DNA of 64,000 bases from Curvibacter microcysteis (GTDB lineage Bacteria; Pseudomonadota; Gammaproteobacteria; Burkholderiales; Burkholderiaceae_C), in assembly GCF_028649455.1 (NCBI RefSeq), contig NZ_JAQSIO010000001.1:868001-932000 (forward strand). The letters run 5' to 3'. Every line of letters starts with the position of its first letter. Positions within the stretch are counted from its first letter, which is position 1. The notes below the pieces were generated by a model. It saw nothing but the letters and a program-made list of their open reading frames with translations. It did not search any database and had not been told where the DNA came from. This document shows positions 1 to 64,000 of the stretch, piece after piece. A program made the translations under genes and the position numbers.

Positions 1-471
1 AGTGTGCTCATGGGCGGCCTCAGGCAACGCAGCCACCTGAAAGCGCGAGGCTGCCGTGCCCACCAAAACCACGCGTTGCACCTCACGGGCGGCCCATTGG
101 GCCTGCAACGCATGGCTGGCAACATACGCACCAAACGAAAAGCCCGCGATGGCAATCGGCCCCTCGGCCGCCTGCTCACTCAAAACCGCCAGAAAGTCGT
201 CAACCTCCCCCCGCCCCTCGTCCCATGCGCCCGCGCTGCCGCCCACGCCTCGGAAGTTGAAACGCACGGCGTCCCAACCGCTCTGCACAAAGGCCCGGGC
301 CAGGGTCTGCACCACCTTGTTGTCCATGGTGCCGCCGAACAGCGGGTGGGGGTGGGCGATCACGGCCACGCCCCGGCGGGTTTCGCCCTCACTCAAGGCA
401 GCGGCGTCGCGCAGGCCCTCGATGCGACCGGCTGGTCCCTGCAAGTCAAATTTCAAAGTCTGTGCGTTCAC
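1..471 (-). CDS. alpha/beta hydrolase, C-terminal part cut by window edge
   Basis: Partial gene of 157 codons that runs off the left edge. It starts at a GTG (469-471) behind the Shine-Dalgarno-like AGGAA. The translation shows the small alpha/beta hydrolase pattern: HPHPLFGGTMDNKV, FNFRGVGGSAG, and the nucleophile elbow GFSFG with Ser between glycines. The catalytic Asp and His would lie beyond the edge. This resembles the short cytoplasmic hydrolase family found in many proteobacteria (dienelactone hydrolase/YccT-like); the substrate cannot be inferred. Confidence 0.85.
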   Translation of the reverse strand, partial: MNAQTLKFDLQGPAGRIEGLRDAAALSEGETRRGVAVIAHPHPLFGGTMDNKVVQTLARAFVQSGWDAVRFNFRGVGGSAGAWDEGRGEVDDFLAVLSEQAAEGPIAIAGFSFGAYVASHALQAQWAAREVQRVVLVGTAASRFQVAALPEAAHEHT

Positions 472-574
472 AGCAAAAGTTCCTGGGGCGAACGCCGGGA
501 AGGCGGCGCTTGAAGAAAGAGAGAAAAAACCCTTCGCCGCGTCCCACGCAGCGATGGAGTGACGGCGATGAGGC

Positions 575-952
575 TCAGCGCCCCAGGTGCGCCGGGGTCA
601 GCAAGCGCTCGACCACCTGACCGTTCTTGAGGTGCGATTCGACGATTTCGTCAATGTCGCTGGCATCCACATAGGTGTACCAAACTGCCTCGGGGTACAC
701 CACGGCGACCGGCCCGCCGGCACAGCGGTCCAGGCAGCCCGCCTTGTTGACGCGCACCTTGCCAGGGCCTGCCAAGCCAGCGGCCTTGACCTGGGCCTTG
801 CAGCGCTCAAAGCCTTCCTGGGCTCGGTGGTTGGCGCAACTGTCTTCGCCATTGCTGCGCTCATTGAGGCAAAAGAAGACATGCCGCTCGTAATACGAAG
901 TCGACGGCGTGGCCGCTGCGGGACGGGGGGAATCGGGTGTGGGTTCGGACAT
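575..952 (-). CDS. (2Fe-2S) thioredoxin-like ferredoxin
   Basis: A 125-residue protein with the thioredoxin-like [2Fe-2S] ferredoxin fold. HVFFCLNER at about residue 24 gives the first Cys, followed by Cys in DSCANH, KAGCLDRC and a C-terminal half ending in an acidic helix (DIDEIVESHL). Such proteins carry one 2Fe-2S cluster and are thought to act as soluble electron carriers. There is no Shine-Dalgarno; a TAGAAT hexamer (959-964) ends 6 nt before the ATG, which suggests a leaderless transcript starting inside the 3' end of the VanZ gene. The redox partner is unknown. Confidence 0.88.
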   Translation of the reverse strand: MSEPTPDSPRPAAATPSTSYYERHVFFCLNERSNGEDSCANHRAQEGFERCKAQVKAAGLAGPGKVRVNKAGCLDRCAGGPVAVVYPEAVWYTYVDASDIDEIVESHLKNGQVVERLLTPAHLGR

Positions 953-961
953 GGCTCAATT

Positions 962-2086
962 CTAGGAGCCCGACGCGCCCAGTGCCTCAGAAGACGCCAC
1001 TTCCCGACGCGACAGACGATGCACCAAGTACACCAGCACCGCGAACGGCCACAGCCAACCCACCCACTGGGCCAAGCCATGGAAACGGATGAAACGTCCC
1101 TGCTCCCAGGTCTGCAGCGTCTGCGCAAAGTACGCACTGGTGGGCGACTGGTTGAGCACCGACAAGTGAATGCCCAAGGCCAGCAAGCACAAAGTGGCGC
1201 AGCCTCGCCGGCTGAGCCACAGCATGGACACCGCCAGCAGCAAGGCCAGCAGCAGGCCCAATTGCACAGGCAGGCTGAGCCAACTCCAAGCGTGGCTGGG
1301 ACCATAGCTCAAGGCCGCAGACAAGGCCGTGGTGCCCAAACCGACCGCCAAGGCGAGCACCAACCAGGCCAGCCGACGCGGCACCGACCGGATGATGCTG
1401 TAACCCAGCAAGCAAGGCACCAAGGCGCCCAAGGCCACGCACAGCAACTCTGCGCTGGGAATCAAGGGTTGCAGTTCCACATCACGCACCGGCAGCCAAT
1501 CGAGCAAAGGCGTGTCAGCCAACCAATCGGCCAAGCCATCCTCGACCCGTTCCATGACCTGCCCCAAACCCAGCGGCACAGCCGCAGGGAACAGCAGACC
1601 AACAGGCCACAGCGCCAGCAAGACCAAGGCATCGCGCGCATCAGGCATGAACCAACGCGCCCGGAATCGGCTCCAGCGATCCAGCGCACCGAGTTTCTCC
1701 AGCCCCCAAGCCAGCACCGCGCCCAGTCCGCCACCCAGCCCGTTGAGCACCAGATCCACATTCGAGGGCACACGAGAAGGCAGGTAACTTTGCAAGGCCT
1801 CCAGGCCCAGAGACAGCAAAAAGGCAGCGATCCAAGCCCGCAGCACAGGCCGAGAGCGCCCCGTGCGCAAACCGCCCAAGGTGATCAAAAAACCCAGAGG
1901 CCCATAGCCCACGGCATTGGACAGCACATCAAAGCCCGTCCAATACTGCGGCAGCGCAGCACTCAAAAATGCAAGGGGTGAGATGCCCTGGGTGCGCCAC
2001 TCGCCAAACGGGTAGAGGCTGGCATAAACAATCAGCGCGGCATAGAAAAGCGCCAGCGGCCAGGCGGAGCTTTTGTGTTCGGACAC
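962..2086 (-). CDS. VanZ family membrane protein
   Basis: A 374-residue polytopic inner-membrane protein. The N-terminal half matches VanZ-like proteins: a first helix followed by LYPFGEW, then FDVLSNAVGYGPLGF, and VDLVLNGLGGGLGAVLAW, the repeated N-x-x-G/G pattern of this family. A second hydrophobic half with four or five helices follows. The start is a GTG 17 nt downstream of the hemJ stop, so it may be cotranscribed with hemJ. VanZ proteins are linked to teicoplanin resistance in Gram-positives, but the role in proteobacteria is not established. Confidence 0.85.
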   Translation of the reverse strand: MSEHKSSAWPLALFYAALIVYASLYPFGEWRTQGISPLAFLSAALPQYWTGFDVLSNAVGYGPLGFLITLGGLRTGRSRPVLRAWIAAFLLSLGLEALQSYLPSRVPSNVDLVLNGLGGGLGAVLAWGLEKLGALDRWSRFRARWFMPDARDALVLLALWPVGLLFPAAVPLGLGQVMERVEDGLADWLADTPLLDWLPVRDVELQPLIPSAELLCVALGALVPCLLGYSIIRSVPRRLAWLVLALAVGLGTTALSAALSYGPSHAWSWLSLPVQLGLLLALLLAVSMLWLSRRGCATLCLLALGIHLSVLNQSPTSAYFAQTLQTWEQGRFIRFHGLAQWVGWLWPFAVLVYLVHRLSRREVASSEALGASGS

Positions 2087-2103
2087 AACACCAGCCCCAT
2101 GCC

Positions 2104-2532
2104 TCAGAAGGGCTTGACCACCACAAGCACCACCGCAATCAAGAGCAAGACCACCGGAACTTCATTGAACCAGCGGAACCACACATGGCTGCGACGGCTT
2201 TGGCCTGAAACCAGCTTGCCCAGCAGCCGCGCGCAAGCATGGTGGTAGCCCACAGCCAGCAGGACCACCAAGAGCTTGGCATGCATCCAGCCGTTGCCCG
2301 GGCCTCGACCAATGCCGTAGCCCAGCCACAGCACCGCACCCAAGACCAAGGCGGGCACGGCCAACAGGGTGGTGAAACGCAGGAGTTTGCGCGCCATCAG
2401 CAGCAAACGCTCACGTTCGGCAATGGAGCCTTCTTGCACCAGAGCCAAGTTGACAAAAATCCGAGGCAGGTAGAACAAGCCGGCAAACCAGCTGGCCACG
2501 AAGACGATGTGTAGGGCTTTGATCCAGAGCAT
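2104..2532 (-). CDS. hemJ: Protoporphyrinogen IX oxidase HemJ (CopD-like)
   Basis: A 142-residue protein with four membrane helices. The N-terminus carries the HemJ hallmark: LHIVFVASWFAGLFYLPR, with the conserved His and the YLPR motif. The middle carries WMHAKLLVVLL and YHHACARLL, also typical. HemJ oxidises protoporphyrinogen IX to protoporphyrin IX, the penultimate step of heme synthesis, in the inner membrane. The nearby hemB agrees with this role. I chose the ATG at 2532 rather than a longer frame because homology begins there and a promoter (TTGCCT, 16 nt, TACACT) ends 6 nt before it, so the mRNA is probably leaderless. Confidence 0.92.
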   Translation of the reverse strand: MLWIKALHIVFVASWFAGLFYLPRIFVNLALVQEGSIAERERLLLMARKLLRFTTLLAVPALVLGAVLWLGYGIGRGPGNGWMHAKLLVVLLAVGYHHACARLLGKLVSGQSRRSHVWFRWFNEVPVVLLLIAVVLVVVKPF

Positions 2533-2538
2533 GGCCTC

Positions 2539-2566
2539 AGTGTAGGGCCTGAACAGGCCCAGGCAA
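2539..2566 (-). promoter_or_regulatory. hemJ promoter with palindromic spacer
   Basis: On the minus strand, TTGCCT (2561-2566) and TACACT (2539-2544) are separated by exactly 16 nt. That spacer is a perfect palindrome, GGGCCTGTTCAGGCCC (2545-2560). The -10 ends 6 nt before the hemJ ATG. A repressor bound between the hexamers would block initiation; the regulator is not known. Confidence 0.6.
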
Positions 2567-2611
2567 GTCGCGTGGTGCCATGCCCCCAAGAAGCACGCGT
2601 TCGCCCAGGGG

Positions 2612-2712
2612 CAAAAAAAAACCCAGCCATCGGGCTGGGTTAGGAAGCCTTTTTGCTGTCACACATCAAGGCACCCGCTCAGGGAGGAAAAGCGGGGAGC
2701 AGCAAGCTGCCC
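2612..2712 (-). ncRNA. candidate small RNA with CCUCC loop
   Basis: A minus-strand transcription unit of about 100 nt with no convincing reading frame. It has a good sigma-70 promoter upstream and an intrinsic terminator at its end. Predicted structure by eye: a 5' hairpin GGGCAG/CUGCUC closed by a CUUG tetraloop; then CCCGCU pairing with AGCGGG around a loop UUUCCUCCCUG; then an unpaired linker; then the terminator stem. The loop carries UCCUCCC, an anti-Shine-Dalgarno sequence typical of trans-acting sRNAs that bind ribosome binding sites. It lies between hemJ (same strand, downstream) and hemB (divergent). It could also be a leader of hemJ, but hemJ has its own promoter. I cannot assign it to a named family. 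Confidence 0.7.
2613..2640 (-). terminator. intrinsic terminator of the candidate sRNA
   Basis: ACCCAGCC (2621-2628) pairs with GGCTGGGT (2633-2640) across a 4-nt loop. On the minus strand the stem is followed by a run of at least eight T residues (2613-2620). The T-run is on the minus-strand side only, so it ends leftward transcription coming from the 2.7 kb region. Confidence 0.88.
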
Positions 2713-2718
2713 AGACGT

Positions 2719-2747
2719 AATTTAGCAAAGTGAGGAAGTGATTTCAA
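2719..2747 (-). promoter_or_regulatory. sigma-70 promoter of the candidate sRNA
   Basis: On the minus strand TTGAAA (2742-2747) is followed after exactly 17 nt by TAAATT (2719-2724). The predicted start is the G at about 2711-2712, giving an RNA that begins with GGGCAG. The surrounding 2720-2850 stretch is strikingly AT-rich for this genome. Confidence 0.75.
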
Positions 2748-2805
2748 GAAAAAAATGCAGGTTTACTCGTTGGAACAGTAAAAAATAGACATTTTTTTAA
2801 GATTC

Positions 2806-3914
<1,109 letters not shown>

Positions 3915-3969
3915 TGAACCCAGCGGCGGGCCCAGCCCGCCCTGGCCTGAGCACCGCACCGGACACCCC

Positions 3970-5079
3970 ATGCGCATCTTCACCATCCAGGGATCGAACA
4001 TCTCGGAAACCGACACCCTGCCCACGCAGGTGCCGGACAAAGGCTATGTGTGGATGGCCTGTGCCCGCTCGGAATTTGAGCAGCAGCAGGGGCTGATCCA
4101 GGCCTCACTGCTGGCCCTGACCGGCATCCAGCTGGTGGACCTGCACATCTCGGATCTGCTCAATGCCCAACTGCCCTCGCACTACGACTACACCTCGCAG
4201 TACGACCTGCTGGTGTTCCGCCGCCTCGCCACCCGTGGCAGCGAAGCCGGCGCCCGCCCAGACGCCAGCACCAACCCCAACAGCCTGCTTCGGGGCGGCC
4301 CGCCGGTGCTGCACCGCATCGACACCAGCCCGGTGGGCTTTGCCTTGTTTGACCAAGTCCTGCTGACCGTGCACCCCGCCGATTGCTCGGTGCGCGAGGC
4401 CTTTGCCGCGCGCCTGTTGAATGCCGCCAGCGCCGAGGCGCGGCCCAACGGTGCGCGCCTGCCCGCCAGCCCAGCCGACCTGATGCTGCGCGTGGTCAAC
4501 CAGATGGTGGACGGCTACTTGGAGCTGCGCCGCGAACTGACGCGCCAGCTGGACCACTGGCAAAGCGCCCTGCTCAAGCCTGGCACCCGCTTCAACAACT
4601 GGAACGCCTTGCTGCAAGCCCGCCTGGCCCTGCACCACCTGGACGAGATTTGCGAAGACCAGCGCGCGGCGGTGCAAGACTGGATCGACGCCCTGGAAAC
4701 CTGGCCCGACGCTCAGACGCTGGCCGAGCAACGCGAGCGCGACCTGCTCAAAGTGCGCAGCCGCGACGTGCTGGAACACATCGAGCGCGTGGTGCACCAT
4801 GTGCGCCGCCTGGAGCAAAGTGCCGAAACGGCGGTGCAGATGCACTTTTCGGCGCAGAGCAACCGCACCAACGACATCATGCGCACGCTGACGGCGCTGA
4901 CCGCCGTGTTCCTGCCCCTGAACCTGATCGCAGGCATCTTCGGCATGAACTTCGAATTCATCCCCTTGATACACCGGCAAAGTGGCTTTTGGTGGGCCAT
5001 GGGAAGCATGGGCTTGATCGCCCTGGCGCTGATCCTGGTCTTCTGGCGCAAGCAGTACCTGGCCCGCACCCAGCGCTGA
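3970..5079 (+). CDS. CorA family divalent cation transporter
   Basis: A 369-residue protein with the CorA layout: a large cytoplasmic N-terminal domain rich in long helices (residues about 1-300) and two C-terminal membrane segments. The pore signature GMNFEF sits at the end of TM1 (after LPLNLIAGIF), followed by a short periplasmic loop and TM2, and a positively charged tail. CorA proteins form pentameric Mg2+ or Co2+ channels; some relatives (ZntB) move zinc, and the substrate cannot be settled here. It lies 55 nt after hemB on the same strand and may share its transcript. Confidence 0.9.
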   Translation: MRIFTIQGSNISETDTLPTQVPDKGYVWMACARSEFEQQQGLIQASLLALTGIQLVDLHISDLLNAQLPSHYDYTSQYDLLVFRRLATRGSEAGARPDASTNPNSLLRGGPPVLHRIDTSPVGFALFDQVLLTVHPADCSVREAFAARLLNAASAEARPNGARLPASPADLMLRVVNQMVDGYLELRRELTRQLDHWQSALLKPGTRFNNWNALLQARLALHHLDEICEDQRAAVQDWIDALETWPDAQTLAEQRERDLLKVRSRDVLEHIERVVHHVRRLEQSAETAVQMHFSAQSNRTNDIMRTLTALTAVFLPLNLIAGIFGMNFEFIPLIHRQSGFWWAMGSMGLIALALILVFWRKQYLARTQR

Positions 5080-5096
5080 CGCGGGCGGGCTGCGCC

Positions 5097-5756
5097 TCAG
5101 GCGCGTGGCAAGCCGTGCTCGCGCTCCAGCACATCGGCCACCAGCTCCAGGCGCAGGAAAGGGTTGTCCAGCGCCATCAGCTGCTGCTTCTGAACCGCCA
5201 ACAAGGGCAGCAACTCACACCAGCGGTTGGCCAGCCAACCGCAGTCTTGCAGTTGGTAAGGTGCGCGCACGGGCAGATCGGCCTGGCTCAAGCCCTGGCG
5301 CGCGGCCTCTTCGGCCCATTGGGTCAGCACGTCCTGCATCGCACGCGAGACGTGCTGCAAATCGTCCGGCACTGCGACTGGCGCATCGGGCGCCAGCTGC
5401 TCGGCCACCTGCCCCACCCACAAGCCGTGGGTCAGCCGCTGGGAGCCCCCCAGCCGGAAGCGCTGCCCCCCCTCGCAACGGATGCGCAAGAGGCCCGACT
5501 GCGGACGCTCCAGCGCCACGATGTGCGCCAACGTGCCGACCGGGGCGAAGGCCTCACCCGAAGCGCCGTCCGGCGCCCCTTGCACCTCCTGGCCCTGGGT
5601 CAGGGTGACCACGCCAAAAGGCAGGCCCTCACGGTGGCAGCGACCCACCATGTCGAGGTAGCGCACCTCGAAAATCTGCAGCGGCAAGGTCCCGCCCGGG
5701 AACAGCACGGTCTGCAGCGGAAACAGCGGCAGCACCTCGTCAGCAGACCAACTCAT
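5097..5756 (-). CDS. Lon N-terminal (substrate-binding) domain protein
   Basis: A 219-residue protein that consists of the Lon protease N-terminal domain alone: [22 protein letters not shown] near the start is the family signature, followed by YLDMV and GVVTL. The AAA+ and protease domains of Lon are absent, as is usual for this stand-alone family; its function is not established. The start ATG (5754-5756) overlaps the stop of the upstream amidohydrolase gene by 4 nt (ATGA), so the two are likely translationally coupled. Confidence 0.9.
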
Positions 5757-6715
5757 GGCCGTCCCTCGCTGCGCGGCGACAGGAAAAGCGCAGCGCCGTT
5801 GTCCCAAGCCACGCGCCGGGCCACTTCCTGGGGCAGGCCGCCAAGCCAGCGCCGGTAGCCCTGCATCAACTCGTCGTACTGCTGCCAACGGCCATTGACC
5901 CAGGTGTCGGAACCAATCAAGAAACGCGTTGGGTACTTGAGGATCAAGGCCCGCCAGGCCGGGCACAACTGCCCGTCAGCGCAAGTCAGGCCAGGCCGGT
6001 AGGACAGTTCACCCAGCAACCGGGGGTAACGGGCGAACAAGGCGTCGACCCGTTCGGGTGAACTGCCACCGATCCCGGTGTGTGCCCAGATCAGTTGCAA
6101 AGCCTGCCCCCCAGAAGGCGTGGCCGCCATCAGCAGGTCAATGGCCACATCGTCGACATGGGCCAGCACCGTCATGCGTTCAGCTTCGGCCCAGGCCATC
6201 AGCTTGACGGCCACCGGCCCCCGCGCGTTGGCGCTGTCATACAGATGGAACTCACCAATGCCCCGATAGGGCCCCGCGGCAGTGCCGCGCGCGTACTCCG
6301 CGCGCACCATCTCAAAAATCGACTCGTCGCGAAACCAGTTGTCGTAATCGGCGCGCTGACGGTAAAGGCGGATGAAGGGCACGACCTGAATGCCCGCCTC
6401 GCGCATCGGTGCGTGCTCGGCCAGGGTCAGGGTACCGGCGTTCGGGCGCGAATTGGCCAGCACAGCCTGCACGCCATTGCGGCGCAGGCGATCCACCACG
6501 TCGGAGGGCGGGTGGGGGCCGTGGCGGCCGTCCCAGGCCTCGGTGTTGTAGTGCAGGTGGGCGTCGAACAAAGGCCCCCGGTAGGGCGCGGGCTCCGCTG
6601 CGCCCGCCAGCCCAGAGAGCAGGGCCAGGGCACCGACCGCCGCGCGGGCCCAGCGCCGCCACAGCCCAGGGCACCCCTCAACACCTCGTGGGGAGCTGAA
6701 CTCAGACACCGTCAT
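5753..6715 (-). CDS. exported amidohydrolase family (TIM-barrel) protein
   Basis: A 320-residue protein with a hydrophobic N-terminal segment ending in [13 protein letters not shown], which looks like a signal peptide, so it probably acts in the periplasm. The rest resembles amidohydrolase-2 metal-dependent hydrolases: FDAHLHYN gives the metal-binding HxH, VLAHVDD and LIWAHTGIG give further His, and FLIGSDTW gives the catalytic Asp. The substrate is unknown. It is the first gene of a coupled pair with the Lon-domain gene. A GAGG lies about 9 nt before the ATG. Confidence 0.85.
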
Positions 6716-6760
6716 GGCAAGACCTCATCCCAGAAAAGGGGCCCTGGGCCCGGGTTCAGC

Positions 6761-7444
6761 TCAAGCCAGGTGCTGAGCGAAGAAAGCCAGCGAACGCTCC
6801 AGCGCGGTCTTGGCGGCCGTGGCGTCGTAGGAGCCACGCTGGTCGCAGTTGAAGCCGTGGTTGGCCGCGTAAACATGGGTTTGCACCTCGGGGTGGGCTG
6901 CACGGAAGGCCTCGACCGTGTCGAGGGGGATCCAGTGGTCCTGATCACCAAAATGGGCCAGCACCGGCACCTTGGGGCTGCGCGCCACCTCGGCCGGGGT
7001 GGTGACGCCGCCGCCGTAGTACGCCACAGCCGCGCTCAGGCCCGACAGCTCAGCAGCCGAACGCCAGACCAGCAGGCCACCCCAGCAATAGCCCACGATG
7101 CCCACTTTGCCGGCCGACGCGGCAAAGTCGATCGCCGCCTGGATGTCTTGCAGCACGCCCGGTGCCGGCAAGGCTTCAACAGCGGTCTTCAGGCCAAAGC
7201 CTTCGCCCATGTCGGCCTCGGTGTAGCCCAGTTCGACACCCGACTTCACACGCTGGAAGGTGGCCGGAGCCACCGCCAGATAGCCCTGGGCGGCATAGCC
7301 GTCGGCCACCGAGCGGATGTGCGAGTTCACGCCAAAAATTTCTTGCAGCACCACGATGGCGCCCTTGGGCGTGCCCGCCGGCTGCGCCACGTACGCGGGA
7401 AAAACCTGGCCGTCGGCCGCCTTCAGATCGGTGAATTGACCCAT
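6761..7444 (-). CDS. dienelactone hydrolase family protein
   Basis: A 227-residue alpha/beta hydrolase with the dienelactone hydrolase triad: Cys in GYCWGG, Asp in FGDQDHWIP, His in NHGFNCD. IVVLQEIFGVNSHIR near residue 35 is the family's conserved Glu-containing strand. Enzymes of this family open dienelactones in chlorocatechol degradation, but many relatives have other substrates. The start at 7444 is fixed by a strong AAGGAGA seven to twelve nt upstream. It is divergent from the SDR gene, with which it shares a 161-bp control region. Confidence 0.92.
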   Translation of the reverse strand: MGQFTDLKAADGQVFPAYVAQPAGTPKGAIVVLQEIFGVNSHIRSVADGYAAQGYLAVAPATFQRVKSGVELGYTEADMGEGFGLKTAVEALPAPGVLQDIQAAIDFAASAGKVGIVGYCWGGLLVWRSAAELSGLSAAVAYYGGGVTTPAEVARSPKVPVLAHFGDQDHWIPLDTVEAFRAAHPEVQTHVYAANHGFNCDQRGSYDATAAKTALERSLAFFAQHLA

Positions 7445-7605
7445 GAAACATCTCCTTGGAAATAAAACGAAAGAGGCGCACGCCTCACCCGGGGCCAGGC
7501 GCCCGGGGTCCCACTGCAGCCGTCGGCAGCAGGACGCACAATCTGAGCGCCCGCAACACAAGGCACTTTCTAACTGAATTAGCTTACCTGAGAGGAGATC
7601 GGGAC

Positions 7606-8352
7606 ATGGACAAGGTTTTGCTCGTCACCGGCGGCAGCCGAGGCATTGGCGCCGCCACCGCTTTGCTGGCCGCCACCCAGGGCTATGCGGTGGCTGTGAA
7701 CTACACCGCCCACTCGCTGGCTGCCGACGAGGTGGTGCGCCAGATCCGCGCCCAAGGCGGCACCGCCATCGCGGTGCAGGCCGATGTGGCCGATGAGGGC
7801 CAGGTGCAAGCCATGTTCAAGAAAGTCGACGCCAAGCTCGGGCGGCTGACCGCCCTGGTCAACAACGCGGGGGTGGTGGACGTGAGCGCACGGGTCGAGG
7901 ACATGAGCGTGGCACGCTGGAAACGCATGTTCGACATCAATGTGCTGGGCAGCTTCATCTGCGCGCGCGAGGCGGTGCGGCGCATGAGCCGGCGCCACGG
8001 CGGAGAGGGGGGTGCCATCGTCAACGTGTCCAGCGCCGCGGCCCGCCTGGGCTCACCGGGCCAGTACGTGGACTACGCCGCCGCCAAAGGGGCCATCGAC
8101 GCCTTCACCCTGGGCCTGGCCAAGGAAGTAGCGGCCGAGGGCATCCGCGTCAACGCGGTGCGCCCGGGCCTGATCGAGACCGAGATCCACGCCAGTGGGG
8201 GCCTGCCCGACCGGGTGCGTGACCTGGCCCATTTGGTGCCCATGCAGCGTGGCGGCACGGCCGACGAAGTCGCGCAGGCGATTGTCTGGTTGCTGTCCGA
8301 CGGGGCAAGCTACACCACCATGTCGCTGCTGGATGTTTCTGGCGGCCGTTGA
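7606..8352 (+). CDS. SDR family oxidoreductase
   Basis: A 248-residue classical short-chain dehydrogenase/reductase. The Rossmann motif TGGSRGIG is at residues 8-15, NNAG about residue 86, and the catalytic set is Ser in VNVSSAAAR with YVDYAAAKG (Tyr-x3-Lys). VRPGLIETEIH is the usual post-catalytic loop. It binds NAD(P) and acts in the cytoplasm; the substrate is not evident. AGAGGAGA precedes the ATG. The MaoC gene follows after 24 nt, so the two are likely one operon. An imperfect 13-bp dyad CTAACTGAATTAG lies at 7570-7582, possibly an operator. Confidence 0.93.
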   Translation: MDKVLLVTGGSRGIGAATALLAATQGYAVAVNYTAHSLAADEVVRQIRAQGGTAIAVQADVADEGQVQAMFKKVDAKLGRLTALVNNAGVVDVSARVEDMSVARWKRMFDINVLGSFICAREAVRRMSRRHGGEGGAIVNVSSAAARLGSPGQYVDYAAAKGAIDAFTLGLAKEVAAEGIRVNAVRPGLIETEIHASGGLPDRVRDLAHLVPMQRGGTADEVAQAIVWLLSDGASYTTMSLLDVSGGR

Positions 8353-8376
8353 AACCGCCCACCGACCCAAGCCACC

Positions 8377-8883
8377 ATGAGCACACCCACCATCCGCTAC
8401 TACTGGGAAGACCTGCAGGTCGGCTCGCAACGCGACCTCGGCAGCATCAGCCCCACGCGCGAGGAGATCCTGGCCTTTGCCGGCCAATTCGACCCGCAAC
8501 CCTTCCACCTGGACGATGAAGCCGCCAAGGCCTCGGTCTTTGGCGCCCTGTGCGCCAGCGGCTGGCACACCTGCGCCATGGCGATGCGCCTGATGGTGAC
8601 CAACTTCCTGCACGAAGCGGCCAGCCTGGGCTCGCCTGGTCTGGAGTCGGTGAAATGGCTCAAGCCGGTCTACCCCGGCGACACGCTGAACCTGCGCCAC
8701 TCCGTGCTGGAAAGCCGCCCCATGAGCAAGCGCCCCGACGTGGGCCTGGTGCGCACCCAGTGGGCCATGTTCAACCAGCACGGCGAGCAGGTGCTGCACA
8801 TGGAAGGCTATGGCATGTTCCGGCGCCGTCACCCCGGTGCGCCTGTGGCCGATGGGCCAGCCCAAGCGCCCACCAACGCCTGA
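8377..8883 (+). CDS. MaoC family dehydratase
   Basis: A 168-residue hot-dog fold protein. The MaoC/R-hydratase signature is visible: SISPTREEILAFAGQFDPQPFHLDDEAA contains the catalytic Asp and His, and ASGWHTCAMAMRLMV is the conserved second helix. PGDTLNLRHSVLESRPMSKRPDVGLVR is the usual strand region. Members hydrate enoyl-CoA or act on similar acyl substrates. Pairing with an SDR gene fits a short fatty-acid or aromatic side-chain oxidation step. Confidence 0.93.
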   Translation: MSTPTIRYYWEDLQVGSQRDLGSISPTREEILAFAGQFDPQPFHLDDEAAKASVFGALCASGWHTCAMAMRLMVTNFLHEAASLGSPGLESVKWLKPVYPGDTLNLRHSVLESRPMSKRPDVGLVRTQWAMFNQHGEQVLHMEGYGMFRRRHPGAPVADGPAQAPTNA

Positions 8884-8973
8884 ACCGCCCTGATTTGCAC
8901 AGAGGGGAAGCCCTGAGCAGCCCCCTCAGCGCGACGGGCCACAAAGCCTTGGTGGTGTGCGAGACTGCCGCCC

Positions 8974-9597
8974 ATGGATTTCAAACCCCTCGTGACCCTG
9001 CTGGCCATCGTCAATCCCTTGGCGATCGTGCCCTTTTTCATTCATTACACCCAGGACTTCACGCCGGCCCAGCGCCAGCGCACGATCCTGATTTCGTCGT
9101 TCAGCACCTTCGCCGTGATCGCCATCAGCGCCATCCTCGGCCTGCAGATCCTGGACTTCTTCAGCATCTCGCTGCAAAGCTTTCAGGTCGGTGGCGGCAC
9201 CCTGCTGCTGATTGGTTCGATCAACATGCTCAACGCCCAGCCAGCGGAAGCCAAGTCCAATGCCGATGAGGTCAATGACGCCGCCGCGCGGGCCTCCATC
9301 GCGGTCGTGCCCCTGACCATTCCGCTGCTCACCGGCCCGGCCACCATGTCCACTGTGGTGATCTACGCGGACAAAGCCCACAGCTTCTGGCAGCACGCCG
9401 CCCTGGTCGGCTACGGCGCGGTGATCGCCGTGGCCACGGCCATCTGCTTTTCGCTGGCCGAGCCCATCGCCCGCTTCCTGGGCAAGACCGGCATCAACGT
9501 GATGACCCGGCTCATGGGCCTGATCCTGGCGGCCCTGTCCGTCGAGGTGATGGCCGACGGCCTGGGCAAGCTGTTCCCGGTCCTGCTCAGCCGCTGA
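8974..9597 (+). CDS. MarC family integral membrane protein
   Basis: A 207-residue inner-membrane protein with about six helices. It starts MDFKPLVTLLAIVNPLAIVPFF, the characteristic NP-containing first helix, and has PLTIPLLTGPATMSTVV as the family's second repeat. MarC was once linked to antibiotic resistance, but that link has not held up and the function is unknown. No Shine-Dalgarno precedes the ATG. Confidence 0.93.
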   Translation: MDFKPLVTLLAIVNPLAIVPFFIHYTQDFTPAQRQRTILISSFSTFAVIAISAILGLQILDFFSISLQSFQVGGGTLLLIGSINMLNAQPAEAKSNADEVNDAAARASIAVVPLTIPLLTGPATMSTVVIYADKAHSFWQHAALVGYGAVIAVATAICFSLAEPIARFLGKTGINVMTRLMGLILAALSVEVMADGLGKLFPVLLSR

Positions 9598-9607
9598 AGT
9601 CAACGCA

Positions 9608-9630
9608 AGGCGGCCCCACCGCGGCCGCTT
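9608..9630 (+). terminator. possible weak terminator after marC
   Basis: GCGGCC (9610-9615) pairs with GGCCGC (9623-9628), flanked by AA on the left and TTATT on the right. The stem is short and the T-run is broken, so termination would be weak. The rest of the 194-bp gap before the chemoreceptor gene shows no other clear site. Confidence 0.35.
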
Positions 9631-9791
9631 ATTGATGCTGGTCAAGGAACTCCCAAGCAGGCCAGCGCGGGTCCAGAGCCCTCCCTAGAATCGTTTTCAG
9701 GCCCCCGCAGACAGGCCAGCCCCCCGCGGCTGCGCCCCTGGCTCACCGAGTCCTGCCAGGGCCTGTGCCCTCGACTCCAGGACCCTTTTTC

Positions 9792-11405
9792 ATGCAGAAA
9801 CTCTCCATCGGCACCCGGCTCGCGCTCGGGTTCGGCCTCCTTTTGTCACTCACCTTGCTCAACACCGGCCTGGGCAACTGGCAACTGCAAACCGCCACCG
9901 AGGCCACCCAAGCCATCATCGACCAGCCCCTGAGCAAAGAGCGCCTGATTTCAGACTGGTACCGCCTGATCCACAGCGCAGTGCGCCGCACCACCGCCAT
10001 CGCTAAGAGCAGCGACCCCTCGCTGGCCACCTTTTTTGCGACCGAGCAAAAAGAATCGGCGGCGGCCACCACCGCCATCCAGAAGCAGGTCGAAGGCCTG
10101 ATGGTCAGCCACGCCGAAAAGCAGTTGTTTGCCGAGATTTCGGATTTGCGTAAGACCTACGTTGCCGCCCGCGACGAGGTGATCCGGCTCAAGCGCGACG
10201 GCCAGGCCGCCGACGCGGACAAGCTGCTTGAATCCACCTTCCTGCCCACGGCCACGCGTTACGTGGATCGCGTCAAAGCCCTGCTGGAGATGCAGCGCAG
10301 CGCGCTGGACCAGGCCGCCACCCCGATCCGCGAGGCCAATGACCGTGCCCGCCACGCCATGTGGCTCTTGGGCGCGCTGTGCCTGGCGGCCGGCGTCACC
10401 TGCTCGGTGCTGATCACGCGCAGCATCACCGCCCCTTTGAGCCGCTCGCTGCGCGTCGCACAGCAAGTGGCTTCGGGTGACCTGAGCCCCCTGCCCGCCC
10501 ACCTGAGCGACGCGAACCAGACCCCTGACACCCGCGACGAATCGCGCCACCTGCTGCTGGCCCTGGGCACCATGCAGGGCTCGCTGACGCAGGTGATCCA
10601 AGGCATCCGCCAGGCTGCGGACAACATCGCCACGGCCAGCGCAGAAATCGCCAACGGCAACCACGACCTCTCGGTGCGCACCGAGCAGACCGCGACCAAC
10701 CTGCAAAGCACCGCTTCGTCGATCGAACAATTGACCGGCCATGTGCAACATACCGCTGAAGCAGCACGCAGTGCCAGCGAGCTGGCTTCGCACGCCACCG
10801 AGGTGGCCTCGCACGGCGGTGCCGTGGTGTCCCAGGTGGTCAACACCATGGAAGCCATCAACGCCAGTTCACGCCGCATCGCCGACATCACCGGCCTGAT
10901 CGACAGCATCGCCTTCCAAACCAACATCCTGGCGCTGAACGCGGCGGTCGAGGCCGCCCGCGCCGGCGAGCAAGGCCGGGGCTTTGCCGTGGTGGCCAGC
11001 GAGGTGCGCACCCTGGCGCAACGCAGTGCCGAGGCCGCGCGCGAGATCAAGGGCCTGATCACCAGCAGCGTGGAGCGCGTGGAAGACGGCACCCGCCAGG
11101 TGCACGAGGCCGGCCGCACCATGGAAGACATTGTGGGCGCCGTGCAGCGCGTGACCACGGTGGTCAGCGACATCGCCAACGCCTCCGGGGAACAGTCCCA
11201 GGGCATTGCCCTGGTCAACCAGGCCATCGGCCAACTGGACCAAATGACGCAGCAAAACGCCGCCCTGGTGGAGGAGTCTGCGGCGGCCGCCCAGAGCCTG
11301 CGTGAGCAGGCCGAACGACTGACCCAAACCGTGGCCAGCTTCACCCTGGGCCAGAGCCCCAGCGGTGCCCGCACCCGACCGAACCCAGCGTTGCTTGGCA
11401 CCTGA
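9792..11405 (+). CDS. methyl-accepting chemotaxis protein
   Basis: A 537-residue chemoreceptor. TM1 is about residues 8-28, a periplasmic four-helix-bundle sensor domain covers about 30-188, TM2 is about 189-211 ([13 protein letters not shown]), then a HAMP linker and the long cytoplasmic signalling coiled coil. The hairpin tip reads [19 protein letters not shown], and methylation helices flank it. The C-terminus lacks a CheR-docking pentapeptide. The receptor would relay an unknown ligand to CheA/CheW. I start at the ATG at 9792, with AGGA 10 nt upstream; a GTG at 9765 adds nine residues without support. Confidence 0.94.
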
Positions 11406-11462
11406 ACAGCGCGCCACCCAGCGGCCCCGGCCCCCGGCCCGGCCGCGTCAAGCCCCCTGACT

Positions 11463-11476
11463 TTGACCTAGCGCAA
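11463..11476. promoter_or_regulatory. FNR/Anr-type box, distal
   Basis: TTGAC-N4-CGCAA, a 14-bp dyad of the CRP/FNR type. It lies exactly 50 bp upstream of an identical-pattern box. Relative to the predicted ompW start its centre is near -91.5, a usual class I activator position. Confidence 0.6.
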
Positions 11477-11512
11477 ACAGGATGCATGGTCCGTCTTGGA
11501 GGCCCAAATCAC

Positions 11513-11526
11513 TTGACTTGACGCAA
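11513..11526. promoter_or_regulatory. FNR/Anr-type box, proximal
   Basis: TTGAC-N4-CGCAA again. Its centre (11519.5) is about 41.5 bp upstream of the start predicted from the TTTAAT hexamer, the canonical class II FNR position, where the activator replaces the -35 element. Confidence 0.68.
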
Positions 11527-11548
11527 GGCTACCAAGGAGGGGAAAGAC

Positions 11549-11554
11549 TTTAAT
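11549..11554 (+). promoter_or_regulatory. ompW -10 hexamer
   Basis: TTTAAT matches TATAAT at 5 of 6 positions and predicts a start near 11561. No TTGACA-like -35 is seen; the proximal FNR-type box occupies that position. The mRNA leader would be about 36 nt. Confidence 0.55.
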
Positions 11555-11596
11555 CAAGTCACGGGGGCCGTCCCCGGTGATGTAAGAAAGAAGACC

Positions 11597-12187
11597 ATGA
11601 AAAAGCAAGTGATGGCTGTCGCCGCCCTGTGTGCCCTGATGTCTGGCGCTGCCTTCGCCCAGCAAACCGAAGGCCCTTGGTTGGTCCGCGCCCGTGCCGT
11701 GAACCTTCAAGCGTCGAACGGCGATACGACCGGCCTGGGCCTGTCGACCAACAACAAGTGGCTGCCTGAAGTCGACTTCACCTATTTCTTCAACAAGAAC
11801 ATCGCCGCTGAGTTGATCCTGACGGTGCCGCAAAGCCAAACGCTGTATTCCAAGGGCACCGCCATTGGCTCGTTCAAGCACCTGCCGCCGACCCTGACCC
11901 TGCAATACCACTTCGACGCTCCGGGCTTCAAGCCCTACGTCGGCGCCGGTATCAACTACACCCGCCTGAGCAGCATCAAGCTGCCCGCCGGTGTCAGCGT
12001 GGACAGCAACAGCTTCGGTCCGGCCCTGCAAGCTGGTGTGGACATTCCCGTGGGCAAGAACATGTATGTCAACTTCGACATCAAGAAGGTTTACATCCGT
12101 ACGGATGTGAGCGCCGCTGGCAGCAAGTTGGGGACCTTCAAGGTGGACCCCCTGCTGGTGGGTGTGGGTCTGGGCTGGCGTTTCTAA
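11597..12187 (+). CDS. ompW: OmpW family outer-membrane protein
   Basis: A 196-residue protein with a clean signal peptide (MKKQVMAVAALCALMSGAAFAQ). The mature part has the alternating pattern of an eight-stranded barrel and ends in GLGWRF, with the terminal Phe needed for BAM recognition. PEVDFTYFFNKNIAAELIL and KPYVGAGINYT are typical OmpW segments. In E. coli OmpW is linked to anaerobic-aerobic transition and is FNR-controlled; the two FNR-type boxes upstream support the same here. It is followed by a strong terminator. Confidence 0.93.
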   Translation: MKKQVMAVAALCALMSGAAFAQQTEGPWLVRARAVNLQASNGDTTGLGLSTNNKWLPEVDFTYFFNKNIAAELILTVPQSQTLYSKGTAIGSFKHLPPTLTLQYHFDAPGFKPYVGAGINYTRLSSIKLPAGVSVDSNSFGPALQAGVDIPVGKNMYVNFDIKKVYIRTDVSAAGSKLGTFKVDPLLVGVGLGWRF

Positions 12188-12214
12188 ACCAACGCCTCAA
12201 ACGCCCAGTTTGGA

Positions 12215-12245
12215 GCCAGCAGGTCGCAAGCCTGCTGGCTTTTTT
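12215..12245 (+). terminator. intrinsic terminator after ompW
   Basis: GCCAGCAGG (12215-12223) pairs with CCTGCTGGC (12231-12239) across a 7-nt loop and is followed by six T residues (12240-12245). It ends the ompW transcript before the convergent acyltransferase gene. Confidence 0.92.
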
Positions 12246-12313
12246 ATCGCCTCCGCGCCGAGTCGCCTGAGGCCCCGTCCTGGCGCCGCCCTGCCCTCGA
12301 TGCGATGTGGCGC

Positions 12314-13279
12314 TCAGGCAGGCAGCTTGAGTTTTTGCAGCGGCCGGTCAATCCACCAGACAAAGACCGCCGACACCAGCAAACTGGCCAGCACCGACAC
12401 CACGGCAAAGTCCAGCGGCCGGTCGGTGCCCCAGCGCAGCAAAAAGACAGCCCCCACCGTGGTGTGAACCAGGTAGAGCGGGTAAGACACATCACCCAGC
12501 CACTTGTCCGTGGTCCCCATGGCACGGCGCGCCAGCGACAGCACCACCCAGGCCGACAACAACACGGACAAGCCCAGGCCATAAGTCCAGGGCCAATAGG
12601 GGTCACGCAACCAGTACAGCGCGTGCAGGCACCAGATCAACACGCTGAGCCGGGGCATGGCCCCGCGCTGCCACGCCTCGCGGTAATGGCAGACCAGGGA
12701 GCCCGCCGCGAACGGCATCAGCCCCGTGGCGAAGCCCACATAGCGGGGCAAAAAGGAATCGGTGGAGAAGCCGAACTGCACATTGGCAAAGAACGCCACG
12801 GCCAAACCCAGCCAAGCCGCGCTGCGGCTGCGCGCAAACAAAGGCATCAGGGCATAGGCCCAGACCTCGACAAACAGGGCACCGGCCACCGGGACCGGCA
12901 GGCCCGGTGCGGGCAGCCAGGGGTTCATGGTGAGGACGGCCAGCCAGTTGCGCCAGCCCTGCGGGACCTGGAACTGCGGGTTCAGCCCAGCCGGGTTGAC
13001 CCCCTGCCGAACCAGCCACCACAACAACGCCAAGCCGGCCAAGGAAGCCAGCGCGTACGACGGGTAGATGCGCAAGAACCGGTTGAAGGCGTAGCGTTTG
13101 AGGCCTGCAGCTTCAAAGCCGTAGCGCTGGCTGAGCACAAAGGTCATCAGGTAGCCGCTGAGGACAAAGAAGCCCCACACCGCATACGCGGCCGGGCCAT
13201 GGATCATGTCCGCATACAGGTGCGACACGACGACCAGCATGGCCAGAAAAAACCGCCAACTCCCCAAACCCAGACTCAT
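12314..13279 (-). CDS. acyltransferase family 3 membrane protein
   Basis: A 321-residue protein with eight to ten membrane helices. It begins LGSWRFFLAMLVVVSHLYAD, containing the conserved early His, and has FFVLSGYLMTFVL and FNRFLRIYPSYALA, the R-x-R-Y/R-I-Y-P motif of acyltransferase-3 proteins. These enzymes O-acetylate or O-acylate surface sugars such as LPS or exopolysaccharide. GGGAG lies 7 nt before the ATG, inside one arm of an inverted repeat that may control expression. Confidence 0.92.
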   Translation of the reverse strand: MSLGLGSWRFFLAMLVVVSHLYADMIHGPAAYAVWGFFVLSGYLMTFVLSQRYGFEAAGLKRYAFNRFLRIYPSYALASLAGLALLWWLVRQGVNPAGLNPQFQVPQGWRNWLAVLTMNPWLPAPGLPVPVAGALFVEVWAYALMPLFARSRSAAWLGLAVAFFANVQFGFSTDSFLPRYVGFATGLMPFAAGSLVCHYREAWQRGAMPRLSVLIWCLHALYWLRDPYWPWTYGLGLSVLLSAWVVLSLARRAMGTTDKWLGDVSYPLYLVHTTVGAVFLLRWGTDRPLDFAVVSVLASLLVSAVFVWWIDRPLQKLKLPA

Positions 13280-13281
13280 TT

Positions 13282-13315
13282 TGATACTCCCAAACTTGAA
13301 AATTGAAGAGTATCA
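13282..13315 (-). promoter_or_regulatory. inverted repeat covering the acyltransferase ribosome binding site
   Basis: On the minus strand TGATACTC (13315-13308) is perfectly inverted as GAGTATCA (13289-13282) with an AU-rich 18-nt loop. The 3' arm includes part of the Shine-Dalgarno GGGAG (13291-13287). In RNA the stem would hide the ribosome binding site; in DNA it could be an operator. A TAAAGT hexamer just upstream (13316-13321) leaves it open whether the full 5' arm is transcribed. Confidence 0.5.
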
Positions 13316-13407
13316 CTTTACACATGAGACGGCATCAGCCGGGGGGCCGTCCCAGTTCATGCCCCTCCGCGTCAGGCGCCCCTGGCTGCGGCGGTAGCAG
13401 CAAGCCC

Positions 13408-13908
13408 TCAGTGCGCAGCGAGCGCGTCTTCCGGGCTGTCGGAGCAGGTGGCACCGCCGCAACCGTGGATCACCGCCCCAGGCAAAGCATCTGGAGACGC
13501 CACCTGCCCTGTTTCAGGGTCGTAGCCGACCCGGCGCAGGTGCAAGGCCAAGGCGGCGTCCATGGTCTGCGCGTGCTGGGGGAACCAGATCGCCAATTCG
13601 GACGCCATCTGACGCACCAGGGCCAGGTCACCGGCAGCACCGCGCACGGCACCTTCGCGCATCACCTGCAAGACGACCTTGTGCTGCACGCTGTGGCAAT
13701 TGGAGGACGAAAAACGGGTGTCCTGCATCCAGCGGTCTTCACGGCCAAAGTGGTCGTCGGTGTGCTCAATCAACCCCTGCCAGTGCTGGAGCAAGTCCGC
13801 GTCGGGCGCTGTGCGGACCGCGGCAAGCAGGTCGACAAACTCACGGTGGGTGTCATCCATGAGGGGGAGGTCGAGCGACAGCGCGTCGCTCCATTCGAGC
13901 TGGGTCAT
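13408..13908 (-). CDS. bacteriohemerythrin
   Basis: A 166-residue four-helix protein with all ligands of a diiron hemerythrin: His21 (DDTHREF), His49/His53 with Glu57 (HTDDHFGRE), His72/His76 (HSVQH), and His112/Asp117 (HAQTMD). Such proteins bind O2 reversibly and are implicated in oxygen delivery, sensing or NO/iron handling. The C-terminal 35 residues extend beyond the domain and contain two cysteines (HGCGGATC). The ATG at 13908 is preceded by GGAGAA; a longer frame adds seven residues. Confidence 0.93.
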   Translation of the reverse strand: MTQLEWSDALSLDLPLMDDTHREFVDLLAAVRTAPDADLLQHWQGLIEHTDDHFGREDRWMQDTRFSSSNCHSVQHKVVLQVMREGAVRGAAGDLALVRQMASELAIWFPQHAQTMDAALALHLRRVGYDPETGQVASPDALPGAVIHGCGGATCSDSPEDALAAH

Positions 13909-14009
13909 GCGGTTCTCCGGGTACGGCAAGCGCCGCAGCTTAAGCCGCCCACCACGGGCTGCGCTTGATCCAGGTCAGGCGCTGCGCAATGCCTCGCGCT
14001 CAGCGCCCC

Positions 14010-14213
14010 TCAGGACTTGGGCCGGGAGCGAGGAGCCAGAGGCGGTGCTGCCTTGAAGGGCCAAGCCACGGCCGCTTGCGCCCAGGCGGGGGGGACAGGC
14101 TGAGCGCGCGGCGCCGCAGCGGGGGCCGGCGGAGCGGACTCCTGGCCGGGGGATGGCCGATCAGCCGAGGGCTGGGTGGACTCGCTCGCGGGCCCTGGTT
14201 TTGGATGTGACAT
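14010..14213 (-). CDS. small proline/alanine-rich hypothetical protein
   Basis: A 67-codon frame starting at ATG 14213 behind AGGGAG with a 5-nt gap. The translation is very rich in Pro, Ala and Ser with a basic end (LAPRSRPKS). No motif is recognised. It lies in a 500-bp stretch that otherwise holds no gene. The good ribosome binding site is the main support; composition alone could produce such a frame in this GC-rich genome. Confidence 0.35.
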   Translation of the reverse strand: MSHPKPGPASESTQPSADRPSPGQESAPPAPAAAPRAQPVPPAWAQAAVAWPFKAAPPLAPRSRPKS

Positions 14214-14408
14214 GAAGCTCCCTGTGAGTGATCGATCCCGGATGAGATCGACAGACCAAGCGGTCCAGCCCCAAGCCGGCCGCATTTTTGCCACTCAACG
14301 GAGCGCACCAACCGTTGGTTGACGCAACACCTGGATTTCAGCTTCAAATTTGAAAAAATGAATCCCTGGCCTGGGCGGCGCGAGGGCCGCCCACGGTGAT
14401 CACACCAC

Positions 14409-15110
14409 TCAGGGCTTGGCGGGCACGGCATCCACCCACTGCGCCAGCGTCTGGGCCAGCTGATCGGTGGCCTGGGTCAGGGCCAGGACACCCCCCGCCG
14501 CATCGGGGCTGCTGGCCGGATGGCGCGCCACAAACACCCGCTGGGCCAGCAAGGTCTCACCGGCCGCGCGGTTGTCCAGCAAGGTGGCGCGCAAACGCAC
14601 CAGGGCCGAACTTTGGTCGGCGCGCTCAAACACCTGGCTGAACTCTTCCAGCTCCAGGCGCAGCACGCGCAGGGGCTGGTCCGGGCTGCGCTGCAGCGCC
14701 GCGCCTTCGGTGGCGCTCAGGACCGCATGCTGGGTGCCCAGGAGATCGCGCAAACGCAAGCGCACCAGTTGCGCTGGCGGCAGGGCCCAACGGGCTTGGG
14801 CGTAGGGTCGAAGTTGCTGGTCACCGGTATAGCCCAGGCGGTAAAGCACCAGGCTGGAGCTGTCCAACAGGCCGGATGGCTCCAAGTCAGCCAGCACCAG
14901 CACGGGCAGCTTGGCCTTGGCTGGGGTGGCTGGGGCGGTGCTCAGGCCCGGGCCGAAGTCGTACTGGGTGGGCCGCACAGGTCGTTCGGGGATGACCGAG
15001 CAGGCGCTCAGCAGGCTCAGCAACAGCAAGCCCCCGACAGCCCCCACGCGACGCCGCTCCGACCGGGCTCCTGAACGATCGAAGACAGACAAGCAAGAAA
15101 TCAAAGACAT
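14409..15110 (-). CDS. ABC transporter auxiliary lipoprotein (PqiC-like)
   Basis: A 233-residue lipoprotein. The signal peptide ends in a lipobox LLSAC (Cys about residue 37). The rest resembles the ABC-type transport auxiliary lipoprotein family (PqiC/DUF330), which sits at the outer membrane and works with MCE-type transporters. It is the last gene of a four-gene operon with permease, ATPase and MlaD-like protein. AGGAGT precedes the ATG. Confidence 0.85.
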   Translation of the reverse strand: MSLISCLSVFDRSGARSERRRVGAVGGLLLLSLLSACSVIPERPVRPTQYDFGPGLSTAPATPAKAKLPVLVLADLEPSGLLDSSSLVLYRLGYTGDQQLRPYAQARWALPPAQLVRLRLRDLLGTQHAVLSATEGAALQRSPDQPLRVLRLELEEFSQVFERADQSSALVRLRATLLDNRAAGETLLAQRVFVARHPASSPDAAGGVLALTQATDQLAQTLAQWVDAVPAKP

Positions 15111-15134
15111 GGATCTGTACTCCTAAAACGGGAC

Positions 15135-16118
15135 TCAGGGCCGAACCACCACGGGCGGCGGGGTGAAGCCGGGTTCACCTGGGCCTGGCAGCATCTGGCC
15201 CGCCCCAAACAGCAGCGACTGAGGGTTGTCATTGAGCCCGGTCGCGGTGCGCCCCAACTGACGCACCGTGCGCGAAGCGTCCTCCGCCACCCGGTTGACG
15301 CGCGGCAAGGTGGTCGAGCCCAAGGTGTCGACCACGTGCGAGAAGGCGTCGGCGCTCTGGGCAATGCGGTCGATGGGGCCGTCCTTGTCGTTCAGGCGCT
15401 GGGCCGTCTGCGTCAGCGCGTTGGACATGCGCCCGAGGTCGGTCGCCGTGCCTTGAAGGCCTTTCAAGGTGACGGTGGCCTCGTGGGCCAAGGCCGGGAC
15501 CGCGGCCAGGGCCGGGTCCAATCGGGTCTGCACCGTCTGGTTCAGGCTGGCCGTGAGCTGGGCCGAGTTCTCAGACACCTTGGCAAGGTTGCTCAGCAGG
15601 AGCGACAAACGCTTTTGGTTGTCGTCCGACAAGGTCTGGTTGATGCGCACCGTGGCTTCGTTGATCTGCGCCAGCAACTCAGGGGCCTGCTCGGTCATTT
15701 TGCCGAGCTGCGAAGTCACCAGTGGCAGACGCGGCAAGCCGTCTTCTCCAGGCTCTTGCCGGGCCTGAGGGGCGCCCGCATCGTCCAGCAACACATAGGC
15801 CAAACCGGTCACACCTTGGTAGGCCAGGGTAGCGTAGGTGGTGGGCCCCAAAGGGGTCTTGTCCTCCACTTGGATGCGGATCAACACATTGCCCTTGGCT
15901 TGGTGGTCAAAGCTGATGCTCGTGACCTTGCCCACGCCCACGCCCTTGTAGCGCACGGCCGCCTGGGGCTGCAGGCCGGTGATGGCGTCCCGGGTGGACA
16001 GCTCATAGTTTTGGTACTTGCCCTTGTCGCGGGTCAGCCAGATCACCAGCGACACCAGCATCAGGGTGACCACCAACACAAAAGTGCCAGCGGCCATGGC
16101 GTGAGATTTGTTTTCCAT
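15135..16118 (-). CDS. MlaD/MCE domain protein
   Basis: A 327-residue protein with one N-terminal membrane anchor (TFVLVVTLMLVSLVIWL), then an MCE domain at about residues 37-120 (ITGLQPQAAVRYKGVGVGKV and AYQGVTGLAYVLL), then a long helical region with regular Gln/Asn/Thr-rich heptads (about 140-300) and a Pro-rich tail. MCE proteins form hexameric rings or tubes that carry lipids across the periplasm. The long helical tail would build a tunnel toward the outer membrane. The ATPase gene lies 18 nt upstream in the same operon. Confidence 0.93.
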   Translation of the reverse strand: MENKSHAMAAGTFVLVVTLMLVSLVIWLTRDKGKYQNYELSTRDAITGLQPQAAVRYKGVGVGKVTSISFDHQAKGNVLIRIQVEDKTPLGPTTYATLAYQGVTGLAYVLLDDAGAPQARQEPGEDGLPRLPLVTSQLGKMTEQAPELLAQINEATVRINQTLSDDNQKRLSLLLSNLAKVSENSAQLTASLNQTVQTRLDPALAAVPALAHEATVTLKGLQGTATDLGRMSNALTQTAQRLNDKDGPIDRIAQSADAFSHVVDTLGSTTLPRVNRVAEDASRTVRQLGRTATGLNDNPQSLLFGAGQMLPGPGEPGFTPPPVVVRP

Positions 16119-16136
16119 GTGCGTATCCTTGGCAAA

Positions 16137-16982
16137 TCAGGGCTGAGACGGGGCAAGGCCAGGGACCTCAGCGGCCACCGGGGTCATGGCCCGACGTCCG
16201 CGCTCCCCCTGGAAAAAGTCGTGAATAAAGGGGTGTTGAATGCGCGCCACCTCGGTCGGCGGGCCGCTGAACAGCACTTTTTGCTCGGCCAGCACCGCCA
16301 CCCGCGACGACAAGGCAAACAGCGTGTCCAGGTCATGGGTCACCATCACCATGGTCACGCCCAACTCGGCATGCAGGGAGTGGAGCAGTTCGCAAAACTC
16401 ATCGGAGGCATGGGGGTCCAGACCCGCCGTCGGCTCGTCGAGCAGCAGCAGTGGCGGGTCCATGATGAGCGCGCGCGCCAACGCCACCCGCTTGATCATG
16501 CCGCCCGACAGGTCGGACGGCTTTTTGTGGGCGTGCTGCGGGCCCAGACCCACCATCTGCAACTTGACGTAGGCGGCGGCGCGCACCAAGTCGTCCGGCA
16601 GCGTGCCCAGCTCGCGCAGGGGAAACGCAATGTTCTCCAGCACGCTGAAGGCCGAAAACAAAGCGCCTTGCTGGAACAGCATGCCGACCCGGCTGGCGGC
16701 GCCTTGGCGCCCCAATTGGGCAGCGGGCTGCCCGAGCACCGTGACGGTGCCGCGGGCAGGATGCTCGAGTCCCAAAATTTGCCGCAGCAGCACCGTCTTG
16801 CCCGTGCCGGAGCCACCCACCAAGGACACCATTTCGCCGCGCTCAATGGTCAGCGCCAAGTCGCGGTGAATGACCACCGGGCGCTCGGGCGGGCCAAACT
16901 GGGTCCACAGGCCCCGGATCTCGACCACGGCAGGGCTCGCCGGCAGCTTGCTCGGGGGCGGGGACTGGTTGGTCTCGGTCAT
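16137..16982 (-). CDS. ABC transporter ATP-binding protein, MlaF-type
   Basis: A 281-residue ATPase with Walker A GGSGTGKT (about 56-63), signature LSGGM (158-162) and Walker B LLLLDEP (178-184). LSGGMIKRVALARAL and EFCELLHSLHAELGVTMVMVTHDLDTLF match the MlaF branch. It powers the neighbouring permease in a lipid-moving ABC complex at the inner membrane. It starts 2 nt after the permease stop, so the two are tightly coupled. Confidence 0.94.
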   Translation of the reverse strand: MTETNQSPPPSKLPASPAVVEIRGLWTQFGPPERPVVIHRDLALTIERGEMVSLVGGSGTGKTVLLRQILGLEHPARGTVTVLGQPAAQLGRQGAASRVGMLFQQGALFSAFSVLENIAFPLRELGTLPDDLVRAAAYVKLQMVGLGPQHAHKKPSDLSGGMIKRVALARALIMDPPLLLLDEPTAGLDPHASDEFCELLHSLHAELGVTMVMVTHDLDTLFALSSRVAVLAEQKVLFSGPPTEVARIQHPFIHDFFQGERGRRAMTPVAAEVPGLAPSQP

Positions 16983-16984
16983 GC

Positions 16985-18139
16985 TCAGATCCCCACGTCG
17001 CGGAACAAGATGGCGAACAAGGCGTCGACCAGGATCACCACCGTGATGGCGCTGACCACCGAGGAAGTGGTGCCTTGGCCCAGGCTCTCGGTGTTGGGCT
17101 TGATGCGCAAACCGTAGTGGCAGCCCACCATCGCGATCAAGACGCCAAAGACCGCCGATTTGGCCGTGGCCAGCACCAGGTTGGCGGGGTCCACCGCCGC
17201 CGGCAGGGCCTGCATGAAGTAAGCGGGGGTGACGTTCAGGGCCAGGTCACTGGCCAGCATGCCCCCGGCGAGCGAACACAAAGAGGTCCACACCGACACC
17301 AGCGGCATGGCAATCGCCAGCGCCACTGCGCGCGGCATGACCAGTCGAAAACCGTGAGAGATGCCCATGACACGCATGGCGTCCAGCTCTTCCGTGACCC
17401 GCATGACCCCAATCTGCGCCGTGATCGACGAGCCCGAACGCCCCGCCACCAAAATGGCCGCCAGCATCGGCCCCAACTCACGGATCAGCGAAATGCCCAG
17501 GATGTTGACGATGAACGCCTCTGCCCCGAACTGCCTCAATTGCAGCGACATCAGGTAGGCCAGCACCACGCCAATCAGAAAACCCACCAAGGCCGTGATG
17601 GGCAAGGCCGTGGTGCCCATTTGGTAGAGGTGCCCGGAGACATCGCGCCAAGGCCCGTCTTGAGGCGAACGGGCCCACCGGCACAGATCAATCAACAACT
17701 GCCCCTGCATGCGCACGTAGTCGCTGGCGTGGGCCACCCCCTCGATCACCCGCACACCGAGTTGGTCCAGCGACGAACGCCAGCCCCCGGGACGCTGCTG
17801 GGCGGCCGCCAAGGCCTCAGGGCTCAAGGCCAGGCGCGCCACGCGCTCCAGCAAGGGCTGCTGCAACTCGGTGCTGGCCAGTTCGACAGGCCATTGCTGG
17901 CCCCATTGGCGCCAGAGCAGCTGGGCCCCGACATGGTCAAGTTGCTGCATTTCGCGCAGATCCCAGCGCTGGGGTCGTTCGCCCGAGCCCTGGCTATGCG
18001 CCAACTGCGCCAGCAAAGCCTTGGCCGATGCACGGTCAGCCAGCGCCGCGGCAGTCCAGTCGCCCTGTGGCACGACGCAGCGGCCATCGGGCGTGGTGCG
18101 CAGCACCAGGCTGGGGGAAGTGCGCGAAGTGTCGGTCAA
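16985..18139 (-). CDS. ABC permease, STAS-MlaE fusion
   Basis: A 384-residue protein. Residues about 10-120 look like a STAS-type domain (WDLREMQQLDHVGAQLLWRQWG), and the rest is a MlaE permease with about five helices, including FIVNILGISLIRELGPMLAAILVAGRSGSSITAQIG, the conserved MlaE core given here in part. In E. coli the STAS protein MlaB is separate; here it is fused to the permease, as in some other MCE systems. First gene of the operon 18139-14409. Confidence 0.92.
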   Translation of the reverse strand: MTDTSRTSPSLVLRTTPDGRCVVPQGDWTAAALADRASAKALLAQLAHSQGSGERPQRWDLREMQQLDHVGAQLLWRQWGQQWPVELASTELQQPLLERVARLALSPEALAAAQQRPGGWRSSLDQLGVRVIEGVAHASDYVRMQGQLLIDLCRWARSPQDGPWRDVSGHLYQMGTTALPITALVGFLIGVVLAYLMSLQLRQFGAEAFIVNILGISLIRELGPMLAAILVAGRSGSSITAQIGVMRVTEELDAMRVMGISHGFRLVMPRAVALAIAMPLVSVWTSLCSLAGGMLASDLALNVTPAYFMQALPAAVDPANLVLATAKSAVFGVLIAMVGCHYGLRIKPNTESLGQGTTSSVVSAITVVILVDALFAILFRDVGI

Positions 18140-18216
18140 GGTGAAGCCATTGTGGTGTGGGTGGAAGCGGCCCTGATGCTAGCGTGGAGACGCCCGATCC
18201 AAGGACTGGCCGACGC

Positions 18217-18249
18217 TGTAAATGTAATCAAACGATATTGGCATTTACA
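18217..18249. repeat. perfect inverted repeat upstream of the Mla-type operon
   Basis: TGTAAATG (18217-18224) and CATTTACA (18242-18249) are perfect 8-bp inverted arms with a 17-nt AT-rich spacer. It lies 78 nt before the permease start and 12 nt past the lysR stop. There is no T-run, so it is unlikely to be a terminator and may be an operator for the operon. Confidence 0.55.
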
Positions 18250-18260
18250 ACCATCCCAAC

Positions 18261-19181
18261 TCAAACCATGGGTGGCCAGACGCTGGCCAGAGCAGTCAAG
18301 GCGCTGCTGACCAACGGATCGGCTCGTCGTCCCGGCGCGAACAAGAAACCCAATTCACATTCCAGTTGCACCATGTCAGCGATCACCAAGCCACGGGCCT
18401 GGCTTTCGCGGATGGCAATCGAATCACGCACCAGGCTCAAACCCACGCCCGAACGGACCAGATCCAGCATGGTCGCCTCTTGGTCGACCAAGGCCACGCG
18501 GCGCGGCTCCAGTCCGCTCAACGAGCCCGGCCCAAAGACCTGGGCCTGCAAACGGTGGTGCACCGAGGCAGTGGGCGTGGCCAGCCACGGCAGGGCCGCC
18601 AAGCCCTTCCAGTCACGCCCCAGCACCTGCGGACCCCAGCCCGCTGGCGCCAACACCCGGTAGCTGAAACGGGTCAGGCGCAGGCGGGCCAGCGTCCCGT
18701 CATCCGAGGCCCCCGGAACATCCAGGTCAAAGCCCACGTCCAGCGCCTGGCGCGCCACATCGGTCCGGACATCACCGCTCATGGCCTGGCGCAGCTCGGT
18801 GTGGATCTGCGGTGCCGTCTCGGTCAGGGCTTTCAGGAAGGCCCCCAGCCGGGTGAACTCGGGGTCGAGGATGGTGCCAATGCGCAAGGTGCCGCGCACC
18901 GTGCTCTGCAAACGCTGCACGGCCTGGGCAAAGTCCTGCAAGCCGCCCAAGGCTCGTTCGGCCTGCGGCAGCAAGGCGGCACCATCGGGCGTCAAGGCCA
19001 GGCCGTGCGGGGTGCGGGTGAACAAGGTCAATCCAGTGGCCTGGGCCAAGCCCTTGAGCTGCAGGCTGACCGCGGGTTGGGACAGGTGCAAGCGCTCGGC
19101 GGCACGCGACACATTGCCTTCGCGCGCCACGGTCAAAAAAGCTTTCAGCACCTGGGGGTCGGGGAGAGGCGGTAAGGACAC
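18261..19181 (-). CDS. LysR family transcriptional regulator
   Basis: A 306-residue regulator with the LysR winged helix at residues about 8-67 (VLKAFLTVAREGNVSRAAERL, LSQPAVSLQLKGL) and the substrate-binding domain after residue 95. It starts with GTG; AGGG lies about 8 nt upstream. It is divergent from the GMC oxidoreductase gene, the usual arrangement for a LysR protein and its target. Confidence 0.94.
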   Translation of the reverse strand: MSLPPLPDPQVLKAFLTVAREGNVSRAAERLHLSQPAVSLQLKGLAQATGLTLFTRTPHGLALTPDGAALLPQAERALGGLQDFAQAVQRLQSTVRGTLRIGTILDPEFTRLGAFLKALTETAPQIHTELRQAMSGDVRTDVARQALDVGFDLDVPGASDDGTLARLRLTRFSYRVLAPAGWGPQVLGRDWKGLAALPWLATPTASVHHRLQAQVFGPGSLSGLEPRRVALVDQEATMLDLVRSGVGLSLVRDSIAIRESQARGLVIADMVQLECELGFLFAPGRRADPLVSSALTALASVWPPMV

Positions 19182-19328
19182 AACAAGCCCTAGAGGTATT
19201 TGACTTGTTTATAAGACAGTTTTGAAGAAATCATTGGATCGCTCGGCTCAAGTCGCGCAAACTGCCGCCCAAGCCCCCCACCTCGCGATGAGGTGAGCAA
19301 ATAAAACCGAGCCCCTGGAGACCGCCCG

Positions 19329-21062
19329 ATGAGCCCCACACCGCCCCCAGCGCACGAACCCGCCAGCGACACGCGCTTCGACTACATCGTGATCGGCGGC
19401 GGCACCGCCGGGGCCTTGATGGCCAACCGCCTGAGCGCCCTGCCGGGCAAGCGGGTGCTGCTGATCGAGGCCGGCCGGCGCGACGACTACCACTGGATCC
19501 ACATCCCCGTGGGCTACCTGTACTGCATTGGCAACCCCCGCACCGACTGGCTCTACCAAACCGAAGCCGCCGCCGGCCTGAACGGACGCACCCTGCGCTA
19601 CCCGCGTGGCAAGACCCTGGGCGGCTGCAGCAGCATCAACGGCATGATTTACATGCGCGGCCAAGCGCGCGACTACGCGCAGTGGGCCGAGCTGACCGGT
19701 GACGACAGCTGGCGTTGGGACCAGGTCCTGCCCCAGTTCATGAAGCACGAAGACCACTGGAAGCTCGACACGCCAGGCCAGGCGCCCGACGGCTTTGCCC
19801 AATGGCATGGCCACCGCAGCCAGGGCAGCACCGGTGAATGGCGGGTCGAAAAGCAGCGCCTGCGCTGGGACGTGCTGGACGCCTTTGCCCAAGCCGCACA
19901 AGAAGCGGGCGTGCCGGCCAGCGACGACTTCAACCAGGGCAGCAACGAAGGCGTGGGCTACTTCGAAGTGAACCAAAAAAGCGGCTGGCGCTGGAACACA
20001 GCCAAGGCTTTTCTGCGCCCGACCTGCTATGGCCGCGCCAACTTTGAAATGTGGACCAGCGCCCAGGTCGCCCGCCTGCTGATCGAGCCCCAGGCCGACG
20101 GCAGCCGCCGCTGCACCGGCGTGCAGGTCTGGACCGGCAGCGAGATGGTCAATGCCCATGCCAACACCGAAGTGCTGCTGTGCGCGGGCAGCATTGGCAG
20201 CCCGCAGATTCTGCAGCTGTCGGGCATCGGCCCGGCCGATCTGCTGCACGCCCGCGGCATCCAACCCGTGATCGACCTGCCCGGCGTGGGCCAAAACCTG
20301 CAAGACCATTTGCAGATCCGCACCGTGTACAAAGTGGAAGGCGTGAAGACGCTCAACACCCTGGCCAACAGCCTCTGGGGCAAGGCCATGATCGGTCTGG
20401 AATACGCGCTCAAGCGCAGCGGCCCCATGAGCATGGCCCCCAGCCAGCTCGGCGCTTTCACGCGCAGCCGCCCCGATCTGGCCCACCCCAACCTGCAGTA
20501 CCACGTCCAGCCCCTGAGCCTGGACGCTTTTGGCGAGCCACTGCACAACTTCAACGCCTTCACCGCCAGCGTCTGCAACCTCAACCCCAGCAGCCGGGGC
20601 ACGGTGCAGATCAAGAGCCCGCGCTTTGAAGACGCGCCGGCCATCGCGCCCAACTACCTGAGCACCGACGACGACCGCCAGGTGGCCGTCGACAGCCTGC
20701 GCCTGACCCGGCGCATCGTGGCCCAGCCCGCCTTGGCCCGCTACCGCCCCGAAGAATTCAAGCCCGGGCCGCAATACCAGGAAGACGCCGAACTGGCGCG
20801 CCTGGCCGGCGACATCGCCACCACCATCTTTCACCCGGTGGGCACCACCAAAATGGGCCGCTCCGACGACCCCATGGCGGTGCTGGACTCGCGCCTGCGC
20901 CTGTTCGACGGTGCAGGCGAGGCCGGTCAGCCGCGCCGCACTGTGGCCGGGCTGCGCGTGGTGGACGCGGGCGCCATGCCCACCATCACCAGTGGCAACA
21001 CCAACAGCCCGACGCTGATGATGGCCGAACGGGTGGCGGCCTGGATCACCGCAGCGGCCTGA
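19329..21062 (+). CDS. GMC family FAD-dependent oxidoreductase
   Basis: A 577-residue flavoenzyme. The FAD-binding motif VIGGGTAGALMANRL is near residue 20, GKTLGGCSSINGMIYMRG near 97, and GIGPADLL about 310. The C-terminal active site region has HPVGTTKMG and DAGAMPTITSGNTNSPTLM. GMC enzymes oxidise alcohols such as choline or long-chain and polyethylene glycol alcohols; the substrate cannot be told apart here. No membrane anchor or signal peptide is seen. The divergent LysR gene is the likely regulator. Confidence 0.94.
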   Translation: MSPTPPPAHEPASDTRFDYIVIGGGTAGALMANRLSALPGKRVLLIEAGRRDDYHWIHIPVGYLYCIGNPRTDWLYQTEAAAGLNGRTLRYPRGKTLGGCSSINGMIYMRGQARDYAQWAELTGDDSWRWDQVLPQFMKHEDHWKLDTPGQAPDGFAQWHGHRSQGSTGEWRVEKQRLRWDVLDAFAQAAQEAGVPASDDFNQGSNEGVGYFEVNQKSGWRWNTAKAFLRPTCYGRANFEMWTSAQVARLLIEPQADGSRRCTGVQVWTGSEMVNAHANTEVLLCAGSIGSPQILQLSGIGPADLLHARGIQPVIDLPGVGQNLQDHLQIRTVYKVEGVKTLNTLANSLWGKAMIGLEYALKRSGPMSMAPSQLGAFTRSRPDLAHPNLQYHVQPLSLDAFGEPLHNFNAFTASVCNLNPSSRGTVQIKSPRFEDAPAIAPNYLSTDDDRQVAVDSLRLTRRIVAQPALARYRPEEFKPGPQYQEDAELARLAGDIATTIFHPVGTTKMGRSDDPMAVLDSRLRLFDGAGEAGQPRRTVAGLRVVDAGAMPTITSGNTNSPTLMMAERVAAWITAAA

Positions 21063-21075
21063 GCCCAGCTCAGCG

Positions 21076-21396
21076 TCAGCGCAAACCGCCGATGTAGCGC
21101 GGCGCATCGGGCTCGGGCCCGGCGGGGTCCATGCGGCCCGGCACGGGTGCTGGGGGCGCGACCACGCCCGGCACGCTGCGCAGCGGCGCCATGTTCCAGG
21201 CGGCGGCCAGCTTGTCGGCCCATTCGGCCACGTCGGCATGACCGCCCTCGGCTGCGGCCTGACGCGCCAGGCGCACCATGGCCGCCGCGTACTCGGCATT
21301 GCCCGCCATCCATTCGGTGTCGGTCACCCGGCCCACCTTGCGGCGCAGCAGCACATGCAGGTGGGCGGCAATGGCCAATTTTTCGCTGGGCAACAT
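21076..21396 (-). CDS. conserved hypothetical small protein
   Basis: A 106-residue soluble protein that starts LPSEKLAIAAHLHVLLRRKVGRVTDTEWM and ends in a Pro-rich tail (GVVAPPAPVPGRMDPAGPEP). CGGAGAAAG precedes the ATG at 21396. The helical N-terminal two thirds look like a folded domain; I do not recognise the family. It lies between the convergent GMC gene and amtB, 40 nt after amtB on the same strand, so it is probably in the amtB transcript. Confidence 0.7.
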   Translation of the reverse strand: MLPSEKLAIAAHLHVLLRRKVGRVTDTEWMAGNAEYAAAMVRLARQAAAEGGHADVAEWADKLAAAWNMAPLRSVPGVVAPPAPVPGRMDPAGPEPDAPRYIGGLR

Positions 21397-21436
21397 GGAC
21401 ACTTTCTCCGGTTCAATCAAGGGGCGCGACGCAAGC

Positions 21437-22774
21437 TCAAGAGCCCAGGTGCTCGCGGTGCTGGGCCTGGTCCAGACCCAGCTGCTCGCTGGCCTCATCG
21501 ACCCGCAAGCCCACCATGAAATGGGCAAACTTCAGCGCGAGCCAAGTGCCGACCGCGCTGTAGGCCATGACCGCCACGGCCCCCAAAGCCTGCACCACCC
21601 AGTGCCCGGAAGCGCCTCCGATCAAAGGATTGGCCAGCCAGCCCGTCAGCAAGCTGCCGACCAGCCCACCCACGCCGTGCACGCCAAAGACATCGAGCGA
21701 ATCGTCCGCGCGCAGCCAACGCTTGAGCCCCGTAGCCCCCCAGTAGCAGGCCAGGCCGGCGACCGCCCCAATCAAGGCCGCCGAGGCCGGGCTGACATAG
21801 CCCGAGGCCGGCGTCACCGCCACCAGGCCAGCCACCACGCCCGAGCACAGGCCCAGCAGCGAAGGCCGGCGCCGACGCACCCATTCGCCGAACATCCAGG
21901 CCAGGGCCCCGGTGGCTGCCGCCAAATGGGTGCACAGCAGGGCCAGACCGGCCCGACCGTCGGCCGCCACGGCCGAGCCCGCATTGAAGCCAAACCAACC
22001 CACCCACAGCAAGCCCGTACCCGCCATCGTCAGGCCCAGGTTGTAGGGCTCGAAGGGCTCGCGCCCGTAACCCTGGCGGGGACCCAGCACATAGGCACAC
22101 ACCAGGCCCGCCACGCCGGCGTTGATGTGCACCACCGCCCCCCCGGCAAAGTCCAAAGCGCCCAGACGGGCCAGCCAGCCCCCGGGCTCCCACACCCAGT
22201 GCGCCACGGGGGCATAGACCAACAGCGACCACAGGCCGGTGAACCACAGCAGGGCTGAAAAGCGCATGCGCTCCACCAGCGCCCCCACCACCAGGGCGGG
22301 CGTGATGATGGCAAAGGTCAGCTGGAACATGGCGTACACCGACTCGGGCACATTGGGCGCAATGTGGCTGACGGCCACCTGGGCACTGCCCTTGAGGTAG
22401 TCCATGCCGGCAAAACCAGCCCGACTCAGTGAACCGATCCAGGGGCTGCCTGGCGTGAACGCCAGCGAATAGCCCAGCGCAAACCACAGCAGGCTGACCA
22501 GGGCCGCCACCGCCACCAGGCTGGCCAAGGTGTTGATCACGTTCTTGCGCCGCACCATGCCGGCGTAGAACAGCGCCAAGCCAGGCAAGGTCATCATGAG
22601 CACCAGCGCGGTGGCGCTGAGCATCCAGGCCGTGTCCGCCGCCTGCAAAGAGGCCTCGGGCACCAGGCCCGGCTGGGTCAAGGGAGCGCTCACCTGGGCC
22701 GCCAAAGGACCCACGGCCCCCAGCAGCGCCAGACCCCCCACCCGCCGAAGTCCCTTGCGCCTTGGAAATGTCAT
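21437..22774 (-). CDS. amtB: ammonium transporter AmtB
   Basis: A 445-residue Amt channel with a signal peptide followed by eleven helices. Family signatures: TAWMLSATALVLMMTLPGLALFYAGMVRRKN, the pore His motifs in VVHINAGVAGLV and VFGVHGVGGLVG, and the Phe gate region. The C-terminal GlnK-contact tail keeps GLDQAQH but lacks the usual EHGE-AY end. No glnK lies next to it. The ATG at 22774 follows GGAG; a longer frame would add ten residues. The promoter looks sigma-54 dependent, so nitrogen control by NtrC is likely. Confidence 0.95.
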   Translation of the reverse strand: MTFPRRKGLRRVGGLALLGAVGPLAAQVSAPLTQPGLVPEASLQAADTAWMLSATALVLMMTLPGLALFYAGMVRRKNVINTLASLVAVAALVSLLWFALGYSLAFTPGSPWIGSLSRAGFAGMDYLKGSAQVAVSHIAPNVPESVYAMFQLTFAIITPALVVGALVERMRFSALLWFTGLWSLLVYAPVAHWVWEPGGWLARLGALDFAGGAVVHINAGVAGLVCAYVLGPRQGYGREPFEPYNLGLTMAGTGLLWVGWFGFNAGSAVAADGRAGLALLCTHLAAATGALAWMFGEWVRRRRPSLLGLCSGVVAGLVAVTPASGYVSPASAALIGAVAGLACYWGATGLKRWLRADDSLDVFGVHGVGGLVGSLLTGWLANPLIGGASGHWVVQALGAVAVMAYSAVGTWLALKFAHFMVGLRVDEASEQLGLDQAQHREHLGS

Positions 22775-22808
22775 GTCGTCTCCATCCATGTCAGTCATAC
22801 CCAACTGG

Positions 22809-22824
22809 TGCAGGACTCATGCCA
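22809..22824 (-). promoter_or_regulatory. sigma-54 promoter of amtB
   Basis: On the minus strand TGGCATGAGTCCTGCA fits TGGCACG-N4-TTGCA at 10 of 12 fixed positions, with GG and GC exactly 12 nt apart. It predicts a start near 22798 and a 24-nt leader carrying GGAG. Confidence 0.72.
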
Positions 22825-22876
22825 GGGCAGCTCCGCGCTGCGCACGCCCGGGGGCAGGGGGGAGGGAAACCCCCAA

Positions 22877-22912
22877 TGCACCGAAATGAATCGCCGCGTT
22901 ACATTTCATGCA
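22877..22912. promoter_or_regulatory. inverted repeat, possible NtrC enhancer for amtB
   Basis: TGCACCGAAATG (22877-22888) is mirrored by CATTTC-A-TGCA (22902-22912). Both ends carry TGCA half-sites reminiscent of the NtrC consensus (TGCAC...GTGCA). It lies about 80-115 bp upstream of the predicted amtB start, a usual enhancer distance. Confidence 0.4.
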
Positions 22913-23018
22913 CTCGCAACGGGCCTCAGCTGCCCGGCAGGGCGGGGGATCGAGGAGACAAATTACTCAGAATCAGAACGATTTCTGGACGGTGCTCGAA
23001 GAAGCTGCCGCTACCTGA
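22908..23018 (+). CDS. candidate 36-residue small protein
   Basis: A frame from ATG 22908 to TGA 23018 ends 3 nt before a strong plus-strand terminator. Within it a GAGGAG (22952-22957) precedes an ATT codon at 22962, after which the residues ITQNQNDFWTVLEEAAAT look more protein-like than the Gly/Arg-rich first half. No start has both a good ribosome binding site and a usual start codon. The unit may instead be a non-coding RNA. Confidence 0.25.
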   Translation: MHSQRASAARQGGGSRRQITQNQNDFWTVLEEAAAT

Positions 23019-23021
23019 CAA

Positions 23022-23046
23022 AGGCGCCCATCTGGGCGCCTTTTTT
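23022..23046 (+). terminator. strong plus-strand terminator without an obvious gene
   Basis: AGGCGCCC (23022-23029) pairs with GGGCGCCT (23034-23041) across a 4-nt loop, followed by TTTTT. The orientation is rightward, yet amtB to the left is on the minus strand, so it ends an unassigned plus-strand transcript starting in about 22.88-22.96 kb, or insulates the TSUP gene. Confidence 0.85.
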
Positions 23047-23120
23047 CTTTGTGGCAAGCGATTCCCGAAGGACAGCCCCTGCACCAGGCCCGTCCCGGAC
23101 CGGATGCGACAATCCCGCCC

Positions 23121-23879
23121 ATGGACTTTGTACTCGTTTCGCTGGCCTCGCTGCTGGCTGGTTTTATCGATTCGATCGTGGGCGGCGGCGGCCTGGTGCT
23201 GGTGCCCGCCCTGTTTGCGACCTACCCCACCACCCACCCGGCCACCCTGTTTGGCGTGAACAAAAGTGCCTCTATTTGGGGCACGGCCATGGCCACCTGG
23301 CAATACCAACGCCGGGTGTCGCTGCGCTGGGGCACCTTGCTGCCGGCGGCGGCGGCAGGCTTCATTGGGGCGGGATCAGGCGCCTGGGCTGTGACGGTCG
23401 TGTCGCCCAACTTCTTGCGCCAATTGCTGCCCTTGATCCTGCTGGGCGTGCTGGCTTACACCCTGGCCAAGAAAGAACTGGGGCAAGTCCACCAGCCGCG
23501 TTTCCAGGGCCGCGCCGAGGTGCTGGCCGCCAGCACCGTGGGCCTGGGCATTGGCTTTTACGACGGATTTTTCGGGCCGGGCACGGGCAGTTTCTTTGTC
23601 TTTTTGCTGGTGCGCTGGCTGGGCTACGACTTTTTGAACGCCTCGGCGTCGGCCAAGCTGCTCAACACGGCCACCAACCTGGCAGCGTTGATCCTGTTCA
23701 GCCTCAAGGGCCATGTCTGGTGGCACTTTGCCCTGCCGCTGGCGGTGGCCAATGTGCTGGGCAGCGTGCTGGGCACGCGCATGGCGCTCAAACATGGTGC
23801 GGGGTTTGTGCGCTGGGTCTTCATCGCCGTGGTATCGGCGCTGATCCTGAAGACGGGCTACGACGCCTTCTTGCGCTGA
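23121..23879 (+). CDS. TSUP (TauE/SafE) family permease
   Basis: A 252-residue protein with seven to eight helices and the two TSUP half-motifs: LAGFIDSIVGGGGLVLVPAL and GIGFYDGFFGPGTGSFFVF. NKSASIWGT is also typical. Members export sulfite, sulfonates or other small organic anions at the inner membrane; the substrate is unknown. A GACAAT hexamer (23108-23113) ends 7 nt before the ATG and no Shine-Dalgarno is present, suggesting a leaderless mRNA. It converges on mrdA with a 13-bp gap. Confidence 0.93.
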   Translation: MDFVLVSLASLLAGFIDSIVGGGGLVLVPALFATYPTTHPATLFGVNKSASIWGTAMATWQYQRRVSLRWGTLLPAAAAGFIGAGSGAWAVTVVSPNFLRQLLPLILLGVLAYTLAKKELGQVHQPRFQGRAEVLAASTVGLGIGFYDGFFGPGTGSFFVFLLVRWLGYDFLNASASAKLLNTATNLAALILFSLKGHVWWHFALPLAVANVLGSVLGTRMALKHGAGFVRWVFIAVVSALILKTGYDAFLR

Positions 23880-23892
23880 GCGCGCACGGGCC

Positions 23893-25875
23893 TCAGCGGC
23901 CGCTGGGGCGGGCGGGCAACTGGCCCTGCGCCAGGTCGGGCAGGCCCGGCACTTCGGACACCTTGCGCGGCGTGCCCAGGGGCAGTTGGGCCTGCCCGAC
24001 CTGCACCGCGGCCATGTCTTGTTCGCTGGGGTATTGCTGCAGCAGCCAGTAGTCAAAAACGCGCCGTGCAATGGGGGCCGCGGCGGCCCCACCAAAACCG
24101 GCGTTCTCGACCACCATGGCCAAGGCGATCTTGGGCGCGTCGGCCGGGGCAAATGCCATGTACAGCGCGTGGTCACGGTTGCGCTCGGACATCTTGGCCG
24201 CGTCGTACTTTTCGTTTTGCTTGATCGTCACCACCTGGGCGGTACCGGTCTTGCCCGCCGCCACATAGCCCGCAGCACGGAAGCTGGCCGCGCCGGTGCC
24301 TTCCACGTTCACGCCCACCAGGGCGTTGTTGATGACGGCGATGTTGCTGGCCTTGGCAATCTGCTCGGCCTTGATTTCACGCAGGGTGTCGCGCGACTCG
24401 CGGCTCACCACATCCACCACCTGCTTGACCAGGTGGGGCTTCATCTTCACGCCGTTGTTGGCCAACACGCTGGTGGCCAGGGCCAGTTGCAGCATGGTGA
24501 AGTTGTTGTAGCCCTGGCCGATGCCCAGCGAGATGGTCTCGCCCGCGTACCAGCGCTTTTGCTCGGGGCGCTTGTACGCGTTGCGCTTCCACTCGGTGGA
24601 AGGCAGGATCCCGCGCACCTCGCCAAAGATGTCAATGCCCGTCAGCGCACCAAAGCCGAACTTCTGCAACTCGTCATGGATCAGGTCCACGCCCATGTCG
24701 TTGGCCAACATATAGTAGTAGGTGTCGCACGACTGGACGATGGACTTGTACATGTCCACCGTGCCGTGGCCGCCTTCCTTGTCATCACGGAAGCGGTGGT
24801 TGCCAAACATGAAAAACCCCGGGTCGCTGATCGACTGCTGCGGGGTGCGCTTGCCTGTTTCCAAGGCAGCCAAGGCCATGAAGGGCTTGTAGGTGGAGCC
24901 CGGCGGGTAGGTGCCGCGCAGGGCGCGGTTGAGCAGGGGCTTGTCTGGCGACTCGTTGAGCGCCTGCCAGTTCTCCTGGTCGATGCCGTCCACGAACAGG
25001 TTGGGGTCAAAAGTGGGCTTGCTGACAAAGGCCAGTACCTCACCGGTCTTGGGGTCCATGGCCACCATGGCACCACGGCGGTCGCCAAACAGGTCTTCCA
25101 CCAGCTTTTGCAGCTTGATGTCGATGGACAGCATGACCGTGTTGCCAGGCGTGGCCGGGTGGCTGGCCAGGCGGCGCACGGCGCGGCCGCCAGCGGAGGT
25201 CTCCATCTGTTCCACACCGGTGACGCCGTGCAACTGACGCTCAAAACTCTGCTCGACACCCAGTTTGCCGATGTACTCGGTGCCCCGGTAATTGCTCTCG
25301 TCGTCAGAGTCCTGGATGTCTTCTTTTTCTTTTTGGTTGATGCGGCCGATGTAGCCAATCACATGGCTGGCCAGCGGACCAAACGGGTAGTTGCGAAACA
25401 GGCGCGCCTTGATCTCCACACCGGGGAAGCGAAAGCGCTGCGCCGCAAAGCGCGCCACTTCTTCGTCTGACAAGCGGGTGCGGATGGGCAGGGACTCAAA
25501 GCTCTTGGACTCGTCCACCAGCTTCTTGAAGCGCCGGCGGTCACGCGCCTGGATGTCGACCACCCCAGCCAAGCCGTCGATGACTTCATCCAACGGCCCC
25601 GCCTTCGAGGGCGTGATCTCCAAGGTGTAGGCCGAGTAGTTGGTCGCCAGCACCACACCATTGCGGTCCACGATCAAGCCCCGGTTGGGCACGATGGGCA
25701 CCACCGCCGTGCGGTTGTTCTCGGCCTGCTCGGCCAGGTCTTGGTGGCGCACGACCTGCAGGTAGACCAGGCGCGACGCCAAGAGCACAAAGCAAAACAG
25801 CACCAGCAGGCCCGCCACCACCACGCGGGTGCGGAAGCGCCACAGGTCGACCTCGACGTTGCGCAGTTCGGTCAT
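23893..25875 (-). CDS. mrdA: Penicillin-binding protein 2
   Basis: A 660-residue transpeptidase that cross-links peptidoglycan during cell elongation. One N-terminal membrane anchor (about residues 18-38) is followed by the PBP dimerisation domain and the transpeptidase domain: PPGSTYKPF with nucleophile Ser327 and Lys330, SCDTYYYML as the second motif, and GKTGTAQ as the third. The tail is Pro-rich. Its ATG overlaps the mreD stop by 4 nt. The partner glycosyltransferase rodA, which follows mrdA in many relatives, is not here. Confidence 0.96.
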   Translation of the reverse strand: MTELRNVEVDLWRFRTRVVVAGLLVLFCFVLLASRLVYLQVVRHQDLAEQAENNRTAVVPIVPNRGLIVDRNGVVLATNYSAYTLEITPSKAGPLDEVIDGLAGVVDIQARDRRRFKKLVDESKSFESLPIRTRLSDEEVARFAAQRFRFPGVEIKARLFRNYPFGPLASHVIGYIGRINQKEKEDIQDSDDESNYRGTEYIGKLGVEQSFERQLHGVTGVEQMETSAGGRAVRRLASHPATPGNTVMLSIDIKLQKLVEDLFGDRRGAMVAMDPKTGEVLAFVSKPTFDPNLFVDGIDQENWQALNESPDKPLLNRALRGTYPPGSTYKPFMALAALETGKRTPQQSISDPGFFMFGNHRFRDDKEGGHGTVDMYKSIVQSCDTYYYMLANDMGVDLIHDELQKFGFGALTGIDIFGEVRGILPSTEWKRNAYKRPEQKRWYAGETISLGIGQGYNNFTMLQLALATSVLANNGVKMKPHLVKQVVDVVSRESRDTLREIKAEQIAKASNIAVINNALVGVNVEGTGAASFRAAGYVAAGKTGTAQVVTIKQNEKYDAAKMSERNRDHALYMAFAPADAPKIALAMVVENAGFGGAAAAPIARRVFDYWLLQQYPSEQDMAAVQVGQAQLPLGTPRKVSEVPGLPDLAQGQLPARPSGR

Positions 25876-26393
25876 AGCGGCCGGTTTTCGTCCCGATCAG
25901 GCGGACGCCGCTGTGGGGCCAGCAAGACCCAGGACACCAGCGGCCACAACGCCACCTCCAGCCCAGCGGCCAGCAAGAACCAGAAGCCTGGGAAGATGCC
26001 GCCCAGTGCCACCCGCAACAGCACCTCCAGCACATGCGCGGCCAGGAACAGCGGCAGGACCTGCAAGGTCTGCGAGGCCACGCTGAACCACAGCAAACGA
26101 CGCTGCATCATCAAGAACAAGAAGGACATGCCGCAGTAAGCCAAGGCATGCTGGCCCAACAAGGCCGATTGGTGCACGTCCATGATCAGGCCGAACACAA
26201 AGGCCGCGCCAATGCCCACCCGCGCGGGCTGGTGCACGGACCAGAACATCATCAGCACCAGCAGCACATCGGGCATGCCGGGCATGCGCCCCAGGGGCAG
26301 CATGTTGACCATCAAGGCCACCAAGAGCGAGCCCCAAATGAACACCGGGTTGGCGGGCAGCAGCAGCTGCTGCCCACTGGCTTTGCCGATCAT
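25872..26393 (-). CDS. mreD: rod shape-determining protein MreD
   Basis: A 173-residue inner-membrane protein with five to six helices. LPLGRMPGMPDVLLVLMMFWSVHQPARVGIG and GLIMDVHQSALLGQHALAY match MreD of betaproteobacteria. It is part of the MreBCD-PBP2 elongation complex. Its ends overlap mreC and mrdA by 4 nt each, so translation is coupled. Confidence 0.95.
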   Translation of the reverse strand: MIGKASGQQLLLPANPVFIWGSLLVALMVNMLPLGRMPGMPDVLLVLMMFWSVHQPARVGIGAAFVFGLIMDVHQSALLGQHALAYCGMSFLFLMMQRRLLWFSVASQTLQVLPLFLAAHVLEVLLRVALGGIFPGFWFLLAAGLEVALWPLVSWVLLAPQRRPPDRDENRPL

Positions 26394-27307
26394 TTGCGGC
26401 CTCCCTTGCGACCCGAGGCCATCGGCTCGGGCTGGGGTCGGGGCGGCACTTGACCGCCCAAAGGATTGAGCACCATCACATGGCGCGAGGCGGCCACCAG
26501 GCCCAAGGGCAGGCAGTGGATGCGCGCAAAGGCCGAGTCGGCACGGCGCTCCACCTTGTCCACGCGGGCCACCGGCAAGCCCGGCGGGTAGACGCCATCC
26601 ACACCGCTGGTGGACAGCAAATCGCCGGCCTGCACATCGGCGTTGGCGGGCATGTAGCGCAACTCCAGCCCGCCGCCACCTGCCAACGGATCGCCATAGG
26701 CCACGCTGCGCGCGCCGGTGCGGGTGTTCAACACGGGAATGGCAAAGTCGCGGTCGACCACCAGGGTCACCTCGGACAGCAGCGGGTCCACGCGCGTGAC
26801 CTGGCCCAGCACCCCGGCTTCATCGATCACCGGCGAGCCCAGGGCCACGCCCTTGAGTTGACCGCGGTCGATGACGATGCGGCGGGTGTAGGGATCGGGT
26901 GCGTCGTAGAGCACCTCAGCCGCCTGGCCTTCCGCCTTGAAGCGTTCGCTCAGCGCCAGCAACTCGCGCAAGCGGGCGTTCTCCTGCAGCAATTGCTCAA
27001 CCTGGTTGGCGCGTTGCGACTGCTGCGCCAAACTGCGCCGCGCGTCCTGCTCGATTTGCTGGGCCGCATGCAGGGACTCGAAGTACTCGCCCGCGTTCTG
27101 GGCGGCCCGCACGGGCTGCAGCACCACCCATTGCAAAGGGTAAAGCGCGGTGTCCACCAGACCGCGCAGCGGCTGGGTGATGTGGAAGCGCACATCCGCC
27201 ACCATCAGGAACAGCGACAAGGCGCTGAAAAACAGCAGCCGGGACAAGGCCGACGGCCCCTGCCTGAAAAACGGGGGGGGGTTGCGATCCAGGGTTCCCA
27301 GAGGCAT
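26390..27307 (-). CDS. mreC: rod shape-determining protein MreC
   Basis: A 305-residue periplasmic scaffold anchored by one N-terminal helix (SRLLFFSALSLFLMVADV). A coiled coil follows (about residues 65-115: EQDARRSLAQQSQRANQVEQ), then the two beta domains (VIDRGQLKGVALGSPVIDEAGVLGQVTRV). It joins MreB filaments to PBP2. An intrinsic terminator lies between mreB and this gene, so its expression is probably lower than mreB's. Confidence 0.95.
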   Translation of the reverse strand: MPLGTLDRNPPPFFRQGPSALSRLLFFSALSLFLMVADVRFHITQPLRGLVDTALYPLQWVVLQPVRAAQNAGEYFESLHAAQQIEQDARRSLAQQSQRANQVEQLLQENARLRELLALSERFKAEGQAAEVLYDAPDPYTRRIVIDRGQLKGVALGSPVIDEAGVLGQVTRVDPLLSEVTLVVDRDFAIPVLNTRTGARSVAYGDPLAGGGGLELRYMPANADVQAGDLLSTSGVDGVYPPGLPVARVDKVERRADSAFARIHCLPLGLVAASRHVMVLNPLGGQVPPRPQPEPMASGRKGGRK

Positions 27308-27337
27308 GTGGAGCTTGAACCAGGTTCACCAGAATTG

Positions 27338-27370
27338 AAAAAAGCCGGCTGACGTCAGGCCAAGCCGGCT
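27338..27370 (-). terminator. terminator between mreB and mreC
   Basis: AGCCGGCT occurs at 27343-27350 and 27363-27370; being self-complementary, the copies pair across a 12-nt loop that itself holds the palindrome CTGACGTCAG. On the minus strand the stem is followed by TTTTTT. It sits after mreB and before mreC, so it should attenuate read-through within the operon. Confidence 0.8.
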
Positions 27371-27388
27371 CACGGAATCAAGCCGTCC

Positions 27389-28432
<1,044 letters not shown>

Positions 28433-28634
28433 TCAAATTCCTCTCAGGCACGGCCTGCGCTTCGGCCCGCCGTCGCCTTTTATTACGGGGTCAAAATTGG
28501 CTCTTTTTGGCTCAATTACCCGCACATGGGGGGGTAACGCGACAAAGACGGGATAATACCCGATCCCCTGTGAATAACTCTTCCCGGCCCTTCGGGAATG
28601 CAGCTTTATCTGCGCTTTACCCTGCTCAATTTTT

Positions 28635-28934
28635 ATGGCCCTCACCCCTCAGGACATCGGCCGGATTGCCAATCTGGCCCGGCTGGAACTCCAGCCCGCC
28701 GAAAGTGAGCGAATGCTCACTCAACTGAATGGCTTTTTCGACATCGTCGAAAAAATGCGTGCCGTGGACACCACCGGTCTGGAGCCCCTGGCCCACCCCG
28801 TGGCCATCATCCAGGACGTGGCGCTGCGCCTGCGCGAAGACATCGCCAGCGAGCCCAACCAACGCGAAGCCAACCAGCAAAGCGCCCCTGCCGTCGAGCG
28901 AGGCCTGTTCCTGGTGCCCAAGGTGATCGAGTAA
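28635..28934 (+). CDS. gatC: Asp/Glu-tRNA(Asn/Gln) amidotransferase subunit C
   Basis: A 99-residue chaperone-like subunit that wraps GatA and GatB. The sequence begins [26 protein letters not shown], the family signature, and has [20 protein letters not shown]. First gene of gatCAB, with gatA 13 nt downstream. The complex converts misacylated Glu-tRNA(Gln) and/or Asp-tRNA(Asn) to the correct species, so the organism probably lacks GlnRS or AsnRS. Confidence 0.95.
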
Positions 28935-28946
28935 GGACCGCTCCGC

Positions 28947-30449
28947 ATGACGACCCCCGCATCCTCTGACCTGCACGACTTGAGCGTGGCCGAGCTGGCC
29001 CGCCAACTGCGCGACCGCCAGGTCTCCGCCGTCGAAGCCGCCACCCATTTCCTCGGCCGCATCCAAGCCGCGCCGCAATGGGGCGCTTTTGTGGCCCTCA
29101 ATGAAGAGGCCACCCTGGCCCAGGCCCGTGCCGCCGACGAGCGTCTCAGCCGCGGCGAAGCCCTGGCTTTGGACGGCGTGCCCATTGCACACAAAGATAT
29201 TTTTGTTACAAAAAACTTTGCCAGCACCGCCGGCTCGAAGATGCTGGACGGCTACCGTTCGCCCTTTGACGCCACCGTGGTGACTCGCCTGGCCGACGCC
29301 GGCGCCGTGACCCTGGGCAAGCTCAACTGCGACGAATTCGCCATGGGCTCGGCCAACGAGAACTCGGCCGTGGCCCCACTGGGCTTTGACGCGCCCGCCC
29401 CGGTGCGCAACCCCTGGGCCAGCGACCGTGTGCCTGGCGGCTCCTCGGGCGGCAGCGCCGCCGCCGTGGCCGCGCGCCTGGCCCCGGCCGCGACCGGCAC
29501 CGACACCGGCGGCTCGATCCGCCAGCCCGCCAGCTTTTGCGGCATCACCGGCATCAAACCCACCTATGGCCGCGCCTCGCGCTACGGCATGGTGGCCTTT
29601 GCCTCCAGCCTGGACCAAGCCGGTCCGATGGCCCGCAGCGCCGAAGACTGCGCTTTGCTGCTGTCGGCCATGTGCGGCCCTGACCCGGACCGTGACTCCA
29701 CCTCGCTGGACCTGCCGGCCGAGAACTTCGCCCGCGGCCTGAACGACTCGATCGACGGCCTGCGCATCGGCATTCCGGCCGAGTTCTTTGGCGACGGCCT
29801 GGCACCCGACGTGCGCGCCGCGGTCGACGCTGCGCTGAAGGAATACGAAAAGCTCGGCGCCAAGCTGGTGCCCATCGCGCTGCCGCGCACCGAGCTGTCG
29901 ATCCCGGTCTACTACATCATCGCCCCGGCGGAAGCCAGCTCGAACCTGAGCCGCTTTGACGGCGTCAAGTTCGGCCACCGCGCCAAGGACTATGGCGACC
30001 TGACCGACATGTACAAGAAGACCCGCGCCGAAGGCTTTGGCGACGAGGTCAAGCGCCGCATCATGATCGGCGCCTATGTGCTGTCGCACGGCTACTACGA
30101 CGCCTACTACCTGCAGGCGCAGAAGATCCGCCGCATGATCGCCGACGACTTCCAGCAAGCCTTCAAGAGCTGCGACGTGATCGCCGGCCCCGTGGCCCCG
30201 ACCGTGGCCTGGAAGCTGGGCGAAAAATCCGCCGACCCGGTGGCCAACTACCTGGCCGACATCTTCACCCTGCCCGGTTCGCTGGCTGGCCTGCCCGGCA
30301 TGAGCCTGCCCGCCGGCTTTGGCGAAGGCGGCCTGCCCGTGGGCCTGCAGCTGATCGGCAACTACTTCAGCGAGGCCAAGCTGCTCAACGCCGCCCACCG
30401 CTTCCAGCAAGCCACCGATTTCCACCTCCGTCGTCCGGAGGGCATCTGA
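28947..30449 (+). CDS. gatA: Asp/Glu-tRNA(Asn/Gln) amidotransferase subunit A
   Basis: A 500-residue amidase-signature enzyme that frees ammonia from Gln or Asn. The Ser-cisSer-Lys triad is visible: Lys in [11 protein letters not shown], and the Ser pair in [16 protein letters not shown] with [32 protein letters not shown] follows. GTAAGGA lies upstream of the ATG. It ends 2 nt before gatB. Confidence 0.97.
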
Positions 30450-30451
30450 CC

Positions 30452-31900
30452 ATGAGCAAGAACAAACTCGTGCAAGGCTACGAAGTCGTGATCGGCTTCG
30501 AGACCCATGCCCAACTCTCGACCCAGAGCAAGATCTTCAGCCGCGCCCCCACTGCTTTTGGTGCCGAGCCCAACACCCAGGCCTGCGCGGTGGACCTGGC
30601 CTTGCCCGGCACGCTGCCGGTGATGAACAAGGGTGCGGTCGAACGCGCCATTGAGTTCGGTCTGGCCATTGGCTCGCACATCTCGCCCAAAAGCATCTTC
30701 GCGCGCAAGAACTACTTCTACCCCGACCTGCCCAAGGGCTACCAGATCAGCCAGTTCGAGATCCCGGTCGTGGTCGGCGGCGAGGTTGAGTTCTTCTTGG
30801 GTGACGAGAAGAAAACCGTGCGCCTGGTGCGCGCCCACCTCGAAGAGGACGCGGGCAAGTCACTGCATGAAGACTTCATCGGCCAGTCGGGCATTGACCT
30901 GAACCGCGCCGGCACGCCGCTGCTGGAAATCGTCACCGAGCCCGACATCCGCTCCAGCGACGAGGCTGTGGCCTACGCCAAAGAGCTGCACAAGATCGTC
31001 ACCTGGATCGGCATCTGCGACGGCAACATGCAAGAAGGCAGCTTCCGTTGCGACGCCAACGTGTCGGTGCGCCGCCCGGGCGAGCCGCTGGGCACGCGCC
31101 GCGAGATCAAGAACCTGAACAGCTTCAAGTTCATGCAGCAGGCCATCGACTACGAGGTGCGCTGGCAAATCGAGCAGATCGAAGACGGCCACGCCATCCA
31201 GCAGGCCACCGTGCTGTTCGACCCCGACACGGGCGAAACGCGCGCCATGCGCACCAAGGAAGACGCGGCCGACTACCGCTACTTCCCCGACCCCGACCTG
31301 CCCCCGCTGGTGATTGCCGACGAGTGGGTGCAGCGCGTGAAGGCCGCGATGACCGAACTGCCGCGCACCATGGCGGCCCGCTTTGTGGCCGACTACGGTC
31401 TGCCCGAATACGACGCCACCACGCTGACCCAAAGCAAGGCCATGGCGGCCTACTTTGAAGCCGCCGCCAAGGCCTGCGGCCAGGCCAAACTGGTCAGCAA
31501 CTGGGTCATGGGCGAAGTCTCACGCCGGCTCAACAGCAGCGAAGCCAGCATCGAAACCGCCCCGGTCAGCGCCACCCAGTTGGCGGCCCTGATCACACGC
31601 ATTGCCGACGGCACCATCTCCAACAACGCCGCCAAGCAGGTGTTTGAGGTGCTGTGGAGCGGTGAAGCGACCGAGGTCGACGCCGTCATCGAAGCCAAGG
31701 GCTTGAAGCAGATGAACGACAGCGGCGCGCTGGAAAAGATCATCGACGAGGTGATTGCCGCCAACGCCGACAACGTGGCCCAGTACAAGGCCGGCAAGGA
31801 AAAAGCCTTCAACGCCCTGGTCGGCCAGATCATGAAGGCCAGCAAAGGCAAGGCCAACCCAGGCCAGGTCAACGAGCTGCTGAAGCAAAAGCTGGCCTGA
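30452..31900 (+). CDS. gatB: Asp/Glu-tRNA(Asn/Gln) amidotransferase subunit B
   Basis: A 482-residue subunit that activates the tRNA-bound carboxylate with ATP and receives ammonia from Gat[20 protein letters not shown] at the start and LDLNRAG-like [21 protein letters not shown] in the middle are family signatures, and the YqeY-like tail (about residues 330-482) binds tRNA. It is the last gene of the operon. Confidence 0.97.
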
Positions 31901-31923
31901 GGCCCTCCCTCAGACCCCGCCCG

Positions 31924-31946
31924 TCCCCGCCTGCGCGAAGCGGGGA
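31924..31946 (+). terminator. GC-rich hairpin after gatB
   Basis: TCCCCGC (31924-31930) pairs with GCGGGGA (31940-31946) around a 9-nt loop. There is no T-run, so it is more likely an RNA-stabilising hairpin or a REP-like palindrome than a strong terminator. It lies between the convergent gatB and the DUF4124 gene. Confidence 0.4.
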
Positions 31947-31987
31947 TGGCGCGCTCAGCCTGCCCTGTGTTGAACCTGCCCAGGGCC

Positions 31988-32620
31988 TCAGCGCTGGCCA
32001 GGCCCCCAGATCAGCTGCAGGCGCTTCAACTCCTGGTCAAAACGCTGGTTGATGCGGTCTTTCTCACGCGCCTGGTCGGCAATGAAGCGGTTTTGCGCCT
32101 CTTCGGCCTGCTGGTTGTCCTGCAACTTCTGGCGCAGCGCCGGCGGCGTCTTGCTGGGGTCTTTGCGGTAGAACTCAAATTCGGCCTGGATGGCCTTGCG
32201 CTGCTCGCGCAATTCGTCGATGCGCTTTTGCGCGATCTTCACCACCGAGTCCACTTGCTTGAGGGCTTCGATGCGTTCGCTGTCGTGCGCGGCCTGGCTG
32301 GGGTAGCGCGCAGCCAGGGCGCGGTCGCGGCGGCGCTCCTCGCTCAGGCGCGCCTGCTCTTCATCCAGCAGGCGCTGGCGTTCTTCGGCCGCGGCACGCT
32401 CCTGGGCGGTGAGGGCCGGCGCCAGCTTGCGCTTGACGGTGCCACTGGGGTTGAGCTCGCGCTGCTCACGGTCCTGGCACTCAGGGATGGGGCGGTCCGA
32501 GGTGATGCGCCGGCCAGACGCATCGGTGCAGGTGAAGATGCCTTGCGCAGCCACACCGATGTGCAGGCCCATGCCTACCCACAGGCCCAGCCATGCACAC
32601 GTCCCACCCCATTTAGTCAC
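31988..32620 (-). CDS. DUF4124 domain protein with long coiled coil
   Basis: A 210-residue exported protein. The signal peptide (LGLWVGMGLHIGVAAQ) is followed by a short DUF4124 domain (GIFTCTDASGRRITSDRPIPECQDREQRELN) with two cysteines, then a charged coiled coil of about 120 residues rich in Glu, Arg and Gln. DUF4124 proteins are periplasmic and of unknown function. It starts 2 nt after the pyrE stop and is probably cotranscribed with it. Confidence 0.88.
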   Translation of the reverse strand: MTKWGGTCAWLGLWVGMGLHIGVAAQGIFTCTDASGRRITSDRPIPECQDREQRELNPSGTVKRKLAPALTAQERAAAEERQRLLDEEQARLSEERRRDRALAARYPSQAAHDSERIEALKQVDSVVKIAQKRIDELREQRKAIQAEFEFYRKDPSKTPPALRQKLQDNQQAEEAQNRFIADQAREKDRINQRFDQELKRLQLIWGPGQR

Positions 32621-32622
32621 TT

Positions 32623-33333
32623 TTATCCTTCATCGACTCCGTAGCGCTCACGGTAAGCCAGCACACGGGCGTGATCGGCGGCCAAAGCACCGTCACCCTT
32701 TGCATTCAGATACTGTAGCAAGTCTGCCAGTTTGGCGACCGCACAAACCTGCAAACCGAGCTGCTGGCGGACATATTGCACAGCACTGTGCGCCACGTCC
32801 TGACCGTTTTCCGTGGCTTTCTCTTGGCGGTCCAGCGCCAGGGCCACCGCGTGCGGGGTGGCGCCTGCAGAGCGGATGATGGCGATCGACTCGCGGGCGG
32901 CGGTGCCGGCCGACATGACGTCGTCGACGATCAGCACCCGGCCTTGCAGCGGCGCACCCACCAGGGTGCCGCCTTCGCCATGGTCCTTGGCCTCTTTGCG
33001 GTTGTAGGCAAAGGGCACGTTGCGGCCCAGGCGGGCCAGCTCAATGGCCACGGCCGCTGCCAACGGGATGCCCTTGTAGGCGGGGCCAAAAATCATGTCG
33101 AACTCGATGCCGCTTTCCAGCAGGCGTTTTGCATAGAATTCGGCCAGTTTGCCCAGCTTGGCCCCGTCGTCAAACAGACCGGCATTGAAGAAATACGGGC
33201 TCAGTCGACCGGCTTTGGTCTTGAATTCGCCAAAGCGCAAGACGCCCGAATCCACCGAAAACCGCACAAACTCCTGTGCCAGCATGTCTTGTCCGGCTGC
33301 TGCTCCAGACCCTTGCGCGCTCTCAACCACCAT
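32623..33333 (-). CDS. pyrE: orotate phosphoribosyltransferase
   Basis: A 236-residue enzyme that makes orotidine 5'-phosphate from orotate and PRPP in pyrimidine synthesis. The PRPP loop RVLIVDDVMSAGTAARESI is intact, and KTKAGRLSPYFFNAGLF plus FGPAYKGIPLAAAVA are OPRT hallmarks. The ATG at 33333 follows AAGGA with a spacer of 8 nt; a later ATG at 33285 would shorten the protein by 16 residues. Its start codon overlaps that of the divergent exonuclease gene. Confidence 0.94.
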   Translation of the reverse strand: MVVESAQGSGAAAGQDMLAQEFVRFSVDSGVLRFGEFKTKAGRLSPYFFNAGLFDDGAKLGKLAEFYAKRLLESGIEFDMIFGPAYKGIPLAAAVAIELARLGRNVPFAYNRKEAKDHGEGGTLVGAPLQGRVLIVDDVMSAGTAARESIAIIRSAGATPHAVALALDRQEKATENGQDVAHSAVQYVRQQLGLQVCAVAKLADLLQYLNAKGDGALAADHARVLAYRERYGVDEG

Positions 33334-34147
33334 GGGGAAATCCTTGTTCAAATTAACCAGCCTCAACCTCAACGGCATCCGCTCAGCCACCACCAAGGGC
33401 GTCGAAGCCTGGATTGCGGCCACACAGCCGGATTGTATTTGCGTGCAGGAAATCAAAGCCCAGGCGCCGGACATGGCGGGCCGCTTCGAAAGCCTGGCGG
33501 GCTTGACCGGACACTTCCAGTTTGCCGAGAAAAAGGGCTACTCGGGCGTGGGCATCTACACCCGCCACGAGCCCAGCGATGTCGTCATTGGCCTGGGCTC
33601 CCCTGAGTTTGATGCCGAAGGCCGCTACGTCGAGCTGCGCTTTGACACCCCGAGCCACAAGCGCTCCATCATCAGCAGCTACTTCCCCAGCGGCTCCTCA
33701 GGGGAAGAGCGCCAGCAGGCCAAGTTCCGCTTCCTGGCCCTGATGCACCCGCACCTGATGGCGCTCAAAGCACAGCGCGACTTCATCCTGTGTGGCGACA
33801 TCAACATCGCGCACCAAGAGGCTGACCTGAAGAACTGGAAGGGCAACCAGAAGAACAGCGGCTTCCTGCCCGAAGAGCGCGCCTGGATGACCCAGCTGCT
33901 GGCCGACGACGCCGCCACCGGCGGCCTGGTCGACGTGTACCGCCGCCTGCAGCCTGACACCACCGACGCTTGCTACACCTGGTGGAGCAACCGTGGCCAG
34001 GCCTATGCGAAGAACGTGGGCTGGCGTCTGGACTACCACCTGGCCACGCCCGCGTTGGCTGCCACGGCCCGCAGCGAGGCCATCTACAAAGACGAGAAGT
34101 TCTCGGACCACGCGCCCATCACCATCGGCTACGACTTCAGCCTCTGA
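33332..34147 (+). CDS. exodeoxyribonuclease III family nuclease
   Basis: A 271-residue endonuclease/exonuclease/phosphatase-fold protein of the ExoIII/AP-endonuclease type. Signatures: TSLNLNGIRSA, CVQEIKAQ with the metal-binding Glu, GYSGVGIYTR, CGDINIAHQEADLKN with the catalytic Asp/Asn, and the C-terminal WRLDYHLATPAL and FSDHAPITIGYDF with Asp-His. It repairs abasic sites and 3' blocks in DNA. The ATG at 33332 has no ribosome binding site; a TTG at 33344 preceded by GGGGA may be the true start and gives the usual N-terminus. Confidence 0.92.
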   Translation: MGKSLFKLTSLNLNGIRSATTKGVEAWIAATQPDCICVQEIKAQAPDMAGRFESLAGLTGHFQFAEKKGYSGVGIYTRHEPSDVVIGLGSPEFDAEGRYVELRFDTPSHKRSIISSYFPSGSSGEERQQAKFRFLALMHPHLMALKAQRDFILCGDINIAHQEADLKNWKGNQKNSGFLPEERAWMTQLLADDAATGGLVDVYRRLQPDTTDACYTWWSNRGQAYAKNVGWRLDYHLATPALAATARSEAIYKDEKFSDHAPITIGYDFSL

Positions 34148-34294
34148 GCCTGCCGCCGCGCGGCCCGGGACTTGGCGCCACCCGAGGCGCGGGCCTCGCC
34201 TGCCGGCCGGCCGCCACGGGGCGCCCCACGCGCCCCGCTCGGCGGCAAGCCGCCCTCCTGACACGACCTGAAATGCCCCTCAATTCGCCACGTC

Positions 34295-34325
34295 TTAATA
34301 GATGCATTTAAAATGCACTTATTAA
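34295..34325. promoter_or_regulatory. NsrR operator upstream of hmp
   Basis: The core TAGATGCATTT-A-AAATGCACTTA (34299-34321) fits the 11-1-11 NsrR consensus closely. Outer arms TTAATA (34295-34300) and TATTAA (34320-34325) extend the dyad to 31 bp. It ends 19 nt before the hmp ATG and overlaps the likely promoter, as expected for NO-relieved repression. Confidence 0.88.
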
Positions 34326-34344
34326 CCCACTAAGGAGCACCTTC

Positions 34345-35562
34345 ATGCTGAACACAGTCACCCGCCAACTCGTCAAAGCCACGGCCCCTGTCCTCAAGGA
34401 GCACGGCGTGACCCTCACCCGGCACTTTTACGCGCGCATGTTCCAGCACAACCCTGAACTGCGGGAGGTGTTCAACCAGGGGCACCAACGCGGCGGATCG
34501 CAGCAAGAAGCCCTGGCCATGGCCGTGGCCGCCTACGCGGAACACATCGACCACCCCGAGGTGCTGATGCCGGTGTTGGAGCGCGTCGCCGCCAAGCACG
34601 TCAGCCTGGGCATTCGCCCGGAGCACTACACCATCGTGGGGCGCCACCTGCTGGCCTCGATTTCGGAGGTGCTCGGCGAAGGCGCGACGCCTGAGTTGAT
34701 CGAGGCCTGGGCGGCGGCCTATGGCCAACTCGCCGACTTGCTCATGGGCCTGGAGCAGCAGGGCTACCACCAAGCCGCCAGCCAAGCGGGGGGCTGGACA
34801 GGTTGGCGCAGCTTCCGCGTGCAGACCAAGCGCGCGGAGAGCGAAGAAATCACCTCGTTTGAACTGGTGCCCGCCGACGGCGGCCAGGTGCCCAGCTACC
34901 GGCCGGGCCAGTACGTGTCGGTTCGCCTGCTGGTGCCTGAACTGGGCTACCGCCAGCCTCGGCAGTACAGCTTGTCTGACGCCCCCGGACGCGCTCACCT
35001 TCGCATCTCGGTCAAGCGCGAAGCCGCCGATACCGACCGCCCTGCGGGCATGGTGTCCAACCGCTTGCACGACCACGTCCAGGCCGGTGATGTGATTGAA
35101 CTGGCGCCGCCGGCGGGTGACTTCTTCCTGCACACCGATCGCCAAACCCCGGTGGTGCTGCTCAGCGCCGGTGTGGGCATCACCCCGATGATGGCCATGC
35201 TGGCCCACTTGCAAGCCACGGCACCGCAGCGACCGCTGCGCTTCGTCCATGCGGCACGCCATGCGGGCGTGCAGGCCTTCGCCCCGCAAGTGCGCGCCTT
35301 GACGCAAGCCATGGCGAACGCGCAGGCCTGGTTGGTTCATGAGGCGCAGCGGCCCGAGCCCGCGTCTGCGCAACCTGATGCCTTGGGTCGCCTCGACCTC
35401 CAACACCTGGCCGCGCAGGACTTGCTGCCACCGGACGCCGACTACTACCTGTGCGGCCCAAAGGGCTTCATGAGCGCCCAGATCCACGCCCTCAAGGACC
35501 AGGGCGTGGCCGCTGAACGCATCCATGCAGAAGCCTTCGGGACCGGTGGCGTGGCGGCTTGA
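34345..35562 (+). CDS. hmp: flavohemoglobin, nitric oxide dioxygenase
   Basis: Detoxifies NO to nitrate with O2 and NAD(P)H. The 405-residue protein has a globin domain (1-140) with Tyr29, Gln53, proximal His85 and Tyr95 at the standard places, then an FAD domain (RPGQYVSVRL, RQYSLSDAP) and an NAD domain (GVGITPMMAML, YYLCGPKGFM). AAGGAGC precedes the ATG. It is controlled by the NsrR operator just upstream, and nsrR follows after 85 nt. Confidence 0.97.
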   Translation: MLNTVTRQLVKATAPVLKEHGVTLTRHFYARMFQHNPELREVFNQGHQRGGSQQEALAMAVAAYAEHIDHPEVLMPVLERVAAKHVSLGIRPEHYTIVGRHLLASISEVLGEGATPELIEAWAAAYGQLADLLMGLEQQGYHQAASQAGGWTGWRSFRVQTKRAESEEITSFELVPADGGQVPSYRPGQYVSVRLLVPELGYRQPRQYSLSDAPGRAHLRISVKREAADTDRPAGMVSNRLHDHVQAGDVIELAPPAGDFFLHTDRQTPVVLLSAGVGITPMMAMLAHLQATAPQRPLRFVHAARHAGVQAFAPQVRALTQAMANAQAWLVHEAQRPEPASAQPDALGRLDLQHLAAQDLLPPDADYYLCGPKGFMSAQIHALKDQGVAAERIHAEAFGTGGVAA

Positions 35563-35647
35563 GGGCGCCGCGAGGGAGCAGGCGCGGGACGTGGGCGACA
35601 GGTTGTATGCTCCAAAGCCCTTCCCTCCCCCTCGACGAGACCGCGCC

Positions 35648-36094
35648 ATGCAACTCACTCGCTTCACAGACCTCGGCCTGCGGGTGCTGATGTACCTCTG
35701 CCACGCCGAGCCACCGCAGGCCATCACGATTGCCGAGGTCACCGAGCGCTTCGACGTCTCGCACAACCACCTGACCAAGGTGGTGCAATTCATGGGGCAA
35801 CAGGGCTGGTTGGTCAACGTGCGGGGCAAAGGCGGTGGCATGCGCCTGGCGCAGCCGGCTGAGCAGTTCCGACTGGGCCAACTCGTGCGTGCCCTCGAAC
35901 GATCGCACGAGCTGATCGACTGCGCCGAGCCCCCCTGCGTCCTGCGAGGCCAGTGCACGCTCAAAGGGCTGCTGTCCCAGGGTGAAGAGGCGTTTTACGC
36001 CGCCCTGGACCAGTACAGCCTGGCCGATGCGCTGAAGGGCAAAACCCAGGAAGCCATCGTCAAGCTTCACCGCAGCTCACCCTACGCGCGCTAA
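35648..36094 (+). CDS. nsrR: Rrf2-family NO-sensing repressor NsrR
   Basis: A 148-residue winged-helix regulator. The N-terminal MQLTRFTDLGLRVLMYL and DVSHNHLTKVVQFM match NsrR. Cys92, Cys97 and Cys103 (CAEPPCVLRGQC) have the spacing that binds the NO-sensitive iron-sulfur cluster. It would repress hmp and itself if cotranscribed. The start at 35648 is the only one that keeps the conserved N-terminus. Confidence 0.94.
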   Translation: MQLTRFTDLGLRVLMYLCHAEPPQAITIAEVTERFDVSHNHLTKVVQFMGQQGWLVNVRGKGGGMRLAQPAEQFRLGQLVRALERSHELIDCAEPPCVLRGQCTLKGLLSQGEEAFYAALDQYSLADALKGKTQEAIVKLHRSSPYAR

Positions 36095-36180
36095 AGAGCA
36101 GGCGACCCAGGGCGTGGTGCAAGCGCCGAATCGGACGGCGGTGCGCGCACAACACTCCAAAATGATAAACAAATACGCCT

Positions 36181-36207
36181 CTTATCAAGCAATCGTGAAT
36201 TGATAAG
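36181..36207. promoter_or_regulatory. perfect inverted repeat upstream of the protease gene
   Basis: CTTATCAA (36181-36188) and TTGATAAG (36200-36207) are perfect 8-bp arms with an 11-nt spacer, ending 27 nt before the GTG start. It could be an operator or an mRNA hairpin; the regulator is unknown. Confidence 0.55.
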
Positions 36208-36234
36208 ATGTTGTAGGTATCGGAGGAGTGAGAA

Positions 36235-38157
36235 GTGAAACGCAATATGTCTTTCTGGGCCTGCACAGGCATGGCCGTATTGAGCGCCCTGGCCAGCAGC
36301 GCCTCAGCGCAATCGCTGGCGCCCGTCAACTCGGACTGGCTGAACTACCAATCGACCCGGACGCTGAAGCAGGCCACGGTGCCCAGCGAGGGCGCCACGG
36401 GCCAGGGCACCGGTTGGGTGCCCTCCCCGATGGACAGCAGCCACATGACGGGCCAGATCCCCACGCAGGTGCAAAACCTGCTGCAGACCAAGGCGGCCAG
36501 CGCCGATGGCAGCGTGCTCAAGGCCACTTTCCCCAGCAGTTTTGACCTGCGCACCCAGGGCTGGATCTCGCCGGTGCGCAACCAAGGCGCCTGCGGCGAT
36601 TGCTACGCCTTTGCCACCACGGGCTCGCTGGAATCCACCATGCTGGCCACCCAGGCCGGCGCCTACGACTACTCCGAGAACCACATCAACGTCCGCCACG
36701 GTTTTGACTTCCCCGTCTGTGAAGGCGGGAACATGCAGATCACGGCGGCCTACCTCACGCGCTGGGGCAACACCGAAGGCTTTGCCGCCGGCCCGGTGTT
36801 CGAGTCCGACGACCCCTACACCTCCACAGCGGCCACCTCGGTGGCCGGTTTGTCGCCGCGCCAGCACGTGCAGCAGGTGATGTACCTGCCCGAGCGCGCC
36901 AACGCCACCGACAACACCAACTGGAAGTACGCCCTGCAGCAGTACGGCGCGGCCGCGGTGGCCATGTACATCAGCAGCAACTCAGCCCACTGGAATGCCA
37001 GCACGGCGTCGTACTACTACACAGCCGCCACCCCGGCCAGCGCCAACCACGCGGTCACCCTGATCGGCTGGGACGACAACTACCCAGCCAGCCAGTTCAG
37101 CACCCGCCCACCCGGCGATGGCGCCTTCTTGTTGAAGAACCAATACGGCAGCAGTTGGGGCAATGGCGGCTACTTCTACATCTCTTACTACGACGCGCGC
37201 CTGAGCAATGCCGCCGTGTTCAGCCCGGCGCAAAGCGTCAACAACTATGGCCGGGCCTACATGTACGACCCCCTGGGCAGCGTGAGCGCCATGGGTTACG
37301 TGGGCAGCACCACGGCTTACGGCGCCAATGTCTTCACCGCCCAGGCCACCGAATCGATTTCAGCGGTGGGCCTGTACCTGCCGGATGTCAACGGCAGCTA
37401 CCAGATCGACATCTACACCGACCTGAGTACCGGCAGCAACCCGGTCTCGGGCACGCTGCAAACCAGCGCCCGCACCACGGGCTCCTTCCCGTACTCGGGC
37501 CTGTACACGGTGGCGCTGAACAGCCCCGTGCAAGTCAAGGCGGGCAGCAAGTTCTCGGTGGTGGCGCGCATCACCAACACCACCTCCAACTACCCCTTGG
37601 GCATCGAGAAACCCTATGCGGGCTATTCGAGCCGTGCCACCGCCAGCAGCGGGCAAAGCTTCGTCAGCTTCAGTGGCAGCACTTGGACCGACCTGGCCAG
37701 CGTCCCCGCCTACGCCAACACCAACCTCACCCTGCGCGCCTACACCCAGGCCGGCAGCACCGCTGCGGCCGCCGCCAACTACGACGGCATCTACCAAAGC
37801 AGCAGCAACAGCAACAGCTACCTGTCGGTGCACCAGAACGGCAGCAGCATGATCATTGCCAACTTCAACACCGTGGGCGCGGTGGCGGTGCCCCAAAGCA
37901 CGGTGCTGGGCAGCTACCGGCCGGAGCGCCAGGACATCTGGGACCTGTACCAGGGCACGCTGAGCGGCAACGTCGGCACCTTGTCGGGCCAGTTGCTGTT
38001 TGGCGCCTGCCAGACCCAGGTCAGCGCGATTTTCACCAGCACGACGGTGCAGCTCAACCTGTCCGGGCTCAGTGCCACGGCCGCCGGCGCGGCGCAAAGC
38101 GTCAACTGCTCAAGCTCGGTGATCCCGAGCAGCACCGTCTACACCAAAGTGATGTAA
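36235..38157 (+). CDS. secreted papain-like (C1) cysteine protease with lectin-like and novel C-terminal domain
   Basis: A 640-residue exported protein. It starts at GTG behind a strong GGAGGAG 6 nt away. A signal peptide ends near SSASAQ (residue 26). The C1 peptidase domain (about 98-325) has Gln117, nucleophile Cys123 (RNQGACGDCYAF), His272 (NHAVTLIGWDD) and Asn302 (LKNQYGSSWGNGGYF), so all catalytic residues are present. A lectin-like beta domain follows (about 330-505), then an Ala-rich linker and a domain at 516-626 with two cysteines (592, 625) and RQDIWDLYQGT. The last domain reappears as the separate protein encoded next door. The protein likely acts outside the cell or in the periplasm. 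Confidence 0.93.
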   Translation: MKRNMSFWACTGMAVLSALASSASAQSLAPVNSDWLNYQSTRTLKQATVPSEGATGQGTGWVPSPMDSSHMTGQIPTQVQNLLQTKAASADGSVLKATFPSSFDLRTQGWISPVRNQGACGDCYAFATTGSLESTMLATQAGAYDYSENHINVRHGFDFPVCEGGNMQITAAYLTRWGNTEGFAAGPVFESDDPYTSTAATSVAGLSPRQHVQQVMYLPERANATDNTNWKYALQQYGAAAVAMYISSNSAHWNASTASYYYTAATPASANHAVTLIGWDDNYPASQFSTRPPGDGAFLLKNQYGSSWGNGGYFYISYYDARLSNAAVFSPAQSVNNYGRAYMYDPLGSVSAMGYVGSTTAYGANVFTAQATESISAVGLYLPDVNGSYQIDIYTDLSTGSNPVSGTLQTSARTTGSFPYSGLYTVALNSPVQVKAGSKFSVVARITNTTSNYPLGIEKPYAGYSSRATASSGQSFVSFSGSTWTDLASVPAYANTNLTLRAYTQAGSTAAAAANYDGIYQSSSNSNSYLSVHQNGSSMIIANFNTVGAVAVPQSTVLGSYRPERQDIWDLYQGTLSGNVGTLSGQLLFGACQTQVSAIFTSTTVQLNLSGLSATAAGAAQSVNCSSSVIPSSTVYTKVM

Positions 38158-38182
38158 CGCCGCCAGCCAACCGGAGCCCGCG

Positions 38183-38677
38183 ATGCCAGCCTCTTTCCTT
38201 TCCCATCTCTCCTCCCCGTTGCGCCATGTGGCGGCCCTGGCCCTGCTCGGCGCTGCCGCCCTGGCCCCCCATGTGGCCCAGGCCGTGGGCGCGTATGACG
38301 GCATTTACCAAAACAGCCAGCAAAGCAGCAACTACCTCTCGGTGCACCAAAACGGCAGCACCCTGATCGTGGCCAGCTTCAACACCATCAGCCCGGTGGG
38401 CGCGACCCAGACCACCGTGGGCGGTGCCTACAAGCCGGCCCGGCAAGACATTTGGGACCTGTACCAAGGCACGATCACGGGCAGCACCGGCATCCTGAAT
38501 GGGCAGGTGATTTACGGGGCTTGCCAGGTTTCGGTCAGCGCGGCCTTTGACAGCACCGGTGTGCAGCTGGTCTTGGGTGCCCTCAGCACCACCGCCTCGG
38601 GCCTGAACCAGGGCCTGAACTGCAGCCTGCTGCCGGCACGCACGGCCACCAACGTCCGCTTCAACAAAATCTACTGA
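38183..38677 (+). CDS. secreted single-domain protein homologous to the protease C-terminus
   Basis: A 164-residue protein with a signal peptide (HVAALALLGAAALAPHVAQA) followed directly by one domain (about 38-148) that aligns without gaps to residues 516-626 of the upstream protease, about 60 percent identical by eye. Shared stretches include YDGIYQ, YLSVHQNGS, RQDIWDLYQGT and GACQ; both carry two matching cysteines (114, 147). It lies 25 nt after the protease stop and is probably cotranscribed. It could bind the same target, bind the protease, or compete with it. I do not recognise the domain family. Confidence 0.9.
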   Translation: MPASFLSHLSSPLRHVAALALLGAAALAPHVAQAVGAYDGIYQNSQQSSNYLSVHQNGSTLIVASFNTISPVGATQTTVGGAYKPARQDIWDLYQGTITGSTGILNGQVIYGACQVSVSAAFDSTGVQLVLGALSTTASGLNQGLNCSLLPARTATNVRFNKIY

Positions 38678-38742
38678 GCCCGGGCCGAAGACTGACCCAC
38701 GGGACAGCGTGTGGGCCGAGCGCCATGCGACACTTCGGGCCC

Positions 38743-40275
38743 ATGAGACACCTGCTGCCCACCCGACTCAGCGCCCTGATCGCGCTGGCCCTTGGCCTGA
38801 CCCTGGGCCCAGCCCACGCCGACGGTCCGCGCGACGAGTTCTTCTGGCTCGGCGAGATCAACAAAGCCACAGCGGTCATCAACACCGAACAAGGCCTGCT
38901 GGACCGCCGCCTCACCCCGCTGGTCACGGCCGGCCTGCGCCAGGTGCTGCGCGATGGCCAACAGCCCGGCGCCAAGCGCCCAGCCAGCGTGATCACCTTC
39001 GAGCCCCTGTTGATCCAGGCGGCCGGCCCGGAGATCACCTGGCTGCACGCCGGGCGCTCCAGCCAGGACATGCACGCCACCTTCCGCGCCGCCATCCTGC
39101 GCGACGAGATGCTGCGCCTGGCGGATCAGCTCAACGCCACGCGCCGCACCCTGATCGACCTGGCCGATCAGCACCGCGCCACCATCGTGCCCAACTACAC
39201 CAACGGCGTGGCCGCCCAACCCAACAGCTATGGCCACACCCTGCTCGGCCACGCCGCGGGCCTGGAGCGCGATGCCCAGCGCCTGCGCGAGGCCTATGCG
39301 CGCATCGACCGCTCGCCCATGGGCAGCACTGTCTTGAACGGCAGCAGCTGGCCGCTGGACCGGGCTCGCATGGCCGACTACCTGGGCTTTGCCGCGCTGG
39401 TGGAGAACGCCTACGACGCGGGCCAGATCTCATCCGTCGACGAACCGGTGGAGGCGGCGGCGCTGGCCACCAGCCTGGCCTTGCACACCGGCCAGTTCAT
39501 TGAAGACGTGATGACCCAGTACGCCCAAGCCCGGCCCTGGATCCTGCTGGAGGAAGGCGGCGCCAACACCTACGTGTCCAGCGCCATGCCGCAAAAGCGC
39601 AACCCGGGCCTGCTCAACGCCACCCGGCGCGACGCCAGCAGCGTGCTGGCCCAGGCCCACGGCGTGGTGCTGCAGGCGCACAACATCCCGCCGGGCATGA
39701 GCGACGCCAAAGAGGTCAAGCCCAACACCACCTTGCTGCGCGACACCGGCGCCGTGCTCAAGCGCTGGCAGCAGATCTTGCAGGCCTTGCGCGTCAACCG
39801 CGAACGCGCGCTGGACGAGCTCAACAGCGACTGGACCGCCTCGCAAGAGCTGGCCGATGTGCTGATGCGGCGCTTCCAACTGCCGTTCCGGGTGGGACAC
39901 CACTTTGCCTCCGAGGTGGTGGAATACGCGCGCGCCAAAGACATCCGGCCGCTGGACTTCCCCTACCGCGAGGCCCAACGCATTTACGCTGAAACGGTGC
40001 AAGGCAGCGCCCACCCAGCCCAGCTGCCGCTGAGCGAAGCCGAGTTCCGCGCCACGCTGGACCCGGTGGCCATCGTGAACAACCGCGCCACTGTGGGCGG
40101 CCCCCAGCCGGCCGAGATGACGCGCATGCTGGCCCGCGCCCGGCAGAGCGTGGTCGAGCAAGAGACCTGGGTGCGCGCGCGCCGCGAGCACGTGCAGCGC
40201 GCCCTGGCCCGGCTGGACCAGGACTTTGATCGCCTGGCCGACAGCGCCTCCAGCAGCGCTGCGCCTGCCAAGTAA
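38743..40275 (+). CDS. exported argininosuccinate lyase/fumarase superfamily protein
   Basis: A 510-residue member of the fumarase/aspartase superfamily. The signature loop VSSAMPQKRNPGLLNATRRDA holds the catalytic Ser, and the regions around PNYTNGVAAQPNSYGHTLLGHAAG and GSTVLNGSSWPLDR correspond to argininosuccinate lyase. The N-terminus LSALIALALGLTLGPAHA looks like a cleavable signal peptide, which is unusual since lyases of this family act in the cytoplasm. The substrate in the periplasm is unknown. GACACT lies 8 nt before the ATG and there is no Shine-Dalgarno. Confidence 0.88.
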   Translation: MRHLLPTRLSALIALALGLTLGPAHADGPRDEFFWLGEINKATAVINTEQGLLDRRLTPLVTAGLRQVLRDGQQPGAKRPASVITFEPLLIQAAGPEITWLHAGRSSQDMHATFRAAILRDEMLRLADQLNATRRTLIDLADQHRATIVPNYTNGVAAQPNSYGHTLLGHAAGLERDAQRLREAYARIDRSPMGSTVLNGSSWPLDRARMADYLGFAALVENAYDAGQISSVDEPVEAAALATSLALHTGQFIEDVMTQYAQARPWILLEEGGANTYVSSAMPQKRNPGLLNATRRDASSVLAQAHGVVLQAHNIPPGMSDAKEVKPNTTLLRDTGAVLKRWQQILQALRVNRERALDELNSDWTASQELADVLMRRFQLPFRVGHHFASEVVEYARAKDIRPLDFPYREAQRIYAETVQGSAHPAQLPLSEAEFRATLDPVAIVNNRATVGGPQPAEMTRMLARARQSVVEQETWVRARREHVQRALARLDQDFDRLADSASSSAAPAK

Positions 40276-40293
40276 GGAAGGGCCGTCAGCGGC

Positions 40294-41553
40294 TCAGCGC
40301 AAAAAGCGCTCGGGCCGGAACGGCGAGGCGTCGATGGCCGGCGTCTCGCCCGCCATCAAAGCCCCCAGCAAGACCGCTGTGCCAGGCCCGGTACTGAAGC
40401 CGATGTGCTGGTGGCCAAAGGCCAACCACAGACCGGGCTGCCCAGGTGCAGCGCCAATCATGGGGCGGCTGTCGGGCAAGGTGGGGCGGCTGCCCATCCA
40501 GGGCTCGGCCTCCACGCGCGCGCCCAGCGGGAAGGCCTGGCGCGCAGCCTCTTCGGCCAGCGCCAGCTGCAGCGGGTTGCGCGGTGCGTCCAGGTCGGTC
40601 AGTTCCACCCCGGAGGTCAAGCGCAGGCCCTGCGCCATCGGCGACAGCACATAGGCGCCCCCCGTGTCGTACACCGGGCGGCCCAGCGTGGCCCCGCCTT
40701 CGGCACCGAAATGCCGGTGGTAGCCGCGCTCAAACGCCATCGGCACGCGCAAGCCCAGCTGCTCTTTCAAGAAGCCGGCGCTCCAGGGCCCCAGGGCCAC
40801 CACCACGCGGTCGGTCTGGGCCGTGGTGCCGTCGTTCAGGCGCAACTGCCAGGCCGCTGGCGACCCACTGCGCGCCAGGCCCTGCACCGGGCTGCAGACC
40901 AGGCGACCGCCCTGGGCCACGAACAGACGCGCATAGGCCTCGGTCACCGCGCCCGGGCTGTCCACCGAGGCGCTGTCCTGCACCCAGAGCGTGCGCGGAA
41001 ACAACCCGTGCTTCAAACCAGGCTCCAGGCCCTGCAACTCGGCAGCGTCCAGGCCCTGGGTGCGGACGCCATAGCGCTCAAACACCGCACGCCCCGCCGC
41101 CCCGGCGTCGTACGCCGCCTGGCTGCGGTACAGGAACAACCAGCCGTTGTCACGCAAGCGGTGGCGCTCACCGGCCAGGCCCAGCAAGCGCTGGTGCTCG
41201 GTGGTGGACAGGCGGATCAGGCCATCCAAGGCCCGCGCCGTCTCCTCAAAAGGCTGTGGGCGGGCGCGCGCGAGAAAGCCCGTGGCCCAGCCCAGGTTGC
41301 GCGCCAGAAAGGAGGGGCTGTAGCGGAACTGCGGCGACTGATTGCGCAGCAAATTCGGCAAACTGGCCCACAGGCCGGGGTGGTTGAAAGGGATCAGCGA
41401 GCTGCGCGCGATCACACCCGCGTTGCCGTAAGAGGTTTCTTGGCCGGGCGCTCGGCGTTCATACAAGGTGACCTGAAAGCCACGCCTTTGCAGCTCCAGC
41501 GCGCAGGACACGCCCACCATGCCTGCGCCCAGAACGGCGACCGTGTTGCTCAT
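40294..41553 (-). CDS. FAD-dependent oxidoreductase, D-amino acid dehydrogenase type
   Basis: A 419-residue flavoprotein of the DadA type. The Rossmann motif VAVLGAGMVGVSCALELQRRG is at residues 4-24, TSYGNAGVIA near 44, and GLRLTSGVELTDLD plus GSRPTLPDSRPMIGAAP in the C-terminal part. It would oxidise D-amino acids or similar amines and feed electrons to the respiratory chain at the inner membrane. AAGGAT precedes the ATG at 41553. Likely transcribed with the Bug receptor and hydroxy-acid oxidising genes upstream. Confidence 0.92.
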   Translation of the reverse strand: MSNTVAVLGAGMVGVSCALELQRRGFQVTLYERRAPGQETSYGNAGVIARSSLIPFNHPGLWASLPNLLRNQSPQFRYSPSFLARNLGWATGFLARARPQPFEETARALDGLIRLSTTEHQRLLGLAGERHRLRDNGWLFLYRSQAAYDAGAAGRAVFERYGVRTQGLDAAELQGLEPGLKHGLFPRTLWVQDSASVDSPGAVTEAYARLFVAQGGRLVCSPVQGLARSGSPAAWQLRLNDGTTAQTDRVVVALGPWSAGFLKEQLGLRVPMAFERGYHRHFGAEGGATLGRPVYDTGGAYVLSPMAQGLRLTSGVELTDLDAPRNPLQLALAEEAARQAFPLGARVEAEPWMGSRPTLPDSRPMIGAAPGQPGLWLAFGHQHIGFSTGPGTAVLLGALMAGETPAIDASPFRPERFLR

Positions 41554-41746
41554 TGCGGAAATCCTTTGGGAGACCCATGGAAGGCTGGGACGACCTGGGC
41601 GGCGGCAGCCCCAACGCTGCATGCACCGGCCCGCTGTCGGCGCGGATCTGAGATCAGCGGCCGCAAGGAGTATGCCAGCGGACAAGGGCCACCCAGCCCA
41701 GGTCCGGCCTTTGGATGGGCCGTGCGGGGCTGATGGATGCGCGTGC

Positions 41747-42733
41747 TCAGTCCAGCGTCAGGTTCTGCGTCTTCACCACTTGCCGGTACAGCGCGAGTTC
41801 CACCTTGATTTGCTCTGCGAACTGCTCGGGGGTCGTGCCCAGAATCATCGAGCCCGTGCCTTCGATGTGTTGCTGCACCACGGGGTTGGCCAGCACTTTC
41901 TTGAGGGCCGCATGGATGCGGTCAACGACCTCTTTGGGCGTGCCCTTGGGGCCCACGATGCCGTAGTAGGCCATGCGGTTGACCGGCTCCAGGCCCACCT
42001 CCTTGAAGGTGGGGACATTGGGCAGGGCCGCCAAGCGCTTGGGCGCGGCCACCACGATGGGCACCAGCTTGCCCGCCTTGATGAAGGGCAGCGAGGACGG
42101 CAGGTTGTCCAGGTTCATGCTGACCTGGCCGGCCACCACGTCGTTCAAAGCGGGGCCGGCGCCCCGGTAGGGAACATGGGTCACTTGGACGCCCGTCGAC
42201 GCTTTGTACATCTCCATCAGCATGTGGGTGATGCTGCCGCTGCCGGTGGAGGCATAGGCGTACTTGTCGGGGTTGTTCTTGAGTTCCTGAACAAAGCCCT
42301 TGTAGTCATGCGCCGGAAACTTCGCGGTGACCGCAATCACATTGGGCGTGGCCGCGATGTTGATGATGGGCGTGAAGTCCGTCTCCGGGTTGTAGGGAAA
42401 CTTGGGCGTGATGGCCGGGTTGGTGGCCGTGGTCGACACCGTGGCCATGCCCAGGGTGTAGCCGTCGGGCTTGGCGCGCACCAGTTCTTGCGCCCCCACC
42501 GTGCCGCCCGCACCGCTTTTGTTGTCGACCACGACGGCCTGCCCCAATTCCCGGGCCAGAGGCTCGGCCACCACACGGGCAATGAGGTCGGTGGTGCCGC
42601 CCGCGGCAAAGGGAACAATCAGGCGGATCGGCTTGCTGGGGTAGCCGGTTTGAGCCAGCACGGCGGTGCCGGCGCTCAGGGCCAGGCTGCAAAGCACAGC
42701 GCGTGCGCCCAGGCGCAGCAGGGGGATGGACAT
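41747..42733 (-). CDS. Bug-family tripartite tricarboxylate transporter receptor
   Basis: A 328-residue periplasmic binding protein with a signal peptide ([17 protein letters not shown]). [29 protein letters not shown] and [15 protein letters not shown] are the Bug signatures, and [21 protein letters not shown] the second half. Bug proteins are abundant in Burkholderiales and bind carboxylates or amino acids; no TctAB membrane genes are adjacent. AAGGAGA precedes the ATG. Confidence 0.95.
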
Positions 42734-42780
42734 GAAGGTCTCCTTGTCGGGTTGGTGATGGATGGGGCGGGGCTTGACAT

Positions 42781-43977
42781 TCAGCGGTGGCGGCGCACCA
42801 GGTGTTGCGGCCCCAGCTCGTGGCAGGCCGTCACGCCGAGCATGGCCATGTTGCGATCCACTTCGTCGCGCAACAGGCCAATGGCATGGGCCACCCCGGC
42901 TTCGCCGGCCACGGCGGCGGCGTAGTTGAAGGGGCGGCCAATCAGCACCATGCGTGCGCCGAGTGCCAGCGCCTTGAGGACATCCGCGCCGCGCCTGAAG
43001 CCGCTGTCGATCAGCACCGGGTAGTCGGGGCCCACGGCCTGCACCACCGCCTCCAGCACGCGCATGGGCGATGCCGCGCCATCGAGTTGGCGCCCACCAT
43101 GGTTGGAGAGCACGATGCCATCGGCGCCGATGCGCTGGGCCTGGAGAGCGTCTTCCACGCTGAGCAGGCCCTTCACGACCAAGGGCCCTTTCCAGCGGCG
43201 GCGAATGGCTTCGAGGTGCTGCCAGTTCAAATGGTCGCGGGCCGAGAAATCGCGCAGCACGGAGGGCGACAGGATCGGGGCGCCACGGGTTGCAAAAGAG
43301 TTCTCGAAGTGCGGCATGCCATGGCGCCACAAGGTGCGCAAAAAGGTGTTGAGCACCCAGGCCGGCCGCACCATCCCATCCCAGGCCAGGCGCAGACTGG
43401 GGCGCAGCGGTGTCGAGAAACCGGTGCGGATGTTGTTCTCGCGGTTGGCCGAGATGGGGATGTCCACGGTCACCACCAAGGTGCTGAAGCCCGCCCGCTC
43501 CACCCGATCGATCAGCGCGTCAATGCGCGCCTGGTCGCCCGGGATGTAGGCCTGAAACCAGGTCGCGGGCGACTCGCGCGCCACGTCTTCCATCGGGATC
43601 AGCGAGGTGCCACTCATGATGGACACCACCCCCGCCTGTTGCGCCGCCCGCGCCAGCACCAAGTCGCCACGGTAGGTGGACAGGGCATTGATGCCCATCG
43701 GGGCGATGCCAAACGGGCTGCTGTAGCGCTGGCCGAACAGCGTGACCGACTGGCTGCGCTGGGAGACATCGCGCAACACCCGCGTGACCAAACCGTACTC
43801 GGCAAACACCTCACGGTTGTCCCGCAGCGAAGCACAGTCCTCGGCCGCGCCAGCGATGTAGCCAAAAATCGGTCGCGGCAAGCGCCGACGCGCCGCCCCT
43901 TCGAAGTCGTGCAGCGACAGCATGGGGCGCAGCGCGGCGGGGAGTTGGACGGACGAGGGTTCTGCGTAGTTGGCCAT
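42781..43977 (-). CDS. FMN-dependent alpha-hydroxy-acid oxidising enzyme
   Basis: A 398-residue enzyme of the L-lactate/mandelate dehydrogenase family. [17 protein letters not shown] near the start, [62 protein letters not shown] with the catalytic His-Gly-Gly-Arg (given in part), and [18 protein letters not shown] are family signatures. It oxidises an (S)-2-hydroxy acid to the 2-oxo acid using FMN. First gene of a cluster with Bug and DadA-like genes, divergent from a LysR gene. Confidence 0.93.
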
Positions 43978-44051
43978 GGGGAGGGGCGAGGGAATCAATC
44001 GGGTGGCTGCGACTTTAGGCAGGCGGCTTATCCAAGAAAAGCGATATATTT

Positions 44052-44067
44052 CGAACGCCTATGTTCG
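44052..44067. promoter_or_regulatory. dyad in the LysR/hydroxy-acid divergent region
   Basis: CGAAC (44052-44056) and GTTCG (44063-44067) are inverted with a 6-nt spacer, just upstream of the lysR ATG and downstream of an AT-rich ATATATT. A plausible LysR binding site controlling both directions. Confidence 0.4.
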
Positions 44068-44079
44068 CCTTCTGGAAAC

Positions 44080-44976
44080 ATGTCCACCCCCTCGATCAAA
44101 CAACTGGAAGCCTTCTGGTGGGCGGCCACCTGCACCAACTTCGCCACCGCGGCCGAGCGGGTGCATTTGTCGGTGTCGTCGCTGTCCAAGCGCATCACGG
44201 AGCTGGAAGCCACGCTGGGCCAGCCGCTGTTTGACCGCAGCGGCCACCGGGCCGTGCTGACCGAGGCCGGGCAGCAGCTGCTGCCCGCCGCCCTGGAGGT
44301 GCTCAACGCCATGGCGGCCTTGAGCCAGACCCTGGCGGCGAGCGTGGCCTTGACGGGCCGCTGTCGCTTTGGGGTGGGCGACCTGTCCGCCCTGACCTGG
44401 TTGCCGCACTTTGTGGCTGCCGTGCGCCAGGCCCACCCCCAACTGGCCTTGGAACCCTGCGTCGACGTTGGTCGCGTGCTGGAACGCCGCCTGGCCGATG
44501 GCGAGCTGGACTTTGCTGTGATCGCGGGCCGCAGTTCGCGCAGTGAATTGCTGTCGCAGCCGGTGGGTGCAGCGCACTTCAGCTGGGCCGCAGCGCCGGG
44601 TTTATCGGACGCGCAGGGGCAGGAGGCGGCCCAGCTCCTGCAACGCTTTCCTTTGGTGAGCCTGCCCCACACGGCGGGCACCACCCGGCTGCTGGATGAC
44701 TGGTTGCAAAGCAACCAAGCCACGGTGCGGGAGCGCATCCACTGCAACAGCTGGGGCGCCGTCGCCGGCATGTTGCGCCTGGGTGTGGGGATTGGCTTTC
44801 TGCCCACGAACTGGGTGGACACCCCAGGCCTGCGCGCCCTGACATCCGCCACCCCGCTGCGGCCTTTGCACTACACGTTTCAATGGCGGCGCGGCGATGC
44901 GCGCGCCCTGATCACCACCCTCCAAACCCTGGTCCAGCAGCAGCTCGATTTTCGGCACCACCCCTTCGGCACCTGA
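44080..44976 (+). CDS. LysR family transcriptional regulator
   Basis: A 298-residue regulator with a LysR helix-turn-helix at about residues 5-62 (LEAFWWAATCTNFATAAERVHLS, SVSSLSKRITELEATLGQPLF) and an effector domain after 90. It is divergent from the hydroxy-acid oxidising gene 103 bp away and is the likely regulator of that cluster. Confidence 0.93.
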   Translation: MSTPSIKQLEAFWWAATCTNFATAAERVHLSVSSLSKRITELEATLGQPLFDRSGHRAVLTEAGQQLLPAALEVLNAMAALSQTLAASVALTGRCRFGVGDLSALTWLPHFVAAVRQAHPQLALEPCVDVGRVLERRLADGELDFAVIAGRSSRSELLSQPVGAAHFSWAAAPGLSDAQGQEAAQLLQRFPLVSLPHTAGTTRLLDDWLQSNQATVRERIHCNSWGAVAGMLRLGVGIGFLPTNWVDTPGLRALTSATPLRPLHYTFQWRRGDARALITTLQTLVQQQLDFRHHPFGT

Positions 44977-45097
44977 CGCCAGGCCCTGGCCACGCCTCGA
45001 ACCGCCGGCCCCCGGCGGAGGCTTATGCTTGGGCCGGTCGACCTGTTCAAATACCGCAGGGTCACCCCTTTTGTTTTGGCTTGCGCCCCACCACCCC

Positions 45098-45736
45098 ATG
45101 CTGCATTACCACACCATCCCCGTCACCGCCTTTCAGCAAAACTGCTCCATCGTCTGGTGCGACGAAAGCCACCAGGCCGCGGTCATTGACCCGGGCGGTG
45201 ACATCGACCGATTGCTGGCCGAACTGGACCAACGCGGGCTGAAGCTGGAGCAAATCTGGCTCACCCACGCCCACATCGACCACGCCGGCGGCACGGCCGA
45301 ATTGGCCCAGCGCCTGAACCTGCCCATCATCGGCCCGCACCCGGGCGACCAGTTCTGGATCGACGGCCTGCCGCAGCAAAGCCAGATGTTTGGCTTCCCG
45401 CCCGCCGGCCTGTTCACGCCCACGCGCTGGCTGCACGACGGCGACACCGTGACCCTGGGCAGCCACACCCTGCAGGTGCGCCACTGCCCCGGCCACACGC
45501 CCGGTCATGTGGTGTTTTACTCACCCGAGATGAAGCGCGCCTTTGTGGGCGACGTGCTGTTTGCGGGCAGCATCGGCCGCACCGACTTCCCGCAGGGCAA
45601 CCACGAGCAGCTGATCGCCAGCATCACGGAGCGCCTGTGGCCCATGGGCAATGACACGGTGTTCATCCCGGGCCACGGCCCGGAAAGCACCTTCGGCCGC
45701 GAACGCCAGAGCAACCCCTACGTCGGCGGGACCTGA
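45098..45736 (+). CDS. MBL-fold metallohydrolase (glyoxalase II-like)
   Basis: A 212-residue zinc hydrolase. THAHIDHAGG is the HxHxDH motif; further ligands are His in HCPGHTPGHV, Asp in FVGDVLFAGSIGRTDF, and His in IPGHGPES. It matches the YcbL/glyoxalase II-like branch, which can hydrolyse S-lactoylglutathione, though the true substrate is not sure. The start at 45098 is chosen where homology begins (MLHYHTIPVTAFQQN). It converges on the M48 gene with a 5-bp gap. Confidence 0.94.
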   Translation: MLHYHTIPVTAFQQNCSIVWCDESHQAAVIDPGGDIDRLLAELDQRGLKLEQIWLTHAHIDHAGGTAELAQRLNLPIIGPHPGDQFWIDGLPQQSQMFGFPPAGLFTPTRWLHDGDTVTLGSHTLQVRHCPGHTPGHVVFYSPEMKRAFVGDVLFAGSIGRTDFPQGNHEQLIASITERLWPMGNDTVFIPGHGPESTFGRERQSNPYVGGT

Positions 45737-45741
45737 GGGCC

Positions 45742-46632
45742 TCAACCGTTCTTGCGCGCCGCCTCGTACAGCGGCATCACCTTGGGCAGCTTGCGCTCGA
45801 TGTCGGCGATCCGCGTCGCGCCCGACGGGTGGGTGGACAGGAACTGCGGCGGCGCGCCCTTGCTGGCGGCCGTCATCTTCTGCCACAGTGTGACCCCGGC
45901 GCGCGGGTCAAAGCCAGCGCGCGCGGCCAGCTCCATGCCCACCAGGTCGGCTTCAGACTCATCCTCGCGGCTGAACTCCAGCGTCAGCAACTGAGCGCCG
46001 TACTGGGTCAGGGTCTGGCCGATCTGGCCAAAGCCCAGCACCGAGCTGATCACGTTCACGCCGATGTTGGTGGCGGCCGACTTGCCCATGCGTTCGCGCG
46101 CATGCTCGCGCAGGGCGTGCGCAATTTCATGCCCCATGACCATGGCCACCTCGTCGTCGGTCAGCTTGAGCTGGTCCAGGATGCCGGTGTAGAAGGCGAT
46201 CTTGCCGGCGGGCATGCAAAAGGCGTTGATCTGCTTGGAGCCAATCAGATTGACCTCCCAGCGCCAGTCGCGGGCGCGGGGGTTCCACTCGTAGCTGTAG
46301 GGGATCAGCCGGCGCGCAATCGATCGCAGGCGCAGCACCTGCGGGTGGTTGTCGCTGCCCAGGGCGTTTTTGGATTGCGCCTCGCGCAGCATCTGCGCGT
46401 ACTGCTGCACCGCCGCCTGCTCGACCTGGGACGCTGGCACCAGCTTGGTGAAGGCCGAGTTCTTGCCCACGTCATCGCCCACGCCCTGGGCCCAGGCCGC
46501 AGGCAACGCCGCAGCGCCCATCAGGCCCAGCCCCAAGGCCAAGGCGCGCAGGTGCCGGCGCAGTGGGTTCCGGGCGGCCGAGGGCAGCGGGGTCGACACA
46601 GTGGCGGGGGTCCGAAAGAGCGGCTCTGACAT
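45742..46632 (-). CDS. M48 family metalloprotease
   Basis: A 296-residue protease. A hydrophobic N-terminal segment (LRALALGLGLMGAAALPAAWAQ) exports or anchors it in the periplasm. The zinc motif is MGHEIAHALREH, and the third ligand Glu is in SREDESEADLVGM. The relatives BepA and LoiP act in outer-membrane quality control. GGAG lies before the ATG at 46632. Divergent from the AmpG-like gene. Confidence 0.93.
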   Translation of the reverse strand: MSEPLFRTPATVSTPLPSAARNPLRRHLRALALGLGLMGAAALPAAWAQGVGDDVGKNSAFTKLVPASQVEQAAVQQYAQMLREAQSKNALGSDNHPQVLRLRSIARRLIPYSYEWNPRARDWRWEVNLIGSKQINAFCMPAGKIAFYTGILDQLKLTDDEVAMVMGHEIAHALREHARERMGKSAATNIGVNVISSVLGFGQIGQTLTQYGAQLLTLEFSREDESEADLVGMELAARAGFDPRAGVTLWQKMTAASKGAPPQFLSTHPSGATRIADIERKLPKVMPLYEAARKNG

Positions 46633-46690
46633 GGGGGTCTCCGAGGGCAAACAGGTGGGGAGAAAGAAGTCCAACGCTTATTATTCCCGC

Positions 46691-48034
46691 ATGAACGATG
46701 CCCCTGCCGCAGACAGCGCCGCCCCCGCCCCCCGAAGCTCCTGGCTGACCACCCTGAAGGTCTACCTGGAAGCCCCCAGCCTGCGCATGTTGGCCCTGGG
46801 GTTTTCGGCCGGCCTGCCCTTGCTGCTGGTGCTGGGCACGCTGAGTTTTCGCCTGCGCGAAGCCGGTGTGGACCGCACCACCATCGGCTACCTGTCCTGG
46901 GTCGGCCTGGCCTATGGCTTCAAATGGGTCTGGGCACCGCTGGTGGACCGGCTGCCCCTGCCCGGCCTGACGACCTGGCTGGGCCGGCGCCGCAGCTGGC
47001 TGCTGCTGTCGCAGCTGGCCGTCACCGGCGGCCTGGTGGGCATGGCCCTGGTCGACCCGCAACAAGACCTGCACCTGCTGGTGGGCTGCGCGCTGGCGGT
47101 GGCCTTTGGCTCGGCCACGCAGGACATCGCGCTGGACGCCTTCCGAATCGAATCGGCCGACGCCCAGCGCCAGGCCGCGCTGGCCGCGTCCTACCAGACC
47201 GGTTACCGGCTGGCCATGATCTGGGCCGGCGCTGGGGTGCTGTGGGTGGCGGCGCGCGCCGAAGTGCCCTCAGCCAACGCCTACCAACATGCGGCCTGGC
47301 AAAGCGCTTATTTGGTGATGGCGGCCTCGATGGCGGTCGGCATGCTGACCGTGCTGTTTTCTCGCGAGCCCGTGCCTCAACCGTACAAGCCGGCGCGCAA
47401 CGCGGCCGAGTGGCTGCAAGGCGCGCTGATCGAACCCTTTGCCGACTTCCTGCGCCGCTACCGCTGGCAGGCTGCGCTGATCCTGGGCCTGATCGCCGTC
47501 TACCGCATCAGCGATGTGGTGATGGGCATCATGGCCAACCCCTTTTACGTGGACATGGGCTACACCAAGGATGAGGTGGCGGCGGTGACCAAGGTGTATG
47601 GCGTGGTCATGACCCTGCTGGGGGCTTTTGTGGGCGGCGCCCTGTCCATGCGCCTGGGCGTGATGCGCGTGCTGATGCTGGGCGCGGCGCTCAGCGCCGC
47701 CAGCAACCTGCTGTTCGCCTGGCTCGGCGCACGCGGGCACGATGTGAATGGGCTGATCTTCGTGGTCTCGGCGGACAACCTGTCGAGCGGCATCGCCTCG
47801 GCGGCCTTCATCGCGTATTTGTCGTCTTTAACCAACATCAGCTACTCCGCAACGCAGTACGCCCTGTTCAGTTCGATGATGTTGCTGGCCCCCAAATGGC
47901 TGGCGGGCTTCTCGGGTCGCTATGTAGACGCCTTTGGCTACAGCCAATTTTTTGTCTCGACCGCCTTGCTGGGCGTGCCGGTACTGCTGTTGGTGGCGCT
48001 GGCGTCGCGCGTCAAGATAAAGCCAACGCCTTGA
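46691..48034 (+). CDS. ampG: AmpG-type muropeptide permease (MFS)
   Basis: A 447-residue transporter with about 12-14 helices. LRMLALGFSAGLPLLLVLGTLSFRLREAGV and FKWVWAPLVDRLPLP match AmpG, which imports 1,6-anhydro-muropeptides for wall recycling. ATQDIALDAFRIE is also typical. The -10-like TATTAT (46679-46684) ends 6 nt before the ATG without a Shine-Dalgarno, so the mRNA may be leaderless. Confidence 0.92.
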   Translation: MNDAPAADSAAPAPRSSWLTTLKVYLEAPSLRMLALGFSAGLPLLLVLGTLSFRLREAGVDRTTIGYLSWVGLAYGFKWVWAPLVDRLPLPGLTTWLGRRRSWLLLSQLAVTGGLVGMALVDPQQDLHLLVGCALAVAFGSATQDIALDAFRIESADAQRQAALAASYQTGYRLAMIWAGAGVLWVAARAEVPSANAYQHAAWQSAYLVMAASMAVGMLTVLFSREPVPQPYKPARNAAEWLQGALIEPFADFLRRYRWQAALILGLIAVYRISDVVMGIMANPFYVDMGYTKDEVAAVTKVYGVVMTLLGAFVGGALSMRLGVMRVLMLGAALSAASNLLFAWLGARGHDVNGLIFVVSADNLSSGIASAAFIAYLSSLTNISYSATQYALFSSMMLLAPKWLAGFSGRYVDAFGYSQFFVSTALLGVPVLLLVALASRVKIKPTP

Positions 48035-48049
48035 TTTTTGAGGGGACTG

Positions 48050-48070
48050 GTGCTCTAAAAACCAGAGCAC
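48050..48070 (+). terminator. hairpin downstream of ampG
   Basis: GTGCTCT (48050-48056) pairs perfectly with AGAGCAC (48064-48070) around a loop AAAAACC. No T-run follows, so it may be a weak or Rho-assisted terminator for ampG. Confidence 0.4.
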
Positions 48071-48111
48071 TGCGGAGGGCGACAGGCGCTGATCAGCCGC
48101 TCTGGAACGGG

Positions 48112-48126
48112 TTTACTTTACTTTAC
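48112..48126. repeat. TTTAC triple direct repeat before the response-regulator gene
   Basis: TTTAC is repeated three times without gap at 48112-48126, and TTTAC occurs again near 48178, 17 nt before the gene start. Response regulators of the OmpR type bind such direct repeats, so this may be an autoregulatory site. Confidence 0.35.
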
Positions 48127-48194
48127 GGCCACTTCAAGATGTGCCTACAAGTTTGAATGATGATCTGTCAAGCAACTTTACAACGATCACGCCC

Positions 48195-48905
48195 ATGTCC
48201 ACCCAGCTCCTGATGATTGAAGACGATGCCCGCCTGGCCCAGATGGTGGGGGAATACCTCGGCCAATCCGGCTTTGCCGTGGCCCATGCCGCCACCGGTG
48301 CGGCGGGCCTGGAGCGCATGCAAGGCAGCACCGGCGCGCCCGATCTGGTGGTGCTGGACCTGATGTTGCCCGACCTGGACGGCCTGGAAATCTGCCGCCG
48401 CATCCGCTCCCTGCCGGGCGCGCAGGCGCAAACCCCCATCCTGATGCTGACCGCCAAGGGCGATCCGATGGACCGCATCATCGGCCTGGAGCTGGGCGCT
48501 GACGACTACCTGCCCAAGCCGTTTGAGCCGCGCGAGCTGCTGGCCCGCATCCGCGCCATCCTGCGCCGCAAGAACGACAGCGCCAGCGCGCCCTCGCAGT
48601 TGATGCGCTTTGGCTCGCTGGAGATCGACCGCGACGCCCGCAGCGTGACCGTGGGCGGCCAGGCGGCCGAGCTCACCTCCTACCAATTCGACCTGCTGAT
48701 CACCCTGGCCGAGCGCGCCGGCCGCGTGCTCACGCGCGACCAGATCATGGAAGCCGTGCGCGGTCGCGAACTGGAGGCCTTTGACCGCTCGATCGACGTG
48801 CACATGGGCCGCATCCGCCTGGCCATCGAGTCCGATCCCAAGGCCCCCAAGCGCATCCTGACGGTGCGCGGCGTCGGCTACGTGTTTGCCAAACAACAGG
48901 ACTGA
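48195..48905 (+). CDS. OmpR-type response regulator
   Basis: A 236-residue regulator. Receiver domain 1-125 with Asp10/Asp11, phosphoacceptor Asp55 (VVLDLMLPD), Thr in MLTAKGD and Lys in YLPKPFEP; DNA-binding winged helix about 140-232 (LTSYQFDLLITLAERAGRVLTRDQIM). It pairs with the histidine kinase that starts 2 nt after its stop. The signal is unknown. Confidence 0.95.
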   Translation: MSTQLLMIEDDARLAQMVGEYLGQSGFAVAHAATGAAGLERMQGSTGAPDLVVLDLMLPDLDGLEICRRIRSLPGAQAQTPILMLTAKGDPMDRIIGLELGADDYLPKPFEPRELLARIRAILRRKNDSASAPSQLMRFGSLEIDRDARSVTVGGQAAELTSYQFDLLITLAERAGRVLTRDQIMEAVRGRELEAFDRSIDVHMGRIRLAIESDPKAPKRILTVRGVGYVFAKQQD

Positions 48906-48907
48906 GC

Positions 48908-50197
48908 TTGACGCCCCCCCTCCCCCCCGCAGCCCCGGCGACCCCGTTCACCGGCACCCCTTTGCAGCGCCTGACCCGGCGTCTGTATGTGCGCATCTGG
49001 CTGGCCGTGCTGCTGGCCATGGCCGTGCTGACCCTCGGTGTGGCCGGTGCCTGGCGCTTGGCCAGTGACCCGCCCCTGCGGGAGGCCGTGGTGCGCAATG
49101 CCACGGGTGAGGTGGTGGGATCCGGCTCCCTGCGCCTGCGCCCGCCGCCGCCCAATGAGGCCGGAGGCCCTCCCTTGGGGCCCCCGCCCCACGCCGGCCC
49201 CGAAGGAGGACCACCGCCCCACGCGGGCGAGCCCCACCTGGGCCGCACGGGGCCCGAGTTCGTGGTCAAGATGGACAGCGGTGAGGTGCTCAACATCCAC
49301 CTGCCGCGCCCGCCGCGCAACATCGTGGGCAAGCCTTTTGGCTTTTTCTGGACCCTGGGCCTGTGTGCGATCGCCGTCGCCCTGGCCACCTACCCCATCA
49401 TCCGCAAGCTCACGCGCCGGCTTGAAGAACTGCAGCGCAGCGTTGAGCGCTGGGGCGATGGCGATTTGTCCGTGCGCGTGCCTGTCAAGGGGCACGATGA
49501 GGTGGCCTACCTGGCGGGACGCTTCAACCACGCCGCCGAGCGCATCCAGACCCTGATGCAGTCGCACAAGGCCTTGCTGGCCAATGCCTCGCACGAACTG
49601 CGCTCGCCTCTGGCACGCATCCGCATGGGCGTGGAGCTGATGGGCACCCAGGCCGCGCCCGGCTTTCGTGAAGAGATCAAGCGCAACATCGCCGAGCTGG
49701 ACCAGTTGATCGATGAAATCCTGCTGGCCAGCCGGCTCGACGCCAGCGAGGCCGACCTGGGCACCCTGGAATCGGTGGATTTGGTGGGCCTGTCGGCCGA
49801 GGAATGTGCGCGCGTCGGTGCCGAGCTTGAGGCCGACGACGGCAGCAGTGAACTGGCCGTCACCGGCGTGGCCAAGCTGCTGCGCCGCGCCGTGCGCAAC
49901 CTGCTGGAGAACGCGCGCCGCTACGGCCAGGGTGACATCAGCGTCAAGCTGTCGCGCCAAGGCCCGCTGATTTTGCTGGCCGTGTGCGACCGGGGGCCCG
50001 GCGTGCCGCCCGCGCTGCGCGAGCGCATTTTTGAGCCCTTCTACCGCCTGCCTGGCGCCAGCGAGCGCGAGGGCGGCGTGGGCCTGGGCCTGGCCCTGGT
50101 CAAGTCGATCGCCGAGCGCCACGGGGGCAGCGTGCACTGCGAAGAGCACGAAGGCGGTGGCGCCTGCTTTGTGCTGACCCTGCCGCACACGCCCTGA
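48908..50197 (+). CDS. sensor histidine kinase with Pro/His-rich periplasmic loop
   Basis: A 429-residue kinase with TTG start; AGGA lies 6 nt upstream. TM1 is about 28-48 and TM2 146-163; between them is an unusual periplasmic loop with a Pro/Gly/His-rich tract at 79-112 (two copies of PPPHAG). HAMP follows, then the H-box with His229 (NASHELRSPLARIRM), N-box LLENARRYG, and G-boxes DRGPGVP and GVGLGLALVK. The His-rich tract may bind metal. Partner of the response regulator just upstream. Confidence 0.93.
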   Translation: MTPPLPPAAPATPFTGTPLQRLTRRLYVRIWLAVLLAMAVLTLGVAGAWRLASDPPLREAVVRNATGEVVGSGSLRLRPPPPNEAGGPPLGPPPHAGPEGGPPPHAGEPHLGRTGPEFVVKMDSGEVLNIHLPRPPRNIVGKPFGFFWTLGLCAIAVALATYPIIRKLTRRLEELQRSVERWGDGDLSVRVPVKGHDEVAYLAGRFNHAAERIQTLMQSHKALLANASHELRSPLARIRMGVELMGTQAAPGFREEIKRNIAELDQLIDEILLASRLDASEADLGTLESVDLVGLSAEECARVGAELEADDGSSELAVTGVAKLLRRAVRNLLENARRYGQGDISVKLSRQGPLILLAVCDRGPGVPPALRERIFEPFYRLPGASEREGGVGLGLALVKSIAERHGGSVHCEEHEGGGACFVLTLPHTP

Positions 50198-50232
50198 GCC
50201 TCCACGGTCCGTGCCCTGATGCCCACCCCGCC

Positions 50233-51105
50233 TCAGCCAGCCGACGCCATGCCGCCCTCCTGCAAGGCTTGCACCAAGGCCCGCAAGGCGGCAGACACAG
50301 GCTCTTGGCGGGTCACCAGCCAGGTGATCTGACGCGCCCAGGCCTCGGGCAGCGACTGCACCTGCAGCCCTCGGGTGTCGATGCCACTCAGCACGGCCCG
50401 GGGCAGCAGCCCCAAGCCCATGCCCGCGGTCACCGCCGCCGCCAGCGCATGGTAGGAGCCGATCTCGGTCGCCGGCCCGGGTGGCAGGCCTTGCGCCCGG
50501 GCCCAATCCAGCGCGACCTCGCGGTAGGCGCAGCCGGCACTGAAGGTCACCAGGCCGGGCGGCAGGGGCGACGCCAGGGTCGAGTCGACCGACGGCGGAA
50601 GCGGGGCAATCAACACCAACTCCTCTTCAAACACAGGCTGCCAGTGCAGGGCGGGCCGGTTCGCCGGGCCGGCCACCAGCACGGCGTCCAGCGCATGCTG
50701 CTCCAGGCCTTGCAACAAGGCGCCGGTGGTCCCTGTGCGCAACGACAAGCGCATGCCCGGTTGGCCCCGGCGCAGCTGCGCCAGCACAGGCGCCAGGCGC
50801 ACAGCGGCGGTGCTTTCCATGGCGCCCAGACACAGCACGGCCCCGGGGCCGGTGCCCGCCAGCTCCTGGCGCAGCGCGACCAGGTCCTGCACCAGGGCGG
50901 CACTGCGCTCGTAGAGGTGGCGGCCCTCGGGGGTGAGTTGCAGGCGGCGGCCGGCGCGCTCGAACAAGGCACACCCCAGGTCGCGCTCCAGGGCCGACAG
51001 GCGCGCCGAGATGCTGGACTGCACGCGGTGCAGCTGGGTGGCGGCCGCCGTCACCCCGCCGTGTTCCACCACGGCCCGAAACGTCTGCAGATCGGCAAAA
51101 TCCAT
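50233..51105 (-). CDS. LysR family transcriptional regulator
   Basis: A 290-residue regulator. The LysR helix-turn-helix occupies residues 2-60 (FADLQTFRAVVEHGGVTAAATQL, HRVQSSISARLSALERDLG). I start at 51105, where homology begins. It is divergent from the nitronate monooxygenase gene, its likely target. Confidence 0.93.
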   Translation of the reverse strand: MDFADLQTFRAVVEHGGVTAAATQLHRVQSSISARLSALERDLGCALFERAGRRLQLTPEGRHLYERSAALVQDLVALRQELAGTGPGAVLCLGAMESTAAVRLAPVLAQLRRGQPGMRLSLRTGTTGALLQGLEQHALDAVLVAGPANRPALHWQPVFEEELVLIAPLPPSVDSTLASPLPPGLVTFSAGCAYREVALDWARAQGLPPGPATEIGSYHALAAAVTAGMGLGLLPRAVLSGIDTRGLQVQSLPEAWARQITWLVTRQEPVSAALRALVQALQEGGMASAG

Positions 51106-51110
51106 ACTTC

Positions 51111-51149
51111 GTCCAAATCGATGAATGGCTTCATTTTTATTCGTTGGAC
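51111..51149. promoter_or_regulatory. nested inverted repeats in the LysR/NMO control region
   Basis: GTCCAA (51111-51116) and TTGGAC (51144-51149) are inverted around 27 nt; inside lies ATGAA-TGGC-TTCAT (51121-51134). This AT-rich 75-bp region between divergent genes is where a LysR protein would bind. Confidence 0.45.
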
Positions 51150-51179
51150 TCGCTTTGTCACGCCCACCACAATCGGCCC

Positions 51180-52217
51180 ATGAACCAGCCCACCCGCCCC
51201 GCCCTCCCCGCCGCATCAACCTCGCTCTGGCCCGACTCCCGCTTCAGCCAGCGCTACGGCCTGAGCCTGCCCGTGGCCCTGGCGCCCATGGCCCTGGCCT
51301 CGGGTGGCGCCCTGGCCGCCGCCTGCGCCGACGCCGGCGCCCTGGGCCTGGTGGGGGGTGGATATGGCGATCTCGCCTGGACCCAACGTGAGTACACACT
51401 CGCATTGCAGGCCAAATCTACACGACGCATTGGCTGCGGCTTCATCACCTGGAAGCTGGACGAAGACGCCTCCGCCTTGGACTGGCTGCTGGACCAGGCC
51501 GAGGCCGATTTGCCGCGCGCCCTGATGCTGTCCTTTGGCGACCCCCGGCCCTATGCGGCGCGCCTGCAAGCCCGGGGCGTGGACCTGATCTGCCAGATCC
51601 AGCGCCTGGAGCAACTGCCGCTGGCCCTGGAAGCCGGCGCCCAGGTGGTGGTGGCCCAGGGCGCCGAAGCGGGCGGGCACGGCATGAACGCCTTGAACGG
51701 CCGCGCCACCTTCACCCTGGTGCCTGAGCTGGCCGACGCCCTGGCCGCCCAGTCGCCGGCCACCTTGCTGCTGGCCGCTGGGGGCATTGCCGACGGCCGC
51801 ACCCTGGCCGCCAGCCGCGTGCTGGGGGCCGACGGCGCCCTGGTCGGTTCGCGCCTGTGGGCCAGCCAGGAGAGCCTGGCGCCCGCCGGGGCCAAGGCCC
51901 AAGCGGTGGCCAGCACGGGCGACGGCACGGCGCGCTCCGAGGTGTTTGACATCCTGCGCCGCAAGAACTGGCCGGCGCCCTTTGACTTTCGCGCCCTGCG
52001 CAACCCACTGCACCAGGCCTGGGAGTCGCATGTGGAGGCCCTGCGCCAAGACCCGGCCGCCGCCCGCGCTGACTACGACGCCGGCGTGGCAGAACAGGAC
52101 TACCGCCGCGCCCACGCCACCGTGGGTGAGGGCGTGGGTTTGATTCACGACTGCCCGCCCGCCGCGCAGATCTTGCAAGCGATGGGCGAGGAAGCACGCC
52201 AACGCCTGGGCGGCTGA
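51180..52217 (+). CDS. nitronate monooxygenase family protein
   Basis: A 345-residue FMN TIM-barrel protein. VALAPMALASGGALAAACADAGALGLVGGG is the N-terminal FMN-binding part, and AQVVVAQGAEAGGHG and LLLAAGGIADGRTL are family signatures. Members oxidise nitronates such as propionate 3-nitronate; some are enoyl-reductase relatives. No Shine-Dalgarno; CACAAT (51168-51173) ends 6 nt before the ATG. Confidence 0.92.
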   Translation: MNQPTRPALPAASTSLWPDSRFSQRYGLSLPVALAPMALASGGALAAACADAGALGLVGGGYGDLAWTQREYTLALQAKSTRRIGCGFITWKLDEDASALDWLLDQAEADLPRALMLSFGDPRPYAARLQARGVDLICQIQRLEQLPLALEAGAQVVVAQGAEAGGHGMNALNGRATFTLVPELADALAAQSPATLLLAAGGIADGRTLAASRVLGADGALVGSRLWASQESLAPAGAKAQAVASTGDGTARSEVFDILRRKNWPAPFDFRALRNPLHQAWESHVEALRQDPAAARADYDAGVAEQDYRRAHATVGEGVGLIHDCPPAAQILQAMGEEARQRLGG

Positions 52218-52279
52218 GGGGGAATCAGGCGCGCGAAGCGGCACCAGGCCGCCCGTTCAAAGAACGCAGGCGGCGGGCC

Positions 52280-53254
52280 TCAGTTCTGCCAGGGCTGGTC
52301 AAAGGCCGAACGGGCCATGTGGGGCGGCTGAGGGTTCAGGGCGACCCCAGCCAGCACCTCTTCGTAGCACTGCAGGTAGCCCCGCGCCATGGTCTCGGCG
52401 CTGAAGCGTTGCAGCACCGCGGCCTGGCAGGCGCGCGGGTCGCCGCGCCAGGCGCGCACGGCCTCGGCCAGCGCCGACGCGCTGGCGGCCAGGGTGCCGC
52501 AGTCAGCCGGCACCAGCTCAGGCAAGGCGCCGTAGGGGGTGGCGAACACCGGGCAACCAAAATAAAGGCTCTCGATCACCGCCAGGCCAAAGGGCTCGTG
52601 CCAGCGCACCGGCAAGATCAGGCCGCGCGAGGCGTTGAGCAAATCAAACTTCTGCTGCCCGCCCACCATGCCAAAAAAGTGCACGCGCGGCGACCAGGTG
52701 AAGCGAAAGCCACGCCGCAGGTTGAGCCGCGTGCCGCCCAGCACGTCCAGTTCAACCCCGGCCAGGGCCGCCACACGGATCGCGCCCTTGACGTTTTTCA
52801 CCCGCCAGGCCGCCTTGCCCAGGAAGTGATGGTGGGCGCGCGGGCGATCGAAGTCGACCGGCCCATAGGCCGACCAGTCCAGGCCATTGAGCACATAGCG
52901 GGCACTGCCGTGGCGCTGCGCATGGTTGCGCGAGACAAATACCGTGTTCAGCGCCAGGGGGTCGGGGTCGCGGCCATTGCCGTGCTCGGTCACCACAAAG
53001 GGGCGGCCGATGTCGGTCTTGGGATTGAACTGGAAGTGCACCACATCCACATCGGCCGGGATCTGCGCCGCCCAGGGCTGGCCCGGGCGGATGGGCAACA
53101 CCTGGGCGAAATCGCAGTGCGAGCCCTCAGGCACCAGGTAGCTGACGCGGTGGCCCAAGCCCACCAGGGCGCGACCCAGGTCCCAAATCACACGCTCGGT
53201 GCCGCCATAGGCAAACACCGGGATGGGCGCATTGTTGACCAGCAAGACATGCAT
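52280..53254 (-). CDS. family 4 glycosyltransferase
   Basis: A 324-residue GT-B fold glycosyltransferase. The N-terminal AYGGTERVIWDLGRALVGLGHRV is the acceptor-side loop, and LPVRWHEPFGLAVIESLYFGCPVFATPYGALPEL contains the EPFGL-x-x-IE donor-binding motif (given in part). It would add a sugar to an LPS core or exopolysaccharide. Fourth of four glycan genes on the minus strand. Confidence 0.93.
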   Translation of the reverse strand: MHVLLVNNAPIPVFAYGGTERVIWDLGRALVGLGHRVSYLVPEGSHCDFAQVLPIRPGQPWAAQIPADVDVVHFQFNPKTDIGRPFVVTEHGNGRDPDPLALNTVFVSRNHAQRHGSARYVLNGLDWSAYGPVDFDRPRAHHHFLGKAAWRVKNVKGAIRVAALAGVELDVLGGTRLNLRRGFRFTWSPRVHFFGMVGGQQKFDLLNASRGLILPVRWHEPFGLAVIESLYFGCPVFATPYGALPELVPADCGTLAASASALAEAVRAWRGDPRACQAAVLQRFSAETMARGYLQCYEEVLAGVALNPQPPHMARSAFDQPWQN

Positions 53255-53269
53255 TGGCGGGCTCCGGCT

Positions 53270-54583
53270 TCAGGCGGCGGGGGTGGGCGCGGCGGCCGCA
53301 AGCGGCGGCACGGTCGGCTCAGGCTGGCGCAGCGCGCCGTACATCAGCAAGGTCATGAACAGGTAGAACATGGTGCCGCTGTTGTGGCCCAGAAAAGCCT
53401 GCGTCAAGCCAAAGCCCAAGTAAGCCAGCGGCATCATCAAGGCCGCCAGTTGCAAGCCTTGCCGTTCAGGCGACAGGGCTTGGCCCCACCGGGGCCAGAA
53501 CAACCACAGCACCGAGCCATACAAGCCCAGCACCGAAAGCAGGCCCAGCAGCCCGCGCTTGGCGAACACGTCCAAGAACTCGTTGTGTGCATGGCCGTAG
53601 ACCAGCACCACGGCCGGGGCTTCACCCGCGGCAACCATGCGGTGCTTTTCCTGCTCATAGCCGGCCTGGGTCCAGCCCAGCAAAGGACGCTGCAGGCCCA
53701 TGTGCCAAGCGGCCTTCCAGTGCGCCAGGCGCTGGCCGACCGAGTTGTCCGAATGGCCTGTGGTCTCGTACTGCCGAACCTCGTCCACCGCCAATTCCAG
53801 CCGGTGCACCAGGGTCGGGCCCAAGGCGCCCACCAGCACGACCAGGGACAAACCCAGCGCCGTCAGGGCCAGCAGCAGGCGTTTCAAAGGGATGTAGCGG
53901 CGCACCAGGAACACCAGCACGGGCAAGATGAACAGCAGCGACAACCAGCCGCCGCGCGCCTGCGACAGCAGCGAAGCCACCAGGCCCAGCACCATGCCCA
54001 CGCCCAGCGCCAGGCGCCAGACCAGACGGCGCGGCCCCTCGGGCCAGGTCATGGCGCCCACCAGGCACATCACGGCCATCAAAAGGCTGAGGTTGCCGTA
54101 CTGGATGGCATTGGTGAACCCTTCGGTGCGCCACATGCCCTGCACCAGGTACTGGTAGAGCGACACCAGGCCACTGAGGCTGGCCCCCGCCGCCAGCCCC
54201 GCCCACAAGGCCCTCGGGCGCGGCGGGTAGCGCAGCACAAAGAACAAACAGGGCAAGGCCAGGAAGTACTTGAGCGGCTTGTCCAGCCCACGCCAGCTGC
54301 CCTGGCTGATCACCGCATCGACCAGCCAGTCCAGGCCCATGAACACCAGCGCCGCGACCAGCCAGCGCAGCTGAGCCCAGTCCGGCGGACGATGCCACCA
54401 GTGGCGCACCGTCAGTAAGGACGCGAACAACAGCAAGGTCGCCCCCCAGGAATAACCGCTGGGCAGGCACAGCGACAGCGCCGGCAGGGCAAAGGCGGCC
54501 AGTGAAGACGCACGCTCGGCCGGCGACCACTCGCCCGCAGACACCGGCCCTGGTGGCGCGGTCGATGGGGAGGTGGGCTGCAT
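53270..54583 (-). CDS. O-antigen ligase family protein
   Basis: A 437-residue inner-membrane protein with 11-12 helices and a large periplasmic loop holding the Wzy_C motif region (GWTQAGYEQ..., VYGHAHNEFLDVFAKRGLLG). The conserved His in GHAHNEFL is typical of WaaL and related ligases that join glycans to lipid A-core. ATG 54583 lies 2 nt after the preceding glycosyltransferase stop. Confidence 0.92.
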   Translation of the reverse strand: MQPTSPSTAPPGPVSAGEWSPAERASSLAAFALPALSLCLPSGYSWGATLLLFASLLTVRHWWHRPPDWAQLRWLVAALVFMGLDWLVDAVISQGSWRGLDKPLKYFLALPCLFFVLRYPPRPRALWAGLAAGASLSGLVSLYQYLVQGMWRTEGFTNAIQYGNLSLLMAVMCLVGAMTWPEGPRRLVWRLALGVGMVLGLVASLLSQARGGWLSLLFILPVLVFLVRRYIPLKRLLLALTALGLSLVVLVGALGPTLVHRLELAVDEVRQYETTGHSDNSVGQRLAHWKAAWHMGLQRPLLGWTQAGYEQEKHRMVAAGEAPAVVLVYGHAHNEFLDVFAKRGLLGLLSVLGLYGSVLWLFWPRWGQALSPERQGLQLAALMMPLAYLGFGLTQAFLGHNSGTMFYLFMTLLMYGALRQPEPTVPPLAAAAPTPAA

Positions 54584-54585
54584 GG

Positions 54586-55422
54586 TCAACGCCCCACCGA
54601 TTGGCTGAGGCTCTCGCGGTCGTAGTACAGCGCGGCGTAGCGGAAGAAACACTCCAGCGCGATGAAGTAGCAAAACAGAAAGCCCGGACCACCGCCCAGA
54701 AAGCCAAGCCGGAACACGTACAGGCGCAAGAAGATGGCAAAGGCCGAGGCCATGCCGCGCAGCACGCCGCCACGCTTGCCGGCCTGGGCGCGCTTGGCCG
54801 CGCCCAGCATGGCGTACTGGGTCAGCTTCTCCAGGCTGCCGCGCACGGTTTCGCGCGAATAGTGCAGCAGCCGGGCCTTGAAGGCATGGCGCGGCACCGG
54901 CTGGTCCTGGGGCTTGAGCACGGCGTGCTCGTGCACCACGCCCTCGTAGCGCTCCAGCATGTCACGGCGGAACATGCGGTCCAGGCGCGACTGCGACAAA
55001 AAGTACTTCAGCTCGCGGCCATAGGCCACCACGCTCCACTCGATGGCCCAGATGGCGCGCTCGCCCGAGCGCACCGCCGCCTCGATCTGGGCTTGCAAGG
55101 CTGGGGTGATGAGCTCATCCGCGTCCAGGTAGAACAAATAATCGCCGCGCGCGTGCGACAGCAGGCGTGTGCGCTGCACGGCAAAGCCCTGCCAGTCGGG
55201 GTACAGGTGCACCTCGGCCCCCAGGCCCTGGGCCAAGGCCACCGTGTTGTCGGTGCTGCCGCTGTCCACCACGATCACTTGGTCGGCGAAGGCGGCGCTG
55301 CGCACGCAGGCCTCGATGTGGTGGGCCTCGTTTTTGGTCAGGATGCCGATGGTCAGGCTGGGCCGGTCGGTGGGCCAGGCAGCGGCCACGGGGCCAGACA
55401 CGGAGGAGGAGGGGGTCGACAT
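54586..55422 (-). CDS. family 2 glycosyltransferase (WaaE/KdtX-like)
   Basis: A 278-residue GT-A enzyme. LTIGILTKNEAHHIEACVRS, VIVVDSGSTDNTVALAQGLGA and YLFYLDADELI (the DxD motif) match the LPS core beta-glucosyltransferase branch. The C-terminal part has one or two hydrophobic stretches (LYVFRLGFLGGGPGFLFCYFI). The start at 55422 is chosen where the family begins after a Ser-rich lead. Confidence 0.93.
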   Translation of the reverse strand: MSTPSSSVSGPVAAAWPTDRPSLTIGILTKNEAHHIEACVRSAAFADQVIVVDSGSTDNTVALAQGLGAEVHLYPDWQGFAVQRTRLLSHARGDYLFYLDADELITPALQAQIEAAVRSGERAIWAIEWSVVAYGRELKYFLSQSRLDRMFRRDMLERYEGVVHEHAVLKPQDQPVPRHAFKARLLHYSRETVRGSLEKLTQYAMLGAAKRAQAGKRGGVLRGMASAFAIFLRLYVFRLGFLGGGPGFLFCYFIALECFFRYAALYYDRESLSQSVGR

Positions 55423-55444
55423 GGTGCTCGTCAAAAAAAGAGGC

Positions 55445-56320
55445 TCAGGCCAGAGGCGGCAACTGCCACACCCCACGCAAGCGGCCCCAGGCCCGTGCCA
55501 GGTGTTTGGGCGACACCAGCAAGGCACGGACCAGCACGTTGGCGCAGGCCGACAGCATCAGGCGGCGTTGTGCCCGGGCGCCCGCTGCGGCGCCCGCGTG
55601 CTTGTGGATGAAGATGATTTTCGACTGTGCGTGGTGGTAGCCGCGCCAATACTCCGAGCGCCAGGGCCGAGGCCCGCGCACCGAACCGCGCGACAGGTGG
55701 GTGACGCGGATGTCGGGCAGCACCAGGATCTGGCCGTGGCGCTGGAACACGCGCAGGCACAGGTCCTCGTCTTCGTAGTACAGGAAGAAACGCGGGTCGA
55801 AAAAACCCACCGGCTGCAACCGCGCCATGTGGATCAGCATGACCGCCGCGCAGGCATAGCCCACGCTGAGCGGTCCGTCGGCGGCGCCTTGGCGCGGTTT
55901 CCAGGCGTGGCGCGGCCAGCTGTAGTTGACCTGCAGCGCGCCCTGGCCGTCGACCAGTTGGGGCACCAGCAAGGTGGCTTCAGGCCATTGCTGGGCCGCC
56001 CGCACCAGGGCCGCGATGGACTCGGGCGTGACTTCGCAATCGGGGTTGAGCAGCAGGGCGTAAGGTGTGTTCACCTCGGCCAGGCCGGCGTTGTTGGCCA
56101 CGCCATAGCCCTTGTTGCTGGACAGGCAGGTCAGTTCGGCCGAGGGCAACAGGCGACGCACCGTGTCGGGCGTGCCATCCTGGCTGGCGTTGTCGACCAC
56201 ACGCACATGCGGCAGCTGCGCCAGGCCTTGGGCCAGCGCAGGCAGGCAGTGCCCGCTGTTGTAGGTGACCACCAGCACGGTGACCTGGGACAGCAGCGCG
56301 GCGGTGTCCGGGGACATCAT
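55445..56320 (-). CDS. family 2 glycosyltransferase (rhamnosyltransferase-like)
   Basis: A 291-residue GT-A enzyme. VTVLVVTYNSGHCLPALAQGLAQ, VRVVDNASQDGTPDTV, LSSNKGYGVANNAGL and LLLNPDCEV (DxD-like) match the rhamnosyltransferase-type family, and FFLYYEDEDLCLRV is the catalytic ED-rich motif. No good ribosome binding site is seen; an in-frame ATG lies at 56317 and a GTG at 56353. Confidence 0.9.
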   Translation of the reverse strand: MMSPDTAALLSQVTVLVVTYNSGHCLPALAQGLAQLPHVRVVDNASQDGTPDTVRRLLPSAELTCLSSNKGYGVANNAGLAEVNTPYALLLNPDCEVTPESIAALVRAAQQWPEATLLVPQLVDGQGALQVNYSWPRHAWKPRQGAADGPLSVGYACAAVMLIHMARLQPVGFFDPRFFLYYEDEDLCLRVFQRHGQILVLPDIRVTHLSRGSVRGPRPWRSEYWRGYHHAQSKIIFIHKHAGAAAGARAQRRLMLSACANVLVRALLVSPKHLARAWGRLRGVWQLPPLA

Positions 56321-56360
56321 GCCGGGGGAGAGAGACCGGGGCTGGGCAGCCACCGGGTGC

Positions 56361-56567
56361 TCAGTGGTGATGCGCCACCACTTCGCCCGCCTTCAGGCGG
56401 TACACCGTGCCGCAGTAAGGGCACTTGCCTTCGCCGGTGCGGGCCACGTCCAGGTAAACCTTGGGGTGGCTGTTCCACAACTTCATGTCAGCCTTGGGGT
56501 TGGGGCAGAACACGCCGCCTTGGGCGTTCAAGTCCTTGGCCAGCAGTTCAACAGCAGCGGTACTCAT
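56361..56567 (-). CDS. zinc-finger (zf-CHCC) protein
   Basis: A 68-residue protein with the NDUFS6-like zinc finger: Cys in FCPNP, His in WNSHPKVYLD, and CPYCGTVYRL. It is related to a complex I accessory subunit but in betaproteobacteria is often next to ilvE; its role is not established. It ends in three His. Confidence 0.9.
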   Translation of the reverse strand: MSTAAVELLAKDLNAQGGVFCPNPKADMKLWNSHPKVYLDVARTGEGKCPYCGTVYRLKAGEVVAHHH

Positions 56568-56605
56568 GGGTTCCCTTGTTTTAGGTATGGTGGGGCAAGC
56601 AGCGC

Positions 56606-57544
56606 TCAGACCGGGCTCAGCCAGTGGGCGTACTTGGGGTTGCGGCCGTTCACGATATCGAAGAAGGCCGACTGGATTTTTTCCGTGATGGGGCCACGCG
56701 AGCCGATGCCGATCTCGATGCGGTCCAGCTCGCGGATGGGGGTCACTTCAGCGGCAGTGCCAGTGAAGAAGGCCTCGTCGGCGATGTACACCTCGTCGCG
56801 GGTGATGCGCTTTTGCACGATGTTCAGGCCCAGGTCCTGAGCGATGTGGAACACCGTGTTGCGGGTGATGCCGTTGAGGGCGCCTGCCGACAGGTCGGGC
56901 GTGTAGATCACGCCGTCCTTGATGATGAAGATGTTCTCGCCCGCGCCTTCGGAGACAAAGCCCGACGAATCCAGCAGCAGCGCCTCGTCGTAGCCGTCGT
57001 CGGTGGCTTCCATGTTGGCCAGGATCGAGTTGCTGTAGTTGCTGACGGCCTTGGCCTGCGTCATGGTGATGTTGACGTGGTGGCGGGTGTAGCTGGAGGT
57101 CTTGACGCGGATGCCGCGCTGCAGGCCTTCTTCGCCCAGGTAAGCACCCCAGGCCCAGGCGGCCACCATCAGGTGGATGGTGTTGCCCTTGGGGCTGACG
57201 CCCAACTTTTGCGAGCCGATCCAGGTCAGCGGACGCAGGTAGCAGCTTTCGAGCTTGTTTTCACGCACCACGGCTTTTTGCGCTTCATTGACCTCTTCTT
57301 GGCTGAAGGGCAGGGTCATGCGCAGGATTTTGGCGCTGTTGAACAGGCGCTTGGTGTGGTCTTCCAGGCGAAAGATGGCCGTGCCATTGACCGTGTTGTA
57401 GGCACGCACGCCCTCAAAAGCGCCGCAACCGTAGTGCAAGGTGTGGGTCAGGACGTGGATCTTGGCGTCACGCCAATCGACCATTTGGCCATCCATCCAG
57501 ATTTTGCCGTCGCGGTCCGCCATGGAGGGGGGAAGGGTGCTCAT
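56606..57544 (-). CDS. ilvE: branched-chain amino acid aminotransferase
   Basis: A 312-residue fold-IV PLP enzyme that makes Leu, Ile and Val from their 2-oxo acids. HTLHYGCGAFEGVRAY, the Lys region MTQAKAVSNYSNSILANMEA, EALLLDSSGFVSEGAGENIFI and FFTGTAAEVTPI are family motifs. The start at 57544 gives the usual N-terminus. Followed by the zf-CHCC gene after 38 nt. Confidence 0.96.
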   Translation of the reverse strand: MSTLPPSMADRDGKIWMDGQMVDWRDAKIHVLTHTLHYGCGAFEGVRAYNTVNGTAIFRLEDHTKRLFNSAKILRMTLPFSQEEVNEAQKAVVRENKLESCYLRPLTWIGSQKLGVSPKGNTIHLMVAAWAWGAYLGEEGLQRGIRVKTSSYTRHHVNITMTQAKAVSNYSNSILANMEATDDGYDEALLLDSSGFVSEGAGENIFIIKDGVIYTPDLSAGALNGITRNTVFHIAQDLGLNIVQKRITRDEVYIADEAFFTGTAAEVTPIRELDRIEIGIGSRGPITEKIQSAFFDIVNGRNPKYAHWLSPV

Positions 57545-57625
57545 GCGCTTGTGTCCTTTAAAAAGCCGTCCTGACACCGTCGACGGTCCAGGGAATGCCG
57601 GCCAGCCGCGGTTCAAACCCCGATT

Positions 57626-58045
57626 TTACGGTGTGGACGGGGCCTCGTCGTCCTCAGCGGGGGGACGCACCAGGGTCCACTGAACCAGCTTGCCGCCACG
57701 GAACTCGGCCGTCACATGCGAACGGGTGCCGTCGGTCCAGCGGTAGATCTCGGGCTCCTCGCCTTCAGGCGACTGCAGTTCGCCCAACGCGCGGGTCAGG
57801 GCCAGGACATGGATCAGGGGCACGCCCGGGCGCAGCTTGGCGTTGAGCATGACGGCGCTGCCCACATAGCCAATGGGGTTGTTGTTGGCCCGCTTGAGCA
57901 CCTGCATGAGGCGGGTGTAGTGCATCAGGATCCACATCACCACACCACCCAAGGCCGCGGCCACGCCGCCCAGGCCATAGGCGCGGTAGGCCAGGGCCAC
58001 GATCACGAGGCCGCCCACAGGGACCAGAATTTTCTTGAAGTTCAT
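57626..58045 (-). CDS. conserved membrane-anchored hypothetical protein
   Basis: A 139-residue protein with two closely spaced N-terminal membrane segments (ILVPVGGLVIVALAYRAYGLGG and AAALGGVVMWILMHYTRLM, positions about 5-45) and a cytoplasmic or periplasmic domain with YRWTDGTRSHVTAEFRGGKLVQWTLVRP. I do not recognise the family; the clear protein-like composition and placement between ilvE and radA support a real gene. Confidence 0.82.
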   Translation of the reverse strand: MNFKKILVPVGGLVIVALAYRAYGLGGVAAALGGVVMWILMHYTRLMQVLKRANNNPIGYVGSAVMLNAKLRPGVPLIHVLALTRALGELQSPEGEEPEIYRWTDGTRSHVTAEFRGGKLVQWTLVRPPAEDDEAPSTP

Positions 58046-58128
58046 GTGCGCATTTTCCTATGCCGGGCCGGTGGACCCGCTGTGGCTTGTGCGTAGGGGT
58101 TTGAGCCCTCGGTCCCAGCCCGGGTCCC

Positions 58129-59523
58129 TCAGTCCATTTCGCGCCGGATCAGGTCCATGGCCTCGTCCACGCGCTCGACCGCGTGCACCGTCAGGCCCTC
58201 GATGGGCTTCTTGGGCGCGTTGGCCTTGGGCACCACGGCCACGCTGAAGCCCAACTTGGCGGCCTCTTTCAGGCGCTCCTGGCCGCGCGGCGCCGGCCGG
58301 ATCTCGCCCGCCAGGCCGACCTCGCCAAAGGCCAGAAAGCCCTTGGGCAGGGCCCGACCGCGCAGCGAGGAGGTGATGGCCAGCAGCACGGCCAAGTCGG
58401 CGGCAGGTTCGCTGATGCGCACCCCGCCCACCGCGTTGACAAACACATCCTGGTCCATGCAGGCCACGCCCGCGTGGCGGTGCAGCACCGCCAGCAGCAT
58501 GGCCAGGCGATCCCGGTCCAGGCCCACGCTGAGCCGGCGCGGGCTGGGGCCGCCGCCGTCCACCAGGGCCTGGATTTCCACCAGCAGCGGCCGCGTGCCC
58601 TCCAGCGTGACCAGCACGCAGCTGCCCGGCACCGGCTGGCTGTGCTGGGACAAAAAGATGGCGCTCGGGTTGCTCACGCCCTTCAGGCCGCGCTCGGTCA
58701 TGGCAAAAACGCCGATCTCGTTGACCGCCCCAAAGCGGTTCTTGATGGCGCGCACCAGGCGGTAGGTGGAATGGGTGTCGCCCTCGAAGTACAGCACCGT
58801 GTCGACCATGTGCTCCAGCACGCGCGGGCCCGCCAGCGCGCCTTCCTTGGTGACGTGGCCGATCAACACGATGGCGATGCCCGTGCTCTTGGCCAGGCGA
58901 GTCAAATGGGCCGAGCACTCGCGCACCTGGGCCACCGAGCCCGGCGCCGAGCTGAGCTGGTCGCTGTACATGGTCTGGATGGAGTCGATCACCGCCACCG
59001 CCGGCTGGCGCGCCTCGATCGTGGCCAGAATTTTCTCCAGCTGGATCTCGGCCATCACCTTGACCTGGCTGTTGTCCAGCCCCAGGCGACGCGAGCGCAG
59101 CGCCACCTGGGCACCGCTTTCCTCGCCGGTCACGTACAGGGTCTCCAGGCCGCTGCGCTGCAGCGCGTCCAGGGCTTGCAGCAGCAGGGTGGATTTGCCG
59201 ATGCCCGGGTCGCCGCCAATCAGCACCACCCCGCCCTCGACCACGCCACCGCCCAGCACGCGGTCCAGTTCGTCCAGGCCGCTGGGGGTGCGCGCCACCT
59301 CGGTGGCCTCGATGGCCGCCAGCGGCGTCACCGGCTGGGCCAACCCGGCATACCCCGCATACGAAGGCGTGCTGAGCCGGTTCTTGCTGGTGGCCGCGCC
59401 CCCGCCCTCAGCCGCCGATTCGACCAAGGTGTTCCAGGCATTGCACTGCGGGCACTTGCCCAGCCACTTGGCACTGGTGCCACCGCATTCGGTGCAGGTG
59501 TAGACGGTCTTTTCTCGGGACAT
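58129..59523 (-). CDS. radA: DNA repair protein RadA (Sms)
   Basis: A 464-residue helicase-like recombinase accessory protein. The N-terminal C4 zinc finger (CTECGGTSAKWLGKCPQC), Walker A GGDPGIGKST near residue 105, Walker B region VIDSIQTM, the RadA motif KNRFGAVNE, and a C-terminal Lon-like domain are all present. It assists branch migration in homologous recombination. It stands alone on the minus strand. Confidence 0.96.
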   Translation of the reverse strand: MSREKTVYTCTECGGTSAKWLGKCPQCNAWNTLVESAAEGGGAATSKNRLSTPSYAGYAGLAQPVTPLAAIEATEVARTPSGLDELDRVLGGGVVEGGVVLIGGDPGIGKSTLLLQALDALQRSGLETLYVTGEESGAQVALRSRRLGLDNSQVKVMAEIQLEKILATIEARQPAVAVIDSIQTMYSDQLSSAPGSVAQVRECSAHLTRLAKSTGIAIVLIGHVTKEGALAGPRVLEHMVDTVLYFEGDTHSTYRLVRAIKNRFGAVNEIGVFAMTERGLKGVSNPSAIFLSQHSQPVPGSCVLVTLEGTRPLLVEIQALVDGGGPSPRRLSVGLDRDRLAMLLAVLHRHAGVACMDQDVFVNAVGGVRISEPAADLAVLLAITSSLRGRALPKGFLAFGEVGLAGEIRPAPRGQERLKEAAKLGFSVAVVPKANAPKKPIEGLTVHAVERVDEAMDLIRREMD

Positions 59524-59609
59524 CAGGGGGCCTCAAACAACAGGCGGCCACTATATAGGCAGGCCGGGACACCTCAGGAAAACAGGGCACGCCAAGCGCC
59601 CGACCCCAA

Positions 59610-59632
59610 GACGGGACCCGCAAAGTCCCGTC
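59610..59632 (-). terminator. possible terminator of the NYN gene
   Basis: GACGGGAC (59610-59617) pairs perfectly with GTCCCGTC (59625-59632) across a 7-nt loop. On the minus strand only TTGGGG follows, so a T-run is lacking and termination may need help. It is in the 114-bp gap between the NYN gene stop and the radA start. Confidence 0.45.
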
Positions 59633-59637
59633 GCGCT

Positions 59638-60453
59638 TCAGCTTGCCGGTGTGGCGTTTGGAGGCTTGAGACCGGATTGCAAGGCATCAATGTGTTCGAA
59701 CAAATCGTCATTGATGCTTTGCCAGAGCGGATCGAGGATGAATTCCATGCCTTCGCGGCGCGCCAGTTTGGCCGCTGGCACGAAGTCGCTGTCACCAGCA
59801 ACCAACACGATGGTACCGGCCTGCTTCTTCAAGGTGAGGCTGGCGATGTCAATGGCAATGCGCATGTCCACCCCTTTCTGACGCAAACCCAGTGCCACAT
59901 CGCCGACCTGGAGGCCCTGCCAAAAAGCACACGCTTTCTGGAGTTGCCTGGCTTGCTCGACGCTGAGCGACAAGGTCAGGTCCTGGCCCGGATCTGCCTG
60001 GGCCTCGATCAGCGCGGCCAAAGGGTGCAATGGCGCCAGCCAATCACGGGTTCGCAGGGCTTCCTTGGTCAGACGAGGCGACAGGGTCCAGTCGTGATCG
60101 CGATTGACTTTGCCCAGGCGCAGCGCCAACTTGCGCTCTTTGCGGAGTTGTTCAAACAAGGCGTGACGCTGCCGTGCAACAGCGGATTTGGCAAAGTCGA
60201 TCGACTGGTTGTCGATGGGGTGATGGGCCTTGCCATCAAAGGGGATGGCGTCGTAAAAAAAGGCCCGGTACAGGTGCTGCTGCCACAGCTTGCCACTGCC
60301 GCCCCGAAGGCGCATGACGTGGGTAAAGCAGAGTTTTCGGACACAGCGGGCCATTTTCTCCGGCGTATCGATCTGGTCCGCAGGCAGCAGGCGCGGCAGG
60401 CGTTTGAGCAAAAAACTGCCGTCAATCAGGATGGCGATGGGCCGGCTGTTCAT
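59638..60453 (-). CDS. NYN (PIN-like) domain protein
   Basis: A 271-residue protein of the NYN/LabA type. ILIDGSFLLKR with Asp11 opens the domain, KGVDMRIAIDIA (193-204) is the KGVD motif, and VAGDSDFVPAAKLARREGMEFIL holds Asp221 and Asp223. These residues form the metal site of NYN ribonucleases, so nuclease activity is plausible. The third codon positions look less GC-rich than in the flanking genes, which fits acquisition. The start is uncertain: an upstream in-frame ATG would add about 40 residues that look unconserved. Confidence 0.85.
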   Translation of the reverse strand: MNSRPIAILIDGSFLLKRLPRLLPADQIDTPEKMARCVRKLCFTHVMRLRGGSGKLWQQHLYRAFFYDAIPFDGKAHHPIDNQSIDFAKSAVARQRHALFEQLRKERKLALRLGKVNRDHDWTLSPRLTKEALRTRDWLAPLHPLAALIEAQADPGQDLTLSLSVEQARQLQKACAFWQGLQVGDVALGLRQKGVDMRIAIDIASLTLKKQAGTIVLVAGDSDFVPAAKLARREGMEFILDPLWQSINDDLFEHIDALQSGLKPPNATPAS

Positions 60454-60878
60454 TCGCCCCCCCACGGGGCAGGGGTCAAAAATGAAGAAGCCCCAGGGGG
60501 TCGGCACACTCCCAGGATGAGCGGGAGGGCGTACTGCCAGGGGGCGGATGTGCCAAAAAGTATATCCAATCGTCATCGGCGTTTTCTTTCGTTCGTCGGA
60601 TTGAATCGCCCGCCCCCCGCCGAGCAATGCCCCGCTGCGGCCTGCAGAAGGAGGCATCGCGACCACGGGCGTGATTCTCGTCACGCAGACAACACGCCCA
60701 GACACCAAGGAATGACATTCGGCCACGCGGCAGAACTTGGACTCCGGGCTGCACCGGACATGGCGCGCTCCATGGGACGCCCCGGGCCGCGACTCGATGA
60801 ATCTCCAACCAGACCCAAGCCCGGAAATCGGATCCCCCGTACCAAGGGTTTTGCCTGACCTGGCCGAGCAGCCCAAAC
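60454..60878. other. gene-free stretch of about 425 bp
   Basis: Between the divergent NYN and hpaR genes I see no convincing reading frame. It holds a TATACT hexamer on the minus strand (60559-60564), possibly a -10 for the NYN gene without a clear -35, and a hairpin GCGTGA-TTCTCG-TCACGC at 60669-60686 of unknown role. The sequence next to hpaR is AT-rich. Confidence 0.5.
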
Positions 60879-60894
60879 ATTTAACATGTTAAAT
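60879..60894. promoter_or_regulatory. HpaR (MarR-type) operator
   Basis: ATTTAACATGTTAAAT is a perfect 16-bp palindrome ending 2 nt before the hpaR ATG. Its position and the AT-rich arms fit a MarR-family autorepression site. Confidence 0.7.
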
Positions 60895-60896
60895 AA

Positions 60897-61337
60897 ATGA
60901 GCACCATGATCCAACCCTTCGTCCACCGCAACCTGCCCCGCCTGCTGCTGCAGGCGCGCGAAGCGGTGATGGCCCACACCCGCCCCAGCCTGCGCCAGCA
61001 CGGGCTGTCGGACCAGCAGTGGCGCGTGTTGCGCGTGCTGGGCGAACACGGCGTGGTCGAGACCGGGCGCGTGGCGCGCGAGGCCTTCATCCTGGGCCCC
61101 AGCCTGACCGGCGTGCTGACCCGCATGGAGCGTGACGGCCTGATCCAACGCCAGCGCGATCCGCAGGACGCGCGCAGCACCGTGGTGCAAGCCACCGACA
61201 AGGGCCGACGCCTGGTCGAAAAGCTGTCGCTGACCATCGAGGCGCATTACCTGTGGATGGAAAAAGCCCTGGGCAAGGACAAGCTCTCGCAGCTCTACGA
61301 GTTGCTGGACACCCTGATCGAACTGGAGCAACCATGA
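60897..61337 (+). CDS. hpaR: homoprotocatechuate degradation regulator HpaR (MarR family)
   Basis: A 146-residue MarR regulator. LSDQQWRVLRVLGEHGVVETGRVAREAFILGPSLTGVLTRMERDGLIQRQRDPQDARS (given in part) is a classic winged helix and matches HpaR. It would repress the hpa operon until the aromatic substrate or a derivative binds. It is the first gene of the operon; its TGA overlaps the next ATG. Confidence 0.92.
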   Translation: MSTMIQPFVHRNLPRLLLQAREAVMAHTRPSLRQHGLSDQQWRVLRVLGEHGVVETGRVAREAFILGPSLTGVLTRMERDGLIQRQRDPQDARSTVVQATDKGRRLVEKLSLTIEAHYLWMEKALGKDKLSQLYELLDTLIELEQP

Positions 61338-61999
61338 CCGCCCCCCACCCCGGCGCCACGCCGCCCTGGCAACCTGCCGGCACCGTGTACGGCGTGCTGC
61401 TGAACTTCGAGCACGAGTACGCTCAGTGGCTGCCGCGCATGCATGAGGCCCCCTACAAAGCGCCCCCGCAAGCCCCGGTGCTCTACGTCAAGACCGCCAA
61501 CACCTGGAACCCCGACGGCGGCGCCGTGGCCCTGCCCGCCGGCGCCTCGGGTCTCGAGGTGGGCGCCACCCTGGGCCTGGTGCAAGACGCACAAGGCCAG
61601 TGGGCGGCCGCGCTGTTGAACGACTTCAGCCTGCCGCATGACAGCTACTTCCGCCCCCCGGTCCCGTACCGCTGCCGCGACGGCTTTCTGGGCACCCCCG
61701 CCGCGCTGCGCCCCCTGGCCAGCCTGGCCGAACTGGCCACGCTGCGCCTGAGCGTGCACGTCAATGGCGACCTGCGCCAGACCGTGGACCTGGGCCAGCT
61801 GCGCCGCGACGCCGCCACCCTGTGGGCGGACGTGAACGGCTTCATGACCCTGCGCCCCGGCGATGTCCTGATGCTGGGCTGCGACGTGGCGGCCGACGGC
61901 CAGCGCCCTCGGCTGCAGCTTGGCGACACGGTCGAACTCCGCGCGCCCGGCTTTGCGCCACTGCGCCACCACGTCTGCGCCGAGGAGGCCCACGCATGA
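61334..61999 (+). CDS. hpaG1: FAH-family protein, HpaG N-terminal half
   Basis: A 221-residue fumarylacetoacetase-fold protein corresponding to the N-terminal half of E. coli HpaG. GTVYGVLLNFEHEYAQWLP, YVKTANTWNPDG and DDF-like ALLNDFSLP are visible; the metal-binding Glu pair is not obvious in this half. It works with the second half in the decarboxylase/isomerase step of homoprotocatechuate meta-cleavage. It overlaps hpaR and the next gene by 4 nt. Confidence 0.88.
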   Translation: MTAPHPGATPPWQPAGTVYGVLLNFEHEYAQWLPRMHEAPYKAPPQAPVLYVKTANTWNPDGGAVALPAGASGLEVGATLGLVQDAQGQWAAALLNDFSLPHDSYFRPPVPYRCRDGFLGTPAALRPLASLAELATLRLSVHVNGDLRQTVDLGQLRRDAATLWADVNGFMTLRPGDVLMLGCDVAADGQRPRLQLGDTVELRAPGFAPLRHHVCAEEAHA

Positions 62000-62772
62000 A
62001 GCACGCCCGCATCTTGCTCAACGACGCGCCCGAGCGGGGCCCGCTGCACGCGGTCGAAGACGAGGGCGCGCTGCGCCTGGACGATGGCCGCCGCGTGGCC
62101 TTTGACGCGGTGCGCTGGCTGCCGCCGCTGGCCCCGGTGCCGCGTGCGCGCAGCATCTTCGCCCTGGGCCTGAACTACGCCGACCACGCCAAAGAACTGG
62201 CCTTCAAACCACCCACCGAACCGCTGGTTTTCTTGAAGGGCGAGGCCTCGCTGATTGGCCACCGCGAACACACGCTGCGCCCCGCCAACGCCCAGTACAT
62301 GCACTACGAGTGCGAACTCGCGGTGGTGATCGGGCGCACAGCCCGCCATGTGAAGCGCACCGAGGCCTACGACTTTGTGCAGGGCTACACGGTGGCCAAT
62401 GACTACGCCATCCGCGACTACCTGGAGAACTGGTACCGCCCGAACCTGCGCGTGAAGAACCGCGACACCTGCACCCCGCTGGGGCCCTGGCTGGTGGATG
62501 CGGCCGACGTCCACGCCCGCCCCGGTGGTCCGATGAACCTGGCGCTGCAAACCACCGTCAACGGCGTCGTGACCCAAAGCGGCAACACCCGCGACATGGT
62601 GTTCGACGTGCCGTTTTTGATCGAGTACTTCAGCGCCTTCATGACGCTCTCGCCAGGTGACCTGATCCTCACCGGCACCCCCGATGGCGTGGTCGACTGC
62701 CCGCCTGGCGCCGAGGTCGTGACCGCCATCGAGGGCCTGGGCGCGCTTCACAACTTCATTCGACAAGGTTGA
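61996..62772 (+). CDS. hpaG2: FAH-family decarboxylase/isomerase, HpaG C-terminal half
   Basis: A 258-residue enzyme. FALGLNYADHAKEL, PLVFLKGEASLIGH, HYECELAVVIGRTARHV with metal-binding Glu residues, GYTVANDYAIRDYL and GDLILTGTPDGV are FAH hallmarks. It is the catalytic half that decarboxylates 5-oxo-hex-3-ene-1,2,5-tricarboxylate and isomerises the product. In E. coli both halves are one chain; here they are separate, coupled genes. Confidence 0.92.
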   Translation: MKHARILLNDAPERGPLHAVEDEGALRLDDGRRVAFDAVRWLPPLAPVPRARSIFALGLNYADHAKELAFKPPTEPLVFLKGEASLIGHREHTLRPANAQYMHYECELAVVIGRTARHVKRTEAYDFVQGYTVANDYAIRDYLENWYRPNLRVKNRDTCTPLGPWLVDAADVHARPGGPMNLALQTTVNGVVTQSGNTRDMVFDVPFLIEYFSAFMTLSPGDLILTGTPDGVVDCPPGAEVVTAIEGLGALHNFIRQG

Positions 62773-62776
62773 CCCC

Positions 62777-64000
62777 ATGCAGCAGATCCAGCACCTGATC
62801 AACGGCCAGTCGGTGGCCAGCAGCGACTACTTTGAAACCATCAACCCCGCCACCCAGGAGGTGCTGGCCGAGGTCGCCAGCGGCGGCCAAGCCGAGGTCC
62901 ACGCCGCCGTGGCCGCCGCCAAAGCCGCCTTCCCCGGCTGGGCCAACACGCCCGCGCCCGAGCGCGCCAAGCGCATCCGCCAGCTCGGCGAACTCATCGC
63001 CCGCCACGTGCCCGAGATTGCCCAGACCGAGACCAACGACTGCGGCCAGGTCATCGCCCAGACCGGCAAGCAACTGGTGCCCCGCGCGGCCGACAACTTC
63101 AGCTACTTCGCCGAGATGTGCACCCGCGTGGACGGCCACACCTACCCCACGCCCACGCACCTGAACTACACCCTGTTCCACCCGGTCGGCGTGTGCGCGC
63201 TGATCAGCCCCTGGAACGTGCCCTTCATGACCGCCACCTGGAAGGTCGCGCCCTGCCTGGCCTTTGGCAACACCGCCGTGCTCAAGATGAGCGAGCTGTC
63301 GCCCCTGAGCGCGGCCCGCCTGGGCGAGCTGGCCCTGGAGGCGGGCCTCCCGGCCGGCGTGCTCAACCTCGTGCATGGCTACGGCCAGCAGGCCGGCGAA
63401 CCCCTGTGCGCCCACCCTGATGTGCGCGCCATCAGCTTCACCGGTTCGACCGCCACCGGCAACCGCATCGTGCAAACGGCGGGCCTGAAGAAGTTCAGCA
63501 TGGAGCTGGGCGGCAAGAGCCCGTTTGTGATCTTTGCCGACGCCGACCTGGACCGCGCGCTCGACGCCGCCGTGTTCATGATCTTCAGCAACAACGGCGA
63601 ACGCTGCACCGCGGGCAGCCGCATCCTGGTGCAGAAGTCGATCTACGCCGACTTCGCCCAGAAGTTCGCCGAGCGCGCACGCCGCATCACCGTGGGCGAC
63701 CCGCTGGACGAGAAGACCATCGTCGGCCCCATGATCAGCCCCGCCCACCTGGCCAAGGTGCGCCACTACATCGAGCTGGGCCCCAAGGAAGGCGCCACGC
63801 TCTTGTGCGGCGGCCTGGACCGCCCGAGCTACGCGCCCGAGCTGCCCGAACGTGTGAAGCGCGGCAACTACGTCTGGCCCACCGTGTTTGCCGACGTGGA
63901 CAACCGCATGAAGATCGCGCAGGACGAAATCTTTGGCCCCGTGGCCTGCCTGATCCCGTTCGAGGACGAGGCCGACGCCATCCGCATCGCCAACGACACG
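62777..64000 (+). CDS. hpaE: 5-carboxymethyl-2-hydroxymuconate semialdehyde dehydrogenase, cut by window edge
   Basis: The first 408 codons of an aldehyde dehydrogenase; the C-terminus runs off the right edge. LINGQSVASSDYFETINPATQEVL, SPWNVPFMTATWKVAP, the catalytic Glu in SMELGGKSPFVIF and the catalytic Cys in NNGERCTAGSR are present. It oxidises the ring-cleavage semialdehyde with NAD. It starts 4 nt after hpaG2, so it continues the hpa operon. Confidence 0.94.
   Translation, partial: MQQIQHLINGQSVASSDYFETINPATQEVLAEVASGGQAEVHAAVAAAKAAFPGWANTPAPERAKRIRQLGELIARHVPEIAQTETNDCGQVIAQTGKQLVPRAADNFSYFAEMCTRVDGHTYPTPTHLNYTLFHPVGVCALISPWNVPFMTATWKVAPCLAFGNTAVLKMSELSPLSAARLGELALEAGLPAGVLNLVHGYGQQAGEPLCAHPDVRAISFTGSTATGNRIVQTAGLKKFSMELGGKSPFVIFADADLDRALDAAVFMIFSNNGERCTAGSRILVQKSIYADFAQKFAERARRITVGDPLDEKTIVGPMISPAHLAKVRHYIELGPKEGATLLCGGLDRPSYAPELPERVKRGNYVWPTVFADVDNRMKIAQDEIFGPVACLIPFEDEADAIRIANDT

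Follow-up and report, generated by a model that had tools for sequence, protein, structure and literature searches.

The window, i.e., the whole 64-kb stretch of DNA that was analyzed, encodes on its minus strand a small RNA that is a member of an already known family, anti-hemB (RF02837). We consider it probable (roughly 0.75 for the reading taken as a whole) that this is an autonomous RNA gene whose loop pairs in trans with Shine-Dalgarno regions, with the involvement of Hfq, and that the gene lies beside hemB by descent. On the computational side, this reading is based on a promoter-like site, a predicted structure of three hairpins plus terminator, stems that covary among relatives, and an exposed loop, UCCUCCCU, that is essentially invariant.

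Identification of the RNA

In an Rfam scan, RF02837, which carries the name "anti-hemB (Burkholderia RNA 7)", matched positions 2613-2698 of the minus strand at a score of 66 bits (cut-off 49.5). The E-value is 4.2e-15, or 3.3e-13 when the whole window is scanned, and the alignment is full length (model positions 1-81 of 81), covering both hairpins and the terminator. No other Rfam match in the 64-kb window exceeds its cut-off. A preliminary description of this DNA had presented the RNA as an orphan that belongs to no named family; given the RF02837 match, we reject that status. The location is also that of an anti-hemB RNA: the predicted 102-nt transcript, supported by the Rfam match, the fold and our own covariance model (R1), occupies 2612-2713 (-), and hemB (PF00490, PRK09283) lies on the opposite strand at 2880-3914 (+). 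R1 scores the RNA at 98.9 bits (E 2.8e-30), where the window sequence is itself part of the R1 alignment. Membership in a related-looking family, RF02278, is rejected, as the score is 24.2 bits and the cut-off 50.

Over the whole genome to which the window belongs, RF02837 has one match above its cut-off and one below it (29.1 bits, C1:474905). The place of the latter is that of an RF02278 member (C1:474901-474963, +; 70 bits against the cut-off of 50), so that this genome has another CU-rich RNA, likely of the same type. There is also an RF02278-like candidate at C9:165811-165883 (-), which is CU-rich in its 5' part and has a terminator; it scores 37.9 bits against the cut-off of 50, and sub-threshold RF02278 matches are unspecific, in that the same search gives matches in 11 of 14 control genomes.

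Promoter, secondary structure and terminator

The preliminary description had proposed a separate small RNA gene with a minus-strand promoter, a CUUG-capped 5' hairpin, a hairpin whose loop exposes UCCUCCC, and a terminator formed by a stem and a T run, and each of these elements was recovered. A promoter scan places the sigma-70-like site TTGAAA-17-TAAATT at 2719-2747 (-), with a predicted start near 2712-2713; it is the only such site in 2500-2900, where 0.3 are expected from shuffled sequences. Hairpin 1, with its CUUG loop, is predicted at 2697-2712 (-), almost entirely outside the Rfam match. Hairpin 2 (2674-2696, -) has the 9-nt loop UUCCUCCCU, which holds UCCUCCC at 2682-2688 (-), and all seven of these bases are unpaired with a probability of 0.996-1.0 in the predicted fold. 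This segment is a candidate anti-Shine-Dalgarno seed; CCUCC is the same core as that of the 16S anti-Shine-Dalgarno sequence. The preliminary description did not list hairpin 3 (2647-2672, -), which presents UGACAGC at its apex. The intrinsic terminator (2612-2641, -) has a 9-bp stem, a loop of 4 and a T run.

Taken alone, the terminator scan is no better than chance, as it finds one such site in 2500-2900 (2641-2620, then T's), with 0.6 expected from shuffles. The fold of the 102-nt RNA has an energy of -43.9 kcal/mol (z = -3.95; 1 of 200 shuffles is as stable), and the opposite strand of the gene folds at z -2.50. It is because of the Rfam match and the covariation in relatives, which extends to the terminator, that the RNA stands above chance. 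One listed open reading frame of at least 60 aa, at 2397-2630 (-), partly overlaps the RNA; it runs into hemJ as well, in a different frame, and seems to be a product of chance.

Conservation in relatives

R1 was built from an alignment, A1, of 73 sequences gathered with the exact core motif; five loci with identical sequences, as well as the long sequence L141, had been excluded beforehand. Invariance of the core within A1 rests on motif-picked sequences, and what we say of the loop rests instead on an R1 search of named hemB loci. These loci are the best 80 of at least 588 HemB relatives, and they lean to close relatives.

Among these best 80, 57 have an R1 match at E <= 3e-12, in every case on the strand opposite hemB. 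In 56 of the 57, a distance of 45-251 nt separates the 5' end of the RNA from the HemB match; in the remaining locus (L082) it is 1475 nt. CCUCCCU is present in all 57 copies at the best 80 loci, of which 45 had been found by the exact motif and 12 more were found by R1. The most independent support for invariance of the loop comes from these 12 copies from the best 80 of at least 588 relatives, all of which keep CCUCCCU; they comprise 11 distinct sequences, with L132 and L134 being alike. Variation immediately 3' of CCUCCCU is seen in two loci (L085 and L120).

To these 57 matches, the alignment A2 adds 4 weak ones (E 0.05-0.13) from the same best 80 loci, giving 61 sequences. In A2, 20 of the 22 pairs are altered on both sides, 96.7% of cells pair, and none of 500 shuffles equals the alignment on even one of five measures, although A2 was fitted to R1's structure and is therefore biased towards it. 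The helix of hairpin 2 is 98.7% paired, with 5 of its 7 pairs altered on both sides, and for the terminator this holds for all 8 modelled pairs, again among relatives from the best 80. Paired substitutions, which the preliminary description had named as a check on its proposal, are thus present at the hemB loci of relatives. The stem beneath the conserved loop varies, e.g., CCCCGC, CCCUGC and CCACGU, and the alignments support the view that the CCUCC loop is more conserved than its own stem. A constant loop on a covarying stem suggests pairing with something outside the RNA.

Other parts of the RNA differ among lineages. TGACAGC in hairpin 3 occurs in 47 of 74 collected, motif-picked sequences and is absent from Burkholderia-type copies; UGACAGC is possibly a second, lineage-specific seed. 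For hairpin 1, paired variants in relatives were recognized by eye (GGGCAG/CUGCUC, GGGCGG/CCGCUC and GGACGG/CCGUCC). Promoters were compared in 24 rows picked for a -10-like hexamer, one of which (L005) repeats another (L001). In these rows, a TTG-type -35 box and a -10 box of the TAAATT or TTAAAT type occur in the four other genomes of the genus that are above the cut-off, and the same box types occur in Variovorax, Ramlibacter and Caenimonas loci. Other lineages have different sequences upstream of the RNA.

Distribution and unlinked copies

Within the genus, RF02837 has a match at E <= 1e-3 in all nine genomes (that of the window included), and this match is above the cut-off in five. Three of the genomes (G006-G008) have a single match each, of 28.9 bits, and these matches look RF02278-like, as judged by eye from one of them. 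RF02837 was found in 249 of 299 genomes sampled from the family, with 233 above the cut-off, and at E <= 1e-4 in 216 of 300 sampled from the order, with 190 above the cut-off. R1 has matches in 206 of the same 300 genomes, and therefore the Rfam model already spans the range of the RNA and R1 adds no reach. From this R1 search, 20 loci were retrieved. None of the 14 control genomes has a match above the RF02837 cut-off; sub-cut-off matches occur in 3 of the 14 in the searches at the level of the own genome, the genus and the family, and in 1 of the 14 in the order search.

No R1 match was found in 23 of the best 80 of at least 588 hemB loci, where the neighborhood of hemB alone was searched. 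The loci lacking the RNA include those of Comamonas testosteroni, Delftia, Polynucleobacter, Rugamonas and Methylophilus. In C. testosteroni (L072) and Delftia tsuruhatensis (L073), the adjacency of hemJ and hemB is kept and the RNA was not found there, which makes these loci useful natural controls.

Copies also occur away from hemB. We inspected 29 family loci (L033-L061) drawn from the 30 best-scoring, the thirtieth being L010, a choice that may favor genomes with extra copies. In 14 of the 29, no HemB match lies closer than about 1.5 kb, and 13 lack both hemB and hemJ over this distance, although one locus (L041) is cut on one side by the end of its contig. One genome (G095) has five copies according to R1 and six RF02837 matches. 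Its copies by R1 are at 1944-2030, 15493-15578 and 15677-15759 of one fetched stretch (L250), at 1791-1879 of a second (L251) and at 2063-2147 of a third (L252). The L251 copy is beside hemB and hemJ, another contig (L250) holds three copies, with about 100 nt between two of these, and the L252 copy is on a third contig; among the fetched stretches, hemB is in L251 only. Four of the five copies contain CCTCCCTGAG, which is missing from the L252 copy.

A search of the genus for TTCCTCCCTGAG gave 10 occurrences in 6 of the 9 genomes. Five of these are RF02837 copies above the cut-off, two (L146 and L149) give no similar fold, and the other three are at L147 (G003), L153 (G004) and L154 (G002). 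These three loci are predicted to encode shorter RNAs in which the same CUUUUCCUCCCUGAG is carried by different stems and which have their own terminators, and we predict that they are loop-sharing siblings of the anti-hemB RNA. In the examined genomes, most copies away from hemB retain the loop, and therefore trans action, as the preliminary description had proposed, is the mode of action favored by the sequences.

Search for targets

Pairing of the loop was ranked over 339 crudely called start regions, false open reading frames included, in 464 kb of sequence (the window and a 400-kb sample); a lower percentile means better pairing. The two possible starts of hemB rank at the 66th and 73rd percentiles and the hemJ start at the 26th. 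Pairing of the loop with hemB and hemJ is ordinary, where the ranking is weak evidence either way. With these crude calls, the 1st, 5th and 50th percentiles are -15.5, -13.2 and -7.9 kcal/mol for the real loop, against -16.9, -14.5 and -9.4 kcal/mol for shuffled loops, so the real loop pairs less well on average.

The exact complement of 8 nt of the loop, in the pattern AGGGAGGA-N3-11-ATG, occurs at 3 sites in the own genome, where the reversed pattern has 0. In the nine genomes of the genus (own included), there are 40 sites, against 7 for the reversed pattern. Among the 30 of these 40 sites that were read, there is one group of four orthologues, whose proteins have 174-187 aa and which we take from their sequence to be exonuclease-like. 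The same 30 sites include one pair of 36-aa open reading frames and one pair with a similar site but open reading frames of 6 aa only; the remaining read sites have no relative elsewhere in the genus set. Two neighboring sites appear in both L177 and L185, which are overlapping loci. The gene of the four-orthologue group is present in 6 of the 9 genomes, and its site is altered in G004 and G005, both of which have the gene; G005 also has the RNA. Because the full site is missing from these two genomes, we do not claim the gene as a target. The pattern GGGAGGA-N3-11-ATG has 22 sites, against 8 for its reverse, and ordinary Shine-Dalgarno usage would account for this surplus. These searches of the own genome and the genus name no target for the anti-hemB RNA. 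This outcome, the rarity of exact sites in the own genome, the altered site in G004 and G005 and the weaker average pairing of the real loop count against the reading that we favor.

Alternative explanations

The position of the RNA in the window would also suit a cis-acting leader or attenuator of hemJ (2104-2532, -; PF03653 at 140.4 bits, cut-off 34.2; TIGR00701 at 106.2 bits, below its cut-off of 138.05), whose terminator keeps transcription from reaching hemJ until some signal has been sensed. The RNA is on the strand of hemJ, its terminator is about 80 nt before the hemJ start, and hemJ adjoins the RNA in 27 of the 57 RNA-positive loci among the best 80 of at least 588 HemB relatives. However, the downstream gene is not constant: hemJ was not found beside the RNA in the other 30 of these 57 loci, one of which (L087) ends at the end of its contig. 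Among eight hemJ-less loci that were inspected, the RNA adjoins a gene on the other strand in four (L101, L103, L105 and L117), which we take from its sequence to be EngB-like, and in others, e.g., L121, a same-strand open reading frame follows. Moreover, hemJ is near hemB with no RNA between them in five of the best 80 loci (L072, L073, L076, L078 and L095), and both genes are absent from the surroundings of the 13 family loci described above. On this comparison of neighbors, we reject a hemJ leader as the general role and regard it as very unlikely. Given variable neighbors and unlinked copies that keep the loop, a cis role on either hemJ or hemB is unlikely as a general one.

Regulation of hemB itself, by pairing with the start region of its mRNA or by antisense interference from the divergent promoter, is somewhat less improbable, but we still consider it unlikely. 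It is favored by the opposite-strand linkage in 57 of the best 80 loci, by hemB being the predicted target of the B. cenocepacia RNA Bc7 according to a review (PMC6321483), and by the presence of GGAGG in 8 of 57 hemB stretches with the RNA versus 0 of 23 without it (best 80 of at least 588). On the other hand, the two hemB starts rank as ordinary for loop pairing, and the window shows no overlap between the RNA gene and hemB. The hemB stretches run from -101 to +60 of the start of the HemB match, so that a late match start leaves less upstream sequence covered, and GGAGG occurs in 9% of random window stretches. By eye, five of the eight GGAGG cases (L068, L088, L110, L111 and L128) belong to the complementary strand of the RNA gene itself, and the other three (L096, L105 and L107) are about 50 nt before the start; no GGAGG at Shine-Dalgarno distance was seen in the hemB stretches examined from the best 80 loci. 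Neither the ranking nor this reading of GGAGG supports hemB as the target of the loop. The link to heme genes made in the preliminary description is consequently not supported, as hemJ is beside the RNA in fewer than half of the RNA-positive loci and pairing with both genes is ordinary. Least probable of the three is a sponge for a protein such as CsrA/RsmA or a decoy for other small RNAs. The conserved loop and compact fold would suit protein binding too, but CsrA-type sites need GGA, which the 102-nt RNA does not contain, and the CCUCC core of the loop fits mRNA pairing.

Related RNAs

The anti-hemB RNA of B. cenocepacia, ncS04, is 105 nt long; its start site was mapped and it was studied by 3' RACE and in a Northern panel (PMC5688073, which also cites earlier work for its binding to Hfq). 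Table 2 of that paper gives ncS04 as not significantly changed in biofilm, stationary phase, starvation, glucose medium, osmotic stress, low pH or low iron. No condition therefore hints at a role, and the result for low iron speaks against the link to iron in the preliminary description. The text of section 8 of the same paper names no ncS04 targets. Anti-hemB is tabled among the B. pseudomallei homologues of known RNAs (PMC3521395). The review that reports hemB as the predicted mRNA target of Bc7 does so for a set of 24 B. cenocepacia RNAs that copurified with Hfq (PMC6321483), and we infer that the Rfam name derives from Bc7. PMC10987360 mentions neither ncS04 nor hemB, PMC7011215 names RF02278 but not hemB, and the term "RF02837" was not found in the open-licence literature searched. 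In the portions of this open-licence literature that we covered, no shown target is given for the anti-hemB family.

The window RNA shares with RF02837 and ncS04 its sequence and structure over the whole model, the adjacency to hemB, the loop CCUCCC and the terminator. It differs from the anti-hemB RNA of Burkholderia in having an extra 5' CUUG hairpin and the lineage-specific UGACAGC in hairpin 3. Downstream of it is hemJ, whereas the inspected Burkholderia loci have the presumably EngB-like gene on the other strand.

CU-rich RNAs that repress via ribosome-binding sites have been described for Bordetella (S17; PMC11722255, a preprint) and for the NmsR siblings (PMC5362039), and ncS27 is a CU-rich RNA with the same anti-Shine-Dalgarno logic (PMC5688073). 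The RF02278 RNAs (ncS27 and bdhR1, with Bordetella S17 being similar) resemble the window RNA in that a short, CU-rich unpaired sequence faces the Shine-Dalgarno sequence and an intrinsic terminator is present. This family, the Betaproteobacteria toxic small RNA or double-hairpin RNA, differs from it in the order of the hairpins and in the loop sequence, in keeping with the low RF02278 score. Likened by their described features, Neisseria NmsRA and NmsRB also have UC-rich anti-Shine-Dalgarno sequences that act in trans, but they have two such regions, one of them between stem-loops (PMC5362039).

Implications

In the mechanism that we favor, the loop would pair in trans with several mRNAs, at Shine-Dalgarno regions that resemble GGGAGGA. 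Hfq would assist this pairing, as may be supposed from the Hfq binding reported for ncS04 only, and the pairing would block ribosome binding, such that translation is repressed. The adjacency to hemB would be a matter of descent, and hemB would not be the target. A broader idea is tentative and, as a whole, we hold it to be rather doubtful: anti-hemB might be not a regulator of hemB but an order-wide module in which the loop UCCUCCCU stays constant while stems and neighbors change, and which is copied into new stems and loci to give siblings that share one Shine-Dalgarno seed. UGACAGC would then add lineage-specific targets in Comamonadaceae-type copies.

RF02837 is widespread in the Burkholderiales, with matches in 216 of the 300 genomes sampled from this order. 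The family name suggests hemB, for which the loop gives no support. Dropping hemB as the presumed target would shift target searches to ribosome-binding sites throughout the genome and to the sibling copies.
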